Virus record (IMG/VR): IMGVR_UViG_3300010160_000093
Coordinates: 1-41,333 of that record
DNA from: a virus
Reading direction: 5' to 3' (one strand)
DNA: 41,333 bases
Part shown: piece after piece, positions 1 through 41,333 of the stretch
Layout: the number at the start of each line of letters is the position of its first letter
How positions within the stretch are numbered: position 1 is the first letter of the stretch
Position numbers and translations under genes: made by a program
The notes under the pieces: generated by a model
The model's input: only the letters and a program-made list of their open reading frames with translations
Told to the model about the DNA's origin: nothing
Database searches by the model: none

Positions 1-9
1 AGAAGTCTT

Positions 10-1662
10 TCATTTCTGTCTCCTATATCCAACACTACCGATTGCGGTAGCCATTGTAGTCGTAGCGATATTGCCAACGATTGTCGCGGCAATAATTGTC
101 TCACTTGCTTCTTTGCGTTCTTCCTCAGACATATCTGCTCCAAGGTTTCCGATAGCAAAGAGAAGTTGTGCAGGGCTTTCAAAGATTGCTGAAACAATAT
201 CTCCAGCCGATGTAAGTAGTTCTAAAGCAACGGCGACTTCGGCTGTAATAACAACTTCGTTTCCGTTCTCATCTTGTCGAACTTCAACAGGTTGAGCAGG
301 AGGTAAATCTTCCAAGGTGATTCCAGCCTCGGCTATTGCTTCAACAGTTACCGCTTGACCTTCAGCGGATTCAATAAGCACTTCGGCAACAAGTTCTCTT
401 TCCGCTTTCGTAAATCGCCCATCTTTGGAAAGAGTTTCGGAAAGATTGTTTACTTCACTTTGAGTAATCTCGCCATCGGCTGAAAGAACATCGATAATTA
501 AATCTTCTTCGGCTCCAGTTAGGACGCCACCATCTGAAAGAGTTTCAATCAAGGTAGTCGCTTCTGCTTCAGTAACTAGCCCATCCAACATCAATGAATC
601 AACTACCGCTTCTGCATCAGCGGGTGTAATCTGTCCATCCATTAAAACATTTTCAATTAACTCGGAGGTCTCAACAGGTGGTAGTAGTTCAGGTATGGGA
701 CTTGGAGGGTCAATTTCCGTTGGGATTTCAAAAGGTGGAATTGCAGGTTCTTCAAAAGGCGGAACAGTTGGCAAAGTCTCAGGGTCGAGCGAAGGTATCT
801 CTTCAGGATTTAGATTCGGCTCAGGTTCAAGGGACGGAATGGGAATGGGTTCAGGCAACGGAACGGGAGTCGGCTCTACCGCGGGGGTACCGTTTGGATT
901 CACAGCAGGGATTGGTTCAGGATTGGGAATCGGCTCAGGTAACGGAATTGGAATTGGGGTAGGCGATGGCGAAGGTGTGGGTTCAGGTGTGGACGGCTCG
1001 GGTTGCTGGCTCGGTTGAGGTTGAGGAGTCGGAGTTACAGAAGGTTCAGGGGTTGGAGTCGGTGTCGAAGTTGATTCCGATGTTGGTGAAGGTGTCGGAG
1101 CAGTCGGGGTGGGAGATGGTTCCGAACTGGGGGAAGCAGTCGGTTGTGGTTGTGCCGTCGGCTCAGGACTTGCAGTTGGCTGAGGAGATGGTTGAGGTGT
1201 TGGAGCCGTGGAAGGACTAGGTTCAACAACAATCAAATTGCTAGTTACTGTATAAGTTCCAATAGGTCTTTGTTGAGCAACAATGTAATCATAAGATGTA
1301 GCACGAATTATGTAAGTACCCGCTGGAATTGTTCCAGTAATTCGAGAAGCAAAATAATTAGTTTGCCCATTGTGGTTGCCGTCGTCATCGGCTCTTAACA
1401 CTAAATCGTTTTGGCGAAGTTCTAGCCAAGAATCTACCCACGCAAGTCTTTCAACAGTTTGCCCATTGACTATCTCAAATCGGGCGCCTGTTTGAGTCGT
1501 AATTGAATAAACGGTGCTGGTATCCACCGATACGGGAATATCGACAAATGCGGTATCAGGGGTGAGATTGACAATTACATCATCAGCCGAGGCGGAATCT
1601 ACGGGTAGAAGCGCCCACCAAAAGACTAGAAGGCAGACGGCGAGAATACGGACTAAGCGCAA
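10..1662 (-). CDS. Secreted proline-rich surface protein with helical repeats
   Basis: The only clear minus-strand gene. The start is TTG at 1662, with AAAGGG six bases upstream on that strand. Residues 1-27 look like a Sec signal peptide (basic start, hydrophobic LAVCLLVFWWALLP, cleavage near SASA-DD). Residues 28-140 look like a beta-sandwich. Residues 145-330 are a Pro/Thr/Ser/Glu stalk (PSPTPTP, PEPIPIP units). Residues about 335-430 hold five or six helix-turn units of about 19 residues, each with a DG-hydrophobic-T-x-x-E/D turn (DGQITPADAE, DGLVTEAEA, DGEITQSEV). A hydrophobic segment lies near 517-543, before a basic YRRQK end, and could anchor it in the membrane. It is probably exported and displayed on the cell surface, perhaps during lysogeny or for superinfection exclusion; the function is not recognised. 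If the window borders host DNA, this could be a host gene. Confidence 0.75.
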   Translation of the reverse strand: MRLVRILAVCLLVFWWALLPVDSASADDVIVNLTPDTAFVDIPVSVDTSTVYSITTQTGARFEIVNGQTVERLAWVDSWLELRQNDLVLRADDDGNHNGQTNYFASRITGTIPAGTYIIRATSYDYIVAQQRPIGTYTVTSNLIVVEPSPSTAPTPQPSPQPTASPEPTAQPQPTASPSSEPSPTPTAPTPSPTSESTSTPTPTPEPSVTPTPQPQPSQQPEPSTPEPTPSPSPTPIPIPLPEPIPNPEPIPAVNPNGTPAVEPTPVPLPEPIPIPSLEPEPNLNPEEIPSLDPETLPTVPPFEEPAIPPFEIPTEIDPPSPIPELLPPVETSELIENVLMDGQITPADAEAVVDSLMLDGLVTEAEATTLIETLSDGGVLTGAEEDLIIDVLSADGEITQSEVNNLSETLSKDGRFTKAERELVAEVLIESAEGQAVTVEAIAEAGITLEDLPPAQPVEVRQDENGNEVVITAEVAVALELLTSAGDIVSAIFESPAQLLFAIGNLGADMSEEERKEASETIIAATIVGNIATTTMATAIGSVGYRRQK

Positions 1663-1684
1663 TTTTGACCCTTTGAACAGGGGT

Positions 1685-1700
1685 CACGGGGACACGGGGA
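1685..1700. repeat. Tandem 8-bp repeat CACGGGGA in divergent promoter region
   Basis: Two perfect copies of CACGGGGA stand back to back, with a partial third (GGGGTCA) just before them. They lie in the 102-base gap between the divergent genes ending at 1662 (minus) and starting at 1765 (plus). On the minus strand TACAAT just upstream (plus coordinates about 1708-1713) could be the -10 box of the surface protein gene. The repeat would then sit between that -10 and the TTG start, where an operator could act. Confidence 0.35.
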
Positions 1701-1734
1701 CATCTTATTGTACCAATACCCAAATCTATGCTAA

Positions 1735-1743
1735 TCTGGGGTT
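1735..1743 (+). promoter_or_regulatory. TCTGGGGTT box, inverted relative of the AACCCCAGT motif
   Basis: This 9-mer matches the reverse complement of AACCCCAGT in 8 of 9 positions and lies just downstream of TATGCT (1727-1732), a weak -10 candidate for the gene at 1765. The same motif occurs beside promoters at 3065, 12437, 12601 and 28583. It may be an operator for a phage regulator; this rests on recurrence and position only. Confidence 0.35.
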
Positions 1744-1764
1744 GTAAATACGAGAGGAGTTCCA

Positions 1765-2607
1765 ATGAGTGTGACAAAAGAGTTCGCGGTCAAGATTGAT
1801 ACCGAGTTATCTTCTTGGGACGAGAAGCGTTGGTTAGTCAATAGCAAAATCTTGGATGCTGAAGATTCTATTGAATTTTATGTAAAACATTTCCCAAGTC
1901 GGGTTGGAGAAATCCAAAAAAGAATTGCGGAATTAAGAGAGCAAAAGGCAAAGATTCAAGCAGAGATAAATAAGTTAGATGCAATCTATAACCAAGACCC
2001 TTGGACAAGAGCGTTCTTGGTAATCAACAGCAATGGTCATGTTCACAGTTCAATGGATTGCAATACTTGTTTTCCAACTACTAGATACAACTGGTTAATC
2101 CAGTACAGCAACGACGATGAGAACACAATCGTTGAGGATGCTGGTCAGGATGCTTGCACAATTTGTTACCCAAGCGCTCCAGCCGAGGTCTTAAATCGTC
2201 CTTCAAGAATCGTTACAGCCGACAAAGTTGCTAAGGCTCAAGCCAAGGCAGAGAGAGAAGCAAAGAAGGCTGAGAAGATTGCAAAGGAAAAAGCAAACGC
2301 TCCAACAAAGAGCGGTGAGTTCCTTTACTTCAAGAACGGAAAATACACCGAGGTAATCAAGACAGAGCGTTCAGCGGTTACAAAATGGTTTGAGTTGCAA
2401 TGGAGAATCAAAGAAAAAGTTACAACTCACTACTACGACGGAACACCACACAGCGCTGAATCAATCATTGAGCAAGAGCAAAAGATTGCTCAAAACAAAG
2501 AGATAGCGGACATCATCTGTAAAAATCTTGCAGAGAAGAACGGCGTGTCATTTGACCAGCAGTTGAAAATACTAGAAACTAAGTACAAGAAGAGGGGGAA
2601 CCAATGA
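1765..2607 (+). CDS. Coiled-coil protein with two Cys pairs, actinophage family
   Basis: 280 residues; ATG preceded by GAGAGGAG. Residues about 40-85 are a charged coiled coil. A central module holds two CxxC motifs: CNTC within HSSMDCNTCFPTTRYNW, and CTIC followed by YPSAP about 35 residues later, which together could bind one metal ion. A Lys/Ala-rich helix (AKAQAKAEREAKKAEKIAKEK region) and a basic C-terminal half follow. I have seen VHSSM-C-x-x-C-(F/Y)PTT with CTxCYPSAP in actinophage proteins of unknown role. It heads a run of short genes joined by ATGA overlaps (2604, 2735, 2911), so it probably leads an early or accessory operon. Function unknown. Confidence 0.8.
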   Translation: MSVTKEFAVKIDTELSSWDEKRWLVNSKILDAEDSIEFYVKHFPSRVGEIQKRIAELREQKAKIQAEINKLDAIYNQDPWTRAFLVINSNGHVHSSMDCNTCFPTTRYNWLIQYSNDDENTIVEDAGQDACTICYPSAPAEVLNRPSRIVTADKVAKAQAKAEREAKKAEKIAKEKANAPTKSGEFLYFKNGKYTEVIKTERSAVTKWFELQWRIKEKVTTHYYDGTPHSAESIIEQEQKIAQNKEIADIICKNLAEKNGVSFDQQLKILETKYKKRGNQ

Positions 2608-2738
2608 AATGTTTTACTTGCGGTAGCGAGTTAAGACTGACAGTAGTTAAAGGAAAAACCTATTGCTTTAGGTGCGAGGCTGATGCTTCAATGGAGCAGT
2701 ACGGAATAGTTCGAACAATCAAAGAGAGGACAGCATGA
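2604..2738 (+). CDS. Small zinc-ribbon protein
   Basis: 44 residues. ATG overlaps the stop of the upstream gene (ATGA) and follows AGAGGGGG. It has two CxxC pairs, CFTC at residues 3-6 and CFRC at 21-24, spaced like a compact zinc ribbon, with a short C-terminal helix. The stop overlaps the next start at 2735. Small zinc ribbons in phages often bind nucleic acid or protein partners; no specific role can be given. Confidence 0.7.
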   Translation: MKCFTCGSELRLTVVKGKTYCFRCEADASMEQYGIVRTIKERTA

Positions 2739-2911
2739 AAACTATCAATGATGAAATCGGTTTTATAGAAGGTCGATTGCTCAAGAAGGGAATCCGATTG
2801 AGTCCCAAGGGACGCAGTTGGGCAGAGAATCTTGAGGCAATGATTTTCCTAGGTGGAATCCTATTGATTTTCGGGATTGTAGGGTCAATAGAGACTGGCA
2901 AGTGGTTCTGA
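2735..2911 (+). CDS. Small single-pass membrane protein
   Basis: 58 residues. ATG overlaps the previous stop (ATGA), with AGAGAGGA upstream. The N-terminal half is charged and may form a helix. Residues about 36-51 (MIFLGGILLIFGIVG) form one transmembrane segment before a short end, SIETGKWF. By position it belongs to the 1765 operon. It could be a membrane-modifying early protein, but nothing identifies its family. Confidence 0.65.
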   Translation: MKTINDEIGFIEGRLLKKGIRLSPKGRSWAENLEAMIFLGGILLIFGIVGSIETGKWF

Positions 2912-3075
2912 TGATACTTCTATCATGGCTAAGGGGTAATAAGCCTCTACGGGTCTCTGAAGGCTCATTAAGGGCTATTCGTAGGGCGCAGTTGGATAAA
3001 ACCCTCGCTGAAGAGGCTGATAAGCGACGCGCTCGAAAGATGGCTCGCTTTAGTTTGATTTCCAAACCCCAGTAG
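2911..3075 (+). CDS. Small basic protein, function unknown
   Basis: 54 residues. ATG at 2911 shares a base with the previous stop (TGATG). There are ten or more Arg/Lys residues (KRRARKMAR near the C terminus), so it may bind nucleic acid. It is the last gene of the 1765-3075 chain. The AACCCCAGT box of the next promoter overlaps its final codons. No family recognised; the evidence is the open frame plus coupling. Confidence 0.55.
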   Translation: MILLSWLRGNKPLRVSEGSLRAIRRAQLDKTLAEEADKRRARKMARFSLISKPQ

Positions 3076-3083
3076 GATATACT
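3065..3083 (+). promoter_or_regulatory. Promoter: AACCCCAGT-N4-TATACT
   Basis: AACCCCAGT at 3065-3073 is followed after four bases by the -10 box TATACT (3078-3083), in a GATATACTT context. A short leader with TTGTCC and GAGAGGAGG leads to ATG 3111. The promoter at 28583-28602 has the same elements in the same order, which supports both as real and co-regulated. Confidence 0.6.
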
Positions 3084-3110
3084 TTGAATTGTCCGAGAGG
3101 AGGACATTAA

Positions 3111-3524
3111 ATGACAACTTCAGTCATCGAGAAGAAAAAGGCTCTTACAAAAACTCAATGTAAGCGCATTTATGTTGAAGCATACGAGGCTGGTCTTTTG
3201 GCTGGCAAAGATGCAGACACTCCAAAGTTTGTAGTTGGTTCACCAACTACTGCACTTGGTAGTGATATTGATTTTAGTAAAAAAACTTACATCCTTGACG
3301 GTCTTTGCGGATTTGCTTGGGTAAACATTTCTCCAGCGCGAGGTGCGTTTGTGAATTGGTTAAAGGCTCAAGGCATTGGTAGCAAGGGTTATTACGGTGG
3401 ATACGAGATTTGGGTTCGTGAATTCGGACAGAGCGTAGACCGTAAAGCGGCTTTTGCTGGAGCGTTTGCTCAGGTTCTAGGAAAATACGGAATCGAAGCG
3501 AGCGCTGGAAGTCGCCTTGACTAA
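3111..3524 (+). CDS. Conserved actinophage protein of unknown function
   Basis: 137 residues with a strong Shine-Dalgarno (AGAGGAGGAC). Basic N terminus (EKKKALTKTQCKR), then a compact module GFAWVNISPARGAFVNWLK ... YYGGYEIWV ... QSVDRKAAFAGAFA ... SRLD. I know the pattern C/G-x-AWV-x-x-x-P ... GG-x-x-I-W-V ... S-R-(M/L)-D from many actinophage hypothetical proteins. It has its own promoter and is followed by hairpins, so it is probably a single-gene unit, perhaps expressed early. No catalytic motif seen. Confidence 0.75.
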   Translation: MTTSVIEKKKALTKTQCKRIYVEAYEAGLLAGKDADTPKFVVGSPTTALGSDIDFSKKTYILDGLCGFAWVNISPARGAFVNWLKAQGIGSKGYYGGYEIWVREFGQSVDRKAAFAGAFAQVLGKYGIEASAGSRLD

Positions 3525-3539
3525 GTAATAAAACTAAAA

Positions 3540-3577
3540 TTCATCCCGTCGGTCTCTTCTTAGATTGGCGGGATGAA
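3540..3577 (+). terminator. Stem-loop after the 3111 gene, possible terminator
   Basis: A perfect 9-bp stem (TTCATCCCG at 3540-3548 with CGGGATGAA at 3569-3577) begins 15 bases after the stop. A T6 run lies 14 bases beyond, inside the next hairpin loop, so this is not a textbook intrinsic terminator, but it probably ends or processes the transcript. Confidence 0.45.
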
Positions 3578-3578
3578 C

Positions 3579-3613
3579 CACATAACCACCTTTTTTCCTT
3601 TCATGGTTATGTG
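3579..3613. other. Second stem-loop with T6 in its loop
   Basis: CACATAACCA (3579-3588) pairs perfectly with TGGTTATGTG (3604-3613), ten base pairs around a 15-base pyrimidine-rich loop containing TTTTTT. It directly follows the preceding stem-loop, and the two could form one terminator region. Confidence 0.4.
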
Positions 3614-3645
3614 TGGGGTATCATTTACGCGGGTACCCAAATAGT

Positions 3646-3715
3646 TCGGTGGCGTAGTAGCGCCTGTTGCGCGTCCGTCCTCTCTCTAGCGTAACTTTCA
3701 TCGCTCCGCCACCGA
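3646..3715. ncRNA. Possible structured RNA, three-way junction
   Basis: TCGGTGGCG (3646-3654) pairs perfectly with CGCCACCGA (3707-3715). Between the arms are two small hairpins: GCGC-CTGTT-GCGC (3660-3672) and AGCG-N10-CGCT (3688-3705). The 70-base element is locally GC-rich, and no ORF was seen in it. It resembles a tRNA in size but lacks a T-arm sequence on either strand. It could be a small RNA, a processing element or a recombination site. Confidence 0.3.
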
Positions 3716-3724
3716 GCGCCCTCC

Positions 3725-3755
3725 TTGACACTCATTCATCTTGATGATGTACCCT
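3725..3755 (+). promoter_or_regulatory. Sigma-A-like promoter for the 3869 gene
   Basis: TTGACA at 3725-3730 is a perfect -35 box. TACCCT (3750-3755) or the overlapping TGTACC is the best -10, at 17-19 bases. The same TTGACA ... GTACCCT arrangement occurs at 39098-39127. Transcription from here gives a leader of about 105 bases with two hairpins before ATG 3869. Confidence 0.5.
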
Positions 3756-3793
3756 TAAACAAGGTTCGCAAAACACCTACTCGCCAAAGTGAG

Positions 3794-3837
3794 GTCAGTC
3801 CAATACTGACAACAGAGAAGCGCTACATCCAGTAGCG
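3794..3837 (+). promoter_or_regulatory. Two tandem hairpins in the leader of the 3869 gene
   Basis: GTCAGT-CCAAT-ACTGAC (3794-3810) and CGCTAC-ATCCA-GTAGCG (3821-3837) are two perfect 6-bp stems with 5-base loops, 10 bases apart. Both loops contain CCA. They precede the ribosome binding site (GGAGGA near 3861) by about 25 bases. They may bind a regulator or stabilise the leader. Confidence 0.4.
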
Positions 3838-3868
3838 AATAAATGTTCACTCCTAACAATGGAGGAAT

Positions 3869-4324
3869 ATGCGATTCTATGAAAAAGTTATTACTAAACC
3901 AGTTCCAGTCGCACTATTTATACTTGGATTTATACTTCTAAATCCATTTCACATTCCACCCGATTCACCAGCACAAGCGGTTGAAGTAATTATGAAACCG
4001 ATATTGGTTGAACGGACACCCGAGGCATCCCAAGAGTTCGCTAAGAAGCGTCTTGATGCTTATGGTTGGGATACACCCGCTCAATGGGAATGTTTGCTAT
4101 CGCTTTGGACAAAAGAGTCAAACTGGCGTCCCGATGCCTACAATAAAACAGCCGTTTACCAAGATGGAGAAAAACTTCATGCTGGCGGAATTCCACAAAT
4201 ACTCGGACTTGACCCTGACTTATCAGTTGAGGAACAAATAACCCGAGGATTCGTTTACATTGAACACAGATATTCCAACCCTTGCTCGGCGTGGCGCTTT
4301 TGGAGTTCTAATTTTTGGTACTAA
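3869..4324 (+). CDS. Membrane-anchored lysozyme/transglycosylase-like protein
   Basis: 151 residues; start set by ATGGAGGAAT just upstream. Residues about 10-30 (PVPVALFILGFILLNPFHIPP) are a signal anchor. The rest resembles the goose-lysozyme-like C-terminal domain of actinobacterial aggregation-promoting-factor or Rpf-type proteins: AKKRLDAYGW, WECLLSLWTKESNWRPDAYN with E in the usual catalytic position, GGIPQI, and RYSNPCSAWRFW at the end. It should cut or remodel peptidoglycan. It stands far from the lysis genes, with its own promoter and structured leader, so it may have a separate role (entry, exclusion or early wall change). Confidence 0.7.
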   Translation: MRFYEKVITKPVPVALFILGFILLNPFHIPPDSPAQAVEVIMKPILVERTPEASQEFAKKRLDAYGWDTPAQWECLLSLWTKESNWRPDAYNKTAVYQDGEKLHAGGIPQILGLDPDLSVEEQITRGFVYIEHRYSNPCSAWRFWSSNFWY

Positions 4325-4333
4325 CCTCCCTAA

Positions 4334-4588
4334 ATGGGAAGTGAAGAGCAGAAAAAACCATCAGCAATAGACAATGCGCTCGCCGAAATCGGGCGCGTTG
4401 CTTTTATGGAACCAGCAATTTGTACGGGCTGGGTTCTTGTATCTGAATGGATGGGCGATGGCATTAAAGATTACTGGACGCTAACTCTTGCCGATGACCA
4501 AAATCCTGATTGGCGCCACCTCGGTTTAGTTCATCACGGGCTAAAGTATTGGGAGGGTAACGATGACATCGGACTCAGAGACAAATAG
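4334..4588 (+). CDS. Small conserved phage protein, unknown
   Basis: 84 residues. Features: TGWVLVSEWMGDG, YWTLTLADDQNPDWRHLGLVHHGL. I know this pattern from actinophage hypothetical proteins of unknown role. There is no Shine-Dalgarno before ATG 4334; the upstream sequence TAACCT-N6-ATG fits the leaderless pattern weakly. The end overlaps the next start by 26 bases. Confidence 0.65.
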   Translation: MGSEEQKKPSAIDNALAEIGRVAFMEPAICTGWVLVSEWMGDGIKDYWTLTLADDQNPDWRHLGLVHHGLKYWEGNDDIGLRDK

Positions 4589-4706
4589 ACCGATGGATGA
4601 AGAAGAAAGAATCAACTTACTTAATAAATTGATAACAGAGCGGTATGGTGAGTGGGCGACACGCAAGGCTCCCGAAATAAATAACAATGATAAAGCCAAG
4701 CGCTAA
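4563..4706 (+). CDS. Small acidic/charged protein, unknown
   Basis: 47 residues, beginning inside the previous gene at an ATG with GGGAGGG six bases upstream, a strong ribosome site that fixes the start. The sequence is rich in Asp/Glu/Asn with a helical centre (EEERINLLNKLITERYGEW). Its stop codon overlaps the -10 box of the next, leaderless gene. Unknown function. Confidence 0.55.
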   Translation: MTSDSETNRPMDEEERINLLNKLITERYGEWATRKAPEINNNDKAKR

Positions 4707-4715
4707 AATTCCTGC
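4704..4715 (+). promoter_or_regulatory. Leaderless promoter, TAAAAT six bases before ATG 4716
   Basis: TAAAAT (4704-4709) is followed by exactly six bases and then ATG. No Shine-Dalgarno precedes the start. This is the TANNNT-N6-ATG signature of leaderless genes known from actinobacteria; transcription should begin at or next to the A of ATG. Confidence 0.55.
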
Positions 4716-5096
4716 ATGGGTTCATTTGCATCTAAAGCGCCGTGCCGTGATGCTGACCCTTGGCTCTTTGACCAATTTAATTTAGATTTAGTACAACCAG
4801 CACTTAATTATTGTTCCCGATGTATTTTTTGGGAAGAGTGTGATTCTCTAGTAAAGCCTAAGCCAAGTTTTTATGATGGTGTAGTTGCTGGCAAGGTATG
4901 GCGCAATGGAAGAATTGTGGCTAAGTTAGATGCCTCTTCCCCCTATCGACTAATTGTTGGAGAGGAAAACATTGAAGAAAATTATGATGCCTTGGAAATT
5001 CGAGGGAGCGAGTTGTTGGGGAATAGAGACGAGTTATTTCTTTCCCGAGAAGAATCAGATAACCGAGGAGAACAGAAAAGTAAAGAAGATTTGTGA
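4716..5096 (+). CDS. WhiB-like iron-sulphur regulator, divergent
   Basis: 126 residues. Cys10 in APCRDADPWLF and the CSRCIFWEEC pattern (C-x2-C-x5-C, residues 33-42) are the four ligands of a WhiB-type [4Fe-4S] cluster. The usual GVWGG turn is replaced by DGVVAGKVWRNGR, a variant I associate with phage members. WhiB proteins bind sigma factor region 4 and modulate transcription; phage copies can affect host gene expression or superinfection. The last 40 residues are acidic, unlike WhiB, and are read in a frame overlapping the second WhiB-like gene by about 125 bases, so the C terminus may be a non-functional extension. Confidence 0.75.
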   Translation: MGSFASKAPCRDADPWLFDQFNLDLVQPALNYCSRCIFWEECDSLVKPKPSFYDGVVAGKVWRNGRIVAKLDASSPYRLIVGEENIEENYDALEIRGSELLGNRDELFLSREESDNRGEQKSKEDL

Positions 5097-5250
5097 TGGA
5101 TGCTATTGGAAAGAAGAATGTCTGACCTATGCGTTACATTACAAAGTAGTCGGCATTTGGGGTGGAAAATCTACTAAAGAACGCGACAGAATGAGAAAAC
5201 AACTAAACATAATCGCCAAACCAATAACGAACGAAAGGTATGTAGCATGA
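4972..5250 (+). CDS. WhiB-like iron-sulphur regulator
   Basis: About 92 residues. It has the classic WhiB layout: ASCWG with the first Cys, FFP, ICDGCYWKEEC (C-x2-C-x5-C), LTYAL, then the canonical GIWGG turn and a basic end (KSTKERDRMRKQL) for DNA contact. The start is chosen at TTG 4972 because GGAGAGG lies six bases upstream; ATG 4984 or 4987 are alternatives nearer the conserved region. The end overlaps the SSB start (ATGA). It probably regulates host or phage promoters together with or against the other WhiB protein. Confidence 0.85.
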   Translation: MKKIMMPWKFEGASCWGIETSYFFPEKNQITEENRKVKKICDGCYWKEECLTYALHYKVVGIWGGKSTKERDRMRKQLNIIAKPITNERYVA

Positions 5251-5675
5251 GCGCACCAATAACAATCACGGGAAATATAGTTAATGACCCTGAACTAAGA
5301 TTTACTCCTAACGGTAAAGCCTTAGCAGTATTTACAGTAGTGACATCTAAGTCCAGTAAAAAACCTGATGGAACTTGGGACAATGTAGATACAACATTTT
5401 GGGATGTAAAAGCATGGGGCAAGACTGCTGAAAATTGTGCAGACTCTTTAGGCAAGGGAATGTCAGTAATTGTTGTAGGCACCGCAGTTCAAGAAAACTG
5501 GGATGACAAAGTAACAGGGGCTAAACGCTCAAAGATTGTAGTTACCGCTTGGAACTTAGGCATTGACATGAAGCGCCATACAGTTGCTCAAGTAAGTACA
5601 ACCACTCGCACAGATACACCTAAGACGCCTTCAGATGCTTGGAGTATGCCAATATCTGACATTGCACCTTTCTAA
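5247..5675 (+). CDS. ssb: Single-stranded DNA-binding protein
   Basis: 142 residues, normal for a phage SSB. One OB fold fills residues 1-110: ITITGNIVNDPELRFTPNGKALAVFTV, TTFWDVKAWGKTAENCADSL-KGMSVIVVGT. A short linker leads to an acidic-hydrophobic tip ending SDIAPF, which corresponds to the DDDIPF partner-binding tail. It coats ssDNA during replication and recombination and would work with the ERF annealing protein at 39705. ATGA overlap links it to the WhiB gene, so regulator and SSB share an mRNA. Confidence 0.9.
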   Translation: MSAPITITGNIVNDPELRFTPNGKALAVFTVVTSKSSKKPDGTWDNVDTTFWDVKAWGKTAENCADSLGKGMSVIVVGTAVQENWDDKVTGAKRSKIVVTAWNLGIDMKRHTVAQVSTTTRTDTPKTPSDAWSMPISDIAPF

Positions 5676-5686
5676 CCCTTATGTAG

Positions 5687-5699
5687 TATAATCGGGGTT
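5687..5699 (+). promoter_or_regulatory. Promoter: TATAAT with CGGGGTT box
   Basis: Consensus -10 TATAAT (5687-5692) runs into CGGGGTT (5693-5699), a relative of the inverted AACCCCAGT motif. ATG 5725 follows a short leader with GAAAGGGG. It probably drives the 5725 gene. Confidence 0.55.
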
Positions 5700-5724
5700 G
5701 AAAAACTCTCGAAAGGGGTTGTAA

Positions 5725-6024
5725 ATGGCTTGGACTGATTTCTTCACAAAGGAATTAGCAGGTTCAAAAGTTGTTGTTGATTCGAATGGTAAACCATTTG
5801 TATCTCAAGAGATTGCTCTAAAAGAGTATGTTGAGATTGAGTTAAACATCCAACGGGATGCTTTGCCTTACAACATCTACTTCCGACGCTTTGATGCAAT
5901 TGGTGGCGAATTAGAAAATCGTCTCTTTGCTCAAGTTGGCGACAGAGATTTGGCTTTGAAATCTGCTCTAGGAATAACTAACAAAAGAATTAACTCTTTT
6001 GAACTTGTTTCAGACGGAGAATAA
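5725..6024 (+). CDS. Hypothetical protein
   Basis: 99 residues, ATG with AAAGGGG upstream. Mixed alpha/beta composition (KVVVDSNGKPFVSQEIALKEYVEIEL, IYFRRFDAIGGEL). No signal, transmembrane segment or motif that I recognise. It lies alone between two promoters just before the head module. Confidence 0.6.
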   Translation: MAWTDFFTKELAGSKVVVDSNGKPFVSQEIALKEYVEIELNIQRDALPYNIYFRRFDAIGGELENRLFAQVGDRDLALKSALGITNKRINSFELVSDGE

Positions 6025-6046
6025 AAAGGCTAAATCCGCTTAACGG

Positions 6047-6058
6047 TATAATCGACAG
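6047..6058 (+). promoter_or_regulatory. Leaderless promoter, TATAAT six bases before GTG 6059
   Basis: Perfect TATAAT (6047-6052), then CGACAG, then GTG. No Shine-Dalgarno. The spacing is that expected if the mRNA starts with the GTG codon. As the last promoter seen before the portal gene, it probably also starts the head operon transcript. Confidence 0.65.
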
Positions 6059-6214
6059 GTGTACGATAACCTTTCACCCAATCGTGAGGCTGTCGTGTCT
6101 GTTTTACGGGCTTTCGCAATTCAAACTCACGAAGTATTTTCGGAGTTGATAAATGCGGGATTCAATGAGCAACAGGCAATCGCAATTGTCGTAGGATTAG
6201 CAACCAAAGAGTAG
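6059..6214 (+). CDS. Small helical protein at the head of the structural operon
   Basis: 51 residues from GTG 6059, predicted leaderless. Sequence pattern: NLSPNREAVVSVLRAF ... EVFSELINAGFNEQQAIAIVVGLA. It looks like two or three helices with a UBA-like end (AGF-x-x-x-x-A). It ends nine bases before the portal start. Similar tiny genes sit before portal genes in other phages; no function is known to me. Confidence 0.6.
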   Translation: MYDNLSPNREAVVSVLRAFAIQTHEVFSELINAGFNEQQAIAIVVGLATKE

Positions 6215-6222
6215 AGGGTTAA

Positions 6223-7653
6223 ATGGCTGAGAAAATAACGCCCGATTTACAAGAGTTAGGTTCTACTGGTTTACGCCGTTCAGGTGGAACGGTCTTTGAA
6301 GAATTTTTAGTTAATCTGCGTGGACAACGCGGAGCAAGAATCTATCGAGAGATGGCGGACAACGACCCAACCATCGGCTCAATGTTGTATGCAATAGAAA
6401 AAGTTATTACTCGTCTTGAATGGCGTGTAGACCCTTTCTCGGATGATTCTCAAGACGGAGATATTTCTAAGGAAGATAAAGAAGTAGCAGTATTCGTAGA
6501 ATCTTGTATACATGATATGAGCGAGTCTTGGGACTCTGCTCTATCTCAAATACTTTCAATGCTTGTCTTTGGTTTTTCATATCATGAGATTGTTTACAAA
6601 ATCCGTGAGGGTGATAGCAAAAACCCACAGCGTAAATCTAAATATAATGATGGTCGTATTGGTTGGCGCAAAATGCCTATTCGCGCCCAAGAAACTTTAT
6701 TCCGTTGGGAAATGGATGACGATGGCGGTATTCAAGCCATGGTTCAAGTAGACCCATCAGCGGGTGGTATCCATACAATTCCAATTGAGAAGGCTTTGTT
6801 ATTCCGTACCCATACACAAAAGAATAACCCTGAAGGTCGTTCTATTCTTCGTAACGCTTATCGCTCTTGGTACTTCAAGCGTCGTATTGAAGAGATTGAA
6901 GCAATCGGTATTGAGCGTGACTTAGCAGGTCTACCAGTTGCTTATGTACCACCTGAGTTCCTTTCATCATCAGCAACAGCCGAGCAAGCCTCAGTTCTTG
7001 CATCAATCCAAAGCATCGTTACTTCTATTAAGCGTAATGAGCAAGAAGGAATCATTATGCCCTCGATGTATGACGACCAAGGACACAAAGTATTTGATTT
7101 AGTTCTTTTATCTTCAGGCGGTTCTCGTCAGTTTGATACAGACAAAGTTATCCAGCGTTATGACCAAAGAATTGCAATGTCAATCCTTTCTGACTTTATT
7201 CTCCTTGGCTCTGACCGAGTTGGTTCCTACGCCCTTGGAACTTCCAAAATGGATTTGTGGTCGATGTCAGTTGATGCAATTGCTAAAAGTATTGCTGAAG
7301 TAATTAACCAACACGCTATTCCTCGTTTATTAAAACTAAATGGCATGGATGTTGCTCGCGCTCCTTATCTAACTTATGGTGAAGTAAGCCATGTTGATTT
7401 GAATGAGATTGCTGGATTTGTTGGCAACTTGGTACAAACAGGTGCAATAGTTCCTGACCCTAAGTTAGAAGAGTATCTACGCGACCTCGCTGGATTACCA
7501 CCTGCCGAACATGATGGACAGAATTTTGGTATGCCTCCTATGCCTGAAGGCGCTGGAGTTCCTCCTATGCCTGAAGAACCCGATGGCGCTGGTGAGGAAG
7601 AATTACCACCTGCTCCAACTACGGAGGCTCCGAAACTCCCTGAAGTTGGTTAA
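6223..7653 (+). CDS. Portal protein, DUF935/Mu gp29-like
   Basis: 476 residues, ATG after GAGGG. Diagnostic stretches: DNDPTIGSMLYAIEKVITRLEWRV, LVFGFSYHEIVYK, IEKALLFRTHTQKNNPEGRSILRNAYRSWYFKR (key residues N-P-E-G-x-S), ERDLAGLPVAYVP, and LLGSDRVGSYALGTSKMDLW. This is the DUF935-type portal pattern. It would form the dodecameric ring at one capsid vertex for DNA passage and head-tail joining. The C-terminal 50 residues are a Pro/Met/Glu-rich tail (MPPMPEGAGVPPMPEEP). The MuF gene follows directly. The terminase that would bind this portal was not seen in the window. Confidence 0.9.
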   Translation: MAEKITPDLQELGSTGLRRSGGTVFEEFLVNLRGQRGARIYREMADNDPTIGSMLYAIEKVITRLEWRVDPFSDDSQDGDISKEDKEVAVFVESCIHDMSESWDSALSQILSMLVFGFSYHEIVYKIREGDSKNPQRKSKYNDGRIGWRKMPIRAQETLFRWEMDDDGGIQAMVQVDPSAGGIHTIPIEKALLFRTHTQKNNPEGRSILRNAYRSWYFKRRIEEIEAIGIERDLAGLPVAYVPPEFLSSSATAEQASVLASIQSIVTSIKRNEQEGIIMPSMYDDQGHKVFDLVLLSSGGSRQFDTDKVIQRYDQRIAMSILSDFILLGSDRVGSYALGTSKMDLWSMSVDAIAKSIAEVINQHAIPRLLKLNGMDVARAPYLTYGEVSHVDLNEIAGFVGNLVQTGAIVPDPKLEEYLRDLAGLPPAEHDGQNFGMPPMPEGAGVPPMPEEPDGAGEEELPPAPTTEAPKLPEVG

Positions 7654-7655
7654 AG

Positions 7656-8672
7656 ATGGCGTTACATTTTGTTCATCCTTTTGAAAAGGCGCGAAACAAA
7701 AGAGTTCCGCTAACACCTCAAGAACAAGAACTTGCTCGTACTTTGTATCAATCAATTCAACGAGCGACGGATAAAATCTCAATGAAACAACTTGAGTCCT
7801 TGCTTCGCAATATGAACCCTGAAACTTTGGAGCGTTTGTTAGCGGGCATAACTATTGCTAATCAAAAAAACATTAGAGATTCCCTCCTTAACTCAATTGA
7901 TATTGGTGGTAAAGATGCCATCAAACAAATTCAAAAGATTGCTCCTAAGTTATCCCTTCCAGCCTTTACACCTTCTAAAGTAAAGATAGAAAATAGACCA
8001 GCATTGGCTAACCTTGAGTTCACAAAAATTCCTATATGGGCGCAACCAAAACCACCTAAAGTGGAATTTACTATGTCTTTTAATAAAACAAACCCAAACT
8101 CTTTAGCCTTTGCTCAACGCCGTGCTGGAGAACTTGTAACCTCAATTGATGCGCTAACCCGTCTCTCAGTTCGCAAAGCAATTATTGATGCTTTCAATGA
8201 GGGCTTAGATTACAGAGCAACAGCCCGAAGAATTAAAAGTGTTGTAGGACTACATCCAAGATTTGCTGATGCAGTAACTAACTTTGAAAAAAAAGAATAT
8301 GCCCGATTAGTTAAAAGCGGAATAAAAGAAGAAGCCGCTCGCGCTAAAGCAATCGAACGCTCTACCCGTTATTCAGATTCTCTTAAGAGCAAGAGAGCCA
8401 CAATGATTGCTCGCACAGAGATTCAAATTGCTCAAAACGAGGGACGCCAAGAGGGATGGAACCAAGCGGCAGAGCAAGGTTATGTAGATGTTGAATCACA
8501 AAAGATGTGGGTTATTGCTCAAGACGAACGCACTTGCCCTATTTGTATTGAACTAGATGGCGAGATAGTTCCTTGGGATGGAACATTTTCTAGCGGTGAT
8601 GAAACTCCAGGAAGAGTTCACCCTAATTGCCGTTGCGTCATGGTAATCATTCCACCTGAGAGACGCTCATGA
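7656..8672 (+). CDS. MuF-like minor head protein
   Basis: 338 residues. The C-terminal half is the Phage Mu F domain: SVRKAIIDAFNEGLDYRATARRI, ARTEIQIAQNEGRQEGWNQA, and the Cys/His signature QDERTCPICIELDG ... GRVHPNCRCVMV at residues about 285-330, likely a metal-binding site. The N-terminal half is helical. MuF proteins sit on the portal inside the head in few copies, and in other phages carry fused toxin domains that are ejected with DNA. Here MuF has no fused effector, but the next three large ORFs encode enzyme-like domains, as if the cargo had been split off. ATGA overlap with the next gene supports co-production. Confidence 0.88.
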   Translation: MALHFVHPFEKARNKRVPLTPQEQELARTLYQSIQRATDKISMKQLESLLRNMNPETLERLLAGITIANQKNIRDSLLNSIDIGGKDAIKQIQKIAPKLSLPAFTPSKVKIENRPALANLEFTKIPIWAQPKPPKVEFTMSFNKTNPNSLAFAQRRAGELVTSIDALTRLSVRKAIIDAFNEGLDYRATARRIKSVVGLHPRFADAVTNFEKKEYARLVKSGIKEEAARAKAIERSTRYSDSLKSKRATMIARTEIQIAQNEGRQEGWNQAAEQGYVDVESQKMWVIAQDERTCPICIELDGEIVPWDGTFSSGDETPGRVHPNCRCVMVIIPPERRS

Positions 8673-10417
8673 GTATCACTATCACATTTCCTATTGGATA
8701 TAAGCCAGTTCTAAAACACGGCGACCATGACCAAAGTTCTCATGGCTCATGGGCTACGGGAACAATTAGTGATGTGAAGTCCGAAACTATTCCTACAAGC
8801 GAATTAGGTCGAGGAAAAATTAGTGGAGAAATAATCTCAGCAAAAATAACTGTTCAAAATGAAGGTTTTAACATCTCTCAAATAAATGAAAAATATGATG
8901 ATGGTGTAGCGGTAATGAATTTATCTTTGAAAGATAGTGAAAATAGAAACATTGGTCGTCTATCAGCCTCCAATCAATTTGTGTCAAACAAAGAATACGC
9001 AAAAATAGGTTATGTAGAAGTCCGAACAAACTATCAGCGCAAAGGCATAGCAACTGCAATGCTTAATTTTGCTCGTAAAAATATGATAGATGGAATTGAA
9101 ATCCGCCACGACTGGAATATGTTATCTCCTTCAGGTAAGGCTTGGGCAGATGTAACTAAACATGGTGACCATGACCAATCAAGTCATGGCTCATGGGCGC
9201 ACGGAAATTCTGCTCTACAAGCAGAGTATTCAAGATTAAAAGAAGGCGGAATAATAGAAAGCGGAAAATATATTGCTGAATATGACTCCGTAGTAACATC
9301 ACGCTTTGACCCATCTAAATTTAGTAGACCCTTTGACCCAAGAGCGCTTACCAATGACGCCGCTTCACATTCAGGTCCTCAATTACGAGACATAATTCAA
9401 AGGCTTATAGATAGAAATGAATATACTCCTGAAATGCAAAGTAAAATAGAAGAAATTTCTAAAAAATTTTTAACAGCCGATATGGACAAAGTTCAAACTT
9501 ATTTTGAACTTGAGGCAGGAAAACAAAATTTAGGCGCAACAAATTCTAAAGTTTATGTTGCGGGTCAAACGCAAAGATTATCAAATTATCTTGACGCAAA
9601 TAACGCAGAGGTTAGATATGAAATGGCAAAAGCCATTCATCCTCTTCTTGACGAACTACGAGGTGGTCAATTAGGTAACTATTTAGAAAATCACAAACGA
9701 GTGACAGAAGAAATTAGTAGCAATGTTTCTAAAGGATTTCCAGTTATAGCCATTGATTCAAGGGACTTTGAAAAAGTATTAAAGGATGGTAGGTTTAAGT
9801 CACAATTTGAGTCAAATAAAAGTGGGGGAATGTACGATAGAAGCAAAAGAAAACTTGAAGAAGTGGAACAAGGAATTCCCGTGAATAGTAAATTAAGTGA
9901 TAGACCAATTTACGGATACCTTGCAAGCCAATTATCTGTTGATGAAAATTCTGCAAGAGATGTAAATAATGAAAAACCTACTAATACATTTACCGTAAAC
10001 ACAAGTCGGGTAGAACAATATGGCGATTTAAGGGTATTGTTAAATGATGATGTAAAAGAAAGAACAACATATACTTTAAGAGATTCTTTACATACAGGCT
10101 CACTTCCACAACCCTTGTCCGAGAAAGTGACTAGAGATAATCTTGTAACTGCGGGTCTACATGCAAGGAGTTCTTGGGGAAGTAGTGGTAAACACACAAG
10201 TGAGTACGCCGAAGTACAAATTAGAAATGGTGTAAAAGTCTCAGATATTAAACAAATTTATATTGTTGGTTCTCAAAGTAGTGACTCACAAGATAGAGAG
10301 CGTCGGGTGAGTGAGGTCAAAAATATGTTGAATGCTTCAGGTAATAAAAATTTAATAAACAAAGTAGAATTTTTACCAGCGGAAAAAGACAAATATCGAG
10401 ACGATTGGTCAGATTAA
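8669..10417 (+). CDS. Two-tag putative cargo: GNAT-like domain plus DUF3626-like domain
   Basis: 582 residues. Order: tag 1 (residues 16-31, after KPVL); a GNAT acetyltransferase-like domain at about 40-160 (EYAKIGYVEVRTNYQRKG and IATAMLNFARK match the acetyl-CoA loop R/Q-x-x-G-x-A region); tag 2 (164-179); a helical region; and a C-terminal domain at about 365-575 with KDGRFKSQFES, SKLSDRPIYGYLA, VEQYGDLRVLLNDDVKERTTYTLRDSL and YAEVQIRNGVKVSDIKQIYI. That last domain resembles DUF3626-type proteins of phages and toxins; a link to ADP-ribosyltransferases is possible but uncertain. ATGA coupling to MuF suggests a virion protein. GNAT enzymes acetylate amines; the target here is unknown. Confidence 0.7.
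   Translation: MSITITFPIGYKPVLKHGDHDQSSHGSWATGTISDVKSETIPTSELGRGKISGEIISAKITVQNEGFNISQINEKYDDGVAVMNLSLKDSENRNIGRLSASNQFVSNKEYAKIGYVEVRTNYQRKGIATAMLNFARKNMIDGIEIRHDWNMLSPSGKAWADVTKHGDHDQSSHGSWAHGNSALQAEYSRLKEGGIIESGKYIAEYDSVVTSRFDPSKFSRPFDPRALTNDAASHSGPQLRDIIQRLIDRNEYTPEMQSKIEEISKKFLTADMDKVQTYFELEAGKQNLGATNSKVYVAGQTQRLSNYLDANNAEVRYEMAKAIHPLLDELRGGQLGNYLENHKRVTEEISSNVSKGFPVIAIDSRDFEKVLKDGRFKSQFESNKSGGMYDRSKRKLEEVEQGIPVNSKLSDRPIYGYLASQLSVDENSARDVNNEKPTNTFTVNTSRVEQYGDLRVLLNDDVKERTTYTLRDSLHTGSLPQPLSEKVTRDNLVTAGLHARSSWGSSGKHTSEYAEVQIRNGVKVSDIKQIYIVGSQSSDSQDRERRVSEVKNMLNASGNKNLINKVEFLPAEKDKYRDDWSD
8714..8761 (+). repeat. KHGDHDQSSHGSWA tag, copy 1
   Basis: Codes for KHGDHDQSSHGSWATG at residues 16-31 of the 8669 ORF, right after KPVL. 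The DNA shares a 38-base identical core with copy 3 (10616), which points to recent duplication or recombination. Confidence 0.85.
9158..9205 (+). repeat. KHGDHDQSSHGSWA tag, copy 2
   Basis: Codes for KHGDHDQSSHGSWAHG at residues 164-179 of the same ORF, exactly between the GNAT-like domain and the second half. The codons differ synonymously from copy 1, so the protein sequence is what is kept. Confidence 0.85.
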
Positions 10418-12436
10418 ATGAACAATACATTAAATATAGAAAAAGGTACTGTTCTATACAAACGCTCAGATGGTAGCGAAATTTTATTCACAAGAACAAA
10501 TGATGAAGATTTTTACGCTTCTGTCCGTAATCCAAATGGAAAAGTTTTTGAAGAACAATTACTTGGGTCAATACTTCGTAGAGGCGATTGGGAAGCAACC
10601 TATGAAATTGTAGAAAAGCACGGCGACCATGACCAAAGTTCTCATGGCTCATGGGCGCAGGGAGTCCAAGTAGCCCCTGAGATTGTCCGCTCGACGCTTG
10701 AGAGGGTCAAAGAGAATGGCGGTCTCTCAGTCAGCCTCAAGGACGGTTCTGAGCCTACTAAGGGCTTTATGGTTGCCAAAGGCAAGAAGTTTGCGGCGAT
10801 AGTCAAGGCTGATGACTTTTTTGATGAGGCTAAAGGCGCTGAGATTCTTTCTTCCTACATGAAGCAACATAAATCAGAGTTCAATAATTCGAATAACTAC
10901 CTAGGGTTATGGCATAATACGAACGATGGACAGGTCTACCTTGATGTATCAGAAAACATTAAGGACGAGGGAGAGGCTATCTCTCGGGGTCGTGAAAGAG
11001 ACCAAATCTCAATTTGGGATGTAGCAAACTTCAAAGAAATAGAAACAGGAGGAACAGGTGGCATCGAAAAAACTCGAAGCGGTACAACTGCCCGATATGT
11101 CGAACATGACAGACGAACAGATAGACGCTTACGCCAAAGAGATTTGGGCAAAGTTAGCAAAACCCTCAAAGTAATTTATTTTGATTATGGGTTAAAACCC
11201 GTACTAAAACACGGTGAGCATGACCAGTCCGAACACGGTAACTGGGCTAGAGGTTATACGGCTGATGAAGTTGCTCGTATTGAATCAATGGCTACTGTTG
11301 GACCGTCGGCTAAAGATATTTTACAAGCCATCAAACCAAAAACATATAGCGATAATCAATTAAGTGAGTATGTGGAACAAGACGGCGATTTGTATGCAGA
11401 TGCAACCCAAGGTATTGATGGCAAAGTTGCCGAAAGTCTTGCATCGCTTCAAGCAGAATTTCCAAACCGTGAATATACCGAACAAGAAAAAAATGATATT
11501 TTTGAAAGAGTACAAAGTGAAATGATTGAAAATTATGTTGATGGTCAAAGAGAATCATTAACAGAATACGCTATGGCTGTTGAGGGTTATGAGCCAATAA
11601 ACACCGACGATTTAGTTGGACCTCTTAATGATGTATTTGTAGTTAGTCAAACAGGGACAAGTTTAACTGGAGATACGGTTACCTTAGAGTCAAGAATTGA
11701 AAATGTATACAAGGATGGAAATGAATTAAGAGTGCAAGGCTCAATTTACAATGGAGAGGGTGAACAAGTTGGAGAAATATCTCGCACATTTTTTGAAAAA
11801 AACGGCACACTCAATGTTGAGCATGGACTTTTATGGATTTATGAGGAAGAAAATAAAGGGACTGGTTTTGGCAAAGAATTTATTCAACAGACTGAGGCTT
11901 GGTATACAGCAAAAGGTTTAGGTTACATTGAAATAAAATCAACCGCTCAGGATGGCGCTCGACATTGGGCTAGAGCAGGTTATGATTTTGCGCCAAATAA
12001 AGTAGGAGAAAATCTTGACACAATTTCCCAAAGGGTTGCTTCTATGGACGATGAAGAAAGTGGTTGGTTCGCAAAAGGTTCTGCCGAACGAGCAGAATTT
12101 GATTCTTTAATGTCAAGAGCAACAAATGATTATTCTCCATATTTTGAAGATGAGAGTGGATATAAATACCCTGCTTTTGGCTCAGTCAAAAATTTCACAG
12201 ACGAAGATTTTCCATTACCTGCTCATTTTGCAAACATTGGATATTCAAAAAAAATAGAAGAAGAAACTGGAACTTGGGCTGGTAAAGAATTGATGTATAA
12301 CCTCAAAGTAAGTTATGTTAAATCTTTGACTGCTGAGGGTCAGAAACTTCTTGAAGGTCCTATTGACCACGATGGAGATGGTGTAATTTACGATGGGACA
12401 GCCCGTGAAAAACCAGCGCCTAGCAAAAAGAACTAA
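10418..12436 (+). CDS. Two-tag putative cargo, probable fusion of two genes
   Basis: 672 residues as one open frame. Residues 67-82: tag copy 3. Residues about 84-215: a domain with NYLGLWHNTNDGQVYLDVSE and RDQISIWDVANFKEIETGG, known to me from actinophage head regions (LPD-like). Residues 264-279: tag copy 4, preceded by YGLKPVL as in the 8669 ORF start. Residues about 400-530: a GNAT-like domain (WIYEEENKGTGFGKEFI, HWARAGYDF). The end is DHDGDGVIYDGT, an EF-hand-like loop. Between 11067 and 11174 the frame is Arg-rich and unlike its neighbours, while the +1 frame reads a natural-looking C terminus, so this may be two genes (10418-11174 and about 11174-12436). The start has no Shine-Dalgarno and follows the previous stop directly. 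Confidence 0.65.
   Translation: MNNTLNIEKGTVLYKRSDGSEILFTRTNDEDFYASVRNPNGKVFEEQLLGSILRRGDWEATYEIVEKHGDHDQSSHGSWAQGVQVAPEIVRSTLERVKENGGLSVSLKDGSEPTKGFMVAKGKKFAAIVKADDFFDEAKGAEILSSYMKQHKSEFNNSNNYLGLWHNTNDGQVYLDVSENIKDEGEAISRGRERDQISIWDVANFKEIETGGTGGIEKTRSGTTARYVEHDRRTDRRLRQRDLGKVSKTLKVIYFDYGLKPVLKHGEHDQSEHGNWARGYTADEVARIESMATVGPSAKDILQAIKPKTYSDNQLSEYVEQDGDLYADATQGIDGKVAESLASLQAEFPNREYTEQEKNDIFERVQSEMIENYVDGQRESLTEYAMAVEGYEPINTDDLVGPLNDVFVVSQTGTSLTGDTVTLESRIENVYKDGNELRVQGSIYNGEGEQVGEISRTFFEKNGTLNVEHGLLWIYEEENKGTGFGKEFIQQTEAWYTAKGLGYIEIKSTAQDGARHWARAGYDFAPNKVGENLDTISQRVASMDDEESGWFAKGSAERAEFDSLMSRATNDYSPYFEDESGYKYPAFGSVKNFTDEDFPLPAHFANIGYSKKIEEETGTWAGKELMYNLKVSYVKSLTAEGQKLLEGPIDHDGDGVIYDGTAREKPAPSKKN
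10616..10663 (+). repeat. KHGDHDQSSHGSWA tag, copy 3
   Basis: Codes for KHGDHDQSSHGSWAQG at residues 67-82 of the 10418 ORF, between a small N-terminal domain and the LPD-like domain. Confidence 0.85.
11067..11176 (+). other. Frame anomaly: A6 run and TAATT junction
   Basis: At A6 (11067-11072) a +1 shift, or one A fewer, would continue the upstream domain as 33 residues including MTDEQIDAYAKEIWAKLA and stop at TAA 11172-11174. That TAA overlaps ATT 11174-11176, where the second tag domain could start, like the TAATG junctions elsewhere. The zero frame instead reads through as an Arg-rich linker. Either a fused gene created by a one-base change, or programmed frameshifting, or a homopolymer sequence error. 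Confidence 0.5.
11207..11254 (+). repeat. KHGEHDQSEHGNWA tag, copy 4
   Basis: Codes for KHGEHDQSEHGNWARG, a variant with E, E and N substitutions, at residues 264-279 of the 10418 ORF. It is preceded by KPVL as in copy 1, which suggests a former N terminus. Confidence 0.8.
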
Positions 12437-12455
12437 ACTGGGGTATAATTAGATT
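12437..12455 (+). promoter_or_regulatory. Leaderless promoter with ACTGGGGT box, before ATG 12456
   Basis: ACTGGGGT (12437-12444) overlaps TATAAT (12444-12449), followed by exactly six bases (TAGATT) and ATG 12456. No Shine-Dalgarno. The box is the inverted AACCCCAGT motif and would place a bound regulator over the -10. Confidence 0.65.
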
Positions 12456-12611
12456 ATGAATAGACGAGAGAAACAAAAGGCTATCCAAGAGGCTTATTCC
12501 AAGTGGTCTGAAAAGGTTGAGTTCACTTCTGAGACTGGTGCTTCAAATGAGGATGAGTCAAAGATTATGGAAGAAATTTCAACCATACTTCAAGGAAATA
12601 AACCCCAGTAA
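12456..12611 (+). CDS. Small leaderless protein, unknown
   Basis: 51 residues: a basic start (MNRREKQKAIQEAYSKW), acidic middle (TSETGASNEDESK) and a final helix. Predicted leaderless start. It separates the two large cargo ORFs and has its own promoter, so it may be an independent regulator, or an immunity or chaperone partner for the RelA/SpoT-like protein next to it. That pairing is inference from position only. AACCCCAGT overlaps its stop codon. Confidence 0.55.
   Translation: MNRREKQKAIQEAYSKWSEKVEFTSETGASNEDESKIMEEISTILQGNKPQ
12601..12609 (+). promoter_or_regulatory. AACCCCAGT box
   Basis: Exact copy of the nonamer found at 3065 and 28583. Here it overlaps the stop of the 12456 gene and lies 15 bases upstream of the -10 box of the 12637 gene, close to where a -35 element or an activator/repressor site would be. 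Confidence 0.45.
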
Positions 12612-12624
12612 TAATACCATCCGC

Positions 12625-12636
12625 TATTCTTAACAC
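12625..12636 (+). promoter_or_regulatory. Leaderless promoter, TATTCT six bases before ATG 12637
   Basis: TATTCT (12625-12630), TAACAC, ATG. No Shine-Dalgarno. Same geometry as 4716, 6059 and 12456. The RelA/SpoT-like cargo gene would therefore be transcribed apart from the upstream head genes. Confidence 0.6.
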
Positions 12637-14154
12637 ATGGCGGATATTGCACCCAAACTAATTCATCTAAGCGCTGAGGAACTACTCGCGCTCCACACGA
12701 ATGTCCATAAATCAGCGTCTCCCTCCTCGGCTGAAATCGAGGTTCATCACACCATTCTTAATGAGATGGCTAGACGCAAGATGGAACGCCCAAAGGATGA
12801 TTGGGATAATTACGAGATTCTAATTGATTCAATCGATGATGTAGACCTAACCTCAATTGCTGGATTGCCAGCCGAGACAGTCCTAGATGTAATCAAATCA
12901 ACGGGCGATACCGTGGGTAACATCAAAACTTTCTTTACTGTCAATGGTTATCAAATGCGAATTGAGCAAGTTGCAAAAGCCGAGGATAGTTTTACTCCTC
13001 CTCAATCAGTAAGAGATGCGGCGCAACGAGCAATTGAATGGATTGATAAAGGTTTTGCTGGCGGTGGATTTACTTCAGTCGGTAGAACTAGAGCGGGTCA
13101 ATTAGCCCGTGGTGAAAGTGTTTCTATCGAAACCTTGAAACGAATGAAATCTTTTCTTTCTCGACATAAAGTTGATGGACAAGCCCTCGGATTTAATCGT
13201 GGTGAAAAAGGATTCCCTAGCGCTGGTCGAGTGTCATGGGACGCTTGGGGCGGAGATGCTGGATTCGCTTGGGCAGAATCAATGGTGGAAAAATATGAAA
13301 ACGAAGTTAAAAAACACGGAGATGGTGACCAATCCGCACATGGAAGTTGGGCTACTGGAACTAGCGGTGGAGAAGATAAGGGTTCGACTGGTCGCCCCGC
13401 TATGGCACCTGATATTGCTCCCAAACAAGGACAATCTAAAGAAGCCATTAGAGAAGCCCAAAGATTAAGAAAAGATGCCGAGGCAGTCGAGCCAGTTATT
13501 ACTGGATTGATGGAAGGTATTGCAAAAACAATCGGCGCTGATTTTCCTGAAATCGATGGCAAGAGTTCGCTTACAGAAAGATTAAAGTCCACAGATTCAC
13601 TCGCTCGCAAAATTGATGCCGATGCAGAGAAAGACCATCGCGGCGATAGAGAGAAAGCGGCAAACGCAATCTCTGATGCGGTTCGTTATACACTCAATGT
13701 TGATGATAATAATTATGCAGACGGTGTTGAAAAAACAATCAACGCGGTAGAACAAACTGGTTGGAAAGTTGAATCGGTTAAAAACTTTTGGCAAGCAGGT
13801 GACCCTTACGATGGCACTAATATCAAGTTGAGTAAAGATGGCGTCAAGGTAGAACTACAACTTCATACTCCAACCTCTCACAAAGTCAAAGAAGTAGATT
13901 TACACGATGACTACGAGGTGTATCGAAAATCTACAAATAACACAGAGCGCCAAGCAATGTGGGACAGAATGGTAGACAAGGCTAAAGCAATCCCTAGACC
14001 AGCAAACATGGCAAAACTGCTGACCATCGGAACGCTTGTAACGCAGACTTTTGAGACCGCTCAACAAGCAGGTTTGGTAAAATCAACGGGGGTTGATATA
14101 ATGTGGAGAATAACGAGAGGAGGTACAGCCGTATGCGATATTTTGCAAAACTAG
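12637..14154 (+). CDS. Putative cargo with divergent RelA/SpoT-like synthetase domain
   Basis: 505 residues. Residues about 126-222 hold a conserved phage head-region domain (SVRDAAQRAIEWIDKGFAGG, RMKSFLSRH, AWGGDAGFAWAESMV). Tag copy 5 is at 226-241. Residues about 300-440 look like a RelA/SpoT nucleotide synthetase fold: SLTERLKSTDSLARKI (ATP site region), AISDAVRYT in place of I-x-D-x-x-G-x-R, GDPYDGTNIKL, and KVELQLHTPTSHKVKE, the counterpart of E-x-Q-x-R-T. Such domains make (p)ppGpp or (p)ppApp; related toxins deplete ATP. The divergent motifs leave the activity open. It overlaps the protease gene by 22 bases. It is probably an internal virion effector or an infection-timed alarmone enzyme. 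Confidence 0.72.
   Translation: MADIAPKLIHLSAEELLALHTNVHKSASPSSAEIEVHHTILNEMARRKMERPKDDWDNYEILIDSIDDVDLTSIAGLPAETVLDVIKSTGDTVGNIKTFFTVNGYQMRIEQVAKAEDSFTPPQSVRDAAQRAIEWIDKGFAGGGFTSVGRTRAGQLARGESVSIETLKRMKSFLSRHKVDGQALGFNRGEKGFPSAGRVSWDAWGGDAGFAWAESMVEKYENEVKKHGDGDQSAHGSWATGTSGGEDKGSTGRPAMAPDIAPKQGQSKEAIREAQRLRKDAEAVEPVITGLMEGIAKTIGADFPEIDGKSSLTERLKSTDSLARKIDADAEKDHRGDREKAANAISDAVRYTLNVDDNNYADGVEKTINAVEQTGWKVESVKNFWQAGDPYDGTNIKLSKDGVKVELQLHTPTSHKVKEVDLHDDYEVYRKSTNNTERQAMWDRMVDKAKAIPRPANMAKLLTIGTLVTQTFETAQQAGLVKSTGVDIMWRITRGGTAVCDILQN
13312..13359 (+). repeat. KHGDGDQSAHGSWA tag, copy 5
   Basis: Codes for KHGDGDQSAHGSWATG at residues 226-241 of the 12637 ORF, exactly between its N-terminal phage domain and the RelA/SpoT-like half. 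Confidence 0.85.
14097..14102 (+). promoter_or_regulatory. Internal promoter before the protease gene
   Basis: Consensus TATAAT preceded by CGGGGGTTGA lies inside the end of the cargo ORF. A transcript starting near 14109 would carry GAGAGGAGG (14115-14123) and ATG 14133. It would give the protease and scaffold genes a supply independent of the cargo promoter. Confidence 0.45.
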
Positions 14155-14864
14155 GCGCAGATAACGAGGCGATAAACATTTATCGTTTTGAGCGTGGAGA
14201 AACAGCCATGGTTGAAGATAGATGGGATATTCGTACTAAGAGTTGGATGGATAATCCCGATGCTGATGTCGTCCGCTATTTAACCCAAGGCGAAGGCGAG
14301 TTCCAAGAAGTTACCGAGGAAGTAGCCCGTCAAATTTTTCCTGATGTATTCACAGAGGAGACTACAAAGGCGTTAGGTAAGTTTGATTTACAAAAAGCCG
14401 AGGGCGAAAAGCGTTACACCCTAGGTGCTATGTATATCCCTGATATGGAAGATGCTCATGGAGAGTGGACAGATTCAGATGAATTACAAAGAGCAGTTTG
14501 GGATTATGTAAAAAGCAATGACCGTCGTATTCGTTTACAACACAATAGAGATGTAGTTGCTGGAGAATGGGTAGAAGTTATGGCTTTCCCATATTCATTA
14601 ACAGTTCCAATTAAAACACCTGAAGGTCAAGATTTAGAACACACATATCCACCTAATACAGTTTTTCTTGGTGTCATTTGGGAGCCTTGGGCATGGAACA
14701 TGGTTACCGAAGGAAAGATTCGTGGCTATTCAATTGGTGGTAAAGCAGAGCGTTTATTCGTTGATATAGACTTAGAAAAGAACGACCCAACTGTATCCGA
14801 TGTACATGTTGATACAATAATGTCACCGTCAAAGAAAAAACCAAAGAAAGTAGAAACCGTATGA
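14133..14864 (+). CDS. XkdF-like prohead protease (Peptidase S78_2)
   Basis: 243 residues from ATG 14133, chosen because GAGAGGAGG ends ten bases upstream; a GTG at 14103 is possible but has no site. The core is LGAMYIPDMEDAHGEWTDSDELQRAVWDY, IRLQHNRD with the candidate catalytic His, WVEVMAFPYSLTVP, FLGVIWEPWAW and RGYSIGGKAE with the candidate Ser. This is the XkdF-like putative serine protease pattern. It would cut scaffold and perhaps tagged proteins inside the prohead. Basic end KKKPKK. ATGA overlap with the Tudor-like gene. Confidence 0.8.
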   Translation: MRYFAKLGADNEAINIYRFERGETAMVEDRWDIRTKSWMDNPDADVVRYLTQGEGEFQEVTEEVARQIFPDVFTEETTKALGKFDLQKAEGEKRYTLGAMYIPDMEDAHGEWTDSDELQRAVWDYVKSNDRRIRLQHNRDVVAGEWVEVMAFPYSLTVPIKTPEGQDLEHTYPPNTVFLGVIWEPWAWNMVTEGKIRGYSIGGKAERLFVDIDLEKNDPTVSDVHVDTIMSPSKKKPKKVETV

Positions 14865-15295
14865 AAAAAGATTCACGGATGTTAGCGGAACTTCGCAAAG
14901 GACCTTTGGCTGGTATGGACGAGGACGAGTTCAAAATGATTGAAGAAGATGTAAAAAAGTTTGGTTTTAACGGACTTAGTGGTTACGCAAAATCAACAGT
15001 TCAACGAGCAATACGCCTAATGGGTGGAGAGATTAACAAAGCAATAGAAAGCAAACTATTAGCATTTGAGAAAAATGTTTCAGTCGGAGATAGAGTTTCA
15101 TGGAGCGCATCAGGTGGAACAGCGGAGGGTAAAGTTTTAAGAATTGAACGCTCAGGTAAAATCAATGTTCCTGATTCATCATTTGAAATTGAAGGCTCAG
15201 AAGATGACCCAGCCGCGTTAATTGTTTTATATCGTGATGGTAAACCAACTGATACTAAAGTTGGACATAAGGTCTCAACACTAAAAAAAAAGTAA
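14861..15295 (+). CDS. Tudor-like (DUF2945) head-region protein, zero-frame product
   Basis: 144 residues. The first half is helical (DSRMLAELRKGPLAGMDEDEF, GYAKSTVQRAIRLMGG). The second half, about 73-140, matches the Hva1-Tudor pattern: VGDRVSWSASGGTAEGKVLRIE, VPDSSFEIEGSEDDPAAL, VLYRDGKPTDTKVGHKVSTL. In other phages I know this module beside or fused to prohead proteases. The zero frame ends in K-K-K-stop on a nine-A run. A -1 shift there yields a 214-residue product with tag copy 6 and an acidic tail. ATGA coupling to the protease suggests they act together in head maturation. Confidence 0.75.
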   Translation: MKKDSRMLAELRKGPLAGMDEDEFKMIEEDVKKFGFNGLSGYAKSTVQRAIRLMGGEINKAIESKLLAFEKNVSVGDRVSWSASGGTAEGKVLRIERSGKINVPDSSFEIEGSEDDPAALIVLYRDGKPTDTKVGHKVSTLKKK

Positions 15296-15504
15296 TACTT
15301 GAAAAGCACGGCGACCATGACCAATCAAGTCATGGTTCTTGGCGTAATGGTGATGACTCCGAAGGTGAAGATTCATCAGAGCCAAAAAACAGTAAACAAA
15401 ATTTTGTTCCCTACAAAGATGATTCTGAAGAAGAGTTTGAAGAATTAGATGCTGATGACCCAAAGTGGATGGATACCATGGATTATCCAAGAAAGAAAAA
15501 GTAA
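15271..15504 (+). CDS. -1 frame extension of the Tudor-like protein carrying tag 6
   Basis: The open -1 frame begins after TAA at 15268 and has no usable start codon before ATG codons near its very end. From 15292 it reads V-I-L-E, then the tag, then about 50 acidic residues (DDSEGEDSSEPKN, DDSEEEFEELDADDPKW) and a basic end RKKK. Its stop (15502-15504) overlaps the next start as TAATG, the coupling used by real genes here. Most likely made as a fusion with the Tudor-like protein through the slippery A-run. Confidence 0.7.
   Translation, partial: GLNTKKKVILEKHGDHDQSSHGSWRNGDDSEGEDSSEPKNSKQNFVPYKDDSEEEFEELDADDPKWMDTMDYPRKKK
15283..15295 (+). promoter_or_regulatory. Slippery A9-G-TAA site for -1 frameshifting
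   Basis: In-frame codons are CTA AAA AAA AAG TAA, so A AAA AAG is in the X-XXY-YYZ register with a stop codon right after it. A AAA AAG is the slippery heptamer of E. coli dnaX. Slippage by -1 joins the Tudor-like protein to the tagged acidic tail. Polymerase slippage on A9, or one missed A in the sequence, would have the same result. Confidence 0.65.
15304..15351 (+). repeat. KHGDHDQSSHGSW tag, copy 6, in the -1 frame
   Basis: Codes for KHGDHDQSSHGSWRNG in the -1 frame. It would be residues 149-164 of the frameshift product. The strict match to the other five copies is the best evidence that this frame is translated. Confidence 0.8.
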
Positions 15505-15770
15505 TGCCAAGCGTTATTGATGACACAATGCAAGTTCTTAAATCTATGGGCATTTCTTCTTATCGAGTTTCAACCCCGCCTGGGTATGCAGGAATTCAAG
15601 TAAATCTACCTAATGATTCTCAAGCATTTTTTGTTTGGACAAAAATAGACCAAACTGATTTTCATTTTAGGTTGGCTCGGTTTTGGGCTAATGAGAACCC
15701 TTTTTCAATGTGGGTTTCACCTAATTTAATCGAAGCCCTAACCAAGACAAGGGTTTTAGCAAACCAATAA
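15504..15770 (+). CDS. Hypothetical protein of the head operon
   Basis: 88 residues from ATG 15504, chosen because of the TAATG overlap with the -1 frame extension. Contains TMQVLKSMGISSYRVSTPPGYAGIQV and QAFFVWTKIDQTDFHFRLARFW. It looks like a small alpha/beta domain. No family recognised. It lies between the protease/Tudor genes and the scaffold promoter. Confidence 0.6.
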   Translation: MPSVIDDTMQVLKSMGISSYRVSTPPGYAGIQVNLPNDSQAFFVWTKIDQTDFHFRLARFWANENPFSMWVSPNLIEALTKTRVLANQ

Positions 15771-15790
15771 ATAGGCTTGAATTACACCTA

Positions 15791-15799
15791 TGGTATTCT
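15791..15799 (+). promoter_or_regulatory. Extended -10 promoter for the scaffold/capsid genes
   Basis: TGGTATTCT has TG one base before TATTCT, an extended -10 box, with no clear -35. It lies in the 105-base gap 15771-15875, giving a leader of about 70 bases and a TAGGAG site before ATG 15876. It would allow high expression of scaffold and capsid. Confidence 0.4.
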
Positions 15800-15875
15800 T
15801 TGTCTGTCAAGACCCGAGGTTAGTTTTATTAGCCCTATGCTAAAAAGACTCACCTCTAGTTTGTTAGGAGCATAA

Positions 15876-16685
15876 ATGTCAAAACCCCGTACCCGTAAAA
15901 TGGTGAATTTAGCCATCGAGGAAACGAGTGGAGTAGACCATCCAGCGCACTTACATGAAGGTTGGCTTGTAATGAAGTCAGCATCCGAATCTGAAGTTCA
16001 GAGGGTTCTCGACAAATCGCTGACCAAGGAGGACTCCAACATGGAGGATATGAAAACTACCGAGGCAACTGAAGTTAAGGTTGAAAAAACCGTTGAGGAA
16101 CAATTAGCGGCGGCAGATGCCCGTATCGCTGAACTCGAGGCACAACTCGCCGAAAAAAACCAAAAGCCTGAAATAGAAGAATTAAAGATGGCGATGAACG
16201 AGGACTCAATGAAACCTAAAGTGGATGAGGAATATATGAAATCCGCTCCCGAATCAGTTGTTAAAATGATTACAGACTTGAAAAAGCAAGCAGAGGAGGC
16301 AACCGCTGAACTTCGTAAAGAGCGTGAAGCCCGTGCTGATGCTCAATCAGTTGAAAAAGCAAAGGGTTGGGCTAATCTCAATCTTAATGCTGAAAAAGTT
16401 GGACCAGCGCTTCGTCGTTTGTCTGAAACAGATTCAGAACTAGCAAAGAGTGTTGAAGAGATTCTTTCTTCAGTCAATGCTCAGGCTGAGTCAGCATCAA
16501 TTTTTGCAGAAATCGGCAAATCTGCGGACTTCAAATCAGGTAATGCTTATGAGCGTATGACTACGCTTGCTAAGTCTGCCGTTGATGAGGGTGTATCAAA
16601 GTCAATGGCTCAAGCCATTGCCGATGTTGCGTTAAACAACCCTGACCTTTACAGCCAATATCTAACCGAGAAGGGTGCTAAGTAA
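15876..16685 (+). CDS. Capsid scaffold protein
   Basis: 269 residues, ATG after TTAGGAG. Residues 11-35 (NLAIEETSGVDHPAHLHEGWLVMK) carry the E-x-S-G-V-D-x-P-A motif found at the start of many phage scaffold or protease-scaffold proteins. The rest is a long charged coiled coil (EEQLAAADARIAELEAQLAEK; DLKKQAEEATAELRKEREA) and a helical C-terminal third ending NPDLYSQYLTEKGAK, likely the capsid-binding part. It directs shell assembly and is removed later, presumably by the XkdF-like protease. A strong internal start at 16041 may give a second form. Confidence 0.8.
   Translation: MSKPRTRKMVNLAIEETSGVDHPAHLHEGWLVMKSASESEVQRVLDKSLTKEDSNMEDMKTTEATEVKVEKTVEEQLAAADARIAELEAQLAEKNQKPEIEELKMAMNEDSMKPKVDEEYMKSAPESVVKMITDLKKQAEEATAELRKEREARADAQSVEKAKGWANLNLNAEKVGPALRRLSETDSELAKSVEEILSSVNAQAESASIFAEIGKSADFKSGNAYERMTTLAKSAVDEGVSKSMAQAIADVALNNPDLYSQYLTEKGAK
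16026..16043 (+). promoter_or_regulatory. Internal ribosome site and in-frame ATG in the scaffold gene
   Basis: AAGGAGG (16026-16032) lies eight bases before the in-frame ATG 16041, a better site than many gene starts here. It would make a 214-residue scaffold lacking the N-terminal 55 residues, comparable in layout to lambda Nu3 nested in C. Confidence 0.5.
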
Positions 16686-16686
16686 A

Positions 16687-17076
16687 ATGGCATTTGAATT
16701 TAGTAATTATTCAGTAAAAATTACAAGAGTTGCTGGCGCTGACTTATCAGCCCTTCAATACACTTTTGTAAAATTAAGTACAACTGACACAGTTGTTACT
16801 TGTTCAGCCGCAACCGATATTCCAATCGGTGTGTTGCAGAACGCCCCAACATCAGGACAAGAAGCCGAAGTTTTAATCGTCGGTGGAACTAAATTAGTCG
16901 CTGGTGCAACTGTCGCTATTGGCGACCTACTAGGCGTAACATCAGCCGCAAAAGCAAGCGTTGTTACAACAACAGATACAACTAAGTATGTTCTTGGTAG
17001 TGCCATCTCAGGTGGCGCAAGTTCTGATGTAATTACCGCAGTTGTGAACTGTGCTAACCCAACTAGAGCGAACTAA
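16687..17076 (+). CDS. Capsid decoration protein, DUF2190-like
   Basis: 129 residues from ATG 16687, just after the scaffold stop. Beta-rich pattern of DUF2190 cement proteins: FVKLSTTDTVVTCSAATDIPIGVLQNAP, VGGTKLVAGATVAIGDLLGV, YVLGSAISGG. These bind the capsid surface and stabilise it. The position directly before the major capsid gene fits. Confidence 0.75.
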   Translation: MAFEFSNYSVKITRVAGADLSALQYTFVKLSTTDTVVTCSAATDIPIGVLQNAPTSGQEAEVLIVGGTKLVAGATVAIGDLLGVTSAAKASVVTTTDTTKYVLGSAISGGASSDVITAVVNCANPTRAN

Positions 17077-17089
17077 GGAGATATAACTC

Positions 17090-18067
17090 ATGCCACAACC
17101 AAATATTAACTCCGTCCATGTGGACGCAATTCTTACAAACATCTCGGTTGCTTATTTGCAGAACCAAGATAACTTTATCGCTGACAAGGTATTCCCAGTA
17201 ATTCCTGTCGATAAGAAGAGCGATAAATTCTTTACCTACACCAAGAACGATTGGTTCCGTGACGAGGCTCAACGCCGCGCTGGTGGAACTGAATCTGCTG
17301 GTGGAGGTTACGGTCTTTCAACTGCTTCTTATAGCGCAGATGTATTTGCGTTCCATAAGGATGTAGATGACCAAACTCTTTACAACGCAGATACACCTCT
17401 AAACCCTCTTCGTGAGGCAACAGAGTTTGTAACTCGCCGTTTAATGCTTCGCAAGGAAATTCAATGGAACACAGATTTCTTCGCTGGCTCTATTTGGGCT
17501 AATGATTACGACGGTGTTTCAGGAACTCCTTCAACAAACGAAGTAAAGCAATGGTCAGATTACGCCGCTTCAGACCCAATTGATGATATTGAGGATGCCA
17601 AAGCAGGTATCCTTTCAACAACTGGTATGGAACCAAACACTTTAGTATTGGGATACGATGTATTCCGTGCGCTAAAGAATCACCCTGACATCGTAGACCG
17701 TATCAAATACACATCTTCACAGACTGTTACTGCCGATATGTTAGCCGCGATGTTTGATGTTCCTCGCGTTATCATTTCAAAGGCTGTTAAGGCTACAAAC
17801 AATGAAGGTGCAACTGCCGCGTATTCATTTACATCAGGTAAGAAAGCACTTCTTTGCTATGTTGCTCCAACTCCAGGCTTATTGACTCCTTCTGCTGGAT
17901 ACTCTTTCTCATGGACAGGTGTATCAGGCGGTCTAGGCGCAACAGTAGGTACTTCACAATTCCGTATGGAATCTCTTAAAGCAGACCGAATTGAAGCAGA
18001 AATGGCTTTTGATAATAAAGTCATCGCTTCTGACCTTGGTTGGTTTTGGGATACAGTCGTCGCTTAA
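17090..18067 (+). CDS. Major capsid protein
   Basis: 325 residues, ATG with AAGGAG upstream. Pattern of an HK97-fold capsid protein of the gpE-like group: YLQNQDNFIADKVFPVIPVDKKSDKFFTYTKNDWFRDE, ATEFVTRRLMLRKEIQWNTDFF, GMEPNTLVLGYDVFRALKNHPDIVDRIKYT, and an end FDNKVIASDLGWFWDTVVA typical of the family. No tag motif is present. It forms the icosahedral shell. A GC-rich stem-loop follows the stop, as often after highly expressed capsid genes. Confidence 0.9.
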   Translation: MPQPNINSVHVDAILTNISVAYLQNQDNFIADKVFPVIPVDKKSDKFFTYTKNDWFRDEAQRRAGGTESAGGGYGLSTASYSADVFAFHKDVDDQTLYNADTPLNPLREATEFVTRRLMLRKEIQWNTDFFAGSIWANDYDGVSGTPSTNEVKQWSDYAASDPIDDIEDAKAGILSTTGMEPNTLVLGYDVFRALKNHPDIVDRIKYTSSQTVTADMLAAMFDVPRVIISKAVKATNNEGATAAYSFTSGKKALLCYVAPTPGLLTPSAGYSFSWTGVSGGLGATVGTSQFRMESLKADRIEAEMAFDNKVIASDLGWFWDTVVA

Positions 18068-18079
18068 TTAAATTGAGTA

Positions 18080-18105
18080 GGGAGGGGGACTAGAAACCCT
18101 CTCCC
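18080..18105 (+). terminator. Stem-loop after the capsid gene, weak terminator
   Basis: GGGAGGGGG pairs with CCCTCTCCC (nine pairs, one G-U) around ACTAGAAA. No T-run follows, so it may attenuate or protect the 3' end of the capsid message rather than fully stop transcription. Confidence 0.45.
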
Positions 18106-18125
18106 TCTCCAAAACAAGGAGAAAT

Positions 18126-18524
18126 ATGTTTAATAGAATTACGCGAGGAAATGCAGTTGTAGGTGGACTTACCGTAACTGGTCAATTGCAACAAATTCGT
18201 TCAGTAACAAATATCGCTGATGGTGCCTCAATGGTACATACGGTAGCGGGTATGCAAGGTGGTATTACTACTGCGACCCTTACGACAGCAAGAACTATTA
18301 CTACACCGACTGCGGCTGCGATTATTGCAGCAACAGGTTCTGTTGTAGGAACAAGTTTTAAGTTTAGTTACATCAACTTAGCAGCCTATGTTGCTACTTT
18401 GGCTGGTGGAACTGGTGTAACAATCGTAGGACTTGCAACAACCGCGGCGACTGCTGGACAAGCATCTCGTTGGCAAGTAGTTGTAACCGCTCCAACAACA
18501 GTATCAATTTACCGAATAGCATAA
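18126..18524 (+). CDS. Small beta-rich virion protein
   Basis: 132 residues, ATG with AAGGAG. Ala/Thr/Gly-rich, with repeating beta-like segments (GGITTATLTTARTITTPTAAAI, GGTGVTIVGLATTAATAGQASRWQVVV). This composition is usual for decoration or fibre-linked proteins. It follows the capsid gene. Its stop overlaps the next start (TAATG). Confidence 0.6.
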   Translation: MFNRITRGNAVVGGLTVTGQLQQIRSVTNIADGASMVHTVAGMQGGITTATLTTARTITTPTAAAIIAATGSVVGTSFKFSYINLAAYVATLAGGTGVTIVGLATTAATAGQASRWQVVVTAPTTVSIYRIA

Positions 18525-18685
18525 TGCAAAAACTTGTTCTCAAGACAATGATTGCTGACGGAAAGCAATTAAATCACGGGGATATAGTAGATGTTTCAGG
18601 CTGGAAGTATGTTGAGAAGTTGGTAGAACAGCGTTATTTAACTGACGCCCCTCAAGTCAAAATTAAAGAAAAAGCCACTAAATAA
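18524..18685 (+). CDS. Small protein, possible head completion or fibre accessory
   Basis: 53 residues from ATG 18524 (TAATG overlap). Sequence LKTMIADGKQLNHGDIVDVSGWKYVEKLVEQRYL resembles short phage proteins with an SH3-like turn and is similar in style to the N terminus of the 29166 protein (GDVV ... WLLDSGII). Ends basic (KIKEKATK). A terminator follows. Confidence 0.55.
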   Translation: MQKLVLKTMIADGKQLNHGDIVDVSGWKYVEKLVEQRYLTDAPQVKIKEKATK

Positions 18686-18691
18686 TTATGG

Positions 18692-18727
18692 GGGTGGCAA
18701 TTCAGAGATGAGTTGCCACCCTTTTCT
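18692..18727 (+). terminator. Intrinsic terminator
   Basis: Perfect 9-bp stem GGGTGGCAA / TTGCCACCC with a 12-base loop, followed by TTTTCT. It separates the capsid transcript from the fibre block starting at 18742. Confidence 0.75.
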
Positions 18728-18741
18728 AATAAGGAGTTCAA

Positions 18742-19020
18742 ATGGCAATTAACCATGCAATAGTGAGTGTTGGAACTAGCGCAACCCTTTTAACTGTCGC
18801 CGCTTCAGGTGGTGGTAAAGATGGTTCTACAATTTTAGTTCAAAATCCTTCGGGTGGCGTTGCTGTTTATTTAGGTGGAGCAGGAGTTACTTCTTCGGCT
18901 TATGGTTTTATCCTTGCCGCTGGTACTAATATCGCTATTGAACTTAATCAAGATGAAGCCCTTTATGGTGCAGTAGCGTCATCAACACAGTCAGTAGCAG
19001 TTCTCCGACAAGGCGTTTAA
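18742..19020 (+). CDS. Small virion protein, decoration or fibre type
   Basis: 92 residues, ATG with AAGGAG. Beta-rich: HAIVSVGTSATLLTVAASGG, ILVQNPSGGVAVYLGGAGVTSS, GFILAAGTNIAIELN, DEALYGAVAS. This matches a common small phage structural pattern (V-x-N-x-S-G-G-x-x-V-Y-L-G). First gene of the fibre block. Confidence 0.6.
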   Translation: MAINHAIVSVGTSATLLTVAASGGGKDGSTILVQNPSGGVAVYLGGAGVTSSAYGFILAAGTNIAIELNQDEALYGAVASSTQSVAVLRQGV

Positions 19021-19023
19021 CCC

Positions 19024-19569
19024 ATGGCGTTGCCAGCCTCTCTCTCAACTTGTACAGTTGAAGCAACTTATGTAAATTTAATTGGCAATCCTATTAGTGG
19101 GTCAGTTACTTTTACGCCACAAACCATTCTTAAAGAAACAACTCTTAATGTTATTTTAATGCCCACCGCTATTGTCAAAACTTTAGATGCAACAGGTTCG
19201 TTAAGTTTAACCCTACCTTGCACAAGTGATACAGATGTGACACCACAACCTTTTATTTACACCATAGTTGAGAACTTTACTGGTGGTAGAACCACTCAGA
19301 TTGCCTTACCACTATCGGTTGCTAATACCACCCAAAACCTTGCAGACTTGCTCCCTGCCGTTACAACAGCAGAATCCGCATCTTATATCACCCTTGACCA
19401 ATATCAAGCGCTCCTAGCGCGTTATACAACCGATGAGTTAAGACGCACAATTGTTGTTGATGCCGAGGATTATGATGAAGATTCTGCGACTTATGCAGCA
19501 ACGGCATCAACCGCCGCCGCACTAATCCAAAACAATACCCCTAATCAGTTGATGTTGATGGGACTATAA
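19024..19569 (+). CDS. Fibre-associated protein, paralogue 1
   Basis: 181 residues. The N-terminal domain MALPASLSTCTVEATYVNLIGNP-x-GSVTF ... PFIYTIVENFTGGRTTQIALPL is paralogous to that of the 19762 gene. It looks like a beta-sandwich of tail tip or fibre proteins. The C-terminal half is helical and ends in LMLMGL. No ribosome site is visible before ATG 19024, so translation may be coupled to the upstream gene, whose stop lies only three bases away. Confidence 0.65.
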   Translation: MALPASLSTCTVEATYVNLIGNPISGSVTFTPQTILKETTLNVILMPTAIVKTLDATGSLSLTLPCTSDTDVTPQPFIYTIVENFTGGRTTQIALPLSVANTTQNLADLLPAVTTAESASYITLDQYQALLARYTTDELRRTIVVDAEDYDEDSATYAATASTAAALIQNNTPNQLMLMGL

Positions 19570-19570
19570 A

Positions 19571-19762
19571 ATGGCTGAACCGTATGTACCTATTGCTGAT
19601 TATACAACTTACAATACTCTTTTAACACTTCTTGAAATTACAACTAACGCGACAAGCGCTAACACTACCGCTTTAGTAGCGGCAAAAGCCTCGGCTCTTG
19701 CTTCAAAAAATGCTGTTCTAAATTTAAGTAATACAAATCTATTCTTTTTGGCTGGTGCATAA
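19571..19762 (+). CDS. Short fibre-block protein
   Basis: 63 residues, mostly one Ala/Thr-rich helix, ending NLFFLAGA. The helix and hydrophobic end resemble the C-terminal part of both flanking paralogues, so it may be a detached copy of that part. The stop overlaps the next start (TAATG). Confidence 0.55.
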   Translation: MAEPYVPIADYTTYNTLLTLLEITTNATSANTTALVAAKASALASKNAVLNLSNTNLFFLAGA

Positions 19763-20436
19763 TGGCATTACCAACAAATTTAAGCACAATAACAATAACT
19801 GGCGCTTATGTTGATTATTCAGGGACGGCTATAACAGGTCAGATTACTTTTACTCTTGGCGATGTACTTCGCTCGGGAATTGATAATGTAATGGTTGCTC
19901 CATCTACCGTAGTAGTTCCTTTGGTTGCAGGTGCTTTTTCAGTAACGCTACCAGCCACCAATGACCCCGATGTAATTCCAAACCCCTATACATATACAGT
20001 TGTTGAGTCTTTTGTTGGAGGAAGAACTTACACAATTAGTGTGCCGTATAACGGAGGCTCTTTGGATTTAGCAGATATAAGCCCACTTCCAACTATTGCA
20101 ACTACTTATGTTCAATTAGTAGACGATACAACTTGGACATCTTTAGAGGTTCTAATAGATGCCCTTGATACAAATATCAATCAAACAACCTCAACAATAC
20201 CTGCTTCGGGTAAATACTGGTACATACCAGCCTTTTATGCTACCTATACAGCGGTTGATACTGCCTTCTCTACATATACTGCTTTAACATCAGCAACTCA
20301 TTACCTTGATTATTCTGATATTTCTGCATTTGTAACAACGGCTCAAGCATCGGCTAGTTCTGCAACAGCCAGCCTAGCAACAGCCACCACAAACGCATCC
20401 GCTACAATAAGCCCATTACTTTTAATAGGAGGATAA
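19762..20436 (+). CDS. Fibre-associated protein, paralogue 2
   Basis: 224 residues, paralogue of the 19024 gene: MALPTNLSTITITGAYVDYSG-x-AITGQITF, then NPYTYTVVESFVGGRTYTISVPY. A longer helical C-terminal half (VTTAQASASSATASLATATT) ends LLLIGG. The shared layout points to a tandem duplication that diverged. Likely part of a fibre or tail tip assembly. Confidence 0.65.
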   Translation: MALPTNLSTITITGAYVDYSGTAITGQITFTLGDVLRSGIDNVMVAPSTVVVPLVAGAFSVTLPATNDPDVIPNPYTYTVVESFVGGRTYTISVPYNGGSLDLADISPLPTIATTYVQLVDDTTWTSLEVLIDALDTNINQTTSTIPASGKYWYIPAFYATYTAVDTAFSTYTALTSATHYLDYSDISAFVTTAQASASSATASLATATTNASATISPLLLIGG

Positions 20437-20763
20437 ATGGCAACATCATATAAGGTGCTTGCACAACAAGCGACAACAACATCTTTAGCAAGCATGTACA
20501 CAGTTCCAGCCTCAACTGAAACTATTATTTCAAGCATAGTAGTTGCCAATGTAAGTGCCAGCGATAGAACTTACAGGATTACTATTCAGCCTAATAACGC
20601 AACTTTGGCGCAAAAACACTATATTGCCTACGATGTAACCAGTAAAGCCAATTCAACTACCGCCTACACTCTAGGAATTACACTAGACGCCGCTGACCAA
20701 GTTTATATTTATGGCTCAACAACCGACCTTTCTATTTCTTTATTTGGAAGCGAGATATCATAA
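20437..20763 (+). CDS. Small conserved virion protein
   Basis: 108 residues. Beta-rich: YKVLAQQATTTSLASMYTVPASTETIISSIVVANVSASDRTYRI, then ALDAADQVYIYGSTTDLSISLFG-like end. I know this pattern as a small structural protein in many tailed phages, usually close to fibre genes. It starts where the previous gene stops. Confidence 0.65.
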   Translation: MATSYKVLAQQATTTSLASMYTVPASTETIISSIVVANVSASDRTYRITIQPNNATLAQKHYIAYDVTSKANSTTAYTLGITLDAADQVYIYGSTTDLSISLFGSEIS

Positions 20764-20764
20764 T

Positions 20765-21739
20765 ATGGCAATAACTACCAATGGTTCCGCTGGAACCGTA
20801 CTTGCAGTATCAGCAGATTTAGCACTAGCAATTTCTGATGAATCAGGAACAGGCGTAGTTGTATTTAATACAAGCCCAACTCTTGTAACTCCTGCCCTTG
20901 GAACACCTGCATCAGGAACTCTTACTAACACAACTGGATTACCAGTCAGCGGAATTACAGCCTCAACCTCTACTGCTTTAGGTGTTGGAAGTGTTGAATT
21001 AGGTCACGCAACCGATACAACTTTAGCCCGTGCTTCTGCTGGTAGATTATCTGTTGAAGGCGTTAATGTTGTTACTATTTCTTCCACAGATACGCTTACT
21101 AATAAAACTTTAACATCTCCTACTATTGGTAGTGGTGCTACACATACTGGTTCATCAAGCGGTTCAACAGTATTACAAGCCTCAGCCGCCGCTTCAGGAA
21201 CTTTAACATTACCCGCCGCAACCGATACTCTTGTAGGTAAGGCAACAACAGATACCCTTACAAATAAAACTCTAACAAGTCCTGCAATCAATACAGCAGT
21301 TAATAATGGTCTTAATGCTTCAAATGTTGCGACTGGAACTATCGCCGATAACATAGTCAAGGGCTTAAACGAAGATATAAATGTTGTGGCTTCTGCGGCA
21401 ACTGGAACAATTAACTTTGATGTAACTACTGCCTCAATTTGGTATTACACTTCAAACGCAACAGCCAACCATACTTTGAACTTTAGATACTCAAGTAGCG
21501 TTTCATTAAATACTTTTATGAACACAGGTGATTCACTTACTGTTGTTTGGCTCAATACCAATGGAGCAACTGCTTACTATCCAAGCGCAATTACTATTGA
21601 TGGCAACTCAGTAACTCCTAAAGTTCCTGCTGCTATTACTGCTGGTAATGCTTCATCTATTGATGCGTACTCTTTCACTATTATTAAGACCGCCTCTGCA
21701 ACCTTCACAGTCTTAGAAACACAAACCAAGTTCGCCTAA
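20765..21739 (+). CDS. Tail fibre-like protein with TDTLTNKTLTSP repeats
   Basis: 324 residues from ATG 20765. Low-complexity Thr/Ser/Gly/Ala. TDTLTNKTLTSP occurs twice (about residues 108-119 and 166-177), a motif usual in trimeric fibre shafts where it forms short beta-turn repeats. The last 110 residues form a compact beta domain (SIWYYTSNATANHTLNFRYSSS ... FTIIKTASATFTVLETQTKFA). Probably a fibre that presents or supports the glycine-rich adhesin encoded next. Confidence 0.7.
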   Translation: MAITTNGSAGTVLAVSADLALAISDESGTGVVVFNTSPTLVTPALGTPASGTLTNTTGLPVSGITASTSTALGVGSVELGHATDTTLARASAGRLSVEGVNVVTISSTDTLTNKTLTSPTIGSGATHTGSSSGSTVLQASAAASGTLTLPAATDTLVGKATTDTLTNKTLTSPAINTAVNNGLNASNVATGTIADNIVKGLNEDINVVASAATGTINFDVTTASIWYYTSNATANHTLNFRYSSSVSLNTFMNTGDSLTVVWLNTNGATAYYPSAITIDGNSVTPKVPAAITAGNASSIDAYSFTIIKTASATFTVLETQTKFA

Positions 21740-21752
21740 AGGAGATTTAATA

Positions 21753-24179
21753 ATGCCAATTATTGCTTCTCGCGCAGGTGGCGCTGCTAGTTCTTTTGGT
21801 GGCATGAGAACTTTTGCTCCTGCTTGGGATGGAATCGTTGATTACCTTGTCGTTGCTGGCGGTGGTGGTGCAGGTGGTAATACTGGAAGTGTTGGCGGTG
21901 GCGGTGGTGGTGCAGGTGGTTTAAGAAGTACTGTAACTGCAACAGGCGGTGGTGGTTCATTAGAATCTGCCTTAACTTTAGCATTAAATACTTCATACAC
22001 AGTAACTGTCGGTGCAGGTGGCTCAGGTGTTGGTTCAGCAAGTAATGGAAGCAATTCAGTATTTTCTACTATAACCTCAACTGGTGGTGGCAAAGGTGCT
22101 GAGTATAATGTTGCTGGTACTGGCGCTGGAGGTTCAGGCGGTGGTGGTGTTTATGGTTATGCAACTGGCGGTGCTGGAACAGCAGGTCAAGGTTATGCTG
22201 GAGGAACTTACTCGGGCAATAATGAGGCTGGTGCTGGCGGCGGTGGTGCTGGAGCCGTAGGTGCAAACCAAACTGGCGGTGGCGTTGGCGGTAATGGTGG
22301 CGCTGGTGTAGCCGTTTCTATTTCAGGAAGTTCTGTTACTTATGCTGGCGGTGGTGGTGGAGGAACAGGTTCATCAGGTACAGCAACTGGTGGTACTGGT
22401 GGTTCAGGTGGTGGCGGAAATGGTGGTGGTTCAAGTGGTGTTGGTGGCAACGCTACTGCTAATACTGGTGGTGGCGCTGGCGGTGCTGGAGGACAAGGAG
22501 GAACCGCTGGTTCAAGAGATGGCGGCAACGGCGGTTCAGGAATTGTTATAGCCCGATACTCAGGTACAGAACAAAAAGCATACGGCGGAACTGTAACCAC
22601 ATCAGGTGGTAATACAATTCATACCTTTAACTCATCAGGTGATTTCTATACTGGTTCTGCATTAGCAACAGGTGGAAATACAATTGCATTTAGTGGTTAT
22701 TATTTTATTCATACATTTACCTCATCAGGCACATTTACACCAAGCCAATCACTTATTGCTGACTACTTAGTTGTTGCAGGCGGCGGTGCAGGTGGAGAAG
22801 AAATTGCTGGTGGTGGTGGTGCTGGCGGACTTCGTTCAACTGTAACTGCAACAGGCGGTGGTGGTTCATTAGAATCTGCCTTAACTTTAACTGCTCAAGC
22901 ATATACAGTTACTGTTGGCGCTGGCGGTGCTGGTGTTACTAGCGGTAATGGAGGTAGTGGTTCTAACTCTGTATTTTCTACAATTACCTCAACTGGTGGC
23001 GGTGGCGGTGGAGGTTATGTTTCTGTTGCTAATAATGGTTTATCTGGCGGTTCTGGTGGTGGCGGAAATGCCGCAAGTGGTTATGGTACTGGAGGAACGG
23101 GAACTGTTAATCAAGGTTTTGCAGGTGCTGATGGAAATACTGCTGGCTCAAATCGTGCTGGTGGCGGAGGAGGCGGTGCTGGTGCTGCTGCTGTTGCGAG
23201 TAATGGAAATGCTCCTAACTATCCAACAGGAGGAGCAGGAGTTGCTGTTGCGATAAGTGGTTCATCCATAACTTACGCAGGTGGTGGTGGTGGAAGTTGG
23301 CAATCAGCATTTAATCCAGCAGGAGGTGCTGGTGGTGGTGGTGCAGGTTCGGGTACAACTGGAACTCCTGTCGCTGGTACTGCCAATCTTGGAGGCGGCG
23401 GAGGTGCTGGTTATGGAGGAGGAGTTGCTGGTGGTTCAGGTGGCTCAGGTGTAGTTATTGTTAGATACTCCGTAGCCAAAGCCAATGGTGGAAATATTAC
23501 TAATGATGGAACTTACTGGTATCACACCTTCACATCTAGTGGAACATTTACTCCTAAACAATCATTAACTGCTGACTATCTAGTAGTCGCAGGTGGTGGC
23601 GGTGGAGGAAATAACTACGCAGGTGGTGGCGGCGGAGGAGGCTTAATTTATATTACAGCAGGTTCCTTAACTGCTCAAAACTACACAGTAACAGTTGGTG
23701 CTGGTGGTTCAGTAAATGCTTCAGGTTCAAATACTGTATTTAATTCACAAACCGCAGTAGGTGGTGGAGTTGGTGGAGATAATAATAATAATCAAAAGGG
23801 TGGTAATGGAGGCTCAGGCGGTGGTGGTGCTTCATCAAATACATCTGCTTATAGAGTAGGTGGAACAGCAACTGCTAGCCAAGGTTATGACGGTGGAACT
23901 GGAACTACCATAGGCACTTTTGGTTCAGGCGGCGGCGGAGGAGCAGGTGGTATTGGTGGAAATGGAAGTGGTGGCACAGGAGGAGATGCTGGTGCTGGAC
24001 TTCAATACTTTGGAACTTATTATTCTAATGGCGGTATGGGAAACGGGTCTAGTGCTCCAGGTAGTGCTGGTACTGGGGGAACTGCTGCAAATACTACTCC
24101 AACTGCCAACACAGGCAAAGGTGGTCCATTTGAAAGAACAGGTGCATCAGGTACAGTAATCGTAAGATATGCAATCTAA
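21753..24179 (+). CDS. Glycine-rich adhesin, probable receptor-binding protein
   Basis: 808 residues, about one third Gly, AAAGGAGA before ATG. Three tandem modules each begin with DY-LVVAGGGG (near residues 29, 335 and 605), pass through YTVTVGAGG and end with a GxVIVRY strand. Long Gly-rich runs in such proteins pack as polyglycine-II sandwiches, as in the gp38-type adhesins of T4-like phages. This is the best candidate for host recognition. Modules 1 and 2 share a 51-base identical DNA stretch. Two shorter linkers (TFTSSGTFTP) repeat between modules. Confidence 0.75.
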   Translation: MPIIASRAGGAASSFGGMRTFAPAWDGIVDYLVVAGGGGAGGNTGSVGGGGGGAGGLRSTVTATGGGGSLESALTLALNTSYTVTVGAGGSGVGSASNGSNSVFSTITSTGGGKGAEYNVAGTGAGGSGGGGVYGYATGGAGTAGQGYAGGTYSGNNEAGAGGGGAGAVGANQTGGGVGGNGGAGVAVSISGSSVTYAGGGGGGTGSSGTATGGTGGSGGGGNGGGSSGVGGNATANTGGGAGGAGGQGGTAGSRDGGNGGSGIVIARYSGTEQKAYGGTVTTSGGNTIHTFNSSGDFYTGSALATGGNTIAFSGYYFIHTFTSSGTFTPSQSLIADYLVVAGGGAGGEEIAGGGGAGGLRSTVTATGGGGSLESALTLTAQAYTVTVGAGGAGVTSGNGGSGSNSVFSTITSTGGGGGGGYVSVANNGLSGGSGGGGNAASGYGTGGTGTVNQGFAGADGNTAGSNRAGGGGGGAGAAAVASNGNAPNYPTGGAGVAVAISGSSITYAGGGGGSWQSAFNPAGGAGGGGAGSGTTGTPVAGTANLGGGGGAGYGGGVAGGSGGSGVVIVRYSVAKANGGNITNDGTYWYHTFTSSGTFTPKQSLTADYLVVAGGGGGGNNYAGGGGGGGLIYITAGSLTAQNYTVTVGAGGSVNASGSNTVFNSQTAVGGGVGGDNNNNQKGGNGGSGGGGASSNTSAYRVGGTATASQGYDGGTGTTIGTFGSGGGGGAGGIGGNGSGGTGGDAGAGLQYFGTYYSNGGMGNGSSAPGSAGTGGTAANTTPTANTGKGGPFERTGASGTVIVRYAI
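21930..21980 (+). repeat. 51-bp direct repeat in the adhesin gene, copy A
   Basis: Identical over 51 bases to 22839-22889, coding TVTATGGGGSLESALTL in both modules. Flanking sequence has diverged, so identity here suggests recent exchange. Confidence 0.8.
22839..22889 (+). repeat. 51-bp direct repeat in the adhesin gene, copy B
   Basis: Second copy, 909 bases from copy A and in the same frame (909 is divisible by three). Recombination between the two would delete or duplicate one module without breaking the frame. Confidence 0.8.
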
Positions 24180-24191
24180 CGAGAGGGAAAA

Positions 24192-24392
24192 ATGGCTAAA
24201 GATAATGTAACTAAGATTAAAGAAACAAAGAAAACTCAATGTTTCAGTTTTGAAGTTGTCATGATGGTTCATGTAATCGCCGATAATGAAGCGACTGCTA
24301 AAACTCAACTTGATGACAAAGGTGGAATCGTCACAAAGCGTGATGTAAAATTAGTCAATACACAAACTCTCTACGGAGAAGAAAAGGAATAA
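24192..24392 (+). CDS. Small protein after the adhesin
   Basis: 66 residues, GAGAGGG before ATG. Basic start (MAKDNVTKIKETKKTQ) and a ferredoxin-like or plain alpha/beta core (CFSFEVVMMVHVIADNEATAKTQL). It could assist adhesin folding, as small genes after adhesins often do; no direct evidence. Confidence 0.55.
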   Translation: MAKDNVTKIKETKKTQCFSFEVVMMVHVIADNEATAKTQLDDKGGIVTKRDVKLVNTQTLYGEEKE

Positions 24393-24394
24393 TA

Positions 24395-24733
24395 ATGGCT
24401 CATTATGCGAAAGTAGAAGATGGGGTCGTGACACAAGTTATTGTTGCCGATTCTAAAGAATGGTGTCAGGCGAATTTAGGTGGCGAGTGGATACAGACTT
24501 CCTATAACACTCAAGGCGGAGTAAATAGCCGTGATGGTGGAACTGCTCTGCATAAGAATTATGCTGGAATTGGATACTCATGGGACGGCACAGGTTTTGC
24601 TGCTCCTCAACCATATCCATCTTGGACAAAGAACTCAACAACTTACCTATGGAACGCCCCAACTCCTATGCCAACAGATGATAAGCGTTACTCATGGGAC
24701 GAAGATACCCTCGCTTGGGTAGAAGTAGAATAA
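24395..24733 (+). CDS. Conserved small structural protein
   Basis: 112 residues, AAAGGAA before ATG. Pattern HYAKVEDGVVTQVIVADSKEW ... GEWIQTSYNTQGG ... LHKNYAGIGYSWDGTGF, then P-x-P-SW and a Trp-rich end. This family is common in marine and cyanobacterial phages near fibre genes. Probably virion-associated; role unknown. Confidence 0.7.
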   Translation: MAHYAKVEDGVVTQVIVADSKEWCQANLGGEWIQTSYNTQGGVNSRDGGTALHKNYAGIGYSWDGTGFAAPQPYPSWTKNSTTYLWNAPTPMPTDDKRYSWDEDTLAWVEVE

Positions 24734-24747
24734 CTAAGGAGTAAATC

Positions 24748-25098
24748 ATGGCAGGTACAACAACTAAGGGGTTTAGATACCCAACGGCGGGTGATAACCC
24801 TGCCATTCATACTGACTTCCTTAATTTAGCAACAGATATTGATAACTACTTTAATGCGCCACAAGTTACAACAAGCCTTGTATTTGAGGGTGCTACCGCA
24901 GATGCTTTTGAAACTACACTTACAGTTGTAGACCCAACGGCAGATAGAACTATTACTTTGCCAAATGTAACTGGAACAGTAGTTACAACAGGAGATACTG
25001 GAACGGTAACAAATACTATGTTAGCCAGTACATACGCAACAGATATTTCTGCTTTAGACCGTGCTAGACAAACTGCATTTATGCTTGGTGGAATGTAA
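24748..25098 (+). CDS. Fibre-like short protein
   Basis: 116 residues, AAGGAG before ATG. KGFRYPTAGDNPAIHTDFLNLATDIDNYF is typical for phage fibre N termini that attach to the virion, followed by a shaft-like TADRTITLPNVTGTVVTTG. Ends near the connector genes (start overlaps, TAATG). Confidence 0.65.
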   Translation: MAGTTTKGFRYPTAGDNPAIHTDFLNLATDIDNYFNAPQVTTSLVFEGATADAFETTLTVVDPTADRTITLPNVTGTVVTTGDTGTVTNTMLASTYATDISALDRARQTAFMLGGM

Positions 25099-25541
25099 TG
25101 ACTTTTACCTACTCAAGTGACCCGTCTACCTCAACCCGTAATAAAGTTCGGTTTCTTATCAACGATGTTGATTCTACCGATGCTCTTTTTAATGACGCTG
25201 AGTTAGATTATTTAATTGCTGAGTGGGTAGATGTATATGAAATTTGTCGTGCGGCGTGTGAAACTCTTGCTTCTCGTTTCAACCGTTTAGCAGATTCAAC
25301 TTCAAAGAGCGTAGGAGACATTTCGGTATCTGAGTCGTATTCTGCTAAATCAAAACAATACACAGACCTTGCCGAGAATTTTCTTAAGCGCCGTATGCGT
25401 AAAACTCCTCCTCGTCCATTTGCCAACGCCGATTCTCTTAAATCTACAAATGACAGACTTGTTACGGATTACAATACTGATGCTTATGCTGGAATTCACG
25501 ACAACCCTAACAATGTCTATGACCGCCGTATAGTTGAATAG
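25098..25541 (+). CDS. Head-tail adaptor (connector 1)
   Basis: 147 residues. Pattern of HK97 gp6/SPP1 gp15-like adaptors: RNKVRFLINDVDSTDALFNDAELDYLIAEW, then a helix with CRAACETLASRFNR, and KSKQYTDLAENFLKRR. It binds under the portal ring and starts the neck. Unusually, eleven fibre-type or small genes separate it from the capsid gene. Confidence 0.8.
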   Translation: MTFTYSSDPSTSTRNKVRFLINDVDSTDALFNDAELDYLIAEWVDVYEICRAACETLASRFNRLADSTSKSVGDISVSESYSAKSKQYTDLAENFLKRRMRKTPPRPFANADSLKSTNDRLVTDYNTDAYAGIHDNPNNVYDRRIVE

Positions 25542-25550
25542 GGGTAGCCA

Positions 25551-25877
25551 ATGGATGCTATCTATACCAAAGTTGCAGAGTTCCTTACCGACTCTGTTGT
25601 TTTTACCGCCAAAACTTCAGTTGATAAATATAACAAACCTACTTTTAGTGGAGACACCACCGTAACTGGTCGTTTAATTTACGGACAAACAAAATCTAAA
25701 GATGTTCAAGGTCAAGAAGTTGTAGATATTGGGAGATTTATTACTAATGGTCCCGCCGCAACAATTACGGTAGGTCATAAAATGGTCGTCGGGGCGGACA
25801 CCTTTACAATAAATGCAATAGATAAAATCAAAGACGAAAACGGAGCGCATCACGCCGTCATCAGATTTGGGCGTTAG
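25551..25877 (+). CDS. Head closure protein (connector 2)
   Basis: 108 residues. Beta-rich, TAKTSVDKYNKPTFSGDTTVTGRLIYGQ ... TVGHKMVVGADTFTINAIDKIKDENGAHHAVIRFGR. Size, fold type and position between adaptor and gp10-like protein fit an SPP1 gp16-type closure protein. Confidence 0.7.
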   Translation: MDAIYTKVAEFLTDSVVFTAKTSVDKYNKPTFSGDTTVTGRLIYGQTKSKDVQGQEVVDIGRFITNGPAATITVGHKMVVGADTFTINAIDKIKDENGAHHAVIRFGR

Positions 25878-25879
25878 AC

Positions 25880-26290
25880 ATGGCAAAGTCGTCTTTTACA
25901 CTCGACTTAATCGGCGACCAAGAGTTAGTTAATGCTCTTAAGGCTGGTGCGCAAGATACCCCTCAAGCAATAGCCCAAGCAATTTATGAAGAAGCCAATG
26001 TTATTTTTGCTAAATCACAAGTTCTAGTTCCAGTAGATACTGGAGTTCTCCGTGGTTCAGGCGGAGTCTCTGCTCCACAAATGGGCAACACAGGTTATTT
26101 TGTAGATATTTTTTATGGTGGTCCCGCCGCTTCTTATGCTCTTTTTGTTCATGAGATTATTGGCAACTATCACAATCCACCGACACAGGCTAAATACCTT
26201 GAGCAACCAGTCATGGAAGCAATGTCTACAATCCAAGAAAACATAAAGGGTAGAATTATTGACATCATACAGAAAGGGCATAGAAACTAA
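25880..26290 (+). CDS. HK97 gp10-like neck protein
   Basis: 136 residues. VPVDTGVLRGSGGVS is the signature of the HK97-gp10-like family, together with YALFVHEI and AKYLEQPVMEAM. It takes part in joining the tail to the head. Four-base ATGG/TAATGG junction with the tail terminator gene. Confidence 0.85.
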   Translation: MAKSSFTLDLIGDQELVNALKAGAQDTPQAIAQAIYEEANVIFAKSQVLVPVDTGVLRGSGGVSAPQMGNTGYFVDIFYGGPAASYALFVHEIIGNYHNPPTQAKYLEQPVMEAMSTIQENIKGRIIDIIQKGHRN

Positions 26291-26691
26291 TGGCAACTAT
26301 TCTTGAATCAGTAGGTGACTATTTAGTTACTAATAGCCAAGGAACTCTTGGAACTAACATCTTTTTAGGAACTCTTCCTGAAACACCTGACGCTTGTGTA
26401 GCAGTTTATGAGAACGCTGGAAATTCCCCAACATTTACTATGGGGTCAGGCGGTATCAGAATTGACTACCCAATGCTTCAAATTATCTGCCGAGCAGGTA
26501 GAGAAGATTATCCAACGGCTAGAGACAAAGCAGAAACAATTCGCGTTTTACTCGCGTCGGTGCTTGAACAATCGGTCTCAGGGGTGCATATTATGAGGAT
26601 TGAACCGATGGGTTCAGTAAATATGTTAGGAGTAGACCCGAAGTACCGCCCACTAATCTCGGTGAATTTCCGATGCTTAGTGAGAATGTAA
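26290..26691 (+). CDS. Tail terminator protein
   Basis: 133 residues. NIFLGTLPETPDACVAVYENAG, YPMLQIICRAGREDYPTARDKAETIRVLL, and a beta-strand end PLISVNFRCLVRM, typical of minor capsid/tail terminator proteins that cap the tail tube at the head side. It overlaps the next gene by 19 bases. Confidence 0.75.
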   Translation: MATILESVGDYLVTNSQGTLGTNIFLGTLPETPDACVAVYENAGNSPTFTMGSGGIRIDYPMLQIICRAGREDYPTARDKAETIRVLLASVLEQSVSGVHIMRIEPMGSVNMLGVDPKYRPLISVNFRCLVRM

Positions 26692-26861
26692 ACGAGGAGC
26701 CAACGGCTCCGCAAGAGAGAGTGGTAGACCCGTATGGCAGAAACGCAACAACCGATGAGTTCCAACGATGCTGGAAATGTGACAGGCTCCTCTTCGAGAG
26801 TGCAACGCGCCCGTGGAGTATCCGATGCCCAAGGTGTAAATCCAAAAATAAATCAGGATGA
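26673..26861 (+). CDS. Com-like zinc-finger protein
   Basis: 62 residues. RCWKCDRLLFESATRPWSIRCPRCKSKNKSG is a Mu Com-type CxxC ... CPRCK finger. Com in phage Mu binds RNA and activates translation of the DNA-modification gene mom. No mom-like gene was recognised downstream, so the target is unknown. The first 30 residues are read from a region overlapping the tail terminator gene and may not matter. Confidence 0.65.
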   Translation: MLSENVNEEPTAPQERVVDPYGRNATTDEFQRCWKCDRLLFESATRPWSIRCPRCKSKNKSG

Positions 26862-27120
26862 TTTTTTTAGGGATTTAGATTCTTTAGTTGGTTTTGATAG
26901 ACAACAGACTGGTTGTTCAATCGGCAGATTAGTTGCAAAATTAGATGAACCTTTGCGTTCTAAACTTAATGAAATCATGCGTAATGAAAAAGTAAACTCT
27001 GCTCGTCTTGGCGAGGTTATGTTAGCCTACGGACTTCAAGTATCTTCTAGCGATGTTCTTAGAAGGCATCGACGAAGGCTTCTAGGTAAAGACGGGTGTA
27101 AGTGTCCGAATGAGTCTTGA
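26734..27120 (+). CDS. Helix-turn-helix protein, small-terminase-like
   Basis: Up to 128 residues from ATG 26734; this start overlaps the Com-like gene in another frame by 128 bases, and the real start may be further down (GTG or ATG near 26800). The conserved part is CSIGRLVAKLDEPLRSKLNEIMRN ... LGEVMLAYGLQVSSSDVLRRHRRRLL, a resolvase-like/terminase-small-like DNA-binding domain, then CKCPNES. It may bind phage DNA together with the phosphoesterase that follows (11-base overlap). Confidence 0.6.
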   Translation: MAETQQPMSSNDAGNVTGSSSRVQRARGVSDAQGVNPKINQDDFFRDLDSLVGFDRQQTGCSIGRLVAKLDEPLRSKLNEIMRNEKVNSARLGEVMLAYGLQVSSSDVLRRHRRRLLGKDGCKCPNES

Positions 27121-28303
27121 TGACGCTTTAGATAATCTGCTTAAGACGAGTGAGATGAACTCAGTTCAAAAAACTGAACCTCGTCAAAGACAAGCAGAGT
27201 GGATGCCTGGGGTCACTTGGCAAGGTGAAGAAGGAACAGTTACTACTCAGCCAATGGAGGGCGACAACTCTCCTGATTGGTCGGGAGTTCTTCGAATGTG
27301 GGGATTAGACCCCGAGCATTTTCAAGTAGTAGAACCAGTTCTTTTCAATGTGTGGGGCGATACTTTAGGAGTTCTTAATCGCCAATGGAAGGGCAAAGTA
27401 GTTCGAAAGGGCAAACAAGAAGTTGCCGATATTGAAGCCTTAATCGAAGAGATAAAGAAACACAAACCTCGAGAGCGTAAACCAATTACAGGTGGAGCAA
27501 GCCTTGTCGTATGTGCCGCAGATTGGCAGACAGGTAAACGAGATGGTGATGGTCTAAAGGGTTTAGTTGGTAGATGGCTCCAAGCAGTTGATGATGTTGA
27601 GTTTAGAATTAAAGAATTAAAAAAGATAGGTCGCCCAATTGATTCAATTACCGTTTTATGCCTAGGTGATTTAGTTGAAGGATGCGATGGTCACTATGAC
27701 ATTCAGACCTTTACAGTTGAAGTTGATAGAAGAGACCAAGTAAAAATTGCTCGTCGTCTCTTAAGAGATGCTCTTATCCGCTGGTCAAAGGTTGTCCCTA
27801 ATATCACCGTTGCGGCAATTGGTGGAAACCATGGTGAGAACCGCAAGAACGGTAAAGCCTTTACAACCCTTAATGACAATGATGATGTAGCCCTAGTTGA
27901 GTCCGTTGCTGAAATTTTCCAAGCCAACCCTGAAGCCTATGGTCACATTCGTTTTGCTATCCCAACAGAGGAGTTAAGTCTTACCCTTGAGGTTAATGGA
28001 AAGATTATTGGAATTACTCATGGACACCTTGCTCGTAGCGCTGGAAGTCCCGAAGCAAAACTTCGCAGGTGGATTGCTGACCAAACTCTAGGACGCCAAT
28101 CAATCGGCGATTGTGACATTTTGGTCTCAGGTCATTATCATTCATTCCGTCTAGCAGATTGGGGAGGAGTCAAATGGCTACAAGCACCAGCCCTCGACGG
28201 GGGAAGCGTTTGGTGGAGACAGTCCAAGGGGGAAGTTGCGGCTGTGGGAGTGCTGACATTCCTAGTGACCAGCGAGGGAGTCTCGGACATCCAAGTATTA
28301 TGA
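27110..28303 (+). CDS. Calcineurin-like metallophosphoesterase
   Basis: 397 residues. After a 125-residue N-terminal region with Trp-rich WMPGVTWQGEEG and a helical linker comes a metallophosphoesterase: VVCAADWQTG (D-x-Q in place of D-x-H), LGDLVEG (Asp187), GGNHGENRK (Asn240, His241), HGH (304-306) and GHYH (341-343), all metal ligands in order. It should cleave a phosphodiester or phosphomonoester. In actinophages such genes are often close to the structural genes; the substrate is unknown. Its stop overlaps the next start (ATGA). Confidence 0.85.
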   Translation: MSLDDALDNLLKTSEMNSVQKTEPRQRQAEWMPGVTWQGEEGTVTTQPMEGDNSPDWSGVLRMWGLDPEHFQVVEPVLFNVWGDTLGVLNRQWKGKVVRKGKQEVADIEALIEEIKKHKPRERKPITGGASLVVCAADWQTGKRDGDGLKGLVGRWLQAVDDVEFRIKELKKIGRPIDSITVLCLGDLVEGCDGHYDIQTFTVEVDRRDQVKIARRLLRDALIRWSKVVPNITVAAIGGNHGENRKNGKAFTTLNDNDDVALVESVAEIFQANPEAYGHIRFAIPTEELSLTLEVNGKIIGITHGHLARSAGSPEAKLRRWIADQTLGRQSIGDCDILVSGHYHSFRLADWGGVKWLQAPALDGGSVWWRQSKGEVAAVGVLTFLVTSEGVSDIQVL

Positions 28304-28584
28304 ACGACCCAAGGGACATCGCCTTATATGCCGCTGAGTTGGTCTCAGGAGAGCGTCAGGACGCCTATGGGCATCCGCTCGATAACTTTACCCGTGCCTC
28401 AAAGATATGGTCTGTAATCCTCGGCTGTGAGGTTTCTGCCGAGCAAGTTGCCCTCTGTATGGTTGGAATGAAGATAGCCCGTGAAGTCAATCAATCTAAG
28501 CCCGATACGGCGGTAGATGGTATTGGCTACTTCTTAACCCTTGGAATGATTCAAGAAGAGCGCTTAAGAAGAGATAATATCTAA
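28300..28584 (+). CDS. DUF6378-like phage protein
   Basis: 94 residues from ATG 28300, chosen for the ATGA overlap with the phosphoesterase gene; the frame is open further upstream but inside that gene. Pattern ERQDAYGHPLDNFTRASKIWSVILG ... VALCMVGMKIAREVNQSKPDTAVDGIGYFLTLGMI. This all-helical family is common in phages and resembles small nucleotide-handling or MazG-type helical bundles; no catalytic role is proven. Confidence 0.75.
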   Translation: MNDPRDIALYAAELVSGERQDAYGHPLDNFTRASKIWSVILGCEVSAEQVALCMVGMKIAREVNQSKPDTAVDGIGYFLTLGMIQEERLRRDNI

Positions 28585-28602
28585 CCCCAGTTGTGATATA
28601 CT
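28583..28602 (+). promoter_or_regulatory. Promoter: AACCCCAGT-N5-TATACT
   Basis: AACCCCAGT (28583-28591) overlaps the stop of the upstream gene, and TATACT (28597-28602) follows in the same GATATACTT context as at 3078. The leader TTGTCC-T-GAGAGGAG is almost the same as that of the 3111 gene. Confidence 0.6.
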
Positions 28603-28626
28603 TGCCTTGTCCTGAGAGGAGTCAAG

Positions 28627-29043
28627 ATGGCAAGACCAATTGAGAGTTCAAAGCCATGCTCTAAGTGTGGGCGCATAACCGTTAAGTGCGAGTCCAAAAG
28701 CGGTAAATTTTATATTGGCAACATTGAGATTGTAAGTAGCCAATATGCTGATTACGGCGCTCGGGGTAAGGCTATCTATCCAGCCCATGAGTGCGATGAA
28801 TCTGAGATTACTAAGTATCAAGCCAAGGTTTCAAAAGATTTGGCTGAGGGTGCAATTGTCAAAGGTCAAAAAGTTGTCGTTGTCAAAGGTCGTAAAGTAG
28901 CCAAAGGAACTGAAGGAGAAATCTTTTGGTTAGGTTATGAAACTTGGAACGGTGAGTCAATCTTAAAGAGGGTAGGAATTGTTACTGCCGTGGGTGAGAA
29001 GTTGTTTGTAAGTTCAGAGTATGTAGAGGCTCAGAAGTCCTAA
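28627..29043 (+). CDS. Hypothetical protein with Cys pair and SH3-like domain
   Basis: 138 residues, GAGAGGAG before ATG. CSKCGR (C-x2-C) near the start, with later CESK and HECDE residues that could complete a zinc site. Residues about 80-135 look like an SH3/KOW-type barrel: GQKVVVVKGRKVAKGTEGEIFWLGYETW ... RVGIVTAVGEKLFVSSEYVE. I know this second part from actinophage proteins of unknown role. Single-gene unit between its own promoter and a terminator. Confidence 0.65.
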   Translation: MARPIESSKPCSKCGRITVKCESKSGKFYIGNIEIVSSQYADYGARGKAIYPAHECDESEITKYQAKVSKDLAEGAIVKGQKVVVVKGRKVAKGTEGEIFWLGYETWNGESILKRVGIVTAVGEKLFVSSEYVEAQKS

Positions 29044-29055
29044 AAAGCAATACGC

Positions 29056-29061
29056 TATACT
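29056..29061 (+). promoter_or_regulatory. -10 box TATACT upstream of a terminator
   Basis: TATACT just after the 28627 gene. A transcript from about 29068 would reach the terminator at 29109-29139 after some 70 bases, or read on to the 29166 gene. A three-codon frame (ATG TGC GCT TAG) starts seven bases downstream. Confidence 0.4.
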
Positions 29062-29108
29062 AAACCTAATGTGCGCTTAGTCGCCTGAGTTTTTCGTCTC
29101 TTCCGTGT

Positions 29109-29139
29109 CCGAGTGACCTTGACGGTCACTCGGGTTTTC
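29109..29139 (+). terminator. Intrinsic terminator
   Basis: Perfect 10-bp stem CCGAGTGACC / GGTCACTCGG with loop TTGAC, then GTTTTCT. It ends the 28627 transcript and stands in front of the tail module, possibly as an attenuator. Confidence 0.8.
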
Positions 29140-29165
29140 TATGTGCCGTCACGGAGGAGGTTTTA

Positions 29166-29477
29166 ATGGCTCGTTATAGAGTCTTACAGGGTATTGATTA
29201 CCCACCTAATAAACGCGCTGAAGTTGGGGATGTTGTTGAAGATATTCCAGCCCAGTCAGTCAAGTGGCTTTTAGATTCAGGAATCATTGAAGATACAGAT
29301 AAGCCAGCAAAGAAAATTGAAAAGTCTGTTGTTGAAGAACCTAAAGCCGAACCAGTTGCAGAGGTTGTAGAAGAACCTGTTGTTGCAGATGGTTTTGACG
29401 CCGATGCCACAGATGGCGATGGCGATGGATTCTTACAAGACGGAACCCCACATCAACGCCCAGTTGAGGAGAAATAA
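29166..29477 (+). CDS. Small virion-region protein with DGDG loop
   Basis: 103 residues, strong GGAGGAGG before ATG. The N-terminal 45 residues form a small domain (YRVLQGIDYPPNKRAEVGDVVEDIPAQSVKWLLDSGII), as in short head or tail completion proteins. Then an acidic Pro/Val/Glu linker, and an end DATDGDGDGFLQDGT with the Asp spacing of an EF-hand loop. A similar loop ends the 10418 ORF. Its stop overlaps the tail tube start. Confidence 0.6.
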   Translation: MARYRVLQGIDYPPNKRAEVGDVVEDIPAQSVKWLLDSGIIEDTDKPAKKIEKSVVEEPKAEPVAEVVEEPVVADGFDADATDGDGDGFLQDGTPHQRPVEEK

Positions 29478-30208
29478 TGCCTACATTCGCCCATGGTAAA
29501 AATGTCAATGTATTTCTAAATGAATTTGATTTTTCTACTTATTTTAATGATGTTAGCGCTTCAACAAGTGTTGATACCGCTGAGACAAGTGCCTTTGGTA
29601 CAAGTGCTAAGACCTACATTGTCGGTCACCGAGACGGAACAATCTCTCTTTCAGGGATGTTTGAAGGAACCGCCTCCACAGGAACAGATGCTTTTTTTGC
29701 AACCGCTCTTGGTTCCTCTACAAAAAATAAAATAATTGTTGCTCCCCAAGGTAATTCACTTGCCGCAGGAGCAATTATGTTAGTTGCCGACGATACATCC
29801 TATGAGGTCTCAAGTGCCATCGCAGATGTCGTCCAAGCAAGCGCAGAATTCCAATCAACAGATGCGGTTGAACACGGGAAAATACTTTCCTCGGGTGCGG
29901 CTATTTCTGCGACTGGAAATGGAACAGGCGTAGATAACACCACTTCCTCCACAAATGGCGGAGCGGGATTCTTGTCAGTTCCAGTTAATACCCGTAACGG
30001 AACAATCGGCGTAAAGGTTCAACACTCAGCAGATAACTCAACTTTTGCTGACCTTGTATCTTTCACAACCGTTACAAGCACTCAGAAAACCTCAGAAAGA
30101 GTTGAGGTTGCAAGCGGAACAACAATCAATCGATACCTACGAGTTGTATACACAGTCGCAGGTTCATCAGGCTCGGCTACCCCTGTGGTGGCTTTTACTA
30201 GGAGGTAA
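29477..30208 (+). CDS. Tail tube protein A with extra C-terminal domain
   Basis: 243 residues, GAGGAG before ATG. Residues 1-150 match the second tail tube protein: MPTFAHGK ... DTAETSAFGTSAKTYIVGHRDGTISLSG. Residues about 165-243 form an added beta domain (FLSVPVNTRNGTIGVKVQHSADNS ... NRYLRVVYTVAG), of the type that decorates tail tubes. It probably forms rings of the tail tube or a tail surface layer, in a mixture with or as a variant of protein B. Confidence 0.75.
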   Translation: MPTFAHGKNVNVFLNEFDFSTYFNDVSASTSVDTAETSAFGTSAKTYIVGHRDGTISLSGMFEGTASTGTDAFFATALGSSTKNKIIVAPQGNSLAAGAIMLVADDTSYEVSSAIADVVQASAEFQSTDAVEHGKILSSGAAISATGNGTGVDNTTSSTNGGAGFLSVPVNTRNGTIGVKVQHSADNSTFADLVSFTTVTSTQKTSERVEVASGTTINRYLRVVYTVAGSSGSATPVVAFTRR

Positions 30209-30212
30209 AAAA

Positions 30213-30629
30213 ATGCCAACATTTAGACATGGTAAATCCACCGTATTCAAGGTAGACAACAACGCTGGGTCACTTACCGATATTAGCAATACCCTTACAG
30301 ATGTTTCATTCCCACAATCAGTAGACACAGCCGAGACCAGCGCTTTTGGTTCCTCAGCAAAATCTTATGTAGTTGGGCTAACAGATGCAACGATTTCAGT
30401 ATCAGGTAACTTTGATGCAACAGTTGATGCTCACCTAGCGGCTATCGTAGGAAAAGCAGACTCAGTTTCATTCGAGTACGGTCCTGAAGGTTCAACTGCT
30501 ACTTACACAAAGTACACAGGAGAAGCACTTCTAACCTCTTACGAGAAGAGTGGTGCTATCGGAGATGTAGTGACATACTCAGCCGAGTTCCAAGTAACAG
30601 GCGCCGTAACACGCGGTACCTACGCTTAA
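30213..30629 (+). CDS. Tail tube protein B
   Basis: 138 residues from ATG 30213, set by AGGAGG eight bases upstream; the frame is open further up inside the previous gene. MPTFRHGKSTVFKVDN, then SVDTAETSAFGSSAKSYVVG, DATISVSGNFDATVD and SYEKSGAIGDVVTYSAEFQVTG. Paralogous to tail protein A without the extra domain; the plain major tail protein. Confidence 0.8.
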   Translation: MPTFRHGKSTVFKVDNNAGSLTDISNTLTDVSFPQSVDTAETSAFGSSAKSYVVGLTDATISVSGNFDATVDAHLAAIVGKADSVSFEYGPEGSTATYTKYTGEALLTSYEKSGAIGDVVTYSAEFQVTGAVTRGTYA

Positions 30630-30693
30630 TAGGAATTGTTTCAAAAAAACTAAATAATTTATCGTGACCAACCTAGTGTCCCAAGGAGAAAAA

Positions 30694-31056
30694 ATGACAG
30701 ATTTACGCGGAAAGATATTTGAAGCAGACGACATTACGAAGGAGTTACTGCAAGTCCCTGAGTGGGGCGTTTCAGTAGAAATTCGTTCTATGACGGCTGG
30801 ACAGAGAGCAACACTTACTGAGGGGGCAACCTCGGCAGATAAGGTGGATGTTTCTAATATGTACGCAAAGACTGTTATCGCAACTGTGTTTGACCCTACA
30901 ACGGGTTTACCAGTCTTTACCGAACAAGACCGTGAAGCAATTCTTTCTAAGAATGGCGCAGTCATTGAGCGTTTGGCAACAAAGGCTCTTGGCAGTTCAG
31001 GTTTAGGCGAAAAGGCGGTAGACGAAGCACAGGTACGATTTCCTAAAGAATCCTGA
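30694..31056 (+). CDS. Tail assembly chaperone, G-like part
   Basis: 120 residues from ATG 30694 (AAGGAGAAAA upstream; longer open frame has no ribosome site). LRGKIFEADDITKELLQVPEWGVSVEIRSMTAGQRATLTEGA and NGAVIERLATKALGSSGLGEKAV are typical of tail chaperones of the lambda G type. It keeps the tape measure protein in solution during tail assembly. The last 10 codons overlap the T-like frame. Confidence 0.8.
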   Translation: MTDLRGKIFEADDITKELLQVPEWGVSVEIRSMTAGQRATLTEGATSADKVDVSNMYAKTVIATVFDPTTGLPVFTEQDREAILSKNGAVIERLATKALGSSGLGEKAVDEAQVRFPKES

Positions 31057-31234
31057 GAGACGGTTTCTTTTTGAACTAGCAGAAAAGTTAGGTAGGACGG
31101 TGGGAGAACTTCTTTACGGAAGTAAATCCCACCGCCCACTTAGCAGTATGGAATTGACCGAATGGAACGCTTTCTATCTTGTAAAAGAAAAGGAACGCGA
31201 GAAAGCCGAGAGAAGAGCAAAGGCTAGGAGATAA
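31022..31234 (+). CDS. Tail assembly chaperone, T-like part (frameshift extension)
   Basis: Open frame of about 70 codons without its own start, in the +1 (equivalently -2) frame relative to the 30694 gene. It reads YDFLKNPERRFLFELAEKLGRTVGELL, then MELTEWNAFYLVKEKEREKAERR. This F-x-x-x-P-x-x-R-F-x-x-x-L-A pattern is the usual second half of the G-T chaperone. The fusion must form between 31022 and 31056; candidates are TTT-C at 31039 and TCC-TGA at 31051. The stop touches the tape measure ATG (TAAATG). Confidence 0.75.
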   Translation, partial: TKHRYDFLKNPERRFLFELAEKLGRTVGELLYGSKSHRPLSSMELTEWNAFYLVKEKEREKAERRAKARR

Positions 31235-34200
31235 ATGGCTGATTCACCAACCATGGAAGTCCGCGCTCGCCTCACCGCTGATTCTGCTCAATTCACAAAA
31301 GGTTTAGAAGATGCAACAAAAAGTGCTGAAACTTTCCAAGGCGCGGCTAGAAAACTTAATGGAAGTTTAACTGCGCTTGGCGGTATTGCCGCTGGTACAG
31401 CAATTGCTTTAATTGCTTTTGCTACTAAATCATTTAGAGCCGCCGCTGAAGTTCAAGAGTTAGATATTGCTTTACAGGCTATTGGTCAGTCCACCCGCTA
31501 CGGATATACCCAACTTTCTATTGCAGTTGAAGAAATTAAAAATGTTGGAATATCCGCGGTGGGCGCCCAACGAGCGGTTATCAAACTTGCTCAGTCAAAT
31601 GTTGATTTGGGTAATGCTACTCAATTAGCCACAGTTGCCCAAAATTTATCTGTTACAGCAAGTGTAAGTTCTGCTGATGCTTTACAAACTTTAATCTTTG
31701 CTATTACAACTGGGCAAACAAGAATGTTACGCCAAATTGGTATCACAACTGGGGCTACCGAGGCTTTTGCTATCTATGGACGGACAATAGGTAAGAGTGC
31801 TAGTGAGTTAAATATGGCTGAAAGACGCCAAGCAGTAATGAATTTTATTCTAAAAGAGGGAACAAAAGTTCAAGGTGCTTATGCACTAGCAATACAAAGC
31901 CCTTCTCGAGCATTAAAGGAACTAGGAGACCAAACTAGAAAAGTACAAGAGGCGGTAGGGTCAAGATTACTAAATGCTTTTAGTTCAATAATTTTATCTA
32001 CTCTTGCTTTATCTACTAAATTTACAAAAGCCTCAGAAGGAACTGGGACTTTTTCTAAATTCCTTGACGCTATGGAAAAAGTATTAACTAAATTAGCAGA
32101 CCCATTTGCAAAATTACTAGACGGCATTGGCAACTTTATTGAGAAAATAGATAAAAGCAAAACAAGCGTGAATGAAATTGCTGGCACCATGGAAAAAGTT
32201 TTACCAGTTGCCGCCGCGTTTGCTACTTTTTTTGGAATTAAAGCGGGTAAATCTTTAGCCCAAGCCGCTCCTTTTTTCCAAGGGTTTTTTCAAACACTAG
32301 CAAGATTTAATGCCGTTTTTACATTATTAGTTTTAGCCGTTACATCTCCTCAAATACGAGGCGCATTGGGACAATTAGTTACTGCTTTTGCACCATTACT
32401 ACCAATACTTAAAAAAGTTTCAGCAGTATTTACAGAGGTTTCTGCCCTAGCAATTGGTGTTGTTGCAAAGGCTATAAGGCTTGTTGCTTCAGTAGTCACA
32501 GCATCTATTAGTTTTATTCAAAAATATGTTGAAGTATTCAAAGTCTTAGGAATTGTAATTGGAGCAGTTGCACTAGGTTATGGCGCATATAGAACAGCCA
32601 TAATACTTACCACCGCGGCAACAGCAATTTGGGGAACCGTTACAGCGGGAGTCACAATAGTAATAAATGCTTTAAGAAGTGCGGTGGCTATATTAAATAT
32701 GACCATAGCCTTAAACCCTATTCCGCTCTTTATTGGAGTAATTGTTGCCTTATTAGTGGCTCTTGGTTATTTAATTAAAACAAATAAAACCGTAGGTGAT
32801 GTATTTAAGACAGTCTTTAACTTTATTGTCAAAGTTGTAATTAGCGTCTTTGCATACATTGTAAAGGCTATCGGCTATGTAATAAAAGCCTTTGCTTCAA
32901 TTATACGAGTTATTGGTTCTTTTGCAGAAGTAGTTGCCATGGTCTTTGAGTTCGTAATTGACATTATTCTTACTTGGTATAAGTTTTTACTTAAGGCTAT
33001 TAAATTTGTTGTTGATGCTTTTATTATGTTTATGGAAGCCCAAGGAACTCTTTACGATGTAGTTAAAACTATATTCAATGGAATCATTAAAGTAATTTCT
33101 TTGGTTGTTGAAGGCATAGTTAGAGTCTTTGCATTTATCATTGGTGCCGTTGCTGACCTAGTGGGGGCATTTAATGATTTGTTTGGCGGAGTTAAAAACA
33201 TATTCCTAAAGATTCTATCGGCTATTGGAAATGTAGGCGAAGGAATTTTTGGTATTTTAGATGATATAGCCCAAGGAGTAGGTAAATTTCTTGGTTTTGT
33301 TTTTGACAAATTAACTGGATGGATTAAATCGCTTGCGGCATTATTTGAAAAAATTCCTTTAGTCGGCGCTCAAATTTCAAGCGGTATAAAAAGCGGTCTT
33401 GCCGCTGGTCAAGCATTAGTTACAGGTTTTGCATCCACGCTTGTAGGGTTTGGTAAAACAGCATTTGATGGAATCCTTAGCGGGGTAACAAAAACAGTTA
33501 ATGGAATATCTACTGTTGGAAATGCAGTTGAAAAAGGATTAAGGGCAACAGAGAAAACTCTTACTAATTTTGCGGTTAAAGTTCAGGAGTTTGGAAATAA
33601 AGATAATGGTGCCAAACTTATTGAAGGTTTAGTTGGTGGAGCAAAGACAGCATCAGCCGCTTTAGGAACAATGATTGACGCCCTTGGTGAAGCAGTTAAA
33701 TTTGATTTTGCAGGAACAGTAGGAAAATTTATTGATAGCGTGGCTGATAAGGCTGACGCGGCTGGTGATTATTTAATTAACCTATCAACTCAAATGTTAG
33801 CGTTTGCAGATACAACAGATTTTGCTGGCAATGTTGCAGATGGCATTGGTGACTTTATTGGAAAAATTCAAGCCAGCCTTAAAGAAGGTCTTGGCTTTGG
33901 AGACATTCTTAAAAAAGAAAAAGATAAAGCGGCGGCGGCTGGTGGTGGTACTAACGATGATGCCTTGGGTAGTATTCAAGACCAAGCAGATTTAATGAAA
34001 AAAATTCGTGAAGCAATGACCGCTGGTATTCAATCAATGAGTGATGTTCTATCAGACTTACAACAAGCGGCTAAAGATTTTGCAGATTCTCTTAAAGACA
34101 CCATTATGGGTTTTGCTGGACTCAAAGGTGTAGAACTTCCTGATGGATTTATTCCTAAAGCAAAATCTCTTATTGAAAATATGCAAACTCGTCTTAATAA

Positions 34201-34642
34201 GAGCCAACAGTTTGCTACTCAGATAACTCAACTACAAGCCCTTGGTTTAGATGCAACTGCAATTAAAGATTTAGTTGAATCAGGACCAATCAAAGGCGCT
34301 CAAATTGCTGCGTCAATTCTTGGCGGAGGCGCTGAAGCAATTGCACAAATCAATGAGATTCAAAAATCAATTGCATTTACAGGTGCGGCAATTGGTAAGT
34401 TTGGTTCAGAGGCGGCGTTTGGTCAAAAGATTGCAAGCGCTCAGGCTAGCATTGCTCAGATTACAGGTGCCGAAGCAAGTTTTAGGGGTACTGGTGGAAA
34501 CAATATAGTTATTGAGCAAGGCGCGTTTGTAGTCAATGTTGATACAACAGGTGCCGCAGACCAAGGTGAAAAGGCTGACATAATCACTAAGAGAATTCAA
34601 GAAACATTCGCTATCTTGGCAAAAGAATTGGCTAACAAATAA
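31235..34642 (+). CDS. Tape measure protein
   Basis: 1135 residues. N terminus MADSPTMEVRARLTADSAQFTKGLEDATKSAETF is typical of tape measure proteins. Central hydrophobic helices (residues about 400-660: IVIGAVALGYGAYRTAIILTTAAT; LNPIPLFIGVIVALLVALGYLI) may help DNA cross the membrane. Coiled-coil parts and an end with NNIVIEQGAFVVNVDTTGAADQG. With roughly 1.5 angstrom per residue a tail of about 170 nm is expected. No peptidase domain seen. TAATG overlap to the distal tail gene. Confidence 0.9.
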   Translation: MADSPTMEVRARLTADSAQFTKGLEDATKSAETFQGAARKLNGSLTALGGIAAGTAIALIAFATKSFRAAAEVQELDIALQAIGQSTRYGYTQLSIAVEEIKNVGISAVGAQRAVIKLAQSNVDLGNATQLATVAQNLSVTASVSSADALQTLIFAITTGQTRMLRQIGITTGATEAFAIYGRTIGKSASELNMAERRQAVMNFILKEGTKVQGAYALAIQSPSRALKELGDQTRKVQEAVGSRLLNAFSSIILSTLALSTKFTKASEGTGTFSKFLDAMEKVLTKLADPFAKLLDGIGNFIEKIDKSKTSVNEIAGTMEKVLPVAAAFATFFGIKAGKSLAQAAPFFQGFFQTLARFNAVFTLLVLAVTSPQIRGALGQLVTAFAPLLPILKKVSAVFTEVSALAIGVVAKAIRLVASVVTASISFIQKYVEVFKVLGIVIGAVALGYGAYRTAIILTTAATAIWGTVTAGVTIVINALRSAVAILNMTIALNPIPLFIGVIVALLVALGYLIKTNKTVGDVFKTVFNFIVKVVISVFAYIVKAIGYVIKAFASIIRVIGSFAEVVAMVFEFVIDIILTWYKFLLKAIKFVVDAFIMFMEAQGTLYDVVKTIFNGIIKVISLVVEGIVRVFAFIIGAVADLVGAFNDLFGGVKNIFLKILSAIGNVGEGIFGILDDIAQGVGKFLGFVFDKLTGWIKSLAALFEKIPLVGAQISSGIKSGLAAGQALVTGFASTLVGFGKTAFDGILSGVTKTVNGISTVGNAVEKGLRATEKTLTNFAVKVQEFGNKDNGAKLIEGLVGGAKTASAALGTMIDALGEAVKFDFAGTVGKFIDSVADKADAAGDYLINLSTQMLAFADTTDFAGNVADGIGDFIGKIQASLKEGLGFGDILKKEKDKAAAAGGGTNDDALGSIQDQADLMKKIREAMTAGIQSMSDVLSDLQQAAKDFADSLKDTIMGFAGLKGVELPDGFIPKAKSLIENMQTRLNKSQQFATQITQLQALGLDATAIKDLVESGPIKGAQIAASILGGGAEAIAQINEIQKSIAFTGAAIGKFGSEAAFGQKIASAQASIAQITGAEASFRGTGGNNIVIEQGAFVVNVDTTGAADQGEKADIITKRIQETFAILAKELANK

Positions 34643-36213
34643 TGGCTACCTATGTACTTCGCCCTAACGCAAACTGGAATAACGCCGCTTCTTTTACTAT
34701 TACAGGTGGCTCGGCTTCAGTTCACGCGGCGCTTGCCGATAATGATGATGCAACAAAAGTTAAGCGTACTAGCACAACAGTTCCTATTTCTTATGAGGCA
34801 GAGTTTGGAACAACAACTTTAGCCGCTACTGAAAAAGTTGCCTATGTCAATCTTCGCGCCCGTGCCGTAATCGGAACTACTGGCAGTATTCAGTTGAGCC
34901 TTGGAGTTATTACAGACCGAAATGGTCGCACCGTGAGTTACTCAGTTCCATTTACAAAGGCAAACACTTTACCTATTACAACTCTTGATACTGGCTTAAA
35001 ACTTACAACCGCTCCAAATGGTGAGGCTTGGACTCAGACTCTCATTGATAATCTTGTTGTTAAGTTTACGGATAACGCAATAATAAGCGGTGACCGAGCA
35101 GACCTTGTTGCTCTTTTTGTTGATGTAGAAACTACAACTCAACCAACCGTAACAGTCACAGCGCCAACTGGAACTATCACAGATACTACTTTTCCTTCTG
35201 TTACTTGGACTTATGCTGATGTAGATGGTGACCCACAAAGCGCTTATGAAATTAAAATCTTTGACGCCGCTACATACGGTGGCTCAGGTTTTGACCCTGC
35301 AACAACAACCCCATCAGTAGAGACTGGAGTTGTAACTTCAGGTAACGACGGGCAAACGCTTGAGGCTGACTTAGCCGATAGCACAACTTATAGAGCCTAT
35401 GTGCGAGTTGCTCAATTATTAAACGGTGCTGATTACTTTAGTGATTATGCTTATAGTCAATTTACTATTGATGTTGATGCTCCCTCTACACCACTTATTA
35501 CCGCTTTCTACGATACCAACATTGAGGCAGTAACCCTTACAGTTTTTGGTAGAACAAATGTTCTAAGCGCTAACCAAGCCTCCCTTGAAACCAATACAAC
35601 TGGTTGGATTGCAGTAACAAATTCTTCAATTGCTCGTTCAACTGCTCAATTCTCTGATGGCACAGCCTCACTTGCAATAACAGCAACAGCATCAGGAGAT
35701 GCCACGGCATCAACAACTACTGGTACAAAATTTATAGTTTCAGCAAACCAAGAATTTTCTGCTATTGCAGATTTTAAGGCAGGGAGTACAACCCGTGATT
35801 GTGCAGTTGGTATTCGCTATTTGACTTCAGCGGGTGCAACAATAAGCACGACTTTTGGAACATCAGTCAGCGCAACCAGTTCTGCTTGGGCAACAGCGAG
35901 TGCAACAGTTTTAGCGCCCCCAACCGCTACCCATGCTCAAGTTTTTGTAAAAGTTATTAGCGCAAGTGCAAGCGGAGTTCATTATGTAGACAAGATTGCT
36001 TTTCACTCAGGTAATGAGCCTGTCTTTACCCGTGGTGGGTTTTCAGAATTCAAATTTGATGTAGAGCGTTCAGTAGATGGTGGAACTATATTTACCGCTA
36101 TCCGTAACAGTCCAGTTACGGCTGATACTTCACAAATTGCTCAAATTGACGATTATGAAATTCCTCTTGATACAACAATCCAATACAGAGCGAAAGCGAG
36201 GGCTGATATTTAA
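34642..36213 (+). CDS. Distal tail/minor tail protein
   Basis: 523 residues. YVLRPNANWNNAASFTITGGSASVHAALADNDDATKVK starts a beta domain found in tail tip proteins; an Ig/fibronectin-like domain follows at about 170-290 (PTVTVTAPTGTITDTTFPSVTWTYADVDGDPQSAYEIKIFD), then a carbohydrate-binding-like beta sandwich at about 310-450 (SLETNTTGWIAVTNSSIARSTAQFSDGTASL, GVHYVDKIAFH). It could contact the cell surface. Coupled by TAATG at both ends. Confidence 0.75.
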   Translation: MATYVLRPNANWNNAASFTITGGSASVHAALADNDDATKVKRTSTTVPISYEAEFGTTTLAATEKVAYVNLRARAVIGTTGSIQLSLGVITDRNGRTVSYSVPFTKANTLPITTLDTGLKLTTAPNGEAWTQTLIDNLVVKFTDNAIISGDRADLVALFVDVETTTQPTVTVTAPTGTITDTTFPSVTWTYADVDGDPQSAYEIKIFDAATYGGSGFDPATTTPSVETGVVTSGNDGQTLEADLADSTTYRAYVRVAQLLNGADYFSDYAYSQFTIDVDAPSTPLITAFYDTNIEAVTLTVFGRTNVLSANQASLETNTTGWIAVTNSSIARSTAQFSDGTASLAITATASGDATASTTTGTKFIVSANQEFSAIADFKAGSTTRDCAVGIRYLTSAGATISTTFGTSVSATSSAWATASATVLAPPTATHAQVFVKVISASASGVHYVDKIAFHSGNEPVFTRGGFSEFKFDVERSVDGGTIFTAIRNSPVTADTSQIAQIDDYEIPLDTTIQYRAKARADI

Positions 36214-36638
36214 TGGCTACTATTTCTTCAGGTTACACATCCTCTTCTCCTATTCTTGTTCCTAATCCTCTAAGTTGGTCTTTTGTCGCCCCCGATGATG
36301 ATAATATAAAAGTTGTAGGGGTTAAAGTTCAACAACCTTTAAGTCAAACTATTGTTGAAGCCTATGGAGTATTCAAACCCCTCGGTGCATCTAAGTCAGT
36401 AGTTGTAGCCCAATCTATTTATGGTATTGATGGTACCTATGAGATTACAGTTCAAGGAGAAGATGCTTGGGATGAGTTATACCCAGTTCTTGTTTACCAA
36501 GGAACTCTATTAGTACGCGACCCGCTTGCTCGTCTAAAGTATGTTCGTTTTGTAGATAGAAACTGGACAGAATCAGGAAATATAGACAGTTTAATTAGAG
36601 TTGTAAAAGTTACTTACTTTGAAGTTGATGCCCCATAA
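36213..36638 (+). CDS. Minor tail protein, small
   Basis: 141 residues. LVPNPLSWSFVAPDDDNIKVVGVKVQQPLSQTIVEAYGVFKPLG, then GIDGTYEITVQGEDAWDELYPVLVYQGTLLVRDPL. Beta-rich; this resembles small tail tip proteins with an Ig-like fold. Position between two tail proteins and TAATG junctions support a virion role. Confidence 0.65.
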   Translation: MATISSGYTSSSPILVPNPLSWSFVAPDDDNIKVVGVKVQQPLSQTIVEAYGVFKPLGASKSVVVAQSIYGIDGTYEITVQGEDAWDELYPVLVYQGTLLVRDPLARLKYVRFVDRNWTESGNIDSLIRVVKVTYFEVDAP

Positions 36639-37756
36639 TGTATGCAGTCTCGGCTTTATTCAAAGAAACCGTAAAAAAATCTCATGTAACTAAAGTAAAG
36701 GTTGAGGTCTTTGATGTCTCAAACGGAACTATTATTAGCACCGCTCAACCAATTTCAGGAAGCGTAAGTATTGATAACCGCCGTTCAGTTCGGCGCGAGT
36801 GTTCCCTTGAGTTCATAGATAAAGATGGAACCTTAGTCCCACAAAACAATAGGTCGGCAATCTTTCTGCCATATAACCGAGAAATAAAAATTTACCGCGG
36901 GGTTGTCTTTCCTGACGGCACCGAGGAATTAGTTCCTCTTGGAGTGTTTGTAATTACGGGTGTAGAAATTACAGATACAGCCCAAGGTGTAAAAATTGCA
37001 GTCAAAGGCTCTGACCGAAGTTTGCTTCTTGCTCGGGCTAAATTTACAAACCATGAGTTCTATATTGCAGATGGCACAGCCAAAGAAACCGCTATTGAAC
37101 AAATTTTGAAGTTTAGGTACCCGCAAGTTAAAACAATCTTTCCTGCTACTGGACAAGTTACAACTTTGCTATATCCAACCCTTGACCAAAGTTCTGACCC
37201 ATGGCGCGAGGCTTTGAAGATTGCTGAGTCCGCTTCTATGGATTTATATTTTGATGAAAACGGTACAGCCCGTATGCGACCAATTCCTGACCCTGACTTG
37301 GGTTCACCAGTTGCTACATATACCGACGGCGCTGATTCAATCTTAATTCAAATCAACCGTTCTCTTAGTATTGATGAGTCCTATAATGGGGTTATATTTA
37401 CAGGAGAGGGAACAAACTTATCTATTGGTGTAATTGGTGAAGCCTTTGACGATAACCCGAGTTCACCTACCTACCGCAAAACCTACGGTGAGGTTGTAAA
37501 GTTTATGAGCAGTCCAACGGTGCTAACAGTTGCCGAGGCAACCGAGGCGGCTAAGGCTGAGTTAAAGAAAGTCATAGGCTCAACCGAGAAAATTACATGG
37601 GACCAAATAGTGAACCCTGCCCATGATGTTTATGACCTAGTAAAAATCACCCGCACTCCAGTTGGCGTAGACAAAATTTTGACCCTAGACTCAATCACGA
37701 TACCCCTAGATGCCAAGGGTACGATGAACGCAATTGGCAGAAGTAGGAGATTCTGA
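36638..37756 (+). CDS. Tail protein, DUF5047-like hub
   Basis: 372 residues. KKSHVTKVKVEVFDVSNGTIIS, ISGSVSIDNRRSVRRECSLEFIDKDG, FLPYNREIKIYRGV, PLGVFVITGVEITDT, then a part with DPWREALKIAESASMDLYFDENGTARMRPIPDP and ITWDQIVNPAHDVYDLVKITR. This is the DUF5047/tail hub pattern. It would form the central hub at the tail tip under the tape measure. Confidence 0.78.
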   Translation: MYAVSALFKETVKKSHVTKVKVEVFDVSNGTIISTAQPISGSVSIDNRRSVRRECSLEFIDKDGTLVPQNNRSAIFLPYNREIKIYRGVVFPDGTEELVPLGVFVITGVEITDTAQGVKIAVKGSDRSLLLARAKFTNHEFYIADGTAKETAIEQILKFRYPQVKTIFPATGQVTTLLYPTLDQSSDPWREALKIAESASMDLYFDENGTARMRPIPDPDLGSPVATYTDGADSILIQINRSLSIDESYNGVIFTGEGTNLSIGVIGEAFDDNPSSPTYRKTYGEVVKFMSSPTVLTVAEATEAAKAELKKVIGSTEKITWDQIVNPAHDVYDLVKITRTPVGVDKILTLDSITIPLDAKGTMNAIGRSRRF

Positions 37757-37998
37757 TGGACTTGGCTTACCTTGTTAATCAAATAAAAGGCGATGTCAGT
37801 TTGCCAAATCTACGGCTCCGCCAAGCAAAAGTTGTGACTGTAAATGTCAGTCCCGCTTCTCTTGATGTTCAAATTGCTGGAGGTGCAAACACTTTGCCTT
37901 CAGTCAAATATCTGAGCAGTTATAGCCCAACGCAAAATGACACAGTTTGGTTAATATCATTTGGCGCAGATTTGTTAGTCATTGGGAAACAAGCATAA
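37756..37998 (+). CDS. Small tail tip protein, OB-like
   Basis: 80 residues. LRQAKVVTVNVSPASLDVQIAGG, LPSVKYLSSYSPTQNDTVWLISFGADLLVIGKQA. The pattern of a small OB-fold tail protein (V-x-V-N ... Y-x-P-x-x-x-D-x-V-W-L ... G-D-L-L-V-I-G). It starts within the stop region of the hub gene (TGATGG) and is the last tail gene. Confidence 0.7.
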   Translation: MDLAYLVNQIKGDVSLPNLRLRQAKVVTVNVSPASLDVQIAGGANTLPSVKYLSSYSPTQNDTVWLISFGADLLVIGKQA

Positions 37999-38056
37999 TA
38001 ACCGTGGTTCATAAACCATAGGTTAGAATTTATCCACCTACTCTTAGGAGAATATA

Positions 38057-38326
38057 ATGGACAGTAAAATTAAAGCAATGCTCGCTTCGTATGGACGGTC
38101 ATTCCTAGCGGCAGTAACAACAGCCTTCATGATTACAGGCGGGGACATCCTTGCTCTTGATGGCGATGCACTTAAAGCAATTTTAGCGGCTGGCGTTTCA
38201 GCCGTACTCCCCGTCGCCATCAGAGCGGCTAACCCTAAAGACCCTGCGTTTGGCAAAATTGCCGACGGAGTAACAGATGCAGTAGTCAAAAAGATTACAG
38301 CCAAAAAAACAGCAAAGAAGAAATAA
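38057..38326 (+). CDS. Holin
   Basis: 89 residues, TTAGGAG before ATG. Two hydrophobic segments (about 14-27 SFLAAVTTAFMITG and 39-55 LKAILAAGVSAVLPVAI), then RAANPKDPAFGKIADGVTDA and a basic end KKITAKKTAKKK. Size, topology, the N-P-x-D-x-A-F-G part and the position right before the endolysin fit a holin. Confidence 0.75.
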   Translation: MDSKIKAMLASYGRSFLAAVTTAFMITGGDILALDGDALKAILAAGVSAVLPVAIRAANPKDPAFGKIADGVTDAVVKKITAKKTAKKK

Positions 38327-38809
38327 GTGTCAGTTCAAAAAGTCCTACTAGCGGCTAAAGCCGAAGTCGATGCTGGATACCGAGAAGGTACTAACAACGA
38401 TACAAAATTTGGTAAATGGTATGGACTCAATAATCAGCCTTGGTGCGCCATGTATGTTTCATGGTGCTTCAAGGAGGCTAATCTCTCTGACCTGATTGCG
38501 GCTGAATCTAAAAAAGGTTTTGCTTCATGCGATGCTGGTTTGAAATGGTTTGCAGGTAAAGGTCAGTTGGTTCCAGTTGGACAAGCCAAGGCTGGAGATA
38601 TTGCATTTTTCCAGTTTGATGATGATGCTCAGGCAGACCATGTTGGTATTGTGAAATGGAACAACACAACCTTAAAGTATCTACAAGTTTACGAAGGTAA
38701 TACAAGCGGTGATGGAAAGGGCAGTCAATCAAACGGAGACGGCGCTTTCTTAAAGAAAAGAAATTACAAACTAATCATGGCAGTTGTCCGCCCGAAGTAC
38801 GAGGCATAA
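38327..38809 (+). CDS. Endolysin, CHAP-type
   Basis: 160 residues from GTG 38327, which follows the holin stop directly. CHAP amidase/endopeptidase core: NNQPWCAMYVSW with Cys40, GDIAFFQFDDD, ADHVGIVKW with His105, VYEGNTSG with Glu123/Asn125, giving the Cys-His-Glu/Asn set. It cleaves peptidoglycan peptide cross-links or stems. No separate wall-binding domain, so it is a compact one-domain lysin. Confidence 0.85.
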   Translation: MSVQKVLLAAKAEVDAGYREGTNNDTKFGKWYGLNNQPWCAMYVSWCFKEANLSDLIAAESKKGFASCDAGLKWFAGKGQLVPVGQAKAGDIAFFQFDDDAQADHVGIVKWNNTTLKYLQVYEGNTSGDGKGSQSNGDGAFLKKRNYKLIMAVVRPKYEA

Positions 38810-38812
38810 AAA

Positions 38813-39094
38813 ATGAGCGAAGAAGTAAAGCCAAGTTTAGGAGAGATGATGCGTCGGCTTGATGACCTGACCATGGAAGTCAAGCAGATGAATCTGAATG
38901 TCAGCCAAACTTATCTTCGCAAAGATGTTTACGACTCGGACTCTGAAAGAGTCACTCAAGCCATGAACCACATTACAGACCGTCTTGAAAAGATGGAGAG
39001 TCGCTCCGAATGGGTTATCCGTACCGTTGGAGCGCTCTTTATCTGTACGGTTGTCGGTGCCTCAATGTATGTTGGACAAGTTATCGGGTTGTAG
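38813..39094 (+). CDS. Coiled-coil membrane protein of the lysis cassette
   Basis: 93 residues. Residues 5-65 form a coiled coil (MMRRLDDLTMEVKQMNLNVSQTYL; VTQAMNHITDRLEKME); residues 69-90 (WVIRTVGALFICTVVGASMYVGQVI) form one transmembrane segment at the C-terminal end. This layout matches XhlA/second-holin type proteins. It lies three bases after the endolysin stop and would help lysis timing or membrane targeting. Confidence 0.7.
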   Translation: MSEEVKPSLGEMMRRLDDLTMEVKQMNLNVSQTYLRKDVYDSDSERVTQAMNHITDRLEKMESRSEWVIRTVGALFICTVVGASMYVGQVIGL

Positions 39095-39097
39095 GGC

Positions 39098-39127
39098 TTG
39101 ACAATCTAAACCCCCGTTTAGTACCCT
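39098..39127 (+). promoter_or_regulatory. Sigma-A-like promoter for the recombination operon
   Basis: TTGACA (39098-39103) and TACCCT (39122-39127, 18-base spacing; GTACCC gives 17). AACCCCCG, a relative of the AACCCCAGT box, lies in the spacer. A short leader with GAGAGGAG follows. Confidence 0.5.
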
Positions 39128-39150
39128 CTCCTATAACGAGAGGAGTCCAC

Positions 39151-39693
39151 ATGGACAACGCATTATCAGTAACACCAGTAGATGATTTTGAAATCATCGA
39201 GGAACCAGCCCGTGAGCCATTCGTCGTAGATGACGATTCAAAAGCAGATTGGGCAATGAGAAAACTTGCATCCATTCGACGCAAGCAATTAGATAACAAA
39301 GCAATCTTTGACCGAGAATTACAGAGGGTCTCAGAATGGCTAGAGAAGGTCAATACAGACCTTGAAAGAGATGCTGAATGGTTTGAAGCGAACCTACGCC
39401 CATACGCCCTTCAGGAGCGCTCTAAAGACCGTAAAAGCATACTCCTGCCCCACGGCACCATTAAAACTATCTCAGGTCGAGTTAAATTCGATATTGAGGA
39501 CGAATCTAAGTTCCTTGAATGGGCTGAGACCAATGCCCCTGAATTAGTCCGAGTTAAAAAAGAAGTTGATAAAAAAGCCCTAGGTGCTTTGAATCAGTCA
39601 GAAGATAAAGTAATATCAACCCAAGGCGAAATTGTTCCTTCAGTCAAAGTTGTACCCGCTGAAGTTTCAGTCTCGTTCTTAATAGCAGAGTAG
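39151..39693 (+). CDS. Gam-like host-nuclease inhibitor
   Basis: 180 residues from ATG 39151, set by GAGAGGAG. DDSKADWAMRKLASIRRKQLDNKAIFDRELQRVSEWLEKVNTDLERD is a long coiled-coil start typical of the Mu Gam/Gp157-like group; LRPYALQERSKDRKSILLPHGTIKTISGRVKFDIEDESKFLEWAETNAPELVRVKKEVDKKAL completes it. Gam binds DNA ends and shields them from RecBCD/AddAB-type nucleases (AdnAB in actinobacteria, by inference). Directly before ERF. Confidence 0.82.
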   Translation: MDNALSVTPVDDFEIIEEPAREPFVVDDDSKADWAMRKLASIRRKQLDNKAIFDRELQRVSEWLEKVNTDLERDAEWFEANLRPYALQERSKDRKSILLPHGTIKTISGRVKFDIEDESKFLEWAETNAPELVRVKKEVDKKALGALNQSEDKVISTQGEIVPSVKVVPAEVSVSFLIAE

Positions 39694-39704
39694 AGAGAGG
39701 AAAC

Positions 39705-40376
39705 ATGGAAAACAAATTACCTATCGCTCAAGCATTGAGTGAAGTTATGAAAGCGGTGGGAGCAATCGCAAAGAAGGACAAGAACACAGCCCAAGGATTT
39801 AATTTCCGAGGAATTGATTCTGTCGTTAATGCGGTATCTCCAGCACTTCAAAAGTTCGGTGTAGTCGTGGTGCCTTCAGTTGAAGAGTACGACTATCAAA
39901 CAGTTGAGATTGGACGCAACCGAACAGCAATGGGTCATGTCAGAGTTAAAGTGACCTACACATTCATTGGAGCAAACGGTGATTCACTAAAGGCAACAGT
40001 TGTTGGAGAAGCAATGGACTCAGGCGACAAGGCAACAGCCAAAGCCATGTCAGTTGCTTTCCGTACTGCCTTGCTTCAATCGTTATCACTACCAACCGAT
40101 GAGGTAGACCCTGATGCACATTCTTATGAACGCTCAAGTTCTGAAGATGTTTTAGCATCCGAAGCAGTCATAGCAAAAATTAACCAATCGACAACGATTG
40201 AATCTTTATCCGAGGTCGGTCAGTACATAACCGCGAACAAGGACGCCTACCCCGTTGGACTTCTTGACCAATTCCGTGCCAAGTTCAAAGAGCAACAATC
40301 TAAATTGAACCCACCTAAGTTGGAAGAGGTAATCGAAGATGTCAGCACTATTGAACCAGCCCGAGTTACCGTATAA
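39705..40376 (+). CDS. erf: ERF-family single-strand annealing recombinase
   Basis: 223 residues, GAGAGAGGAAA before ATG. Core: IAQALSEVMKAVGAIAKKDKN-x-AQGFNFRGIDSVVNAVSPALQKFGVVVVPSV ... VKVTYTFIGANGDSLKATVVGEAMDSGDKATAKAMSVAFRTALLQSL, all diagnostic of ERF. It anneals complementary strands in homologous repair and genome circularisation, with Gam and SSB as natural partners. Ends acidic (EEVIEDVSTIEPARVTV). Confidence 0.9.
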   Translation: MENKLPIAQALSEVMKAVGAIAKKDKNTAQGFNFRGIDSVVNAVSPALQKFGVVVVPSVEEYDYQTVEIGRNRTAMGHVRVKVTYTFIGANGDSLKATVVGEAMDSGDKATAKAMSVAFRTALLQSLSLPTDEVDPDAHSYERSSSEDVLASEAVIAKINQSTTIESLSEVGQYITANKDAYPVGLLDQFRAKFKEQQSKLNPPKLEEVIEDVSTIEPARVTV

Positions 40377-40716
40377 CGGAACTTCAGGGCATAGCGGAAC
40401 CGAGACTTCTAAGGAGCGAGCGCTTCATGCAGATAGGTCAGGTAAGACTGCCCTGCGTCAAGCGCAAGCCTTGAACCTTTTATCTCAACGAGAGATGAGG
40501 GGTTTAACTTGGAAAGAACTTTCCGAGATAACTGGACTTCACCACGGAACCGCTTCGGGTGTATTGTCTGTTCTTCATAAAACTGGACGCATTGCTCGAC
40601 TTAAAGAGGCTCGAGATGGTTGCAAGATTTATGTAGATGTTAGTTGTATTGAGAATCGAGTTATTGAAAGACAAGGACGCAAAAAATGTTGTCCGCATTG
40701 TGGAGGTAATTTGTGA
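40339..40716 (+). CDS. Winged-helix protein with C-terminal CxxC
   Basis: 125 residues. ATG 40339 lies within the ERF gene (38-base overlap) after GGAAGAGG. A helix-turn-helix at about 40-95 (TALRQAQALNLLSQREMRGLTWKELSEITGLHHGTASGVLSVLHKTGRIARL), as in MarR-like or phage replication regulators, and an end KKCCPHCGG with Cys pairs. It probably binds DNA near the replication genes, or controls this operon. GTGA overlap to the next gene. Confidence 0.75.
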   Translation: MSALLNQPELPYNGTSGHSGTETSKERALHADRSGKTALRQAQALNLLSQREMRGLTWKELSEITGLHHGTASGVLSVLHKTGRIARLKEARDGCKIYVDVSCIENRVIERQGRKKCCPHCGGNL

Positions 40717-41333
40717 GCATTAGGTGGATAACAAAAGTTTGGGCTGATTCGCCCTACGACGGAACCCGTCTACTTATCCACCTAGCGCTCGCAGATATTT
40801 CTCATGATGATGGTCGCTTTTTTGCATCTCAAACTAATCTCTCAACCAAAGGTCGATGCTCTGTTGAGTATGTCCGAAAGGTTATCAACGAGATGATTGC
40901 CGACGGACACTTGAAGATTATTACTAAGGGAAACTCCCGTGGCAACGCAACCGTCTATCAGTTGTTATGGAAGAAACTACCCAACTCTGTTGGGGAGGAA
41001 CAAAGTTTAGGGGATGTAGAACTCCCCAACTCAGATACCCCCAACTCCCCAACTTTAGAGGTCTCACTCCCCAACTCCACTCCGTACCATCCGTCCTATA
41101 CATCCGTCCTATCTACAACAAAGAGCGACGAAACTGCTATCGCAGTTATCGCGGTCTCTGAAGCAGTTGCTAGAAAATGGTGGGAGAAGCAAAGAGTTAA
41201 ACCTTTAGGCAAAAGTGCGTGGCACTCACTACTGGCAATCTGCCAAGCGGCAGAGAAAAGAAACTACACAGCCGAGCAGATTGAACAGGCTTTAGATTAC
41301 ATAGGGACAGTCCCTTCAATGCGTCAGATGGAT
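40713..41333 (+). CDS. Replication-initiator-like helix-turn-helix protein (3' end outside)
   Basis: 207 codons to the window edge, starting at GTG 40713 with GTGA overlap and GGAGG upstream. SIRWITKVWADSPYDGTRLLIHLALADISHDDGRFFASQTNLSTKGRCSVEYVRKVINEMIADGHLKII is a winged helix of the type in phage replication initiators (DnaD/RepA-like). A linker with four P-N-S repeats (LPNSDTPNSPTLE) follows, then a helical domain: AVSEAVARKWWEKQRVKPLGKSAWHSLLAICQAAEKRNYTAEQIEQALDYIG. It should load the helicase or bind the origin. Partial because the window ends. Confidence 0.75.
   Translation, partial: MSIRWITKVWADSPYDGTRLLIHLALADISHDDGRFFASQTNLSTKGRCSVEYVRKVINEMIADGHLKIITKGNSRGNATVYQLLWKKLPNSVGEEQSLGDVELPNSDTPNSPTLEVSLPNSTPYHPSYTSVLSTTKSDETAIAVIAVSEAVARKWWEKQRVKPLGKSAWHSLLAICQAAEKRNYTAEQIEQALDYIGTVPSMRQMD

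Follow-up and report, generated by a model that had tools for sequence, protein, structure and literature searches.

Sequence comparison points to a conserved small gene nested in the linker of a tagged two-module phage protein

Characterization of the 672-codon ORF

The window analyzed here is a 41,333-nt stretch of virus DNA (positions 1 to 41,333 of IMG/VR record IMGVR_UViG_3300010160_000093). It contains an ORF of 672 codons, referred to below as the host ORF, in the neighbourhood of portal and MuF genes. The host ORF carries two tagged modules, N and C, as the first-pass annotation had recognized, and a short ORF that we call S lies out of frame between them. The features are listed below, with the evidence in brackets where it is specific to a feature.

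10418-12436, + strand: host ORF of 672 codons, comprising leader, tag, N domain, linker (overprinted by S), tag and C module
10615-10663, + strand: HDQSSHG tag ahead of the N domain
10664-11062, + strand: N domain, ~130 aa, zero frame, with the C-terminal end ..IWDVANFKEIETGGTG (dN/dS, AlphaFold2)
11047-11052, + strand: AGGAGG, predicted ribosome-binding site of S, inside Thr-Gly-Gly codons of N (codon usage, duplex energy)
11058-11174, + strand: S, small gene of 38 codons nested in the +1 frame, from a GTG start to a TAA stop (dN/dS, homologues)
11063-11173, + strand: Arg-rich zero-frame linker GGIEKTRSGTTARYVEHDRRTDRRLRQRDLGKVSKTLKV, overprinted on S (open in nearly all homologues; sequence unconstrained)
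11206-11254, + strand: HDQSEHG tag ahead of the C module
11174-12433, + strand: C module, zero frame, with a probable GNAT acetyltransferase fold inside (dN/dS, Foldseek)

The tag (HDQSxHG) is encoded by a repeat of ~49 nt with copies at 8713, 9157, 10615, 11206, 13311 and 15303, and these six copies sit in consecutive ORFs behind the portal and MuF genes. A likeness noticed earlier between YGLKPVL plus the tag that follows it and the protein starting at 8669 is real, with repeat copies at 8713 and 11206. It is possible that the tag serves in virion loading or processing; a literature search for the HDQSTH motif returned nothing. The ORF at 8669-10417 has two tags, and the part separating them resembles a GNAT acetyltransferase weakly, below the Pfam cut-off; the tagged ORF at 12637-14154 has a RelA/SpoT-like look in its C-terminal part and matches phrog_2859 and phrog_7625 (head morphogenesis). 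A short ORF of about 50 codons (12457-12612) lies between the latter and the host ORF.

AlphaFold2 modelling of the full host ORF gave folded N and C modules, with residues 215-274 at a pLDDT of about 32, and the Arg-rich linker between the modules is predicted to be disordered; low confidence is expected here if the linker needs only an open frame. The N model has a pLDDT of 90.5 and a pTM of 0.81, and no close PDB match to it was found by sequence or fold search (best Foldseek E 0.28, best VIA Z 4.3). Other phage proteins share the N fold, and some of these are standalone. For the C module the top Foldseek matches are acetyltransferases, at a probability of about 1.0 but an E value of only 4e-3. 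No canonical zero-frame start codon precedes the tag of the C module, and the first one after S is the ATG at 11288, behind the tag, so a tagged C module depends on read-through from N.

At the junction of the two modules, several observations of the first-pass annotation were borne out. There is an A6 run at 11067-11072 with an Arg-rich zero frame downstream of it, the +1 frame encodes MTDEQIDAYAKEIWAKLA, and the +1-frame TAA at 11172-11174 overlaps a zero-frame ATT at 11174-11176. The +1 frame is open from 11043 and its first start codon is the GTG at 11058, which has the AGGAGG 5 nt ahead of it (duplex energy −10.3 kcal/mol). Translation from this GTG to the TAA would give the 38-residue protein (M)ASKKLEAVQLPDMSNMTDEQIDAYAKEIWAKLAKPSK, which contains the peptide LEAVQLPDMSNMTDEQIDAYAK and is encoded on the same strand as the ORF at 10418-12436. 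The A6 run falls inside S, downstream of its start, and no frameshift is therefore needed to read the +1 segment.

Distribution of S and arrangement of the frames

A scan of IMG/VR with the host ORF gave 79 loci, and scans with S and N-domain profiles extended this to distant phages. In all, 76 distinct S genes encoding 53 distinct S proteins were collected from phage relatives; since these relatives share ancestry, the counts given here are not independent trials. The frame arrangement of the host ORF is common to nearly all homologues: N and C share one frame, with S in +1, in nearly all of those among the 79 loci that span the junction. The arrangement recurs across dozens of independent contigs in which protein identity falls as low as ~40-50%, and S identity reaches 97-100% even where that of the C module is down to 38%.

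The first-pass annotation had proposed a recent fusion in this phage, in which a one-base indel joined two separate tagged genes and the second gene lost its ATG. The zero-frame linker is indeed unlike its surroundings, and other phages of the group do have separate tag genes around S (loci L185 and L191). However, the N and C modules are in the same frame with S in +1 in 48 distinct junction sequences listed (60-odd loci), and the same arrangement in dozens of contigs led us to rule out a recent fusion or a sequencing error at this position. In addition, the stop of S reads TAATT or TAATC and never TAATG among relatives with the same C module, indicating that no ATG was recently lost, and the +1 frame is under strong purifying selection (see below). 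We consider a recent fusion extremely unlikely. The earlier annotation had also named homologues with the Arg-rich linker conserved in the zero frame as what would refute its proposal; the frame is indeed open in all 48 junctions listed, which counts against the proposal, although the sequence of the linker is not conserved. Overall that annotation is partly supported, its observation being real and its explanation wrong in part.

Every S match examined adjoins the 3′ end of an N domain directly, and the N-S unit precedes differing modules, including C, RelA/SpoT-like and others. A single S copy is carried by 17 of 18 long contigs; the remaining one (IMGVR_UViG_3300027971_000047, 70.6 kb) carries two, each nested behind an N domain. 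These two N-S loci (L065 and L219) are of different types and lie ~59 kb apart, and may reflect either two joined phage genomes or a true paralogue. No N domain was found in the plasmid collection, and the genome contigs yielded only two distant N relatives, with no S-like sequence behind either. The N-domain tree is star-like and does not settle the order of fused and unfused forms.

Some relatives depart from the common layout at the N-S junction. Translation of N would end 8 nt inside S in L133 (ATGTCTGA) and after about 23 codons of S in L185, L188, L191 and L199, which shows that S is a gene of its own. The next tagged gene in the L185 group begins at an ATG that is also inside S, in the third frame; three frames are all in use at L185 2877-2996 and L191 1548-1676, and this next gene bears a different type of tag (NPxxDxxGRF). 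In L042, L061 and L071, where S has diverged, the zero frame instead continues across it and leads first into an extra tagged module and from there into C. This module (..DYFGHAATGRGFGQDGEEAAWVHHSQMF..) is in frame between N/S and C at L042 2731-5496, L061 4186-7149 and L071 1543-4167.

Start site of S

Start codons of S are GTG in 62 and ATG in 14 of the 76 distinct S genes, and a recognizable ribosome-binding site is present in 74 of the 76. These tallies follow a single collection rule that required a start codon, and the presence of a start codon in 76/76 is thus partly by construction; among the N-motif sites examined, only L216 was without an S ORF. Pairing with the 16S tail has a mean duplex energy of −9.9 kcal/mol ahead of the S starts, compared to −2.9 kcal/mol at control positions in N. 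Codon usage in N is consistent with this, as GGA makes up 15% of the Gly codons elsewhere in N but is used in 58/64 and 53/64 sequences at the two positions of the binding site. In some phages the S start is 9 nt further upstream. There the Gly codons of the usual site read GGT GGC, with the GTG inside them, and the binding site is instead a GGAG upstream. Internal initiation, unlike a frameshift, would lead one to expect a binding site that moves with the start codon.

A programmed +1 frameshift near the end of N would give an N-S fusion beside the zero-frame N-linker-C protein, with AGGAGG as a stimulator, as in prfB. The Shine-Dalgarno-like sequence just upstream of the frame junction fits such a mechanism, but neither a conserved slippery heptamer nor a slow or stop codon was found at the junction sequences. 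The A6 run, at which the first-pass annotation had placed a possible shift, is not conserved either, as the longest A run is only 2-4 nt in 18 of the 76 distinct S genes (range 2 to 7 nt). What is conserved is a start codon, which changes from GTG to ATG and moves together with the binding site (offsets −11, −2 and +1 relative to the TGGTG motif). The early stop of the N frame in L133, just past the S start, also means that S there cannot be a product of the zero frame. Based on these observations we regard a frameshift as very unlikely.

Selection in the two frames

To compare constraint between frames, Nei-Gojobori counts were made over 61 distinct homologous sequences, using the first 150 codons of the C module. 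The dN/dS values for frames 0, +1 and +2, respectively, were as follows.

N domain: 0.16, 1.58 and 1.60
S stretch: 1.94, 0.21 and 1.31
Start of C: 0.29, 1.18 and 1.24

The constrained frame therefore switches from 0 to +1 and back to 0 exactly at the borders of S, and a divergent subset gave the same pattern (N 0.17, S 0.23 in +1, C 0.29). The hidden +1 coding segment suspected in the first-pass annotation is in this respect upheld far beyond chance. Pairwise differences within the S stretch were 0.224, 0.115 and 0.064 at zero-frame positions 1, 2 and 3, with the peak at position 1 corresponding to position 3 of the S codons, while in N and C the differences peak at position 3 of the zero frame.

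The zero frame through S was open in 17 of 19 representatives (<80% DNA identity); the two exceptions are L133 and the L185 group. When each S was re-coded synonymously with natural codon usage and the openness of the zero frame was scored, the probability of an open frame was ~0-19% per sequence (0.1-19% for the 17 open ones). This per-representative test replaced a count of T at risky third positions (0/762), which was partly circular because the sequences had been grouped by openness. Judged from these comparisons, the zero frame through S is selected for openness only and not for its amino-acid sequence, and this is a clean natural example of DNA that meets two selective demands at once, an amino-acid sequence in one frame and the mere absence of stops in the other. 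The lack of a canonical start ahead of the tag of the C module would explain why the linker is kept free of stops.

ATT and ATC can serve as rare start codons, and this bears on a further explanation that accepts S as coding but denies that the zero frame yields one long product: N would end by drop-off and C would start internally, for example at the ATT at 11174. Such starts and the unconstrained amino acids of the linker (dN/dS of 1.94, above) would suit this explanation. Against it, zero-frame stops are avoided through S far beyond chance, and the extra tagged module in frame between N and C in L042, L061 and L071 makes sense only with read-through. We regard this explanation as very unlikely.

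The junction between N and C is best explained as a conserved nested overlapping gene pair, to which we assign a probability of about 0.88. S is an ORF within an ORF, with its own start and binding site and with purifying selection on the inner frame, and the host frame is in use. Taken together, the comparisons show S to be a coding gene with its own start and binding site, inside a host frame that is selected to stay open. Ribosomes entering at 10418 would read the zero frame unshifted and produce a 672-residue protein consisting of tag-N, a flexible linker of ~50 residues and tag-C. The separate 38-residue S protein would come from the same bases in +1, through another initiation event within the final N codons, at AGGAGG-5 nt-GTG. 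S is the constrained message of the overlap, and the zero-frame linker is kept stop-free only so that the C module stays attached. Both proteins are probably produced during infection.

Predicted role of S

S has a consensus of roughly M-x-x-K-K-L-E-x-V-x-L-P-D-(I/L/M)-S-x-M-T-D-E-x-I-(D/E)-x-Y-A-x-x-(I/L)-W-x-K-L. No Pfam family scored above cut-off for S or N, S matched one PHROG family of unknown function weakly, and no named family for S was found in the libraries searched. Standard gene callers tend to leave out short, fully nested genes such as S, which may account for its absence from named families. S is nonetheless widespread in this group of environmental phages.

Because S was not found here without an N domain and is always at the 3′ end of N, it probably acts with the N domain. 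Most likely S serves tagged N as a small partner, chaperone or antidote within the producing cell, because S is untagged and the tagged proteins, whose genes adjoin those for portal and MuF, look like virion-carried effectors. A more specific proposal, that S is the antidote or loading chaperone of a virion-carried effector and is written into the linker of the effector polyprotein, is possible but doubtful. In all S matches examined, a small untagged ORF is tied to the 3′ end of a candidate effector domain, as would be seen for an effector and its immunity protein. In a Rhodococcus phage, a standalone N ends in ATGGTGK-stop and no S follows, and in Fusobacterium phage phiKSUM the small gene after the standalone N cannot be recognized as S; N domains lacking a recognizable S weaken the case for an obligatory antidote. 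If the proposal is true, effector and antidote would be inseparable by recombination and translated from the same message, and only the tagged effector would be packaged. S also offers a testable handle on N, a widespread and uncharacterized phage domain, and the case warns that a hidden gene can show itself as an odd arginine-rich linker in a phage polyprotein.

Comparison with known systems

Nested genes on the same strand are known from other phages, such as Rz1 inside Rz in lambda and E inside D in phiX174. S resembles these in being a complete small ORF, with its own predicted ribosome-binding site, out of frame within a longer frame of the same strand. It differs in that the host stretch here is only the predicted disordered linker of a two-module polyprotein, and it is the small frame that is conserved.

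For MuF polymorphic toxins, a small downstream ORF has been proposed to encode an immunity protein (PMC5576092). Both that system and this one have multi-domain proteins encoded beside portal and MuF genes, with a short ORF lacking known domains after them. However, S is shorter, is nested and not downstream, and is tied to the N domain; N and C are not fused to a MuF domain, and toxin and immunity roles for N and S are only putative.

Phage polyvalent proteins are single polypeptides, encoded among virion genes and thought to be injected, that combine several effector-like domains, GNATs among them (PMC5512222); a word search of the main text of that paper found no mention of overlapping genes. 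The host ORF is similar in joining several effector-like domains, including a probable GNAT, in one polypeptide encoded among virion genes. It is set apart by the HDQSxHG tag on each module and by the small gene that appears to be written into its linker.

Follow-up and report, generated by a model that had tools for sequence, protein, structure and literature searches.

The window, that is, the whole 41.3-kb virus record IMGVR_UViG_3300010160_000093 (41,333 bases), contains an ORF at 21753-24179 on the plus strand, which encodes a protein of 808 aa. The protein matches PF21722 (Gly_rich_2) in three stretches (E 1.6e-45; 156.3 bits against a gathering cut-off of 24.3) and phrog_2295, whose function is unassigned. 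By a profile built in this analysis, the modules span residues 30-269, 337-572, and 608-806. Both Pfam and this profile agree with the initial annotation, which had described three glycine-rich modules here. No match to the protein was found in GenBank phage records, although this silence is weak for a glycine-rich query under low-complexity filtering, and positions 20000-41000 of the window found no match in the same records in megablast mode. The features of the locus are as follows.

20711..21739, plus strand: U, fibre-like protein of 342 aa (TNKTLTSP repeats, conserved C-terminus)
21753..24179, plus strand: modular glycine-rich tip protein, 808 aa (ORF, PF21722, PHROG match)
21753..21812, plus strand: N-terminal peptide, residues 1-20, proposed docking plug (common to other kinds of tip behind U)
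21840..22559, plus strand: module 1 (G1), residues 30-269 (profile; model of module 1 with Ha)
21930..21980, plus strand: 51-base repeat, copy 1 (exact repeat)
22560..22760, plus strand: long linker with Ha, belonging to module 1, and Hb, belonging to module 2 (linkers of 67 two- and three-module proteins; models)
22761..23468, plus strand: module 2 (G2), residues 337-572 (profile; model and fold matches)
22839..22889, plus strand: 51-base repeat, copy 2 (exact repeat)
23469..23573, plus strand: short linker with the beta element Hc, belonging to module 3 (linker sequences)
23574..24170, plus strand: module 3 (G3), residues 608-806 (profile; 82-100% identity per block to L048)
24192..24392, plus strand: D1, a 66-aa protein of unassigned function that goes with two- and three-module tips
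24395..24733, plus strand: D2, a 112-aa protein (phrog_7759, unassigned function) whose type follows the module number

The AlphaFold2 model of module 2 with its preceding beta element, based on 72 sequences, has a pLDDT of 95.3 and a pTM of 0.93. Its best structural match is the tail fibre of cyanophage Pam3 (7ypx_A; Z 15.3, 175 aligned residues, rmsd 2.4, 32% identity), followed by the tail tip of mycobacteriophage Bxb1 (9d93_Qa; Z 14.3, 179 aligned residues, rmsd 3.0, 31% identity). The next matches are the glycine-rich domains of ALK/LTK, with Z of 8.0 or less. The model of module 1 matches Pam3 and Bxb1 with Z of 12.4 and 13.8, respectively. Modules 1 and 2 are therefore predicted to be TNF-like plus glycine-rich modules of the Pam3/Bxb1 type. 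PDB sequence searches with the protein and with the module profile detected no relative, though the fold search found some. The protein had been annotated as an adhesin, and this reading is now well supported, because the fold of module 2 matches a phage tail fibre and a phage tail tip. Receptor binding by the tip protein is a plausible function. In the parts of a preprint that were available (PMC13252515), polyglycine-rich domains are mentioned together with the central fibre of Bxb1 and a possible contact with lipids.

The gene follows that of the major capsid protein and precedes the neck/connector (head-tail connector) genes, and a head fibre is therefore possible. The product would then be a capsid-borne fibre or decoration protein, perhaps binding to surfaces but not the main receptor-binding protein. 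The corresponding place in Arthrobacter phage Kovu, between the genes for the capsid and the head-to-tail stopper, encodes a hypothetical protein of 767 aa, in line with such an assignment. On the other hand, a tail fibre and a tail tip rank highest in the fold search, and the neighbouring genes at 19024-19569, 19762-20436, and 24748-25098 match tail fibre PHROGs. A capsid-borne protein is unlikely in our judgement, and a receptor-binding tip is preferred. Part of the Kovu protein (L235, 20369-22672) resembles a major tail protein family.

Related capsid proteins were found in 185 GenBank phages, the best of which is from an Arthrobacter phage (59%). Three genome contigs contain a relative; the nearest (76%) is labelled as an Actinomycetota MAG, and the remaining ones, at 42-43%, as MAGs of Bathyarchaeota and of Deltaproteobacteria. 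The host is likely to be an actinobacterium. Two other genes of the window are recorded here. The gene at 14103-14864 matches Peptidase_S78_2 as well as PHROGs labelled RNA ligase and DNA methyltransferase, and in Arthrobacter phages Kovu and Ottawa a gene annotated as RNA ligase is located between the portal and capsid genes. It is either a problem of labels or a fusion. The 550-aa ORF at 10-1662 on the minus strand shows no PHROG match at E 0.001, and its sole Pfam match is below the cut-off.

Each glycine module (G) is paired with one beta element (H) of ~30 residues, mostly with an HTF-like motif. The order is G then H in module 1, and H then G in modules 2 and 3. In a first census of 99 related proteins (L001-L158), 32 proteins had one module, 53 had two, 14 had three, and none had four. 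All 53 two-module proteins are arranged as G.H-H.G and all 14 three-module proteins as G.H-H.G-H.G, by automatic count in 65 of these 67 and by eye in L006 and L059. The one-module proteins, judged by position and by eye, comprise 13 G.H, 6 G.H behind another domain, and 13 H.G; none has both or neither. In a second census of 66 further proteins (L159-L231 and L237-L314), coarser tests were used, namely linker length for multi-module proteins, and tail length plus a loose motif for one-module proteins. Sixty passed, and the six flagged ones (L188, L223, L312, L231, L209, and L281) all fit one H per G when read by eye, L281 after its start was moved upstream. L231 is an exception in order, being H.G-H.G. 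By profile hits, 34, 30, 1, and 1 proteins of this set have one, two, three, and four modules, respectively, which became 35, 29, 2, and 0 after L188 and L209 were read. These numbers are not a census of nature: the relatives are the best 80 of 194, 266, 264, and 350, and near-identical or partial genes, 21 of 101 rows that duplicated another in both D2 and label, and three near-identical ORFs of the second set were left out. The variation of module number anticipated in the initial annotation is thus seen among relatives, from one to three modules. In L062, a two-module glycine gene cut by the contig end is followed in tandem by another, different one, also with two modules.

The structural models agree with the different order in module 1. 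The alignment of module 2 with its leading H starts at residue 76 of Pam3 and residue 38 of Bxb1, while that of module 1 starts only from residues 95 and 58. Residues 271-300, which form the strands that follow module 1, are modelled with pLDDT of 96-98. Module 1 is therefore predicted to be a circularly permuted form of module 2. A single-chain pseudo-trimer, in which three modules make up one trimer, was also considered; it was not adopted, as two-module forms are the commonest (53 of 99 in the first census).

Upstream of the tip gene, U is fibre-like by its repeats only, and its comparison with PDB gave one weak match (E 0.37). For D2, no similarity to solved chains was detected. The conserved C-terminus of U is present at 121 loci. 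At 116 of them it is followed by a gene at a distance of no more than 80 bases, and these correspond to 80 distinct genes. These genes mostly start with a sequence like M(S)P-I-I-x-S-x-A-G-G-S-A-x-G-F-G-G, whatever kind of tip follows. With a profile made from 56 glycine tips, 22 of the 24 non-glycine tips scored above the 99th percentile of 2399 other ORFs and 16 above the 99.9th, with the remaining 8 below, one of them far below; the highest-scoring control ORFs look like tips themselves. Residues 1-20 have low confidence in the isolated model, as might a peptide that folds on a partner. This peptide may attach the tip to U at its conserved end. At the DNA level, conservation of the N-terminal part is among the lowest (0.50-0.58 over the whole set), and a general crossover site is therefore unlikely there.

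Tentatively, the end of U may serve as one socket that accepts, through the short N-terminal plug, tips of unrelated folds, and the strict pairing of one H per G with a permuted first module may select which recombinants are viable. We give this extended proposal somewhat less than even chances. The tips would be either a fused chain, G.H-H.G-H.G, or three genes with beta domains (B) and glycine modules (B,B,B or B,B-G,B-G). If it is true, phages sharing one core exchange whole receptor-binding sets.

Closely related cores have three, two, one, or no glycine modules at the tip locus. Over long flanks, L051 and L052 match the window at 93-97% identity, but their tip is a different one, with two modules. 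The change starts within the first 16 codons and fades inside D2. Between the window and L051, identity per 60-base block is 90-100% up to 21780, 10-70% up to 24166, 58-95% up to 24641, and 95-100% beyond, except for the last block at the end of the alignment. In L084 the flank is near-identical to that of the window, and a third kind of tip, present only in part, follows it. Other tips on related cores include a one-module tip in L089, three beta-only genes in L087, L108, and L282, and one beta gene with two beta-glycine fusions in L085, L130, L241, L244, and L260. In these last five, a beta domain ending with LYGI is joined to the glycine module in two genes. A small helical gene in L087 (11335-11598) was considered as an XkdW-like chaperone and dropped, as no family was above the cut-off.

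Exchange of parts is also implied within glycine-rich genes. From codon 238, at the end of module 1, to the stop codon, L011 and L013 are identical over 1749 bases, and the 1877 bases beyond are 99.95% identical, but their modules 1 differ; L011 starts at the contig edge, and the left breakpoint lies outside. The window and L048 are alike in linker 1 (83-93%) and in linker 2 plus module 3 (82-100%), but unlike in modules 1 and 2; of the neighbours searched for, only D1 and D2 were found in L048. L012 and L014 have the linker region alone in common. Overall, linkers are more conserved than modules, with nucleotide identity of 0.78 versus 0.62-0.64 for 78 pairs of three-module genes, and 0.64 versus 0.58-0.59 for 200 pairs of two-module genes. 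The edges of the swaps are in conserved stretches: the gene start, the module-linker borders, the gene end, and D2.

The phylogenetic comparisons were as follows. On a tree of the core (window 25880-28585, 15 rows), the tip architecture requires 9 changes, against a minimum of 6 and a mean of 10.2 after shuffling, and 31 of 200 shuffles were as low. The architecture appears hardly to follow the core. On the tree of D2 (80 rows), module number requires 11 changes, against a shuffled mean of 27.5 and with none of 200 shuffles as low, on a tree of few columns with many weak forks and long branches, in which near-copies favour such clustering.

From these alignments it can be seen that related phages hold different tips at this locus, swapped whole or by module. 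One may argue instead that there is no exchange, that modules diverge fast under selection, and that the apparent swaps are assembly chimeras. Metagenome contigs can indeed be chimeric, and a conserved motif lies at the point where L011 and L013 join, which could have misled an assembler. Yet unrelated kinds of tip are found with the same flanks in many contigs, and L051 and L052, which come from two samples, have the same replaced tip. Such artefacts are extremely improbable as the general cause, and exchange is the preferred explanation.

An exact 51-base repeat is present at 21930-21980 and 22839-22889, corresponding to residues 60-76 and 363-379. The spacing is 909 bases, or 303 codons, in frame. 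This repeat, already reported in the initial annotation, is also present in a second assembly of the same virus. A 58.7-kb IMG/VR contig (L082, L003) is 99.952% identical to the window over 21 kb, with nine mismatches and one gap, and shows no difference in the gene at 21753-24179. The 51-mer is therefore unlikely to be an assembly accident. In an exact scan of IMG/VR, the 51-mer was found in one contig only, this other assembly, in two copies.

The length of the repeat is unusual. It is the longest identical stretch in 93 within-gene pairs of modules from 65 related genes, the runner-up being 31 bases. Random between-gene pairs (n = 780) share at most 36 bases, and sampled between-gene pairs at the same position share at most 44 for module 1 (n = 747), 31 for module 2 (n = 697), and 36 for module 3 (n = 34). 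Between-gene pairs with the identical 17 residues share 41.8 of the 51 bases on average and 48 at most (n = 162, with 8 near-identical or partial copies left out); before these were left out, 7 of 177 pairs reached 51, and the six listed are copies of the same or near-identical genes. Protein conservation alone therefore fails to explain the 51-mer. By these comparisons, its identity exceeds what either chance or protein constraint would give.

The two 909-base units are diverged outside the 51-mer. It is therefore not the scar of a recent duplication, and a recent tandem duplication was rejected as its origin. Most simply, a short stretch would have been copied recently from one of modules 1 and 2 to the other, by gene conversion or template switch, which would make one piece uniform across the two modules without setting the module number. 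Alternatively, the stretch may have been imported by recombination with a phage that carried it in the other module. Phages do exchange modules, and the two copies differ in which other genes match their flanks best, but the exact stretch was found in no other contig of IMG/VR, and thus in no potential donor. Import seems the less probable origin, though it deserves some weight, and copying within the gene is preferred.

The initial annotation had further proposed that recombination between the repeats would alter the module count and so open a route to changes of host range, which the ERF recombinase could favour. In its favour, the repeat is an exact in-frame one whose length is unusual in this family, and a crossover would keep the frame. 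The ERF gene is confirmed at 39705-40376 (PF04404, E 3.7e-25). It is accompanied by a Gam-like gene (39010-39693) and an exonuclease gene (27110-28303, phrog_284), and these three make up a phage recombination set, as would suit a mosaic locus. A crossover at the 51-mer, however, would delete the remainder of G1, Ha and Hb in the long linker, and the first part of G2. The expected product has two modules with one H, and the reciprocal product has four modules with five H. Neither was observed among the 99 proteins or the 66 further ones, and both assemblies that span the gene have three modules (n = 2 only). Nor does any other contig in the IMG/VR scan contain the 51-mer. An active switch at the 51-mer is very unlikely, and the 51-mer is probably not what changes module number. 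Recombination as the source of the differences is upheld by the swaps of modules and tips, but the 51-mer as its agent is not. ERF may have a role in recombination between modules, and host range may change with it.

A crossover between Hb and Hc would yield G.H-H.G, the common two-module form. The longest identical run between these two stretches in the window is 10 bases, and exchange between phages may therefore be the likelier route. Contig ends were considered as a possible sign of population variants. Around D2, contigs end within 500 bases upstream in 9 of 80 cases versus 2 of 80 downstream, and within 3 kb in 25 versus 33; the rate of contig ends inside the tip gene is not raised. L002 and L004, from this virus or a very near one (D1 and D2 100%), begin right behind, or just inside, the 3' neighbour of the gene, and the tip gene itself is missing from both contigs.

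Two other systems of diversification were considered, a retroelement target and an invertible tail-fibre segment. Reverse transcriptase (PF00078) and Resolvase (PF00239) had no match in the 41.3-kb record, which may be a fragment, while 3 and 10 of 14 control genomes were positive, respectively. Neither system was adopted.

Altogether, the gene would be an exchangeable receptor-binding tip, a string of TNF-like plus glycine-rich modules. Tips would be swapped by recombination between co-infecting phages, module number would shift by whole G+H units, and the variable loops of the glycine-rich part would contact the host surface. We regard this explanation as a whole, including the G+H modules, the swapped tips, the proposed docking on U, and the 51-mer as a copying event, as probable. 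It would offer a readable rule for the build and exchange of a probable cell-binding tip in uncultured, probably actinobacterial, phages: a constant N-terminal peptide, one beta element per module, and conserved joints that keep modules whole. The rule predicts which natural recombinants should exist and which should not.

Several elements are already known, namely glycine-rich adhesins, mosaic fibre genes, and metaviromic islands, as far as the consulted parts of these sources go (PMC9608196, PMC12892980, PMC7468147, PMC3909814). The literature consulted did not contain the order rule of one H per G, the permutation of the first module, or the common N-terminal peptide, though they may have been published elsewhere. 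No literature was found that names Gly_rich_2 or PF21722, or that combines freshwater, actinobacteria, phage, tail fiber, and glycine-rich.

Among known systems, gp24 of Pam3 (7ypx) likewise combines a TNF-like and a glycine-rich part in one unit and has a neighbouring small gene in its locus, that of the chaperone gp25, but it has one unit per chain and a helical baseplate-docking domain, according to the sections seen (PMC9608196). The tip protein here has three units, the first of them permuted, and a short N-terminal peptide. The polyglycine-rich tail domain of Bxb1 (9d93), a phage of an actinobacterium, is of the same fold class; neither an H/G order rule nor exchange of tips was found in the portions of the preprint available (PMC13252515). 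In gp38 of T2-type phages and S16, glycine-rich motifs are combined with hypervariable segments, and the tip protein sits on a separate shaft, as described in the excerpts consulted (PMC12892980). Adhesins of the gp38 kind, to which that of PP01 also belongs, bind the receptor from the end of a gp37-type shaft. For these adhesins, going by the title of a 1998 report by Tetart et al., recombination between conserved motifs is said to swap specificity. Unlike gp38, whole modules and module number vary in this tip family. Gp24 of Pam3 is structurally like gp38 of S16 according to its authors, in the part of their paper seen (PMC9608196); gp38 of S16, in which a polyglycine II sandwich is joined to a beta-helix domain, is not among the fold matches listed here, an absence that does not exclude likeness. 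Near-identical core genomes with interchanged host-recognition genes are described in the accessible parts of two reports (PMC7468147, PMC3909814). Beyond such accounts of flexible gene modules and metaviromic islands, the present analysis describes, for one locus, which unit is exchanged, where its edges lie, and which N-terminal peptide the tips share.
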